Shown here piece after piece: positions 1 through 34,858 of a stretch of 34,858 nt of DNA; position 1 is the stretch's first letter; the number at the start of each line of letters is the position of its first letter. Under the pieces are notes generated by a model. That model was not told the DNA's origin, made no database searches, and saw nothing but the letters and a program-made list of their open reading frames with translations. A program made the position numbers and the translations under genes. The stretch lies in assembly GCA_913060565.1 (NCBI GenBank), contig CAJXRU010000032.1:1-34858 (forward strand), in the 5' to 3' direction. This DNA is from an uncultured Gammaproteobacteria bacterium (lineage in GTDB: Bacteria > Pseudomonadota > Gammaproteobacteria > Enterobacterales > Psychrobiaceae).

Positions 1-254
1 GTCCTTTTTGCGTCGGCTTTGCAGCGGAAACACAGGATGTTGAAACCTATGCTCGTGGAAAACTCGCTCGCAAAAAATTAGACATGATAGCCGCTAATAA
101 TGTCAGCATTGCAGGACAAGGATTTAACAGCGATGACAATGCACTCACATTATATTGGAAACAAGGTAAACTTGATTTACCGTTGGCCGATAAACAAGAA
201 TTAGCAAAACAACTAGTAGTTGAAATTATTAAGCATTACAATCATGCCCAATAA
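1..254 (+). CDS. coaBC: CoaBC C-terminal end (partial, 5' cut by window)
   Basis: An open frame enters from the left edge (first full codon at base 3) and stops with TAA at 252-254, giving 83 residues. It contains [27 protein letters not shown] and a basic C-terminal tail. These are hallmarks of the phosphopantothenoylcysteine synthetase half of the bifunctional CoaBC protein, which makes 4'-phosphopantothenoylcysteine and decarboxylates it in coenzyme A synthesis. The family is about 400 residues, so roughly the last fifth is here and the decarboxylase half lies outside. slmA follows after 55 bases on the same strand. In many gammaproteobacteria dut sits between these two genes; it is absent here. 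The identification is firm despite the short fragment. Confidence 0.9.
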
Positions 255-262
255 TTTATAAT
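234..262 (+). promoter_or_regulatory. Possible sigma-70 promoter for slmA
   Basis: A consensus -10 hexamer TATAAT lies at 257-262. It is preceded after 16 bases by ATTACA (235-240), a 4/6 match to the -35 consensus. The -10 is just after the coaBC stop codon and about 48 bases before the slmA ATG. Spotted by eye; slmA may also be read from the coaBC promoter. Confidence 0.4.
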
Positions 263-309
263 GCATCGCAGTTTAACAACACAACCACAGCAGTAGGATT
301 AGTTGCCTC

Positions 310-894
310 ATGGCCGTCACTAAAAAATCGAACCGTCGCGAACAAATACTCCAATCATTAGCTCATATGCTTGAAACCCCAGGAAATCGTATTACTACGG
401 CAAAACTGGCGGCAGAAGTAGGCGTATCAGAAGCAGCACTTTATCGCCACTTTCCGTCTAAAGCGCGCATGTTTGAAGGCTTAATCGAATTTATTGAGCA
501 GTCTGTGTTGTCACGCGTCAATATCATCACAAGCGAAGAGAAGAACACCCTCTTACGTTGCCATCACATCATTCAATTAGTTTTATTGTTTGCTGAAAAG
601 AACCCTGGTATTACCCGTATTTTAACTGGGGATGCATTGTTGGGTGAGCATGACAGATTGCGCGATCGAATTAGTCAACTATTTGATAAGTTAGAAACGC
701 ATTTAAAACAAATTTTGCGCGAGCGAAAACTACGCGAAGGCAAGAGCTTTGACATAGATGAAGCACAGCTCGCAAACATGCTATTAGCCTATGCTGAAGG
801 ACGCGTTAATCAATTTGTTCGCAGTGGCTTTAAAACAAAACCCACTGAAGGGTTTGAACAACAGTGGCAGCAATTTGCTAAATTGTTAGGATAA
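310..894 (+). CDS. slmA: Nucleoid occlusion factor SlmA (TetR family)
   Basis: This 194-residue protein resembles E. coli SlmA (198 residues) throughout. The N-terminal TetR helix-turn-helix spans about residues 8-50, including [20 protein letters not shown] and [16 protein letters not shown]. The C-terminal helical domain carries [14 protein letters not shown] and the closing [14 protein letters not shown]. SlmA binds specific sites across the chromosome and, when DNA-bound, blocks FtsZ assembly over the nucleoid. The start is the ATG at 310 ([12 protein letters not shown]), which fits the family; an AGGA at about 296-299 is rather far upstream for a ribosome binding site. Gene order coaBC-slmA with convergent pyrE is the classic gammaproteobacterial arrangement. 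Confidence 0.96.
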
Positions 895-895
895 T

Positions 896-922
896 AAAAA
901 AGGGCGTTCAACGCCCTTTTTT
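896..922. terminator. Bidirectional intrinsic terminator between slmA and pyrE
   Basis: A perfect hairpin AGGGCGT-TCA-ACGCCCT is flanked by an A-run on the left and a T-run on the right, so it can end transcription of slmA on the plus strand and pyrE on the minus strand. It sits exactly between the two convergent stop codons. Confidence 0.9.
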
Positions 923-940
923 AATATTTAAATTGCCGTT

Positions 941-1582
941 TTAAATACCGTACTGTTCACGATAAGCCGTTACGCTTGCTAGCGTATCGCCCATTTCGCC
1001 TTTCTCAGTTAAGTAACCAATTAAGTCACCTAAAGTCACGATTGAAATCATAGTTGAGCCATAATCACGCTCAATCTCTTGAATCGCAGATAACTCGCCT
1101 TGACCTTTTTCTTGACGATCTAAGGCAATTAGTACGCCAGCTAGTTCCGCACCTGCATCATTAATGATATCCATTGATTCGCGAATAGCTGTACCTGCGG
1201 TAATAACATCATCCACCAGCATAACTTTGCCTTTCAACTCGCTACCTACCAAGCTGCCACCTTCGCCATGGGCTTTTTTCTCTTTGCGGTTAAAGCAATA
1301 TGGCATATCAATATCATGCTGTTCACACAGTTGCAGAGCAGTTGCAGAAGCAATTGGGATCCCTTTATACGCAGGGCCAAATAATAAGTCGTAGTCAACA
1401 CCGCTATCAATTAGCGCTGCCGCGTAAAAACGACCTAAGCGCGCTAAATCACGACCTGTATTAAACAAACCAGCGTTAAAGAAATAGGGGCTAATGCGGC
1501 CTGACTTAAGGGTGAATTCACCAAACTTTAATACACCACGTTCTAACGCAAATTCAATAAAATCAATTTGATACTGTTTCAT
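941..1582 (-). CDS. pyrE: Orotate phosphoribosyltransferase
   Basis: This 213-residue protein matches E. coli PyrE in length and sequence. It joins orotate to PRPP to give orotidine 5'-monophosphate in pyrimidine synthesis. Visible features are the N-terminal [22 protein letters not shown], the [11 protein letters not shown] segment, the flexible-loop lysines in [12 protein letters not shown], and the PRPP-binding signature [13 protein letters not shown]. The gene lies 9 bases downstream of rph on the same strand, and AGAGAG before the ATG can serve as ribosome binding site. The tight spacing leaves no room for the UTP-sensing attenuator found between rph and pyrE in enterobacteria, so control must lie elsewhere. 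Confidence 0.97.
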
Positions 1583-1591
1583 CTCTCTACC

Positions 1592-2323
1592 CTATTTCAA
1601 AGTTTCTAACTGTTTAACGAATAAATCTTTAATACCGCCTTGCGCCAACGAAAGCATCGATAATAGCTCTTGATGGCTAAAAGGTTCACCTTCTGCTGTG
1701 CCTTGCACTTCAATCATTTTACCATTATCAGCCATGACAACATTCATGTCTGTTTCAGCATCGCTGTCTTCTGGGTAATCTAAGTCACAAACCGCTTCAC
1801 CCTTATAGATGCCAACTGAAATAGCAGCAATCATGTATTTTAGCGGATCTTTTTTAATCATTTTATTTTCTTGCATATAGCGAAGCGCTTCGACAAGCGC
1901 AACACAGGCACCTGTAATAGACGCTGTGCGTGTTCCGCCATCGGCTTGAATTACGTCGCAATCCAAGGTAATCGTAAACTCTCCCAAAGCTTCCAAATCA
2001 ACTGCTGCACGTAATGAACGTGCAATAAGACGTTGTATCTCTAACGTGCGACCGCCTTGTTTGCCAGCATTAGCCTCACGGCGCATACGCGAATGCGTTG
2101 AACGAGGTAGCATGCCATATTCAGCAGTGATCCAACCTTGGCCTTTGCCCTTTAAGAAACGTGGAACACCGACTTCAACAGTGGCGTTACATAAAACCTT
2201 AGTGCCACCAAACTCAACCAAAACTGAGCCTTCTGCATGTTCGGTGTAATTACGGGTAAAGCTTACTTCCCTTACTTGATCATTACGGCGTCCGCTTGGA
2301 CGCTCCATCGTTGTTGCAGTCAT
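1592..2323 (-). CDS. rph: Ribonuclease PH
   Basis: This 243-residue protein is close to E. coli RNase PH (238 residues). It is a phosphate-dependent 3'-5' exoribonuclease that trims tRNA 3' ends and structured RNAs. The typical start [20 protein letters not shown], the phosphate-binding region around [23 protein letters not shown], and the [19 protein letters not shown] block are all present. The length suggests a complete PH fold, unlike the frameshifted rph of E. coli K-12. It is the first gene of an rph-pyrE pair. A promoter-like -10 lies about 40 bases upstream of its ATG. Confidence 0.97.
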
Positions 2324-2362
2324 GGCATCTACTCAATTAATTAAAGATTAAATTTGTTGGGT

Positions 2363-2368
2363 ATTATA
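2363..2368 (-). promoter_or_regulatory. Possible -10 element for rph-pyrE
   Basis: The minus strand reads TATAAT here, about 40 bases upstream of the rph start codon. No good -35 is visible at 16-18 bases (TAGCTA at 17), so this is only a plausible promoter position. Confidence 0.35.
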
Positions 2369-2437
2369 AAGCGACTGCCCATTGATAGCTATGGGAACTT
2401 GGAGATTTGAAGGGTACAAACAACGGAGGTAGACGTG

Positions 2438-2468
2438 AAAAATCCAGTGATGTTAGTCACTGGATTCT
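2438..2468 (-). terminator. Intrinsic terminator of the M17 aminopeptidase gene
   Basis: On the minus strand AATCCAGTGA pairs perfectly with TCACTGGATT across a 6-base loop, followed by a short T-run. It lies about 56 bases past the aminopeptidase stop codon. Confidence 0.75.
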
Positions 2469-2523
2469 TGATCTCATCGGACAAGCTGACAAGCTTTTAA
2501 TAACTCGCGTTTGCTAGTAATGT

Positions 2524-4053
2524 TTATTTTACTTGTGTTGTTAAAATCCAATCGCTTAATAGACGAACACCGTGGCCTGTACCACCAGATTGTGAAACAC
2601 CTTTATCGGATTTAGTCAGTGCGTTACCTGCGATATCTAAGTGAGCCCATTTAGTATCACCAGTAAATGCTTTTAAGAACATTGCCGCTGTTGATGCACC
2701 AGGGCCGCCAGAACCAAGGTTTGTCATGTCAGCAATTGGGCTTTTCAGCATATCGCCGTATGCAAGCGGTAAACGCCATAGCTTTTCTTCAACATTTTTA
2801 CCTGACGCAGTTAGCTGTGTGACTAACGTATCGTCATCACTAAATATTGCTGAATAACGGTTACCAACGGCGCGAATTTTTGAACCAGTTAATGTCGCAA
2901 CATCAATCATTACTTTAGGAGAATAGTGCTTACGTGCATACCACAAGCTATCAGCCAGTACTAAACGACCTTCAGCATCAGTGTTTAGAATTTCTACACT
3001 CTTACCTTCAGCTGTCATCACAACATCACCAGGCGCAACAGATGTTTTAGAAACCATGTTTGCCGCCATGCCCATTACAGCAACAACATTCACTGGCGCT
3101 TTTTGCAATGCCATCGCTTTAACGGTACCTAAAACAGCAGCAGCACCGGCCATGTCAGACTTCATATTAGCGATAGAGCTACCCGTCTTAACGTTATAAC
3201 CGCCTGAATCAAATGTTATGCCTTTACCGACTAAAGCGATAGGAGCATCATCACTGCCTTTCCAATGAGCAACAACTAAACGTGAACCTTCAGATGAACC
3301 ACGTCCCACCGCATGTAATGCGCCCATACCCATTTTCTTAATTTGCTTAGGTGTTAATACTTTAACGTCAACACCCAGTTTTTTAAGTTCTTTTGCTGCT
3401 TTAGCAAAATGCGCTGGATTCATTTCTGTAGGAACTTCAGACGTTAAATCACGAGCTAAGAATACACCAGCTTCAATGGCTTCAAGCTTTTCGTAACGAG
3501 ATTCAGCTTTACTTGGCTGTGAAACCACCATTCGATAGTTTTTTTCACTTGGGCGTTTTTTTGATAAGTATTTATCAAATTTATAAGCACGTAAGTTAAT
3601 ACCGTGGGCTAATTGAGCAGCAAAACTTGCATTACTTACGCTGTCAGAAACACCTTGTGTAAAGACTTGAACATCACTCGCCTTAGTACCTTTTAGTTTT
3701 GCACTGATGCTAGCGCCGACTAAATTTACGTCGCCTGCGTTAAGTTTCGTATCTTCACCTAAACCTACAACAATAAGTCGCTGAGCATTTAATCCAGCAG
3801 GTGCTAGTAACTCAACGATTTCCTTAGATTTACCACTAAAATCAGCCGCTTTTAATGCTGCAGAAATTTGTGATTGAGACTGCTTGTCTAAACGTTTTAA
3901 GTCCGGAGATATTTCATCGCCAGCTTGAAATACAACAACTGAGTCAGCTTTTTTCGCAGACGATGAAAAATCAAATTTTTCAGCCAGCGCAGATTGACTT
4001 AATCCAAATGCAGCAAGTGTTGCAGCTACGGTAAGACTTTTCTTGATAAACAT
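2524..4053 (-). CDS. Exported M17 leucyl aminopeptidase-type protein
   Basis: This is a zinc aminopeptidase of family M17 (PepA/leucyl aminopeptidase). The catalytic region is intact: VGKGITFDSGGYNVK supplies the metal-binding Lys and Asp, KSDMAGAAAV a further Asp, and LNTDAEGRLVLAD the metal Asp/Glu and catalytic Arg. Unlike cytosolic PepA it begins with a Sec signal peptide, MFIKKSLTVAATLAAFGLSQSALA, with an AxA-type cleavage site near residue 24, so it probably acts in the periplasm or outside. I chose the ATG at 4053 (509 residues), preceded by GAGAACC; the longer frame begins with a TTG and would bury the signal peptide. A terminator follows. The likely role is breakdown of peptides before uptake. 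It is monocistronic as far as can be seen. Confidence 0.9.
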   Translation of the reverse strand: MFIKKSLTVAATLAAFGLSQSALAEKFDFSSSAKKADSVVVFQAGDEISPDLKRLDKQSQSQISAALKAADFSGKSKEIVELLAPAGLNAQRLIVVGLGEDTKLNAGDVNLVGASISAKLKGTKASDVQVFTQGVSDSVSNASFAAQLAHGINLRAYKFDKYLSKKRPSEKNYRMVVSQPSKAESRYEKLEAIEAGVFLARDLTSEVPTEMNPAHFAKAAKELKKLGVDVKVLTPKQIKKMGMGALHAVGRGSSEGSRLVVAHWKGSDDAPIALVGKGITFDSGGYNVKTGSSIANMKSDMAGAAAVLGTVKAMALQKAPVNVVAVMGMAANMVSKTSVAPGDVVMTAEGKSVEILNTDAEGRLVLADSLWYARKHYSPKVMIDVATLTGSKIRAVGNRYSAIFSDDDTLVTQLTASGKNVEEKLWRLPLAYGDMLKSPIADMTNLGSGGPGASTAAMFLKAFTGDTKWAHLDIAGNALTKSDKGVSQSGGTGHGVRLLSDWILTTQVK

Positions 4054-4138
4054 AAGGTTCTCACAAATTAACAAGGTTGATTAAAATAAACGGCGCAGAT
4101 AATGACATAATATGTCTAAACCTGCAATTGCTGTTTGT

Positions 4139-4193
4139 ACCTGCAATCGTTAAAAATAGCGATTAAGAAGTCGCTATTTTATTAATTGCAGGT
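4139..4193 (-). terminator. Nested hairpin terminator downstream of sstT
   Basis: The inner stem pairs AAAATAGCGA (4153-4162) with TCGCTATTTT (4171-4180). The outer arms ACCTGCAAT (4139-4147) and ATTGCAGGT (4185-4193) also pair perfectly. On the minus strand the inner stem is followed by a T-run, as expected for a terminator of sstT, which ends at 4202. A further copy of ACCTGCAATT lies at 4120-4129. Confidence 0.7.
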
Positions 4194-4201
4194 GTAACTA
4201 T

Positions 4202-5401
4202 CTATTCATCATTGGTGACAAAGTGCGATGCAGCAGCAGAAAACACAACATCAGTTGAACTGTTTAATGCGGTCTCTGCTGAATCTTGAATCACGCCGAT
4301 AATAAAGCCAATAGCAACCACTTGCATCGCGATATCATCAGTAATACCAAACAAGCTACAAGCTAATGGAATTAACAGTAGCGAACCACCAGCCACGCCA
4401 GACGAACCACACGCGGCAACCGACGCAACCAAGCTCAGTAAAATAGCCGTAGTAAAATCAACATCAATACCCAGCGTATTCGCCGTAGCTAATGTCAGTA
4501 CGGTAATCGTAATTGCCGCACCTGCCATGTTTACCGTGGCTCCCAGCGGGATAGAGACCGAATAGGTATCTTCGTGTAAATTTAGTTTTTTACAAAGCGC
4601 CATGTTAACTGGAATATTCGCGGCAGAACTACGTGTGAAAAACGCAGTAATACCTGACTCTCTAAGACAAGTAAGCACTAACGGGTATGGATTTTTACGG
4701 GTCACTGAAAACACGATCAGCGGATTGATAATCAGGGCTATCATTAACATTGAGCTGACTAGCACAATCACCAAACGACTATATTCAGCCAATGTATCAA
4801 AGCCAGTAGTCGCCACTGTATTAGCGACCAGCCCTAAAACACCTAATGGCGCAAACTTAATCACTAGACGTACAATAGAAGATATGGCATCAGAAATGTC
4901 TTGTACCGCAGTTTTTGTCGAGCTATTAGCCTTTTTAAGAGCGATACCTAAGCCGATACCCCACGCTAGAATACCTACAAAATTACCTGTCATAATCGCG
5001 TTAATTGGATTATCGACTATTTTAAACGCTAAGGTTTGTAATACTTCAGCTAATCCTTGCGGTGGGTTTGCATTAGCACCGGCCAAATCGAGTGTCAGTA
5101 CAGTGGGAAATGCAAAACTCATCAATACAGCAATCATCGCTGCACTTAATGTCCCTAAAAAATATAAACCAACGATAGGTTTAATATTGGCTTCGCTGTC
5201 TGATTTTTGATTAGCAATCGATGACGCAACTAATACGAATACTAGAATTGGTGCCACAGCTTTCAAGCCACCAATAAATAATGATCCAAATAGAGATAGA
5301 GATTTGGCCGCTTCTGGTGCTGACAACGCCAGTGCCACGCCCAAGATTATCCCAATAATGATTTGGCTTACCAAACCAAGTGACTTTAATTTTTCAATCA
5401 T
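4202..5401 (-). CDS. sstT: Serine/threonine:Na+ symporter SstT
   Basis: This 399-residue membrane protein belongs to the dicarboxylate/amino acid:cation symporter family and closely resembles E. coli SstT (414 residues), which imports serine and threonine with sodium. Shared segments include [11 protein letters not shown]-like [18 protein letters not shown], the serine-rich [56 protein letters not shown], and the final [13 protein letters not shown]. The chosen start is the ATG at 5401 (MIEKLKSLG), preceded by AAGAGCGG; the open frame extends 39 codons further upstream, but that stretch has no counterpart in the family. Many hydrophobic segments span nearly the whole length. It has its own terminator and is separated from the upstream ABC operon by 127 bases. 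Confidence 0.95.
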
Positions 5402-5528
5402 AATACCGCTCTTATTGTTATAGGTGTCGCGTATTCGGCAGCCTAAAGAGCGTTTTGTATCATCGTGGTGATTCAAAGTCCAACAACAGCCAACATTAAA
5501 CGTCTTGCTGGCTGTCAATCAAACCTGA

Positions 5529-8500
5529 CTATGGCAATTCCATCACGTTATTTACCGTTGTTCTATCAATACGGTAACGATTAGGGTCAACCTGAACATA
5601 ACTTGGTTTTTCTTTTGAATACAATGAAATAGTACTTCTATCTCGATTAAAATGAACCTTGGTTAGCGTCAATACATTACTATTATCAACCGCAGGATAG
5701 CCACTATATAAACCCACTTCAATTTCTTCATCGATTAACTCATACTCTTCTTTATTGGTTTCTCGATTTAAGACCAGTTTACGCGTACTAACATCAACTT
5801 CAGTCACATAAAGCCCATCATCATGTTGAGCGACATGAGCGTCGTGAATTTCAAACTCATGAAATACAACACGTTTAAACAAATCATCAATAATGATTTT
5901 TTGCTCAGGCGTTGCGACACCATAAAATGCGTTGAGTAAATCTAGCGACGTTGGCTTATTTGGATAACCATGTGTTTGTAATAAACTTTTTAGTGCACTA
6001 TTTAACTTCGTTTCCCCCAACAAACCCAACAGGGCGTGCATCACCTGCTTGCCTTTTGAATAATAAATATGCGGTTCAAAACCAACGCTGTAGAGCGGAT
6101 TTTCGACACTCGAGTTATATGAACGCATCTGCAAGTAGCGGTCGATAGATAAATGTACCTCGACATTAGCGGCATATTGACCATAAAGTTTTCTCGTCAT
6201 GACCAATTCTGTGTACTTACATAATGTTTCAGTAAGCATTGCATAACCACCAATATAGTTAGGCTCTAAATACCCGCCCCAATACTGATGAGCAAACTCA
6301 TGAGACACGCCACGTAACAACGGGTTATGCTGCGCGCCTTCGTTGTTTAGGTTAAAGAATCGATTTTCAACCCCTAAATAAATCCCCGGCTGAGCACTAC
6401 CAAATGATTGATTACTTGAGAAATAAGGTAGTTCTGCCACCGTAAACTCGTCACCTTTATAAGGAATGTAATGTTGCTTAAAATAATCCATGGTATTGGT
6501 TAACGCATGATAAATCAGTTCATTATCTTTGTTATGCTCAGGAGAATGATAAATCTTTATATCAACACCATCATGGTGTTTTACCACTTCATCAAACTCT
6601 GCAGAAACATAAGCTAATTGTTGTTTCACTTTGTGTTTACTTTTGTAATGAAAATAATTACGGCCATTTTCAGTCCACGTTTTTTCTAAATGACCAACAG
6701 CAACAACATGTTGATTATCATTGGTAGAAACGACAGTTTCAAAATTAACCCAATCATCACTCACTTTCTGATCGGCTTGCGTTGGTGTCTGAAATAGCTC
6801 AAGAGGTAAGCCGCGCTTATCACGCTCCTCTTCATTGGACATCACCAATCGCTGATCAAAACCAAACTGAGGAATAACATCTTCTAGCTCAATATAAGAT
6901 CCATTTTCGGTAACATAATGCTCACCATCGAGCTCGACGAACGTACTGTGCGTGATGGCAATATCAAATATTAGCGATCGCGTTTCACCGGGCAGCATTG
7001 GTTTATTTAATTGATAAATATATTGTTTAAAGACATCGTCGTATTCAATAAGCGTCGCTTCGGCTAATTCAAGGCGTTGAGTTAACTTTCCTGAGCTGAC
7101 AAATGAAATAAGTAATTTATCAATATTGCTAGCCGATTGGTTTTCAAATGAATAACTACCGTTGGCGACAAAACGTTGTTCATTTGGGAAGATATCAACA
7201 GCAACATCAATGTCGGTGACTGTAGGTATATTGGCGTCTTTGAAATCCGCAAACTTTTGTTCATACTGCTCTTGGCGATCAAACATCTCTTCTTTTGACA
7301 AAAAGTCGTGCGCCATATTGGTTTGATAAAAAATATAACTGCCGCTTACCGCCATAGAACTCGCTGCTAACACCAAGGTCGCAATACTCGCTCTAGATAA
7401 CTTTTGGCTTACCGTGGAAGTGCCTCGTTTCCACATTTTTATCGTAAAAACAGAAAGTAAGACTGCAAAAGACATCCAATAAGCGTTGTACCAATTGAGC
7501 GCTTCAAGGTGATATAGCGATTGTGTCATGTCCGAGAAGATAAACTGCGGCTTATAGGCAAACGACACCAATGGGTGCTCAAAAAAGCCAATTTTTACAA
7601 CGATATTGACGACAAAAATGCCAAACCCTAATAATAACCCTAACGATTTGGTTGACGCGAATCGCTGTAAAAACAACGTTAATAACGTCACCATGGTAAT
7701 CGGCATACCTGCATAGTAATAGAGCGATAAATATAGCGTTGGTTGAATATCAAAAGACTGCTGAGATAACTGGAAAAGTATGGCAACAATAATAGCCGCC
7801 GTGATAAGCGTGAATCCTACGGCCAATACTGTCGTGAGCTTTGCAAAATAGAAGGTAAAATTGCGTGTAGGTGTTGTGTCGATTAATCCATTGATATTCA
7901 CATTACGCTCTGTCCAATACAGTTCTACAGCATAGAATATAGCCACCAGCATGCCGATATCTGACAATGGCTGTTGCAACAATTCGAGCATCAATGCAGT
8001 GAGCGGAAGGAATGGCTGGCCATTACTAATAGGACCATTAAACGTATTACTGACTAAAATTACACCACAAAATATAACGGTAATGATGAGTAAAACAATA
8101 AAGGTCAAGCCACGGGTAATACTCGCATACTCTAATTTTAATTTTGATAGCCATATTTTAAAGCTAAACGACTGAAAATCTGTATTAATTGTGAGAGCTT
8201 GATAAGGTTCAACAACAACTCCTTGAGGCGACTTTTTACGTTCAGCTTTGGCTTTTTTGGCGGGTGCAGGCTGTCTAAAGTTAAATCTGTAATAAGTTGC
8301 CACAAACAACGACACACTCACGGTTAACCACAAAATACGGTTTAGTAATAAATCGCCGCTTAGTGAGGGGATCACAATATTTTTCTGCTCTGCCGTCCAA
8401 TAAGCAGTTTGCTCCATATAGGCAATAAACCCATAAGGTTCTAACAGCGACGCAAAACCAGAACTATCATTAAGTAGCGGAGAGGAAGTAGCCATCATCG

Positions 8501-9071
8501 AAGAGTTGCCAAGTACAGATCCAATAATGTAAAGCACATATACAGCAATTCCAGACACATAAACCGCAATCATACTTTTACTAAACATAGCGGTTGCAAA
8601 GACGACTGAACAGGCAAATAACACCGCTGGTACGACAAAGATCCCATAGCTGATCAAATAATTGGTTACGCTAAAAGGACCCACTAATTCAGGTTCAAGC
8701 CTCAATAATGTCAGCATCATGACCAATACGCCAATCGCCATGAGCGATAGTGTTGCAAAAACTAATCCTAGATATCGACTTGTTAAGTAATGGAATTTAT
8801 CAACGGGTGTTGCGAAAATTAACGACTCCATTTTATATTGGCTATCACGTAATAAGGTCGACGATGCCAACACACACACCATGAAAATGATGTTAGGTAC
8901 AATGAACAGCATAGTCTGAGTGATAGCATACGATGAATTGGCAAACAGCAAGTGAGAACCACGTTGCCCAGTAATTACAAACGCCATCCATGAAATGAGC
9001 AGCGCTGCGACCCAAAAACCAATCTGTTTGAAATGAGCGGATAACTCAAATTGTGTGAGTTTATTTATCAT
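5529..9071 (-). CDS. ABC transporter permease fused to M1-family metallopeptidase
   Basis: This 1180-residue protein has two blocks of hydrophobic helices, roughly residues 15-260 and 320-580, each resembling an ABC-2-type permease half. They are followed by a large domain (about 600-1180) with M1 aminopeptidase signatures. GVEN (900-903) stands in for the GxMEN exopeptidase motif. HEFAH (924-928) and the glutamate in MLTE (948) form the zinc site. The related fused family spaces this glutamate one residue further than classical M1 enzymes. The start at 9071 (MINKLTQFE) has AAGGTGA about five bases upstream and overlaps the ATPase stop by 11 bases, implying translational coupling. The peptidase is probably on the far side of the membrane from the ATPase. 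The substrate is unknown; a peptide is a reasonable inference. Comparable fused proteins exist in other bacteria. Confidence 0.88.
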   Translation of the reverse strand: MINKLTQFELSAHFKQIGFWVAALLISWMAFVITGQRGSHLLFANSSYAITQTMLFIVPNIIFMVCVLASSTLLRDSQYKMESLIFATPVDKFHYLTSRYLGLVFATLSLMAIGVLVMMLTLLRLEPELVGPFSVTNYLISYGIFVVPAVLFACSVVFATAMFSKSMIAVYVSGIAVYVLYIIGSVLGNSSMMATSSPLLNDSSGFASLLEPYGFIAYMEQTAYWTAEQKNIVIPSLSGDLLLNRILWLTVSVSLFVATYYRFNFRQPAPAKKAKAERKKSPQGVVVEPYQALTINTDFQSFSFKIWLSKLKLEYASITRGLTFIVLLIITVIFCGVILVSNTFNGPISNGQPFLPLTALMLELLQQPLSDIGMLVAIFYAVELYWTERNVNINGLIDTTPTRNFTFYFAKLTTVLAVGFTLITAAIIVAILFQLSQQSFDIQPTLYLSLYYYAGMPITMVTLLTLFLQRFASTKSLGLLLGFGIFVVNIVVKIGFFEHPLVSFAYKPQFIFSDMTQSLYHLEALNWYNAYWMSFAVLLSVFTIKMWKRGTSTVSQKLSRASIATLVLAASSMAVSGSYIFYQTNMAHDFLSKEEMFDRQEQYEQKFADFKDANIPTVTDIDVAVDIFPNEQRFVANGSYSFENQSASNIDKLLISFVSSGKLTQRLELAEATLIEYDDVFKQYIYQLNKPMLPGETRSLIFDIAITHSTFVELDGEHYVTENGSYIELEDVIPQFGFDQRLVMSNEEERDKRGLPLELFQTPTQADQKVSDDWVNFETVVSTNDNQHVVAVGHLEKTWTENGRNYFHYKSKHKVKQQLAYVSAEFDEVVKHHDGVDIKIYHSPEHNKDNELIYHALTNTMDYFKQHYIPYKGDEFTVAELPYFSSNQSFGSAQPGIYLGVENRFFNLNNEGAQHNPLLRGVSHEFAHQYWGGYLEPNYIGGYAMLTETLCKYTELVMTRKLYGQYAANVEVHLSIDRYLQMRSYNSSVENPLYSVGFEPHIYYSKGKQVMHALLGLLGETKLNSALKSLLQTHGYPNKPTSLDLLNAFYGVATPEQKIIIDDLFKRVVFHEFEIHDAHVAQHDDGLYVTEVDVSTRKLVLNRETNKEEYELIDEEIEVGLYSGYPAVDNSNVLTLTKVHFNRDRSTISLYSKEKPSYVQVDPNRYRIDRTTVNNVMELP

Positions 9072-9951
9072 TGTCATCACCTTTATTAAGTTGATGTAAT
9101 GTTGAAAAATAAACATCTTCTAAATCCGGAGTCACTGGCTCAAATCCCATTTCAGGCTGAAATTCACTTTGCACAACAACCTGTGTTTTTCCAGTGATGA
9201 GCTGCTCAGAGATAACTTCAAATTTATCTCTATATTGAGAAACCTGCTCTTTCGCGATTTCTTTACGCCAAATAGTGCCATCAATTGCATTAATCAAGTC
9301 ACGAGGTTTACCTTGCAGACGCACATTGCCTTTAGCCAATATAGCCATGTTAGGACAGAGCTGGCTGACATCTTCAACAATATGCGTCGACAGAATGACG
9401 ACTACATTTTCCCCAATTTCACACAGTAAATTATGGAAACGATTTCGTTCATACGGATCAAGGCCAGCTGTTGGTTCATCAACAATCACTAACTTTGGAG
9501 AGCCCAGCAAGGCTTGTGCAATCCCAAATCGTTGGCGCATACCACCAGAAAAAGAACTGACATCTTTCTTACGGACATCATAAAGATTGGTTTGATGTAA
9601 CAACTGCTCAATTTGTCTCGACCGTGTCTTATGATCAGTCAAGCCTTTAAGTAGAGCCATGTGCTCAAGCAATTGATAGCAAGACACTTTAGGATAGACA
9701 CCAAACTCTTGCGGTAAGTAGCCTAAACAAGACCGTAAAATATTAGGGTTCTTAATAATATCTTTGTTTTCAAAGCTGATTTGCCCATGCGATGGTAGTT
9801 GCAGCGTTGCGATAGTGCGCATTAAACTAGATTTTCCAGCCCCGTTTGGGCCCAATAATCCAAACAATCCAGGCTCAATATCTAACGACACACCACGTAG
9901 TGCCTCAACGCCATTGTCGTAAGTTTTCGATAAATTTCTTATGTTTAACAT
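9061..9951 (-). CDS. ABC transporter ATP-binding protein partnering the M1 permease
   Basis: This 296-residue ATPase has all ABC motifs: Walker A GPNGAGKS (34-41), Q-loop glutamine (81), signature SFSGGMRQR (133-141), Walker B LVIVDEP (154-160) with the catalytic Glu, and H-loop STH (188-190). About 90 residues of C-terminal extension follow. The start is the ATG at 9951 (MLNIRNLSKTYDNG), with AGGA seven bases upstream; the frame stays open upstream but without an ABC-like sequence. It is the first gene of a two-gene operon with the permease-peptidase and is divergent from a LytS/LytTR pair. Because the permease carries both membrane halves, the complex could be two ATPases with one permease. 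The transported molecule is unknown. Confidence 0.93.
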   Translation of the reverse strand: MLNIRNLSKTYDNGVEALRGVSLDIEPGLFGLLGPNGAGKSSLMRTIATLQLPSHGQISFENKDIIKNPNILRSCLGYLPQEFGVYPKVSCYQLLEHMALLKGLTDHKTRSRQIEQLLHQTNLYDVRKKDVSSFSGGMRQRFGIAQALLGSPKLVIVDEPTAGLDPYERNRFHNLLCEIGENVVVILSTHIVEDVSQLCPNMAILAKGNVRLQGKPRDLINAIDGTIWRKEIAKEQVSQYRDKFEVISEQLITGKTQVVVQSEFQPEMGFEPVTPDLEDVYFSTLHQLNKGDDNDK

Positions 9952-10023
9952 GTCAATTCCTAATACTGGTTTCTCATACTGGGCTAGTTTACAATCGCAA
10001 TTAATAGATAGGTGAAACGAATG

Positions 10024-10053
10024 ACGAACGACAGTTAAACCTAGATGAACGAC
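10024..10053 (-). promoter_or_regulatory. Putative LytTR operator: two direct repeats with a 12-bp spacer
   Basis: Read on the minus strand, GTCGTTCAT (10053-10045) and GTCGTTCGT (10032-10024) are near-identical 9-mers separated by exactly 12 bp. Regulators with LytTR domains (AgrA/AlgR class) typically bind pairs of imperfect 9-bp direct repeats with a GTT core and about 12 bp between them. The pair lies 73-102 bases upstream of the ATPase start and just before the kinase gene. A LytTR regulator is encoded next door, which makes it the obvious candidate ligand. Confidence 0.6.
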
Positions 10054-10079
10054 CAATGATGTCAGATAAGGAGCACTTT

Positions 10080-10877
10080 TTGATAGCCCCAAGAACGCAA
10101 ATCAATATCGTAAAACTACTAATTGGTAGCTCTCTCTACGGCGCTTTTTTATATTGGCTCTACGTTAACAACCTCGCTGATTTACTCATTGTGTTCTTAA
10201 CGATGTCATTGATGATTCCAATCATATTTTTGATTAGAGATCGGTTTAAACAACAACAAATCATCGATAACCTTCACCAAGAAAGCTTAACTGCTGAGTT
10301 AAATTTACTTAAGAGCCAAATTAACCCACACTTCTTCTTTAATACGCTTAACAACCTTTACGGATTAGCTACTGAAAAATCCGATTTAACTCAAGAAGTT
10401 ATTTACAAGCTATCACAAATGATGCGTTTTACTATTTATGATGGTCGTAAAGATTCAGTATCGGTCGAAGATGAAATTAGCTACCTCAATAATTTCATTG
10501 AACTCAACCAAATTCGCCACAAAAACGCCATTGATATTGAATTTAATCAAAAAACTGAAGATAAAGAACAACGTATTCCCCCACTACTTTTTATCAACTT
10601 ATTAGAAAATGCATTTAAGCATGGTGTCGATACACAAACGGCTAATCAGTTTATCCGCTTTACCTTAAGCACCCAAAAAACGACTATAGCTTTCGAATTA
10701 ACCAATAATTATGATCAAGTAATACTAGATAGTAAAAAGTCAAAGCGTGGTACCGGTGGCGTAGGGATAGAAAACTTGCAACGCAGACTTCACTTGTTGT
10801 ATCCCGATAAGCATCAATTTACAGAACATGCAGAAAATGGCATCTATCACACAAAAGTTGTCATCGACTTAACCTAG
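10080..10877 (+). CDS. LytS-type sensor histidine kinase without an extracytoplasmic sensor
   Basis: The protein has two closely spaced transmembrane helices (about 11-29 and 34-52), then a His_kinase domain (PF06580 type) with the phospho-acceptor His84 in KSQINPHFFFNTLNN. A HATPase domain follows with N-box LLENAFKHG (N177) and G-box GTGGVGIEN. It should phosphorylate the response regulator encoded 8 bases downstream. I prefer the TTG at 10080 (265 residues) because a full AAGGAG lies six bases upstream; ATGs at 10056 and 10059 are in frame but have no good ribosome binding site. Only about four residues separate the two membrane helices, so it has almost no external sensor and may read its signal through the membrane or through a partner. 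The adjacent divergent ABC system is the likely partner by inference. Confidence 0.9.
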   Translation: MIAPRTQINIVKLLIGSSLYGAFLYWLYVNNLADLLIVFLTMSLMIPIIFLIRDRFKQQQIIDNLHQESLTAELNLLKSQINPHFFFNTLNNLYGLATEKSDLTQEVIYKLSQMMRFTIYDGRKDSVSVEDEISYLNNFIELNQIRHKNAIDIEFNQKTEDKEQRIPPLLFINLLENAFKHGVDTQTANQFIRFTLSTQKTTIAFELTNNYDQVILDSKKSKRGTGGVGIENLQRRLHLLYPDKHQFTEHAENGIYHTKVVIDLT

Positions 10878-10885
10878 GAATTACT

Positions 10886-11602
10886 ATGCCACTCAATTTT
10901 GCCATTATTGACGACGAGCCTTTGGCCCATTCCCTCATCGAGAATTTCGCCAATAAATTGGAGCATCTAACGCTTGTGGGCAATTGCCATAACGCTGAAC
11001 AAGCAAAATCACTCCTTAGTACGCAGCGAGTTGATTTTATTTTTCTCGATATTCAAATGCCGCAAATCACTGGCTTTGAATTTTTACGCGGCTTAAATAA
11101 TCCGCCAAAAATCATTATCGTTTCTGCCCATAAAGAATACGCCCTAGAAAGTTATGACTATGGCATTAGCGACTATTTACTCAAACCTTTTAATTTTGAG
11201 CGATTTGAAAAAGCGGTACAAAAAGTTACAGCCTCATTAACAACCCAACGAACAGCAGTCACTAAACACAACGAATCTACGCCACATATTTTCATTAAAG
11301 ATGATAAGAAGCATCACAAGGTGCCGTTGAGCGATATTACCTACATCAAAGCCAATGGTAATTTTACGTCAGTGCACCTTCATAACAACCATATCATTAG
11401 CCAAATGAAAATTTCAGATTTTGAAAAGTTGTTACCTGCTGAGATTTTTTGCCGTGTACACCGTTCTTATATAGTTGCTCTCAGTGCTGTTACATTAATA
11501 ACAGCTAATGAACTAACTCTCAGGGATGCGGTCATCCCTGTAGGACGAGTTTATAAATCTCATTTAAAAATGTTATTAGCCAATGACAAAACACATCAGT
11601 AA
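10886..11602 (+). CDS. LytTR-family response regulator
   Basis: This 238-residue protein is a receiver plus LytTR DNA-binding domain. The receiver has the acidic pair IIDDEP (8-12), the phospho-acceptor Asp55 in FIFLDIQMP and Lys100 in YLLKPF. The C-terminal LytTR domain (about 141-238) includes the typical VPLSDITYIKANGNFTSVHL and FCRVHRSYIVAL blocks. It is co-transcribed with the upstream kinase (8-base gap). Regulators of this kind bind tandem 9-bp repeats, and such a pair lies upstream of the divergent ABC operon at 10024-10053. It probably controls that operon, its own operon, or both; this link is inference from position. Confidence 0.93.
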   Translation: MPLNFAIIDDEPLAHSLIENFANKLEHLTLVGNCHNAEQAKSLLSTQRVDFIFLDIQMPQITGFEFLRGLNNPPKIIIVSAHKEYALESYDYGISDYLLKPFNFERFEKAVQKVTASLTTQRTAVTKHNESTPHIFIKDDKKHHKVPLSDITYIKANGNFTSVHLHNNHIISQMKISDFEKLLPAEIFCRVHRSYIVALSAVTLITANELTLRDAVIPVGRVYKSHLKMLLANDKTHQ

Positions 11603-11621
11603 TCAGATTGTTGTGGTAGTC

Positions 11622-11650
11622 TTGGCACACACAAACCGACATACTTAAAT
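11622..11650 (+). promoter_or_regulatory. Putative sigma-70 promoter for dsbC
   Basis: TTGGCA (11622-11627) and TTAAAT (11645-11650) are separated by 17 bases, each a good or fair match to consensus. The -10 lies about 13 bases before the dsbC ATG, so the 5' leader would be short. Confidence 0.4.
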
Positions 11651-11663
11651 TTCAGGAACACAG

Positions 11664-12422
11664 ATGTTTACGAAGTTATTAAAAAAATGCGCCGCCATTG
11701 CCATTCCAGCAACGCTGTTAATGACCAGCGCACACTCATTTGCTTATACCGATGTATCTCAGGCAGAAAAAACACAAATTGCTAAGAAGTTTGCCAGCGT
11801 TCGCCCAGAGTTAATCGTGTCAGATATTGAAAAAACTGATATTGATGGTATGTACTTGCTTAACTTTTCAGGCAAAGGCAGTGTTTATTACGTCCCTAAA
11901 GGCGATTACTTTTTCACAGGTGATTTATTACAAATCTCTGGGAAACGCTTTGTAAACGTTAAAGAAAAACGCCTTGAAGGGCCTCGTAAAGCAGCCATTG
12001 CAGCGATTGACGAAAAAGAAATGATTATTTATCCAGCAAACGGAAAAAAGAAGACCAGTATTACGGTATTCACTGATGTTGACTGTGGCTATTGCCGTAA
12101 GTTACACAAAGAGATGGCTAAGATTAATGATTTAGGTATTGAGGTTCGCTACCTAGCCTACCCAAGAGCAGGTATTAATTCACCCTCTTATAACAAGGTT
12201 GTTAGTGCATGGTGCTCAGACAACAAACAAGACGCATTAACCAAACTGAAAAACGGTCAGCCAGTTTACACAGCAGCCTGTAAAGACAATCCGGTAGCAC
12301 AGCACTTTATTCTTGGAAACCGTTTAGGCGTTACAGGCACACCAGCGATAATCATGGAGTCAGGCGAATTGCTGCCAGGCTATTTGCCAGCAGATAAATT
12401 GGCGGAAGCCTTAGGCATCTAA
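11664..12422 (+). CDS. dsbC: Thiol:disulfide interchange protein DsbC
   Basis: This periplasmic disulfide isomerase has 252 residues (E. coli DsbC 236). The signal peptide MFTKLLKKCAAIAIPATLLMTSAHSFA should be cut near residue 27. An N-terminal dimerisation region follows, then a thioredoxin-like domain with the DsbC active site CGYC (141-144) inside FTDVDCGYCRKLH, and the cis-proline loop GVTGTPAII. A second cysteine pair (WCSDN and AACKD) matches the structural disulfide of DsbC. It refolds proteins with wrong disulfides and is normally kept reduced by DsbD. An AGGAA sequence lies about eight bases before the ATG. The gene stands alone between the LytTR regulator and a terminator. Confidence 0.93.
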   Translation: MFTKLLKKCAAIAIPATLLMTSAHSFAYTDVSQAEKTQIAKKFASVRPELIVSDIEKTDIDGMYLLNFSGKGSVYYVPKGDYFFTGDLLQISGKRFVNVKEKRLEGPRKAAIAAIDEKEMIIYPANGKKKTSITVFTDVDCGYCRKLHKEMAKINDLGIEVRYLAYPRAGINSPSYNKVVSAWCSDNKQDALTKLKNGQPVYTAACKDNPVAQHFILGNRLGVTGTPAIIMESGELLPGYLPADKLAEALGI

Positions 12423-12439
12423 TTCCTATCATTCATGGC

Positions 12440-12470
12440 AAGAGTTCAGCATTATAGCGCTGAACTCTTT
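12440..12470. terminator. Terminator between dsbC and the convergent lipoprotein gene
   Basis: AAGAGTTCAGC and GCTGAACTCTT pair perfectly (11 bp) across an 8-base loop, between two convergent genes. Only a short T-stretch follows on the plus strand. Confidence 0.7.
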
Positions 12471-12475
12471 ACTGT

Positions 12476-13000
12476 TTATTTGCTAAATTTAGCCTTAATA
12501 CCCGCTTCAAACGCTTTATTTAACTCTGTCACTTTATCAACCGTTTCATTGGGTGAAGTAACCGACAACACATAGTGCTCAATTTTCCAGCCAGCATCAG
12601 TCATTCGAATAACACCTGAACCACGACAGATACCTAAATTAGGTGTATCGAGCAGCTCATCGAACCACGCAATTTTGCCGTCATCAGAGAAATAAACATT
12701 TCGATCAATTGCAGTGAAATCCCATGCTTTTCCACGTTCGAAATATTTCTTACTCCAATCGAAAAACGCCTCTTTTTTCCAGTTTTCGAGTGCGTCAGTA
12801 CCAATAAATACCGCGTCATTATTCAACGCACCAAAATACCCCGAGGCATCAGCCTTAGCCGCCGCACGATGCCAATTATCCATTAGTTGGTTGATTTGAC
12901 CTGACATGGCTTCTTTATCTGGCGCAGTCGTTGTTTGACAACCCAACAGCACGACAGAGGCAATCATGCCGATCAGTGTCAATTTAATAGTGTTTCTCAT
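12476..13000 (-). CDS. NTF2/SnoaL-like lipoprotein
   Basis: This 174-residue protein starts with a lipoprotein signal peptide ending in the lipobox VLLGC (Cys20), so it is predicted to be anchored to a membrane from the periplasmic side. The rest looks like the NTF2-like/SnoaL fold: an early helix QLMDNWHRAAAKADASGYFGALNNDAVFIGTD, followed by strands with W-rich segments and GWKIEHYVLSVTSPNE. Members of this fold bind small ligands or act as enzymes, and the sequence alone does not say which. It follows the PhoD-like gene with a 31-base gap, has AAAGGA before its ATG, and is probably co-transcribed with that gene. No specific function can be given. Confidence 0.8.
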   Translation of the reverse strand: MRNTIKLTLIGMIASVVLLGCQTTTAPDKEAMSGQINQLMDNWHRAAAKADASGYFGALNNDAVFIGTDALENWKKEAFFDWSKKYFERGKAWDFTAIDRNVYFSDDGKIAWFDELLDTPNLGICRGSGVIRMTDAGWKIEHYVLSVTSPNETVDKVTELNKAFEAGIKAKFSK

Positions 13001-13031
13001 TAAAATATCCTTTAGTTAGTAGGGTTTATTG

Positions 13032-14912
13032 TTATGGCATCATTTCTTCATTGCTTTCAATAAATTCTGTCGTCGTCCCATCGTTGTGAATATCGCAAAT
13101 CAAGCGCGGTGAGCCGTCGCTATTTAACTCTAGATAACCCAAACCACTTTTAGATACCAAGCGTCGATGTCCACCATTGACCACATTACGCCCTTTAACT
13201 TTCATCGAACGACGCTTAGTGAAAAAGTTAAGTGGCGAGTATGAACCATATAACCAACGGTTAAGATGATCGAGACAGCCAATCAGCGGCTCTGGGAACA
13301 TATTTTTGATTCCACTGGATGTTACTTGCCATATCTTGGGTGAGTGTTCTCTGAATCGAAGCTCGATGTCATAGACAAACGAATAATGGACGTCACCAGA
13401 TAAAATCACAAAATGTTGTGGTGTCTTAGGGTGCCTAAAGATATTAAGAATTGTGCTGGCCGAACCTGGATGAGCCATCCAGTTTTCAGCATCCACCGCA
13501 AGCGGTTTACCACAGGTTGTCGCAATGCGCTGGATGGTTTCAATAATTTTCACACCAAAAATCGGCGCAGGTGATACTAATAAAATCGCATCTTCACCAA
13601 TCAATTCTTGTTGGAGTTCACACATGGCTTCCCAATCCATCAAACCAGATGGGTGTGCAAGATCTTGCTCACTGCGCCAACGTCGGGTACGACTATCAAC
13701 AACAACAACTTTTGGATAGGTGTCTAGCGTAAAGTGCCATTTAGCGAATTGCAGCACTTTATCAATAAATGAATCATGATTCTCTTTATTTGGTAAGCCA
13801 TTATAACTATTAGCTATTCCCATGAAATCACTATCAAACTGTGATGGATCGTTGCCCCAACCTTGGCACAACCAGTATCCCATCATCATGTTCCCAATGA
13901 TCCGTTTAGAAAATGGATTCTCATAAGCGGCTTGCTCCCACAATGCCGTCAGATTCCAATCGTCAGTGACGTCGTGATCGTCGAAAATCATGTAAGTTGG
14001 AATATGAGCCAACAATCGTTGAACTTGTGGCAGCCCGTCAATAAATCCAGTAATGGCATCACGCTCACCTTTATGCATTTTTTCAAACGCACTCGGCACA
14101 TCATAACCACTCAACGAAACCTTACTCCACAACGATGGCGACCACACCATCAAGTACATTGCCATCACTTCGGCAAACGAAATCAAATGGTTATGAGCAT
14201 ACACAGAGGTGAAAATATCTTGTTTAGCATTCTTACGATACCAAGGCGCACCAAGCTCAGTGGTCGGTAGATAATCATGGCGATAATAATACTGTTCATT
14301 GAGCTGATGTAATTCATCAGCTGTTTTTAACTCACAGCCGTCGAATGATTCGTCATTGAGTCCCAATAAATCTATCACCTGATGAATCGCGTAAAGCGTT
14401 GGTGCCGCAACATGATCGGCATAAATCTGATCGCCACTCATCATTAACAACGAGGGTCTTGCTTCACTGTCATTAAGCGCATTACTGATCATTGTATCAC
14501 CAGCTAACAAGCTATCATCACATGCCGCATGCGGATTGCGACACGAACCGTGTAAAATATTGGTAGTTTGCGGCTGGATAATAAACGACGGACGTGACCT
14601 TCCTTCATACATCAAGTGTGGAATAGATTCCGCCAAAACCTCTGTTCCTCGTTCGGTATCAAGCAGTAAATCATATTCAATATAGGTATCTATTGGTAAA
14701 TCTATTTCGATATCCAATAAGTGAATAACCGCCTTAGCGCCTACGCGATATTCACTCACGCTGTTTTTATCAAGCGCTACGTCTATTACAACGTTATCGT
14801 CAACATAGCACTGGAATCGGCCGCGACACGGTTGTGGGCTCACCCACCACAAAACTAATTGTGTCGTTGATAAACGCCGTAAAATCGGCCCAGCGAGAAT
14901 ATTGTCTAACAC
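13032..14912 (-). CDS. PhoD-like metallophosphatase family protein
   Basis: This protein of about 626 residues has the metal-binding motifs of the PhoD-like superfamily: LHGSCRNPHA, MMSGDQIYADHV, MIFDDHDVTDDWN and ILSGDVHYSFVYD. The family contains calcium/iron-dependent phosphatases and phosphodiesterases. I prefer the GTG at 14912 (VLDNILAGP), which has AAGG about eight bases upstream; the longest frame starts with TTG at 14975. Neither start gives a Sec or Tat signal peptide, unlike classical exported PhoD, so it probably acts in the cytoplasm. An N-terminal beta-rich region (about 1-120) precedes the catalytic core. It heads a likely two-gene unit with the downstream lipoprotein. The substrate is unknown. 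Confidence 0.82.
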   Translation of the reverse strand: MLDNILAGPILRRLSTTQLVLWWVSPQPCRGRFQCYVDDNVVIDVALDKNSVSEYRVGAKAVIHLLDIEIDLPIDTYIEYDLLLDTERGTEVLAESIPHLMYEGRSRPSFIIQPQTTNILHGSCRNPHAACDDSLLAGDTMISNALNDSEARPSLLMMSGDQIYADHVAAPTLYAIHQVIDLLGLNDESFDGCELKTADELHQLNEQYYYRHDYLPTTELGAPWYRKNAKQDIFTSVYAHNHLISFAEVMAMYLMVWSPSLWSKVSLSGYDVPSAFEKMHKGERDAITGFIDGLPQVQRLLAHIPTYMIFDDHDVTDDWNLTALWEQAAYENPFSKRIIGNMMMGYWLCQGWGNDPSQFDSDFMGIANSYNGLPNKENHDSFIDKVLQFAKWHFTLDTYPKVVVVDSRTRRWRSEQDLAHPSGLMDWEAMCELQQELIGEDAILLVSPAPIFGVKIIETIQRIATTCGKPLAVDAENWMAHPGSASTILNIFRHPKTPQHFVILSGDVHYSFVYDIELRFREHSPKIWQVTSSGIKNMFPEPLIGCLDHLNRWLYGSYSPLNFFTKRRSMKVKGRNVVNGGHRRLVSKSGLGYLELNSDGSPRLICDIHNDGTTTEFIESNEEMMP

Positions 14913-15091
14913 GTATAAACCTTGTTTGCCCTCAAAATAATGCCTTGTTATCTCGCAAAAAATTAGCAATAGCAAGCAACAATAGCTTCAATGCACAAAA
15001 ATTGAGTCACGGATACTTTGTTGATGGGCATTGGCCATGAATTACGGTATATTTGTAACAAATTTTTTAAACAAGTTTGTTGGAGACGTTC

Positions 15092-15718
15092 ATGGCCGCG
15101 CTAGGCACCCTATACATTGTTTCAGCCCCAAGTGGTGCAGGTAAATCGAGTTTAATTTCGGCGTTAATCCAGAAAAACACAGCCAAAGACTTGCAAGTTT
15201 CAGTGTCGCACACCACTCGTGGCCCACGTCCAGGTGAAGAAAATGGCACTCACTACCATTTTGTCAATGTCGATGAGTTCAAATCACTAATCGATGACGG
15301 GGTATTTTTTGAGTGGGCGCAGGTTTTTGATAACTACTACGGCACATCACGTACCGTCATCGAAGAACAGCTAGCCAATGGCATTGATGTTTTCTTAGAT
15401 ATTGACTGGCAAGGCGCTCGTCAGGTTAAAGAGCTAATGCCGCAAGCAAAGGGCATTTTCATTATGCCGCCTTCACGCAATGAGCTTGAACGACGCCTCG
15501 TTGGCCGCGGTACCGACAGCGATGAAGTTATCACATCACGTATGCAACAAGCAGTTAGTGAAATGTCACACTATGACGAGTATGATTATTTAATTATTAA
15601 TGATGATTTTGAACAAGCGCTAATCGATTTTAGTGCTATTATCAATGGCAATCGTCTAGCTAGAGCACAACAATCACTAAAACATAGTGATATGTTAAAA
15701 GATCTGTTGGCGCAGTAA
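15092..15718 (+). CDS. gmk: Guanylate kinase
   Basis: This 208-residue enzyme converts GMP and ATP to GDP and ADP. It is nearly colinear with E. coli Gmk: P-loop APSGAGKSS near the N-terminus, [22 protein letters not shown] with the GMP-binding residues, [12 protein letters not shown] and [16 protein letters not shown]. The start is the ATG at 15092, with GGAG six bases upstream; the frame continues upstream only to a TTG. It opens the conserved gmk-rpoZ-spoT cluster, where GDP supply, RNA polymerase assembly and (p)ppGpp metabolism are encoded together. Confidence 0.97.
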
Positions 15719-15735
15719 TTCAAATCGAGTATACT
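15707..15735 (+). promoter_or_regulatory. Putative sigma-70 promoter for rpoZ-spoT-ridA
   Basis: TTGGCG (15707-15712) and TATACT (15730-15735) are separated by 17 bases. They overlap the end of gmk and lie 40 bases before the rpoZ start, so rpoZ-spoT could be read independently of gmk. Confidence 0.5.
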
Positions 15736-15774
15736 TTTGCGTCATTTTTTATACACACAAATTTAGGAGTTTCC

Positions 15775-16056
15775 ATGGCTCGCGTAACAGTTGAAGATGC
15801 TTTAGATCAAGTTGGTAACCGTTTTGACTTAATCCTAACAGCAGCACGTCGTGCTCGTCAGTTAGCAAACGGCGGCCAAGACGCTCTAGTAGACGAAGAA
15901 AACGATAAACCAACAGTAGTAGCACTTCGTGAAATTGAAAAAGGTCTAGTGACCAATGAAACAATGGATGAGTGTGAGCGTGTTGTACAACGCGAACAAG
16001 AAGCGGCTGAACTTGCTGCGGTAGCTGCCATTGCAGAAGGCCGAATCAGCGAGTAA
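15775..16056 (+). CDS. rpoZ: RNA polymerase omega subunit
   Basis: This 93-residue protein begins [34 protein letters not shown], the highly conserved omega start. Omega helps fold and assemble the beta' subunit and forms one of the ppGpp binding sites on RNA polymerase. The ATG is preceded by TAGGAG at good spacing. It lies between gmk and spoT as in E. coli. Confidence 0.97.
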
Positions 16057-16090
16057 TTGCGCTTCATCCTTTTCAACGTCGGGGTGAATA

Positions 16091-18181
16091 TTGTATCTCA
16101 TAGAAAACCTAGTAGAGGTAGCATCGAGCTACCTTGAACCTGCTCAAGTTGAGCAAATCATTGAAGCTTACAAAGTCGCTCATGCAGCGCACGAAGGTCA
16201 ATTTCGCTCGTCAGGCGAACCTTATGTAACTCACCCCGTCGCTGTTTGCCAAATCTTGGCAGACATGCGTCTTGATCACGAAACGTTAATGGCTGCATTA
16301 CTCCATGACGTTATCGAAGATACCGAAGTCACTCAAGACGAACTCGCCGCACAGTTTGGTGTCACCGTTGGTGAACTCGTTGAAGGTGTTTCCAAACTCG
16401 ACAAGCTTAAATTTCGCGATAAGAAAGAGGCGCAAGCCGAAAACTTTCGTAAAATGATGATGGCGATGGTGCAAGATTTACGAGTTATTCTGATAAAACT
16501 TGCTGACCGCACTCACAACATGCGCACTTTGGGTTCATTACGCCCTGATAAACGTCGCCGCATTGCCCGCGAAACCTTAGATATTTACGCACCGATAGCC
16601 AATCGCCTTGGTATTCATAATATTAAATATGAATTGGAAGAGCTTGGTTTTAAAGGGCTATATCCAAACCGTTTTCGTGTTCTAAATGAAGTTGTAAAGC
16701 ACGCCAAAGGTAATCGCAAAGAGATGCTCAACAACGTCGAACAAGAGATTCTTGGTCGACTTGAAGAAGCCGATATCAAAGCTGAAATAGTAGGTCGCCA
16801 AAAGAATCTTTATTCCATTTATAACAAAATGCGTAGTAAAGAGATTCAATTTGAAGACGTTATGGATATTTACGCATTCCGTATTATCGTTGACAGTATC
16901 GACACCTGTTATCGTAGCCTTGGCGCAATGCATACCTTATTCAAGCCGCGTCCAGGACGTTTTAAAGATTATATTGCACTGCCTAAAGCCAATGGCTATC
17001 AATCATTGCATACATCTCTGTTAGGACCACACGGCATTCCAGTAGAAGTACAAATCCGTACTGAGCACATGGATCAAATGGCTGACAAAGGCGTCGCTGC
17101 CCATTGGGTTTATAAAAATGATGACTCTCAAGGTACGACTGCGCAAGTACGTGCTCGTCGTTGGGTACAAAGCTTATTAGAGCTCCAGCAAAGTGCAGGT
17201 AACTCTTTTGAATTTATTGAAAATGTAAAAACAGACTTATTCCCTGACGAAATTTATGTCTTCACGCCAGACGGTAACCTATTAGAACTTCCTGCGGGAT
17301 CGACCCCTGTTGATTTTGCTTATGCTGTGCATACGGGTGTAGGTAATTCATGTGTTGGTGCGCGTATTGACCGTCAAGCCTATCCACTAAGCCAACCACT
17401 GACTAGCGGTCAGACAGTTGAAATAATCACAGCCCCTGGCTCTCAGCCGAATGCAGCATGGCTCAACTTTGTGGTAACAGCGCGCGCTCGTTCTAAAATT
17501 CGTAACGTGTTGAAAAATCGTCACACGGCAGAATCAATTAAATTGGGCCGCCGTTTACTCAAACATGCGATGGGCGATATTGACCTCGATACTCTTGATC
17601 AAGATCGCGTTGCTCAAGTGGTTAAAGACACCAATAACGAATCATTTGATGACTTGCTATCAAACATTGGACTGGGCAATGCCATGAGCTTTGCCATTGC
17701 ACATCAATTGGCCGACGGTTTAGTTGATGATGCGCAGCAAAAAGTATCCATCAAGGGTGCCGACGGAATGTTGGTATCTTACGCCAAATGTTGTCGCCCA
17801 ATTCCAGGCGATCCTGTCATTGCGCACTTAAGTCCAGGAAAAGGTTTAGTGATTCACATAGAGTCTTGTGCCAATATTTCTGGGTTTGAAAAAGAAAAAG
17901 ACAAGTATGTCCATGTTGAATGGAACAATGACAGCGAAGAAGAATATGTCACGCGTATGCGCATTGAGATGATCAACCATCAAGGTATTTTAGCAGCAGT
18001 AACTACCGCAATCTCTAAAGCTGGCGCCAATATACATTCGATGAATACGGAAGAAAGAGAAGGCAAGATCTACATGATTGACGCCTTAATTAGTGTCAAC
18101 GACCGTATTCATCTTGCGAACGTGTTCCGCCGTGTTCGCGTATTAACAGACGTAATTAAAGTATCACGTATCAAACATTAA
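16091..18181 (+). CDS. spoT: Bifunctional (p)ppGpp synthetase/hydrolase SpoT
   Basis: This 696-residue protein is colinear with E. coli SpoT (702). In order it has the HD hydrolase domain ([28 protein letters not shown]), the RelA/SpoT synthetase domain ([39 protein letters not shown]), the TGS domain ([30 protein letters not shown]), the helical/zinc-finger region ([23 protein letters not shown]) and a C-terminal ACT domain. It degrades, and weakly makes, (p)ppGpp under starvation. Translation starts at a TTG (16091) preceded by GGGGTGA; E. coli spoT also uses TTG. The intact HDVIED supports an active hydrolase. It shares an operon with rpoZ and ridA. Confidence 0.97.
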
Positions 18182-18201
18182 CTTTTATAGAGAATAATAA
18201 G

Positions 18202-18585
18202 ATGGCGAATAAAGAAATTATTGCAACAGACAATGCTCCCGCAGCTATTGGTACTTACAGCCAGGCTGTAAAAGTCGATAACACTGTTTATCTGTCAGGT
18301 CAGATCCCATTAGTTCCATCAACGATGGAAATGGTTAGCGAAGATTTTGAAGCACAAGTAGTTCAAGTGTTTGACAACTTAACAGCAGTGACTAAAGCCG
18401 CTGGCGGTAATATGAATGATATCGTCAAACTTAATATCTTCATGACTGACTTAAGTAACTTCGCAACAGTTAATGATGTTATGTCTCGTTACTTTGAACA
18501 GCCTTATCCGGCACGTGCTGCCATTGAAGTAAGTGCACTGCCAAAAGGTAGCCAAGTAGAAATGGATGGCGTAATGGTGCTTTAA
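18202..18585 (+). CDS. ridA: RidA family reactive imine/enamine deaminase
   Basis: This 127-residue protein has the RidA/YjgF/UK114 signatures: the N-terminal [26 protein letters not shown], the central [14 protein letters not shown] and [13 protein letters not shown], and the C-terminal [24 protein letters not shown], which contains the conserved substrate-binding Arg and Glu. RidA hydrolyses the 2-aminoacrylate-type imines released by PLP enzymes such as threonine/serine dehydratases. It follows spoT by 20 bases and ends at a strong terminator, so it is probably the last gene of the gmk/rpoZ operon. In E. coli this slot is taken by trmH, which is absent here. Confidence 0.95.
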
Positions 18586-18604
18586 ACCACCTTTCACGAC
18601 TCAT

Positions 18605-18642
18605 TAAAAAAGCCCAAATAACTGTGTTATTTGGGCTTTTTG
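18605..18642. terminator. Strong bidirectional terminator between ridA and the nuclease gene
   Basis: AAAAAGCCCAAATAAC pairs perfectly with GTTATTTGGGCTTTTT over a three-base loop. The A-run and T-run on either side allow it to serve both convergent genes. Confidence 0.92.
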
Positions 18643-18667
18643 TTTATTTGCTATCTGAAATTAGTCA

Positions 18668-21052
18668 TTAAAACCAAAATTTAGAGAACAGAGATTGTAA
18701 CCAAGCGAAGTAAGCTAAAATTCGTTTGATATAAGCAATGGCTGCAGCAATTGCAGGATGAATTGGAGCGGGTTTTGCTTCAATAGCAATAGACACGCTC
18801 TTTTCAACCGATAACTCACCATCAGATACGACTAGTGCAAATGCTACCGTTGTATCTTCATCAACTTCTGGCGCAGTAAAGCTTAATGTCGCAGTTGTTG
18901 CATCGAATGCAACAGCAGGACCTGCTGTTTGTGTCCATAGATAAGTTAACTCATCACCTTGCTCATCGGCAGCAGTCGCAGTTACCGATACTGATTCACC
19001 TTCCGTCACAGCATCAACTGTTGGAATGTCTAACGTTGGTGCAGTATTTACGATTGGTGCATCACCACAAGAGGCGCCAAAGATTTGTTGAACCCATTCT
19101 GGACGATCGATAAACGGATTACGGTTACCTTGGAACTCATATACCACGGTGTTGCGGTTGCGTTCCCAATCGCTCACAGGATCCGCTTGATGCCAAGCAT
19201 AAAGCGTACAAAGTTTACCTAATTCAGGAGAACCGTTTTCAGTACCAACGCGATCGACTAATACAAGATCAGGCGTGTTGTCTGAAGCAGCACCTTCATA
19301 ACGCACATCCATATAGAACAGCATACGTGCTACGTCACCTTTCATGGTGTCGCGAGGCTCAAATGAATCACCATCTTTTGCATTTTCAGGTGCTTCAGTA
19401 ATTGGCGTACCGCCATTATCAAAGTCTAAGTTACTGCGCTCTGAGTTAACTGATGCATCAGCAGGACGAAGATGGTGTGCATCCGTGTAAGCAAACTGAC
19501 CTTGGTCAGGGAAGCCATGACTCTTAGCCCATACGTGCTCACGGTTCCAAGCGTCACCACTATTACCGATTTTACCTGCATTCAAGCCTTTACCGATTGA
19601 ACGACCCGTGTAAATTTCAATAACCTTACCAGCATCATTTGGATCTTCATCTGAATGCGTAACGACAGTCCAAACTTCACTGTAAGTTAATTTCTTCTGA
19701 TCTTTAGTGATATCTTGGTTAATCGCGCCACGTAGTTCGTCATCAGAAGCGACTAATGCATTAGCGTAATAAACGTTTTCATTGTACGTTGCACGATCAG
19801 CAATTTTAGCGACTGTTGGACAGTTAGTACATTCATCATCATTTGGTTGAACCTCAGGAACACGCTCAACATCAGGACAAACTTGGTCGCCAAAACAGCC
19901 TAGGCCATCACTAGTGTCTTTTGGTAGAACAATCCACTCACTGACACCAACACCTGGATATTCGTCACCAACGATTTTATCACCAGCAACAACACTATTC
20001 TTACGACGAAGTGTTTTATCTTTACTGTTGAAATCACCATTTGACCATGAAGTACCTGGATCACTACCGTATTGACCAAAGCTATCAACTACTGCACCGT
20101 TTAATAGTAATAAAATAGCGTCATCACCATTAAATGCCGTAACGTTCGATTCAATACCATCGGCAATTTTGAATGCGTTTGCAGCGCCTTTGTTATAAAT
20201 AACTAAGGTACCTTGAGAAGCTAATGCACCTGATAAATCAAGCGTGTATTTTGCGTCAGTTGCGCCATTTGAATACATCGCAATTGAATAGCCAGCAAGG
20301 TCTAATTCTGTCGCTGCAGTGTTCGCAATTTCAATCGCTTTGTTAAAGCTACCGCCCTCAATGTATTCAGAGAATACTAACGGCGATTCAGCAGTTGGTA
20401 ATTCTACTGGCGGTGTTGGCTCAACAGGATCAACAGGATCAACTGGTGGAGTAACACTACCGTCACAGGCTTCAACGCCATCACAACCTAAACCGTTTGC
20501 TGTATCTTTCTCAAATACTTGCCATTGTTGCTCTAACGCAGGAAATGCATCATCCACAATAACATCGCCAGTAACTACACTCTCAAGACGTCGCAAGGTT
20601 CTATCCTGAGTCGCGAAGCCATTTGGACCATTCCACGATGAACCAGGATCAGTACCGACTTGACCAAAGCTATCAACAACAGCGCCGTTTAGGGTCAGCG
20701 TTAATGCATCATCACCATTGAAAAAGGTAACAGATGATTCGATACCTTGTGGTGCAGGCTTTTTAAATGAATCTGTTGCGCGGCTATTGTAGATGACTAA
20801 GCTAGCACCAGCTGCTAATTCACCTGTTAATTCTTGTGGATTGCGGGCATCAGTTCCACCATTAGAGTGAAGATTTAATACGTACCCTGTTAAGTCTAAT
20901 GATTGTGAACCACGGTTAGTTAGTTCAACGGCTTTATTATTACTACCGCCTTCAACATACTCAGTAATAATCAAATCTGCTTGTGCGGCAGTTGATACGC
21001 CAAGTGCTAAAGCTAATGCACTTAATTGTAGCTTGTTAGTTATTTTCATCAT
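18668..21052 (-). CDS. Secreted endonuclease I-family nuclease with two lamin-tail domains
   Basis: This 794-residue exported protein has a signal peptide (MMKITNKLQLSALALALGVSTAAQA). Two tandem lamin-tail-like repeats follow, starting LIITEYVEGGSNNKAVEL and LVFSEYIEGGSFNKAIEI. Each ends in a W-V...DT..GLGC segment, and they are joined by an acidic Pro-rich linker. The catalytic domain is endonuclease I type (PF04231): WNREHVWAKSHGF and DAHHLRPADASVNSERSNLDFD supply the metal-binding histidines and asparagine. A PKD/Ig-like domain (about 690-765) precedes a hydrophobic-aromatic tail. It probably degrades extracellular DNA for nutrients or biofilm release. I chose the ATG at 21052 because it directly opens the signal peptide and lies just after a good promoter; a longer frame starts at 21136. 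No GlyGly-CTERM sorting tail is visible. Confidence 0.9.
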   Translation of the reverse strand: MMKITNKLQLSALALALGVSTAAQADLIITEYVEGGSNNKAVELTNRGSQSLDLTGYVLNLHSNGGTDARNPQELTGELAAGASLVIYNSRATDSFKKPAPQGIESSVTFFNGDDALTLTLNGAVVDSFGQVGTDPGSSWNGPNGFATQDRTLRRLESVVTGDVIVDDAFPALEQQWQVFEKDTANGLGCDGVEACDGSVTPPVDPVDPVEPTPPVELPTAESPLVFSEYIEGGSFNKAIEIANTAATELDLAGYSIAMYSNGATDAKYTLDLSGALASQGTLVIYNKGAANAFKIADGIESNVTAFNGDDAILLLLNGAVVDSFGQYGSDPGTSWSNGDFNSKDKTLRRKNSVVAGDKIVGDEYPGVGVSEWIVLPKDTSDGLGCFGDQVCPDVERVPEVQPNDDECTNCPTVAKIADRATYNENVYYANALVASDDELRGAINQDITKDQKKLTYSEVWTVVTHSDEDPNDAGKVIEIYTGRSIGKGLNAGKIGNSGDAWNREHVWAKSHGFPDQGQFAYTDAHHLRPADASVNSERSNLDFDNGGTPITEAPENAKDGDSFEPRDTMKGDVARMLFYMDVRYEGAASDNTPDLVLVDRVGTENGSPELGKLCTLYAWHQADPVSDWERNRNTVVYEFQGNRNPFIDRPEWVQQIFGASCGDAPIVNTAPTLDIPTVDAVTEGESVSVTATAADEQGDELTYLWTQTAGPAVAFDATTATLSFTAPEVDEDTTVAFALVVSDGELSVEKSVSIAIEAKPAPIHPAIAAAIAYIKRILAYFAWLQSLFSKFWF

Positions 21053-21067
21053 TGGATTCCATGATTT

Positions 21068-21095
21068 TTTATAATGCGTTAAACGCGTTTGTAAA
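21068..21095 (-). promoter_or_regulatory. Putative sigma-70 promoter for the nuclease gene
   Basis: On the minus strand TTTACA (21095-21090) and TATAAA (21073-21068) are separated by 16 bases, each a 5/6 match. The palindrome AAACGCGTTT lies between them and could hold an operator. The predicted transcript start is only about nine bases before the ATG at 21052, an unusually short leader, so the promoter remains tentative. Confidence 0.4.
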
Positions 21096-21136
21096 ATTGG
21101 CATTGATATTTGCCCAGCTACTGAGCAATAAAACAT

Positions 21137-21567
21137 CAGAAGAAAAGTTAATTTTTCTTAATTTCCCAATTTTCAGGCATTTAACCTAAGTCCCAAAGCA
21201 TTGTCCACAGACCAAAATCAGTACAAAAGAACCACGAATGATTTATTTAAATATAAAGGGTTGAATTAAATAACATTATCAAAACCAAGCAATGATTATT
21301 ACAATATTGCAACATATCAAATGCGTGACAGGCATCACACAGACATTCAAACAGAATAAAAAACAACCTACTTTTCAAGGGCTAGTTCACATATCAATAA
21401 CCTGTCACTAGTGACAGATATTTACCTGCAAAACATGTTAATCAATTGTTAACATGATAATTCCCTAATTTCCCGATACTCGATGTAATATTTTGTCACA
21501 GCTAGCACTTGCGATTTAATCACACGGCGTATATTGTCAAACAACACTAAGCTCGACTAAGAAATCA
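21137..21567. other. Divergent intergenic region between the nuclease and recG
   Basis: This AT-rich stretch of about 430 bases holds no supportable gene. It contains two symmetric elements: a perfect 16-bp palindrome CTGTCACTAGTGACAG (21402-21417) and an inverted repeat with 8-bp arms, CATGTTAA and TTAACATG, around a 7-base centre (21434-21456). A TATATT at 21530-21535 could be the -10 of recG, with TTGCGA 15 bases upstream, which is short spacing. Both genes read outward from here, so the elements may regulate one or both. Confidence 0.6.
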
Positions 21568-23649
21568 ATGTTACATCGCACCAGCATGCTTACTTCACCT
21601 CTCACCGATCTCAAAGGCGTTGGTGACAAAATGGCGCAACGTCTCGAAAAAATAGGTTTAAGAACAATTGAAGACATGCTGTTTCATTTACCTAGTCGAT
21701 ACGAAGATCGCACCAAGCTTTATTTTCTCAACCAGTTAGTGCCCGGTGACCACGTCAGCTTTATTGCAACAATCGAACATTGCGAGTTAACCAACGGTCG
21801 TCGTCGCATGTTAATTTGTCACGTGAGTGACGATTTTGGGCGTGCTTCGTTGTTATTTTTTAATTTCGCTGCCAGTCAAAAGAATGCGCTCCAGGCCGGA
21901 CGAAAAATACGTTGTTTTGGCGAGATTAAACGCGGTAGCCGTGGTATTGAGATTGTTCACCCCGAATACAAGTTTGTTGACGAATATAGTCAAATCGAAA
22001 CCCAAGAATCATTAACAGCGGTTTATCCAACTACCGATGGCGTTAAGCAAATCACCATGCGAAATATCGCGCAACAAGCAGTAGATTATTTAAAGCGTTT
22101 CGAGATAACAGATCTTTTACCACCAAATCTCTATGCACAACAATCAACATTAAAAGAAGCACTTTTATATATCCATCAGCCGCCACCAGAAGCAGATGTA
22201 GAGCTATTGACCATAGGTCAACACCCAATGCAACAGCGCTTAGCCCTAGAAGAGCTAATTGCTCATAATCTTTCTATGTTGCAAGCTAAACAACAAACAC
22301 AAAAGCTTAAATCGGTCATCATTAATCCAATTAATCCACTTGAGAAAAAACTGCTATCTTCATTGCCTTTTTCGCCGACTAATGCGCAGCAACGCGTCAT
22401 TAGCGAAATAAAGCAAGACATGACGTTAGAACAACCGATGATGCGATTAGTGCAAGGAGATGTTGGCTCAGGAAAAACACTGGTTGCAGCATTGGCATCA
22501 CTTGGCCCACTGTCGCAAGGTCATCAAGTTGTATTAATGGCGCCTACAGAACTATTAGCAGAACAACATGCCATTAACTTCGAGCACTGGTTAGCTCCTT
22601 TAGGGCTTAAAGTTGGTTGGTTGGCGGGTAAACTAAAAGGAAAGAAACGCGAGAAAACAATGCAGGAAATTGCTGATGGCACTGTCAATATGATTGTCGG
22701 CACCCATGCTGTTTTTCAACCTGACGTCAATTATCACAATCTCGCCTTAGTCATTATTGACGAACAACACAGGTTTGGCGTGCAACAACGCCTCGCATTG
22801 CGAGAAAAAGGATTGCACAACAATTGCTATCCTCACCAACTTGTCATGACAGCCACCCCTATACCTCGCACCCTAGCAATGACAGCCTATGCCGATCTAG
22901 ACACGTCAGTCATTGATGAACTCCCGCCAGGGAGAACTCCTGTGAAAACTGTAGCCATTGGCGATATGAGACGAGATGAAGTCATCGAACGCGTAAAGAA
23001 CGCTTGTCTCAATGGCCGTCAAAGTTATTGGGTATGCACCCTGATTGATGAATCCGAAGTACTACAATGTCAGGCAGCAGAGCAAACGGCAACGGAACTA
23101 ACTGCGTTATTAACAGACTTAAAAGTAGGTTTGGTTCATGGCCGGATGAGCGCCAAAGAAAAACAAATGGTAATGGAATCATTTAAGCAAGGCGACATTC
23201 ATCTTCTAGTTGCTACAACTGTCATTGAAGTAGGTGTTGATGTTCCTAATGCAAGCCTAATGATTATTGAAAACCCAGAACGCCTTGGCTTAGCTCAACT
23301 TCATCAGCTACGTGGACGTGTCGGTCGCGGCAGTGTTGAAAGCCATTGTGTCTTGTTATACAAAACACCGTTATCTTATACCGCAAACAAACGGTTAGGC
23401 GTGCTGAGAGAAACCAATGACGGTTTTGTCATTGCGCAAAAGGATCTTGAAATTCGTGGGCCCGGCGAAGTATTGGGCACCAAGCAAACCGGCCTAGCAG
23501 ATTTAAAAATTGCTGATTTAGTTAGAGATCAGCAATTAGTACCACAGGTTGGCTACTTAGCTAATCAGTTAATTATTCATTACCCACAGTGGGTTGGCCC
23601 CATTGTAAAACGCTGGCTTGGGAATAAAAGTCACTTTAGCCAAGCGTAA
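21568..23649 (+). CDS. recG: ATP-dependent DNA helicase RecG
   Basis: This 693-residue protein is full length for RecG. An N-terminal wedge/OB domain (SPLTDLKGVGDKMAQRLEKIG, LPSRYEDRTKLYFL, CHVSDDFGRASLLFFN) precedes two helicase lobes. These carry Walker A QGDVGSGKT, the DEQH box IIDEQHRFGVQQR, TATPIPRTLAM, GLVHGRMSAKEK, VATTVIEVGVDVPNA and LHQLRGRVGRG. RecG reverses stalled forks and unwinds branched DNA such as Holliday junctions and R-loops. The ATG at 21568 has only a weak ribosome binding site; an internal ATG at 21586 is possible. In E. coli recG follows spoT-trmH directly; here the nuclease gene intervenes. A DUF3014 gene follows after 13 bases. Confidence 0.96.
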   Translation: MLHRTSMLTSPLTDLKGVGDKMAQRLEKIGLRTIEDMLFHLPSRYEDRTKLYFLNQLVPGDHVSFIATIEHCELTNGRRRMLICHVSDDFGRASLLFFNFAASQKNALQAGRKIRCFGEIKRGSRGIEIVHPEYKFVDEYSQIETQESLTAVYPTTDGVKQITMRNIAQQAVDYLKRFEITDLLPPNLYAQQSTLKEALLYIHQPPPEADVELLTIGQHPMQQRLALEELIAHNLSMLQAKQQTQKLKSVIINPINPLEKKLLSSLPFSPTNAQQRVISEIKQDMTLEQPMMRLVQGDVGSGKTLVAALASLGPLSQGHQVVLMAPTELLAEQHAINFEHWLAPLGLKVGWLAGKLKGKKREKTMQEIADGTVNMIVGTHAVFQPDVNYHNLALVIIDEQHRFGVQQRLALREKGLHNNCYPHQLVMTATPIPRTLAMTAYADLDTSVIDELPPGRTPVKTVAIGDMRRDEVIERVKNACLNGRQSYWVCTLIDESEVLQCQAAEQTATELTALLTDLKVGLVHGRMSAKEKQMVMESFKQGDIHLLVATTVIEVGVDVPNASLMIIENPERLGLAQLHQLRGRVGRGSVESHCVLLYKTPLSYTANKRLGVLRETNDGFVIAQKDLEIRGPGEVLGTKQTGLADLKIADLVRDQQLVPQVGYLANQLIIHYPQWVGPIVKRWLGNKSHFSQA

Positions 23650-23662
23650 CGAGGATTTATTT

Positions 23663-24568
23663 ATGCAAGAAAATCAAAGCTCAACAGAAACAAAAGCGCC
23701 AATGAAAATTTACGCGATTGGCGCATTAATTTTAGTGTCAGCGGTTGCTGGTGTTATCATCCTCAATGAAAAAACACCTCCACCAGCAACACCGATCGAA
23801 ATTGTTGAACCCAAAGTTATACCAGCGGCAGAAATTGAAGTCGAACCCACGCCAGAGCCAATTGCTGAACCCACAAAGATTACTGAAGAAAAAGCGGTAA
23901 TTCCTGAAGTAGTAGCAACAGAAATCATAGAGCCTGAAATTGAGCCGGAGCCAGAACCAGAGCCGCTTCCTAAGTTGGATGAGTCAGATACATTAGCTAT
24001 TGATAAAGCAAAGGAACTATCTTGGCTGCCAACGGCAACTAACCATTTAAATAATAAAGATTTAATAAGAAATTTCGTCACTTTTGTTGATAATGCATCC
24101 CGCGGTGATTTAGCGGCTAAATTTAGTCCGATCTTATCCCCCAGTGCTAAGTTTTCAATTAATGAAATCGAACAAGAGATGTATATCGATCCAGAAAGTT
24201 ATGAACGTTATACGCCGTATGTCGACACCATCAATTCTCTCAACGTTGATATGGCAATGAATGCCTTGGTATTCATGACACCACTCATTGATGAAGCGTA
24301 TATGGAACTTGGCTATGAACAAGGTGCTTTTGCTAACACATTAGGTCTCGCGTTGGATGAAATGTTGCAAGCGCCAGTCATTAGAAATCCAATTAAAGTT
24401 GTTGCACCATCGGCGATGTACAAATACGCAGATCCACAACTAGAAGGTTTATCTGATATTCAAAAGTTAATGTTAAGAATGGGGCCAGACAACATCACCA
24501 AACTGCGCCCTAAATTACAACAAATTCAAGGCGCTTTAGAACAGCTAAAAGATAAGGCTCAAGACTAG
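23663..24568 (+). CDS. DUF3014 domain membrane-anchored protein
   Basis: The protein (301 residues) starts at the ATG at 23663, where GAGGA lies seven bases upstream; an upstream in-frame ATG would overlap recG and lacks this. It has a short cytoplasmic N-terminus, one transmembrane helix (IYAIGALILVSAVAGVIILN, about 16-35), a long Pro/Glu-rich linker with EPEPEPEP, and a conserved C-terminal domain of DUF3014 type beginning near WLPTATNHLNNKDLIRNFVTFVDNASRGDLA. The linker suggests a domain held away from the membrane in the periplasm. Its function is not known. It is probably co-transcribed with recG. Its TAG stop lies within a CTAG also used by the convergent gene. Confidence 0.82.
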   Translation: MQENQSSTETKAPMKIYAIGALILVSAVAGVIILNEKTPPPATPIEIVEPKVIPAAEIEVEPTPEPIAEPTKITEEKAVIPEVVATEIIEPEIEPEPEPEPLPKLDESDTLAIDKAKELSWLPTATNHLNNKDLIRNFVTFVDNASRGDLAAKFSPILSPSAKFSINEIEQEMYIDPESYERYTPYVDTINSLNVDMAMNALVFMTPLIDEAYMELGYEQGAFANTLGLALDEMLQAPVIRNPIKVVAPSAMYKYADPQLEGLSDIQKLMLRMGPDNITKLRPKLQQIQGALEQLKDKAQD

Positions 24569-25341
24569 GGTAAAATTACATAGCGTCCAATAAATTGGGC
24601 GCTAGCTTCTTCACTATCACCTTGATACATGTTCACTTTAAGTTCAATGCGGTATTTATTACCTTGTTCAAGTACTGAAAAATCACTTAATGATATAGTT
24701 TCTTCAACAACGCCTCGTGGTGACTCAGTAATGGGTTTTCGATACTTAATATCACCAGACGCTAAAACTATAGAACCGCTAACGCCAGCCTGTTGAGCAC
24801 GCAAATGAATAAGCCCCCAACCGGTCAAAACAGCTTGCGAGTAGATAGCACCGGCAAACATGCTTTGATGTACATTAATGCTGTTCTCCATATCAGCACA
24901 AGTTTCAACGCGCGATGCATCATTAAAGGTAATATCTAATCCTAAAAATTCAGTAACAGGAATCCCCTGATGCCATGTCTCTACCAATCGTTGTTTTGCT
25001 GCTGGCAATAACAAACAATAATCGCCATTGCCGAGCTTTTCAAAACCAAGCGATTGCCAAAAACCGAAGTCGCCATGGCTAGTTAGACGTTCGACACTGT
25101 TAGCTTTCGCTGATTCAATCAAACGAGTGACTATCTGTTTTCCTAACCCTTGCCCTCGATGTTCAGGAGCTACTACTACATCGACATGAGCAACATTATC
25201 GTCATCATTTAATAATCCAGCCCCCAGAATATAATCGCCATCAGATGCCACCATGTAATCTTGCTGACGTAACTCATAATTAGCCATAAACTGGCATAAT
25301 CTTAAGTTATCGCAAGGTAGAACATTCCAGTTTATTGTCAT
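24565..25341 (-). CDS. madA: YiiD/MadA-type GNAT plus hot-dog protein
   Basis: This 258-residue two-domain protein resembles E. coli YiiD. The N-terminal half is a GNAT acetyltransferase fold with the acetyl-CoA loop VVAPEHRGQGLGKQIV (about 55-70). The C-terminal half, from about 115, is a YiiD_C hot-dog domain with NSINVHQSMFAGAIYSQAVLTGWGLIHL and GSIVLASGDIKYRKPI. E. coli YiiD has been reported to be a malonyl-ACP decarboxylase (MadA) that supports FabH-independent initiation of fatty acid synthesis, the activity residing in the hot-dog domain. That function here is by homology only. The N-terminal half is shorter than in E. coli. It lies 4 bases after dtd, as in E. coli, where dtd and yiiD are also neighbours. 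Confidence 0.8.
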   Translation of the reverse strand: MTINWNVLPCDNLRLCQFMANYELRQQDYMVASDGDYILGAGLLNDDDNVAHVDVVVAPEHRGQGLGKQIVTRLIESAKANSVERLTSHGDFGFWQSLGFEKLGNGDYCLLLPAAKQRLVETWHQGIPVTEFLGLDITFNDASRVETCADMENSINVHQSMFAGAIYSQAVLTGWGLIHLRAQQAGVSGSIVLASGDIKYRKPITESPRGVVEETISLSDFSVLEQGNKYRIELKVNMYQGDSEEASAQFIGRYVILP

Positions 25342-25345
25342 TAAA

Positions 25346-25783
25346 TTAAACCTTTAGTGAAAAAGTTACAGGACCATCGTTAACTAAAGAAACCTGCATA
25401 TCAGCACCAAACTCTCCAGTTTGGGTATCAAAGCTCATTGCTTTACTCTGCGCCACAAAATATTCATATAACGATTTAGCATCACTGGGTGTCGCTGCAG
25501 CAGAAAAACCAGGACGTAATCCCTTACTCGTGTCCGCAGCTAAGGTGAATTGAGATACCACCAACAGCTCACCTTCGATGTCTTTAAGACTTAAATTCAT
25601 TTTGTCTTCTGCGTCATTAAAAATGCGATAACTCACCACTTTTTTTAATAGTTTATCAGCCAGAGCCTGAGTATCATCTCTCTCTACGCCCAGCAGTACT
25701 AATAAACCTTGCTTAATTTCACCAATCGATTGGTTATCGACTTCTACTTTTGCTTGTTTTACTCGTTGAATTAACGCAATCAT
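25346..25783 (-). CDS. dtd: D-aminoacyl-tRNA deacylase
   Basis: This 145-residue protein has exactly the E. coli Dtd length. It removes D-amino acids (and glycine mischarged on tRNA-Ala) from tRNA, protecting translation. The two catalytic signatures are present: [20 protein letters not shown] in the middle and the C-terminal [15 protein letters not shown]. Conserved openings [15 protein letters not shown] and [12 protein letters not shown] also match. It lies 8 bases after pip and 4 bases before the YiiD-like gene, so it is probably translated from a polycistronic message; its own ribosome binding site is weak. Confidence 0.97.
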
Positions 25784-25791
25784 TTTTTAAT

Positions 25792-26757
25792 CTATACTCT
25801 TTTACTTAACCAGTTTGCCATATTATTAGAGCCTTGAATCAGTGCATCAACAACACCAATTTCACTACTAGAATGCCCTGCGCCAGGTACAATTTGTAAC
25901 TGACAATTAGGCCACTGCTGTGCCAACATTTGTGACCCTTCTAATTTGCACACCATATCATAACGACCATGAATCAAAATGCAGTCCAGGTGCTTTATTT
26001 TATCTATATTATCAATGATATGATTGTCAGGCATAAAACATTTATTTTTATAAAAGTAACTTTCGATGCGCGCTAAAGCCAATGATTTCTTGCCAAGACC
26101 AAAGCGCTCTTTCGCCACTTTAGGTGGTACCAAATGAGACAAACTGCCCTTCCAAATTGACCATTGCTGTGCGGCAGCAAGTTGCTCAAATTCGCTGCCA
26201 TGTTGAAACGCATTACAATAAGCTAGCACAGGGTCTAAAGTATCAGATCGCTCTAGTCGTTCACTAAACTCCGCGTAATGATCAGGAAATATTTGTGCCG
26301 CTCCACCATGAGGAGCAAAACGCCATTGTAAATCTTGTCGGCGTCCTAAAAATGGACTACGTAAAATAAACCCCACCACATGTTCAGCATAACGAAATCC
26401 GTATCGTAATCCTAACTGCGCTCCCCAAGAACCACCGCATACCAGCCATTTATCGATGCCTAAAAATTGCCTAATAGTATCAATATCGTCAATTAACGCC
26501 TGAGCATTATTGTCTCGTAACTCGCCATAAGGCGTTGATTGTCCACAACCTCGTTGATCAAACGTCACCATTCGATAATGTTTTGGATCAAAAAATTGGG
26601 TTAAACGGGGACTGCGTCCCCCACCGGGGCCACCGTGTAAGATAACAACCGGAATACCATTGGGATTACCAGTTTGAGCAATGCTTAATGTATGAATAGC
26701 GGAAACCGTTAAAGATTGCTCATCAAACGGTTTTATCTCCGGAAACAACGCGTTCAT
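25792..26757 (-). CDS. pip: Proline iminopeptidase
   Basis: This 321-residue alpha/beta-hydrolase of peptidase family S33 cleaves N-terminal proline from peptides. Visible motifs are the oxyanion region VVILHGGPGGGRSPRLTQFFDP, TFDQRGCGQSTPYGELRDN, the nucleophile elbow CGGSWGAQLGL (catalytic Ser), ILIHGRYDMV (acid Asp) and PGAGHS (catalytic His). There is no signal peptide, so it should be cytoplasmic. AAGGAG lies eight bases before the ATG. Its start overlaps the end of the upstream rbn-like gene by 35 bases, so the two are translationally linked. Confidence 0.94.
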   Translation of the reverse strand: MNALFPEIKPFDEQSLTVSAIHTLSIAQTGNPNGIPVVILHGGPGGGRSPRLTQFFDPKHYRMVTFDQRGCGQSTPYGELRDNNAQALIDDIDTIRQFLGIDKWLVCGGSWGAQLGLRYGFRYAEHVVGFILRSPFLGRRQDLQWRFAPHGGAAQIFPDHYAEFSERLERSDTLDPVLAYCNAFQHGSEFEQLAAAQQWSIWKGSLSHLVPPKVAKERFGLGKKSLALARIESYFYKNKCFMPDNHIIDNIDKIKHLDCILIHGRYDMVCKLEGSQMLAQQWPNCQLQIVPGAGHSSSEIGVVDALIQGSNNMANWLSKRV

Positions 26758-27643
26758 CTGTTAACTCCTTTGGCTGTTGCTCATCACTTGCAGCATTGTT
26801 AGGTGCATAAAACTCTGGTAAACCAGCAGTAATCTCAGCACCAATAAGAACCACAATCCACGATAAATATACCCAAACAAATAGAATAGGAATTGCAGCC
26901 AGTGCGCCGTAAATCGCTTGATATGAAGGGAAGTTACTAATATAAATAGCAAATCCTTTCTTGGTTAATTCAAATAATATGGCCGCTATCACAGCACCAA
27001 TGAGTGCATCCCTCACCTTAACGCGCACATTCGGCACCATCAAATACATCATTAAGAATGCTAATACAGAGAAAAACAGCGGTAACCAGCGTAAAAAGAA
27101 CTCCATAACCCCGCTAAAAACGCCTTCTTGCAATCCACCTAGTGAAATCACATATGAACTAATCGCAATACTAGCGCCAACAAACAGTGGGCCAAGTGTA
27201 ATGACCATCCAATAGATTGAAAAAGAGATTATTAGCGGGCGTTTTTTAGGGCTTTTCCAAATTTGATTAAGTACTTTATCAATATTGGAAATCAGCATTA
27301 ACGCGAAAATAACTAATGCGCCGATACCAATAGCACCGCCTTTCGACGCATTATCAACGAATTCGCCGATCGTCTGCTGTACAACATCACCAGACGCTGG
27401 AATGAAATTGCCATACACATAGTTTTCTATTTGAGTCCGCATCGATTTAAATACTGGGAATGCCGATAAAACTGAAAATATCACCGTGACCAATGGTACT
27501 ATAGACAACAATGACACATACGCGAGGTAGCCAGCTACCATGCGCAGTCTATTTTGCTTTGCACGATAAAAAACATGCATCACTAACGCCGGAATAGTAG
27601 CGATGATGGATTTAATATTTTCGACTGAAAATTTATTTTTCAC
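26723..27643 (-). CDS. YihY/Rbn family inner membrane protein
   Basis: This integral membrane protein of about 306 residues matches E. coli YihY along its length: AGYLAYVSLLSIVPLVTVIFSVLSAFPVF, IPASGDVVQQTIGEFV, SFSIYWMVITLGPLFVGASIAISSY, and FPSYQAIYGALAAIPILFVWVYLSWIVVLIGAEIT. Six or so transmembrane helices are evident. The family was once thought to be RNase BN; that activity was later assigned to another gene, so the function is open. I chose the GTG at 27643, with AAGGT eight bases upstream; the longest frame begins with TTG at 27688. It leads the rbn-pip-dtd-madA unit, whose yihY-dtd-yiiD order also exists in E. coli. Confidence 0.88.
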   Translation of the reverse strand: MKNKFSVENIKSIIATIPALVMHVFYRAKQNRLRMVAGYLAYVSLLSIVPLVTVIFSVLSAFPVFKSMRTQIENYVYGNFIPASGDVVQQTIGEFVDNASKGGAIGIGALVIFALMLISNIDKVLNQIWKSPKKRPLIISFSIYWMVITLGPLFVGASIAISSYVISLGGLQEGVFSGVMEFFLRWLPLFFSVLAFLMMYLMVPNVRVKVRDALIGAVIAAILFELTKKGFAIYISNFPSYQAIYGALAAIPILFVWVYLSWIVVLIGAEITAGLPEFYAPNNAASDEQQPKELTDERVVSGDKTV

Positions 27644-27693
27644 TTGGCAGACCTTTGCACAACAATGTATAGATACAATAATAACCAAACCAC

Positions 27694-27713
27694 TTGAAAT
27701 TGCACGATTTCAA
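27694..27713. repeat. Inverted repeat between divergent rbn-like and DUF2959 genes
   Basis: TTGAAAT (27694-27700) and ATTTCAA (27707-27713) form a perfect 7-bp inverted repeat around a 6-base centre, in a 90-base gap between divergent genes. The position suits an operator, but it may be chance in AT-rich DNA. Confidence 0.4.
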
Positions 27714-27732
27714 ATAGATTGATAAGGATATA

Positions 27733-28374
27733 ATGATGAAGAGAAACTTTTTATTTGCCCTAACACTTGTTGCCTTAGTCGGTTGTCAAAGTGCTTATTA
27801 TGGCGCGATGGAAAAAGTCGGTATTCACAAGCGCGACATTTTAGTCGATCGCGTAGAAGACACACGTGATGCTCAAAACGAAGCACAGCAGCAGTTTAAT
27901 TCGGCATTAGAAGAGTTATCAGCACTTATTAATTTTAATGGTGGCGAGCTAGAGACTATCTATAACAACCTTAACGACCAATACGTTGCTAGCGCCGAAG
28001 CCAAAGAACTCGTGTCAAAACGTATCGACAATGTTGAATCAGTTGCCCAAGCACTATTTAGTGAGTGGGAAGATGAAATAGACCAATATAGCAACGCAAC
28101 GTTTAAACGAAACAGTTCAAAACAACTGAGTGATACCAAACGATTATACGCCAGAATGCTGCGGAGTATGCATCAATCAGAAAAGAAAATGGATCCCGTG
28201 TTGGCAGCGTTAAATGATAATGTTCTTTATTTGAAACACAACTTAAACGCCAATGCAGTGAATGCGATAGAAGTTGAATTTAAGCAATTAAAACAAGAGA
28301 TTGCGATTTTAATTAAGGAAGTTAATCAATCTATTGCCGAATCTAATAAGTTTATTGAAACGCTATCTAAATAA
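27733..28374 (+). CDS. DUF2959 lipoprotein
   Basis: This 213-residue protein starts with a lipoprotein signal ending in LVALVGC (Cys18), so it is predicted to be membrane-anchored. The rest is mostly alpha-helical and charged, with coiled-coil character (DRVEDTRDAQNEAQQQFNSALEELSALINF, FKQLKQEIAILIKEVNQSIAESNKF). The AYYGAMEKVGIHKRDILVDRVEDTRDAQ segment is characteristic of DUF2959, a family seen mainly in marine gammaproteobacteria. Its function is unknown. AAGGA lies before the start; the second ATG (codon 2) is equally possible. It stands alone, divergent from the rbn-like unit. Confidence 0.85.
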   Translation: MMKRNFLFALTLVALVGCQSAYYGAMEKVGIHKRDILVDRVEDTRDAQNEAQQQFNSALEELSALINFNGGELETIYNNLNDQYVASAEAKELVSKRIDNVESVAQALFSEWEDEIDQYSNATFKRNSSKQLSDTKRLYARMLRSMHQSEKKMDPVLAALNDNVLYLKHNLNANAVNAIEVEFKQLKQEIAILIKEVNQSIAESNKFIETLSK

Positions 28375-28388
28375 TCTTGAAATAACTT

Positions 28389-29144
28389 TTATCGGCCACC
28401 AGCGAGGTCGATAAAAGTGCCCGTTGCATACGATGCCTCATCAGATAATAACCATGCGATAGCATTAGCTACTTCCTCTGGCTGGCCACCACGTTGCATG
28501 GGAATTAATGGCGCAAGTCTATCGACTCGACCCGCTTCACCGCCATCAGCGTGCATATCAGTATAAATGCAACCGGGACGAACACTATTAACCCGAATAC
28601 CTTCAGCAGCGACTTCTAATGACAACCCCTTCGTCATACTATCCATTGCACCTTTAGAGGCGGCATAGTCAACGTATTCCTGTGGCGCGCCTGTATACGA
28701 TGCTGCAGAGCTAACATTCACTATCGCACCACCTTGTCCACCTAGCGCTGTCGACATTCTTTTTACAGCTTCACGAGCACATAAAAAACTGCCGGTTACA
28801 TTAGTCAATAAAACCTCATTGATACGCTCAGCCGTTAGATCTTGCAAACGGCATTGTTGCTTTAGAATGCCTGCGTTATTCACCAATGCCGTGATGGTTC
28901 CTAAATGCTCATCAATGTATTCAAATAACTCAACAACCTCAGATTCTTGTGCAACATCAGCCTGTTTGATTACCACATGCTCACATATTGCCAATAATTC
29001 TTGTTGTAGCACTGTGGCCGCTTGAAGATTATCGCGATAGTTAATGCAAATTCGATACCCTTGATGCGCCAATACCCTCGCTGTAGCAGCGCCGATACCG
29101 CGACTGCCTCCAGTAATTAGTGCAATTTTGGTTGGAGCTGTCAT
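28389..29144 (-). CDS. SDR family oxidoreductase
   Basis: This 251-residue classical short-chain dehydrogenase has the nucleotide-binding motif TGGSRGIGAAT near the N-terminus, NNAG in the middle, catalytic Ser in VNVSSAASYTG, the YAASKGAM Tyr/Lys pair and RPGCIYTDMHADGG near the C-terminus. The Arg-Asp segment INYRDNL after the second strand suggests NADP(H), but this is tentative. The substrate cannot be told from sequence. The ATG immediately follows the yaiI stop codon (TAA-ATG on the minus strand), so the two are translationally coupled. Confidence 0.9.
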   Translation of the reverse strand: MTAPTKIALITGGSRGIGAATARVLAHQGYRICINYRDNLQAATVLQQELLAICEHVVIKQADVAQESEVVELFEYIDEHLGTITALVNNAGILKQQCRLQDLTAERINEVLLTNVTGSFLCAREAVKRMSTALGGQGGAIVNVSSAASYTGAPQEYVDYAASKGAMDSMTKGLSLEVAAEGIRVNSVRPGCIYTDMHADGGEAGRVDRLAPLIPMQRGGQPEEVANAIAWLLSDEASYATGTFIDLAGGR

Positions 29145-29594
29145 TTATGATTGCGCCTTACGAATAATGGTATCGAGATGATTCGCAAAATTTTGGCGAT
29201 CGGTTTGGCTTAATGGGGCTTGGCCACCTGTATGGACGCCACTAGCGCGCATCGTATCCATAAAATCACGAATATTTAATCTAGCTTTAATATTAGCCTT
29301 GGTATAAAGCTCACCACGCGGACTCAATGCCTTCGCTTTCTTAGTGATGACTTCATCAGCTAACGGAATATCACTGGTAATCACTAAATCGTTGGGTTCA
29401 ACCTGCTTAACGATCTCATCATCAGCGACATCAAACCCACTAAGTACGGTTTGCGTTTTAATATAGGGAGAAGGCGGAGTGGTCAGTGCATGATTAGCAA
29501 CTAACGTCATGGAAATTTGGGCTCGATGAGCCGCGCGATATAAGATTTCTTTAATAACAACAGGACAAGCGTCGGCATCGACCCAAATATTCAT
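29145..29594 (-). CDS. yaiI: YaiI/YqxD family protein (UPF0178)
   Basis: This 149-residue protein begins [21 protein letters not shown] and contains [26 protein letters not shown] and [18 protein letters not shown], all typical of the YaiI/YqxD (DUF188) family, a PIN-like fold with conserved acidic residues. Nuclease activity is suggested by the fold, but the biological role is unknown. It sits between the siroheme genes and an SDR on the same strand, and its stop abuts the SDR start. Confidence 0.92.
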
Positions 29595-29640
29595 AACAAT
29601 TCAATAAGCTCAAACTAATAATGCGCTTACTCTAGCGCTA

Positions 29641-30597
29641 TCACTCGCCAATTGATAGCGCAGAATTAAATTGACGCACCGTAAAATCTGCAGAGAATTG
29701 TTGATAAACACCTTGCCATTGCGCCAAGGGTTTATTGGATAGTATGCAAACCCGTTGATTATCTTTTAATAAACGCTCTACCTGGCTTAATTTATCTGAC
29801 TGATTTAATTTAGAAATATTAGCATCTCTTCGAATCAGCTCGACAACTTGATTGTCGATATTTTCGTCAACTAATGCAATATCAGATTGCTGCATATGAC
29901 GCAGCGCAGCCAGTGATAACATCTGTGCATCTGACGTTGTTTGGATCAAATAAAGTTCACCGTCAACACCATCGATTTGTTGTTCTTTATTCAACAAACG
30001 GTCGAATAAACCGCTTAATTTTGAAACGTCATCACTGTCACCTGAAGAAAAGAAACGCTCCCAAAAACGACGTCGTTGATTTCCATCACTAAAGCTATCT
30101 TTTACTATTTGGCGCTTACTACCAGAGAAGCTTGCAACCTTGCCCAATACCAAAGGAATGATACTTTCTAATCGCTCACGCCAATAACGCACTAATACTG
30201 GTGCCGCACCCTCGCTACTTATTGCGAAAACCATTGGAGAGCGGTCGATAATAGATGGGGTAATGAAATGACATAGCGCTTGTGAATCGACAACGTTAGC
30301 AAAAACATTACGTGCTTTGGCTTGTGCACTAATTTGCGCATTCAGTTCATTATTTGCAGTGGCAACAAAAACTAACTGACGGTTATCTAACATGGACTCA
30401 TGATAAAGCCCGTTAATATGCTCAACACGACCAATATTCACAAACCCTTGAATTTCAGATGATAATTCAGGAGAAACTACAGTCACATTGGCAGCGCTTT
30501 TAAGCAACAGCTCAATTTTTCGGGTAGCGACTTCGCCGCCGCCAACCACTAAAACATTAAGCTGCTGTGTATCGACGAAAATCGGAAAATACTGCAT
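29641..30597 (-). CDS. Precorrin-2 dehydrogenase/ferrochelatase with a decayed methyltransferase remnant
   Basis: This 318-residue protein corresponds to the N-terminal (CysG-B/Met8) half of siroheme synthase. It oxidises precorrin-2 to sirohydrochlorin and inserts iron. The NAD-binding VLVVGGGEVATRKIELL (15-32), catalytic Asp104 in NVVDSQ, the FITPSII segment and Ser128 in FAISSEG are all present. From residue 213 to about 292 the sequence (GELYLIQTTSDAQMLSLAAL, then ALVDENIDNQVVELIRRDA) still tracks the first part of the CysG methyltransferase domain, but the SAM-binding GAGPGDPELLT is lost. The intact methyltransferase is encoded by the gene upstream, which it overlaps by 41 bases. The start MQYFPIFVD fits the family. 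Siroheme is the cofactor of sulfite and nitrite reductases. Confidence 0.9.
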   Translation of the reverse strand: MQYFPIFVDTQQLNVLVVGGGEVATRKIELLLKSAANVTVVSPELSSEIQGFVNIGRVEHINGLYHESMLDNRQLVFVATANNELNAQISAQAKARNVFANVVDSQALCHFITPSIIDRSPMVFAISSEGAAPVLVRYWRERLESIIPLVLGKVASFSGSKRQIVKDSFSDGNQRRRFWERFFSSGDSDDVSKLSGLFDRLLNKEQQIDGVDGELYLIQTTSDAQMLSLAALRHMQQSDIALVDENIDNQVVELIRRDANISKLNQSDKLSQVERLLKDNQRVCILSNKPLAQWQGVYQQFSADFTVRQFNSALSIGE

Positions 30598-31408
30598 CTT
30601 CAGACTCTATGGCTTGAAAATAGCCATTATTGTTTAGGTTTTGTTCTTCGAACTGATTGACCACATGCCCAATAATAATTAGTGAGGGTGGTTTTATATC
30701 GTGTTGTTTAACTAATTCAGGTAATGAAGTTAAGGTGCCGCGAATTGTTTTTTGTTCTGGGCGCGTCCCCTTCTCAATGATTGCTGCTGGTGTATCAGGA
30801 CTACGTCCATGTGCAATAAGCTGCTGCTTGATTGTTTCTAATGTATTAATTCCCATATAAAAAACAATTGTTTGCGAATCAACACTCAGGGCTGGCCAGG
30901 GTAAATCCAAACGCCCTTCGGTCTGCAAATGCCCCGTAATAAAACTACAGCCCTGTGCAACACCGCGATGAGTTAGCGGAATGCCAGCATAAGCAGCACA
31001 TGATGATGCTGCCGTCATTCCCGGCGCAACATGACAACTTACTCCTTCAGCTAGTAAATGAAGTGCTTCTTCGCCGCCACGGCCAAATATAAAGGGATCG
31101 CCACCTTTAAGACGTAAAACACGCTTACCTAGTTTGGCTTGCTCTGCGAGTAATTCGTTAATTTTATCCTGAGTTAAGCGATGATCCGCCTGTTTTTTAC
31201 CAACATAAATTAATTCACAATCGTCACTGAGTAGCGACATGATTTCGGGACTCACTAAACGGTCATAAACAGCAACATCAGCTTGCTCAATAAAGCGTAA
31301 CGCTTTAATAGTTAACAACTCTGGATCACCAGGCCCCGCCCCAACCAAAGCGACTTCACCTTTGGCGAATACGCTTTTACTTGCTATTTGTTGAATTAAT
31401 TTACTCAT
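30557..31408 (-). CDS. cobA: Uroporphyrinogen-III C-methyltransferase (SUMT)
   Basis: This 283-residue SAM-dependent enzyme methylates uroporphyrinogen III at C2 and C7 to precorrin-2, the first step to siroheme. Motifs are intact: EVALVGAGPGDPELLT (18-33), VYDRLVSPEIM, RLKGGDPFIFGRGGEE, VAPGMTAASSCAAYAGIPLTHRGVA and VFYMGINTLE. It corresponds to the C-terminal (CysG-A) half of fused siroheme synthase, here a separate gene. Its 3' end overlaps the dehydrogenase gene by 41 bases, so both enzymes are made together. About 150 bases separate it from smg upstream, including the smg terminator. Confidence 0.94.
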   Translation of the reverse strand: MSKLIQQIASKSVFAKGEVALVGAGPGDPELLTIKALRFIEQADVAVYDRLVSPEIMSLLSDDCELIYVGKKQADHRLTQDKINELLAEQAKLGKRVLRLKGGDPFIFGRGGEEALHLLAEGVSCHVAPGMTAASSCAAYAGIPLTHRGVAQGCSFITGHLQTEGRLDLPWPALSVDSQTIVFYMGINTLETIKQQLIAHGRSPDTPAAIIEKGTRPEQKTIRGTLTSLPELVKQHDIKPPSLIIIGHVVNQFEEQNLNNNGYFQAIESEDAVFSDFRRYTAA

Positions 31409-31510
31409 TGCCTTATTACCCGATCATCGTAATAACAACAAAGATATACCTACATGGAATAACAAACAATGATTTTTAACTTATTAGTTATAACAAAGTA
31501 CAACAAAACT

Positions 31511-31538
31511 AAAAAAACCGCTAAGTTAGCGGTTTTCA
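31511..31538 (-). terminator. Terminator of the smg gene
   Basis: AAAACCGCTA and TAGCGGTTTT pair perfectly over a three-base loop, with a T-run following on the minus strand. It lies 20 bases past the smg stop and isolates cobA from it. Confidence 0.85.
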
Positions 31539-31558
31539 TATTTGATGGTGATTAATAG

Positions 31559-32032
31559 TTAATGCATGGTACCGCCACCTTCATCAAACATTAGCCCTTC
31601 TAATTGAGTAAACGCAGCTTGTTGATCAGGTAAATTAAATAACACCATCAATACGACCCACTTTAGATCATCAACGGAAAAGGATTTACTTTCAATTTGC
31701 GTGGCTCGTTCGATAACCATTTCTCGAGTTTCAGGATTTAATACACCGATGCTTTCAAGAAAATAAACGAAACCGCGACACTCTTTATCTAATTGCACAC
31801 ATTCGTTAGTTGTAAATACACGAACAGACTGTAAAGGTTGTTGTGATAGTGCCGAATAATCAAGACTGTTTTGCATATCTGCCAAACCCTCAATCCAAGC
31901 CAGCGCTTTAAACACGGCGTCTTTTTGAAAGCCAGCTTCTGATAACTCATCAGTCAGGATTTTATTTTCCATCATTACGTCCATCTCACTATGATTGTAA
32001 TTTTCAAATAAATACATAAGACATTCAAACAT
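31559..32032 (-). CDS. smg: Smg family protein (DUF494)
   Basis: This 157-residue protein matches E. coli Smg across its length: MFECLMYLFENYNHSE, ALAWIEGLADMQ, RVFTTNECVQLDKECRGFVYFLESIGVLNPETREMVIERA and DDLKWVVLMVLFNLPDQQ. The function is unknown. Its ATG overlaps the dprA stop by one base (TAATG), so translation is coupled. The dprA-smg pair near def is conserved in gammaproteobacteria. Confidence 0.95.
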   Translation of the reverse strand: MFECLMYLFENYNHSEMDVMMENKILTDELSEAGFQKDAVFKALAWIEGLADMQNSLDYSALSQQPLQSVRVFTTNECVQLDKECRGFVYFLESIGVLNPETREMVIERATQIESKSFSVDDLKWVVLMVLFNLPDQQAAFTQLEGLMFDEGGGTMH

Positions 32033-33144
32033 TAAATTGCCCCCTTAATACGAATATAACCACCAGGTTGAGAACTAACTTGGCCGGACAATTCAAGCAT
32101 CAAAAGGCGCTCGAGCACATGTTCAATTGTCATATCGCAACGCTGTGCAATAACATCAACGGCTGTCGTCTCAAAGCCAGTATTGGCTAAAATAGGATCG
32201 GTAACTGATTCTGAGTGTTGACATGTGTGAATGTTGTCATGTGAATCTTTATCACCAATATCAAGTTCTTTAACAAGATTATAGTGATGAAGCTCTTCTA
32301 AAATATCGGCCACGCTTGTAATAAGTTTAGCTCCTTGAGTAATTAATTTATGACAGCCTGCCACTTTTGGATTATTAATAGAACCGGGTACTGCGAAGAC
32401 CTCTCTATTTTGCTCGGAGGCAAGACGAGCAGTGATTAATGAACCGCTTTTGTCAGCGGCTTCAACGACGACAACACCTAGCGACAAACCACTGACAATA
32501 CGATTGCGTCTTGGAAATTGAGAAGCTTTGGGTGTTATATCAGGCCAAAACTCCGAAACTAATAATCCACGGTTGAGGATCTCAGAAGCTAAGCCCACAT
32601 TAGATTTTGGATAAATTGTATTTAAACCACATCCCATTACAGCAATAGTTGCACCCTGCGCATTTAGCGCTCCGCGATGAGCACAACTATCAATTCCAGC
32701 AGCTAGTCCACTAGTAACACAAATACCATGAGCAGCTAAATCATGAGCAATACGCTTTGCCGTTTCTTTACCCGAAATGGTTGCTGCGCGACTACCAACC
32801 ATAGCGACTTGTGGTGCATGCAACAAACCAATATTGCCTTGGCAAAATAGTAATAATGGTGGCGATGAGATTTCTTTAAGTAAAGGCGGGTAGTTATCAT
32901 CAAAATAACTCACAACAAAACGATTTGGTTGCTGCGCTAACCAGCATTCTACCGCGGCTATTTTTTCATTTGGAGGGTTTTGAATTGACGAAATTTGAGA
33001 AGCATTAAATCCAAGCTCTTTTAATTGGAGGCTTGTTAATTTGAATAACTGGAAAGCATCTAACCCACTCAATCGCTGCAATAGGCGATAAACACCTAAT
33101 TGCGGCAATAAATCTAACGTGAGGACCTGATGTAGACGTTGCAT
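32032..33144 (-). CDS. dprA: DNA processing protein DprA
   Basis: This 370-residue protein has the DprA Rossmann-like core: MVGSRAATISGKETAKRIAHDLA, GICVTSGLAAGIDSCAHRGAL, GCGLNTIYPKSNVGL, FPRRNRIVSGLSLGVVVVEA, SGSLITARLASEQNREVFAVPGS and QGAKLI. An N-terminal helical extension (about 1-75) and a C-terminal winged-helix domain (about 305-370) flank it. DprA protects incoming single-stranded DNA and loads RecA during natural transformation. The ATG at 33144 follows AGGAG closely. That ribosome binding site lies in one arm of an 11-bp hairpin (33144-33178), which suggests translational control. Confidence 0.96.
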   Translation of the reverse strand: MQRLHQVLTLDLLPQLGVYRLLQRLSGLDAFQLFKLTSLQLKELGFNASQISSIQNPPNEKIAAVECWLAQQPNRFVVSYFDDNYPPLLKEISSPPLLLFCQGNIGLLHAPQVAMVGSRAATISGKETAKRIAHDLAAHGICVTSGLAAGIDSCAHRGALNAQGATIAVMGCGLNTIYPKSNVGLASEILNRGLLVSEFWPDITPKASQFPRRNRIVSGLSLGVVVVEAADKSGSLITARLASEQNREVFAVPGSINNPKVAGCHKLITQGAKLITSVADILEELHHYNLVKELDIGDKDSHDNIHTCQHSESVTDPILANTGFETTAVDVIAQRCDMTIEHVLERLLMLELSGQVSSQPGGYIRIKGAI

Positions 33145-33178
33145 TCATTCTCCTAATGACGCCTAAAAGGAGAATGAA
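33144..33178 (-). promoter_or_regulatory. Hairpin sequestering the dprA ribosome binding site
   Basis: On the minus strand TTCATTCTCCT (33178-33168) pairs perfectly over 11 bp with AGGAGAATGAA (33154-33144), with a 13-base loop between. The right arm holds the AGGAG ribosome binding site and the first base of the dprA ATG. No T-run follows, so it does not look like a terminator. Confidence 0.7.
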
Positions 33179-33186
33179 ATTAATAC

Positions 33187-34263
33187 CTAAGGATTAATTA
33201 ACTCATCGCCTAATCTAACAGGACGTTTAATATCGATAATTAAAGCATAGCTCAAATTTGAAAAGCTTCTGAAAACCATTATTTTTCCGCGGTATACATT
33301 GGGTAACTTTTGAGTTTCTTCATCAACAAAATACGCTTTAATGCGATCGTACGATCGGAAGTTAATTGGGTCTCGCACTTCCCCTTCACTATCAACAAAC
33401 TGAATTTTCCCCGGTTGAAAAACGCTAAATACATGCCCTTGCTTAATGCCCTGCTCACTACCACCATCAATAACGACAACGTCGTTTAAACCAGACTCAC
33501 GGTACATTTTAGCTGAACCAATTATTTCTGACGCAACATCACTTGATGCAGCTTCTGGTAAGAAATAAGCGGGTAAGTCATTTGCCGGTAGTGGCATTAT
33601 TACAGCACCAGTTTTTACTTGTGACTTAATATCATCCAATCGTAATTGGCTAATATCAGCCGATTGTGTCGCTTCGCCTTTCGCAATTAAATTAAGCTCT
33701 AACCCCAACGTTTGATTAGTTTTTGGCGAAGAAAAAATACGTCCTCGAGAATAAATACCGTATTTAGCCCCTGTAACAAGCTTTTTATTTACAAAAACAA
33801 TATCAGTTTGCTTATAAAAAACAGTGTCACGTTCTGAGCCCACTAACACAGGAAGATTATCGTACTCGCCTAATGTTACTATTTGATGCTCAGTTAAATG
33901 CTGCTCGACGTCAGACAAAGGAATCGTTGGAATTGGATTAACCTTGCGTGATTTTCGTCCATGACGCGTCATTTTAAGGGCTGGCTTGCTACGCTCAATC
34001 ACAATACGCGGTTTGCCATCAACCATTATAAGATTCAGTACATCACCAGGATAAATCCAATGAGGATCTGAAATTTGCTTATTCATGCCCCAAAGTTCAG
34101 GCCAGCGCCACGGTGTCGATAAAAACTTACTAGAGATATCCCACAGCGTATCCCCTTTCACCACCACATAACGTTTTGGCGAATCGGATTTCACCTTTAA
34201 TTCATCCGCATTCACTTGATGAACTACCAAAGTAAGAATGCATAAAATCAACACTCGCCACAT
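33187..34263 (-). CDS. LysM domain exported protein
   Basis: This protein of 358 residues starts at the ATG at 34263 (AAGGA eight bases upstream; the frame extends two codons to a TTG). A signal peptide (MWRVLILCILTLVVHQVNA, cut near residue 19) is followed by a LysM domain, RYVVVKGDTLWDISSKFLSTPWRWPELWGMNKQISDPHWIYPGDVLNL (about 31-78), which binds peptidoglycan. The rest (80-358) is beta-rich with no recognised domain, though GGSEQGIKQGHVFSVFQPG resembles a repeat seen in envelope proteins. Proteins of this type are regularly found next to dprA and def in marine gammaproteobacteria. The function is not known; a cell-wall location is inferred. It precedes dprA by 42 bases on the same strand. 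Confidence 0.88.
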   Translation of the reverse strand: MWRVLILCILTLVVHQVNADELKVKSDSPKRYVVVKGDTLWDISSKFLSTPWRWPELWGMNKQISDPHWIYPGDVLNLIMVDGKPRIVIERSKPALKMTRHGRKSRKVNPIPTIPLSDVEQHLTEHQIVTLGEYDNLPVLVGSERDTVFYKQTDIVFVNKKLVTGAKYGIYSRGRIFSSPKTNQTLGLELNLIAKGEATQSADISQLRLDDIKSQVKTGAVIMPLPANDLPAYFLPEAASSDVASEIIGSAKMYRESGLNDVVVIDGGSEQGIKQGHVFSVFQPGKIQFVDSEGEVRDPINFRSYDRIKAYFVDEETQKLPNVYRGKIMVFRSFSNLSYALIIDIKRPVRLGDELINP

Positions 34264-34305
34264 AGCCAAATCCTTGCGTAAATCGTTCTAAAAAAGTTAA
34301 AAGTA

Positions 34306-34339
34306 TCTTGATTTAATCAATCAAGAAATAATATTGCAA
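34306..34339 (-). promoter_or_regulatory. Possible lysM-gene promoter overlapping an inverted repeat
   Basis: On the minus strand TTGCAA (34339-34334) and TTAAAT (34316-34311) are 17 bases apart, each 4/6 to consensus. A perfect inverted repeat, TCTTGATT-TAATC-AATCAAGA (34306-34326), overlaps the -10 and could be an operator. It lies in the divergent gap between the lysM gene and def. Confidence 0.35.
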
Positions 34340-34470
34340 CAATGATCTCAAAATCCAGTCACTTCAACCAGATAAAACTGTCAAAGCGCTGATGAAATGT
34401 TTAAAATAACAACATATCACAGATTCATAGCGGACCTACCATTAGATTGGTAGTTTGAACGAGAAAAATT

Positions 34471-34809
34471 ATGGCCATTCTTACAGTATTACAATTTCCA
34501 GACAAAAGATTACGCACGGTTGCAGAGCCTGTTGCAGCAGTTACTAGCGAGACACAAAAAATTATCGATGACATGCTAGAGACTATGTACGATGAAAAAG
34601 GCGTTGGCCTAGCGGCTACTCAAGTTGATATTCACCAACGCATTGTTGTCATGGACTGCTCAGAAGATCAGGACACACCGATCATTATGGTTAACCCTGA
34701 AATCATCAAGCGTGAAGGTTCAATGATGAACGAAGAAGGTTGTTTATCTGTACCAGGTATTTACGCAAGTGTTGAGCGAGCTGAAGCTGTGACAGTAAAA
34801 GCGCTAGAC
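34471..34809 (+). CDS. def: Peptide deformylase (partial; 3' end replaced by adapter)
   Basis: The first 113 residues match peptide deformylase, which removes the formyl group from the N-terminal Met of new proteins. Start [21 protein letters not shown], motif I GVGLAATQ and motif [11 protein letters not shown] (metal-binding Cys) are present. Motif III HEMDH should follow but is missing because genomic sequence stops at 34809. The frame reads on into adapter as LSLIHI and stops at 34830, which is an artefact. The full enzyme is about 170 residues. In related genomes fmt and rsmB usually follow. Confidence 0.95.
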
Positions 34810-34858
34810 CTGTCTCTTATACACATCTGACGCTGCCGACGAAGAGGATAGTGTAGAT
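34810..34858 (+). other. Nextera/Illumina adapter contamination
   Basis: CTGTCTCTTATACACATCT (34810-34828) is the Tn5 mosaic end used in Nextera libraries. It is followed by GACGCTGCCGACGA (34829-34842), then an 8-base index AGAGGATA (34843-34850) and GTGTAGAT (34851-34858), the start of the P5 primer complement. None of these 49 bases belongs to the organism. Confidence 0.98.

Follow-up and report, generated by a model that had tools for sequence, protein, structure and literature searches.

The final 49 bases of the 34,858-base contig C32 (positions 34,810–34,858) are synthetic DNA from a library preparation kit, and thus an assembly artefact and not a biological sequence. We give a probability of about 0.99 to the reading that they are untrimmed Nextera adapter from a library fragmented with Tn5 transposase. 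The observations behind this reading are an exact match to the adapter, the recurrence of one index pair across the assembly, a transposase target motif in the pooled junctions, a missing stretch of the genes def and fmt, and a neighbouring contig, C145, that is capped with adapter as well. The window analysed here is the whole of contig C32, and the assembly to which it belongs consists of 215 contigs and 4,354,493 bases.

All 49 positions agree with the reverse complement of P5, TATCCTCT and the Nextera Read 1/mosaic end in succession, read from its first base, where the P5 and Read 1 letters are those that we take to be the adapter's. Outward from 34,810 the order is mosaic end (ME), Read 1 tail, index and part of P5. 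When up to three mismatches were allowed, the ME was found as a single copy in the window and in none of 100 shuffles. The features at this contig end are as follows.

34471..34809, + strand: def (peptide deformylase, Pfam PF01327), first 113 codons, cut by the contig end
34801..34809, + strand: last nine genomic bases, GCGCTAGAC, transposase cut site, agreeing with 6 of 7 specified motif positions
34810..34828, + strand: 19-base Tn5 mosaic end (ME), synthetic, exact match
34810..34830, + strand: false C-terminus LSLIHI plus stop, translated adapter, where G007 has RDGK... and G002 has RDGE...
34829..34842, + strand: Nextera Read 1 (i5 side) adapter tail, reverse complement, exact match
34843..34850, + strand: i5 sample index AGAGGATA, reverse complement of TATCCTCT (503), as listed in the index table of PMC4712552
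34851..34858, + strand: P5 reverse complement, first eight bases, GTGTAGAT, exact match

The ME letters are the same as those printed in PMC3046479, and the 33-base Read 1/ME word is the same as that in the trimming list of PMC6460022. The Illumina index table of PMC4712552 gives TATCCTCT as 503 and CATGCCTA as 706. A preliminary description of this DNA had recognized an untrimmed Nextera adapter at 34,810–34,858 and had called its index i5 503. The first claim is exact to the base, and the second agrees with the same table, AGAGGATA being the reverse complement of TATCCTCT. We advise trimming of the 49 bases.

The reading frame of def (34,471–34,830) runs into the adapter and ends there with LSLIHI and a stop. 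That this C-terminus is false, as had also been proposed, is upheld by the def proteins of G007 and G002, which continue with different residues from 34,810 on; at the nucleotide level, both genomes carry bases unrelated to the 49 bases where these would have to run into genuine def sequence. Full-length def measures 168 amino acids in G007, where it continues RDGKEFEFD... for 55 more residues, and 170 amino acids in G002. The match to PF01327 here extends over profile positions 2–116 of 156, so that a complete domain including the C-terminal HExxH region is absent, and the HELDH stretch of the G007 protein belongs to the portion for which this assembly gave no match. Residues 1–113 used as query yielded matches in 20 of 20 genomes, including the genome of origin, with 97% identity in G007 and 94% in G006. 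An 83-residue query from the G007 def was matched whole in G007 and G006; here, only its first 29 residues were matched, on C32. The 55-residue remainder as a lone query, run without a positive control, gave no match in the genome of origin. The def gene of this contig is a cut-off gene and not a variant, and its product is to be treated as ending after residue 113.

The gene that follows def is fmt, which is matched on C145 from query residue 26 and base 46. The first 49 bases of this contig are Read 2/i7 adapter, and fmt comes directly after; the first one or two matched residues are therefore adapter. The distance from cut site to cut site is 260 bp in four relatives of the same genus (G007, G006, G001 and G002), as measured by the best ungapped placement of 60-base flanks. 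A gap of about 260 bp, capped by the i5 adapter on its left and by the i7 adapter on its right, thus cuts both def and fmt.

On this reading, the genome was fragmented by Tn5 transposase loaded with mosaic-end adapters, and one fragment end fell at 34,809, within def. The sequencer would then have read past the fragment into the mosaic end, the Read 1 tail, the i5 503 index and P5, the insert probably being shorter than the read. The assembler probably stopped and kept the read-through as a contig end because no assembled sequence existed over the next ∼260 bp, for which a lack of coverage appears the probable reason. C145, on the far side, begins likewise, with the i7 adapter.

A related explanation accepts the adapter as real and makes it the cause of the break, such that reads spanning the gap exist and untrimmed adapter blocked the joining of contigs. 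Its sole difference from the explanation preferred here is the reason why the contig stops. Adapter ends can hamper contig merging, and trimming followed by reassembly merged some contigs in the assemblies discussed in PMC11536531. However, the capped ends of C32 and C145 do not overlap and correspond to sites 260 bp apart in relatives, and the remainder of def was not found in the deposited contigs (the smallest has 2,178 bases; shorter ones would escape). We regard a break caused by the adapter as unlikely.

The adapter is distributed across the assembly. The exact 19-base ME occurs in 215 copies, divided between the two strands as 106 and 109, and the same pattern read backwards has no copies in this genome. 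Each of the 100 ME copies listed, among the 215, lies no more than 53 bases from a contig end and points outward. The Read 1 33-mer is present 65 times and the 41-mer whose last bases are the index AGAGGATA 50 times, and on the i7 side the Read 2 34-mer is present 105 times and the 42-mer with the i7 index TAGGCATG 89 times.

A total of 142 contig ends were read (left ends of C1–C100, C145 and C196–C215; right ends of C1–C20 and C32). Ten left ends (C206–C215) were masked and were dropped from the counts, leaving 132 readable ends. Adapter stretches of 19 or more bases (range 20–53) are present at 70 of these, a single end carries 13 adapter bases, and 61 are without adapter. The right end of C32 and the left end of C145 had been chosen for carrying adapter, and with both set aside the proportion is 68 of 130; for the left ends of C1–C100 it is 52 of 100. 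Adapter tail lengths cluster at 47–53 bases, and a search of these lengths for the word size of the assembler met no sharp limit in that range. Because 61 of the 132 ends are adapter-free, an adapter cause is not visible at every break, and the adapter-free ends may in part be repeat ends.

Nearly all tails (68 of 70) match, without error, the start of either a single i5 adapter (503) or a single i7 adapter (706), and the two inexact ones show one base change (C73) and one missing base (C15). A single index pair over 68 of 70 tails is consistent with the origin of the tails in one library.

The genomic bases that adjoin the adapters carry a further mark of the transposase. The motif GTNYWRNAC is given in the kit comparison of PMC8224930 as the target of Nextera-type kits. 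The nine genomic bases that precede the adapter were scored at the seven specified motif positions for 73 distinct junctions, with the window serving as background; the end that carries 13 adapter bases was kept out of both the junction group and the adapter-free group. The junctions have a mean score of 3.75 of 7 versus 2.59 for the background, a value reached in none of 20,000 resamplings. Moving the register by 1–12 bases into the genome lowers the mean to 2.18–2.92, and the 61 adapter-free ends have a mean of 2.84, which was reached in 1,203 of 20,000 resamplings. The GCGCTAGAC junction of C32 scores 6, a score equalled or exceeded by 0.7% of the 9-mers in the window, and the C145 junction by itself scores 3 of 7. 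Taken together, the junctions carry the Nextera target motif at the exact junction register, indicating that they are tagmentation cuts.

It is highly improbable that the contig ends in a real Tn5 or IS50 element end, or in a laboratory Tn5-based transposon, inserted into def. The natural outside end, in the letters that we take it to have, differs from the synthetic ME found here by three mismatches, and the ME is followed by Illumina Read 1, index and P5 sequence instead of transposon DNA. On these two grounds a natural Tn5/IS50 end was rejected. A further argument against an insertion is that the ME recurs at many contig ends, with two kinds of tail and a single index pair, although the presence of the Tn5 target motif at the junctions and the descent of the mosaic end from Tn5 ends, as outlined in PMC3046479, would agree with one. 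Even less probable is a native origin of the 49 bases as the genuine terminus of a divergent def. In favour of such an origin, this frame is open until its stop and is listed as a complete ORF. The copies of the same bases at many unrelated contig ends in effect refute it, and it is further opposed by the full-length def of G007 and G006, whose first 113 residues are 97% and 94% identical, by the jump in motif score exactly at the adapter junction and by the lack of any copy of the 19-base ME in 57 other genomes of the order, eight of them from the same genus.

Untrimmed Nextera adapter, which accounts for the end of this contig, is also found in other public sequences. The exact 33-mer is present in at least 118 stretches of the genome_contigs collection and at least 120 of the viral_contigs collection. 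Among the matches listed, the copy lies within 60 bases of the locus end in 112 of 118 and 116 of 120 loci, respectively. Where at least 16 bases follow the copy, eight bases and then GTGTAGAT come next in 31 of 36 genome_contigs and 48 of 50 viral_contigs cases, and these eight-base words belong to indices 501–508 in 23 of the 31 and 41 of the 48, again among the matches listed. The eight-base slot varies between public contigs and its flanks are constant; the slot behaves as an index.

Matches of at least 28 bases occur in 28 of 50,697 phage records and 8 of 72,556 plasmid records. Coverage of the 49 bases reaches 80% or more in five of these phage records and one of these plasmid records. 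The same threshold applied to the 49-mer in complete genomes of E. coli gave no match in 20,395. When the literature was searched for LSLIHI and three further adapter peptides, one paper emerged, the relevant portion of which concerns a Tn5 insertion made on purpose in CLN3 in the laboratory; LSLIHI in that construct is likewise synthetic. The wider statement of the preliminary description, that database proteins with this ending are artefacts, is upheld here for the def of this contig.

Several individual records carry the adapter far from an end. In the phage record LR595870.1, the Nextera 33-mer (1297–1329) is situated more than 1 kb from the nearer end of the record, within a gene that bears the annotation phage terminase ATPase subunit, and here the adapter appears to have been built into a deposited protein-coding gene. 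A viral contig of 4,734 bases (L150) has the 33-mer at 2154–2186, more than 2 kb from both ends, possibly reflecting a chimeric join through the adapter. Four deposited Klebsiella plasmid records (22–304 kb) contain exact adapter matches of 33 or 34 bases that lie thousands of bases inside.

Adapter at contig ends is a known assembly error, and the present case is its ordinary Nextera counterpart. Moeller et al. 2024 (PMC11536531) describe contamination of contig ends by Illumina adapters in the MGnify microbial genome databases, the contaminated assemblies they report including both isolates and metagenome-assembled genomes. Features in common with their account are adapter at contig ends, its reverse complement at contig starts, and many occurrences per assembly. 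As described there, however, their screen used a TruSeq universal 12-mer, and the main text of that paper does not contain the word Nextera, whereas here the ME of Nextera occurs together with i5 and i7 indices. The 19-base ME (as presented in PMC3046479) and the Tn5 target preference at fragment ends (as reported in the comparison of PMC8224930) are shared with Nextera tagmentation libraries. In those sources they are properties of a library, and here they have been left in a deposited assembly.

The finding has no bearing on biology and matters for data hygiene. A frame that runs into adapter acquires a false end, and def and fmt look shortened here though they are whole in relatives. The presence of the same adapter in public genome and viral contigs, as well as in certain phage and plasmid records, is a reason to distrust protein ends at contig ends. 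There is perhaps an even chance that adapter-capped ends preserve a record of the library itself, namely its index pair, its tagmentation sites and the distinction between breaks at coverage gaps and breaks at repeats. If so, capped ends could be used to trace the origin of a sample and to sort the breaks in public draft assemblies by cause.

The left end of the window (1–254) lies inside a DFP/CoaBC gene, in the C-terminal part that corresponds to PF04127. This end is without adapter, and the break there thus has another or less visible cause. Among the adapter-free contig ends of the assembly, possible repeat ends are the right end of C8, which by eye reads as 16S rRNA, and the left ends of C21 and C203, which by eye read as tRNA genes.

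Within the window, translation of a 1195-amino-acid frame at 5529–9116 yields a product that, by eye, resembles a fusion of an ABC-2 type permease with an M1-type aminopeptidase. This frame adjoins an ABC ATPase (9061–10092) and a LytTR-type sensor/regulator pair (10056–11602), also assigned by eye. The siroheme genes at 29641–31408 appear, on similar inspection, as two overlapping frames, one Met8-like and one uroporphyrinogen methyltransferase-like, and not as one fused cysG.
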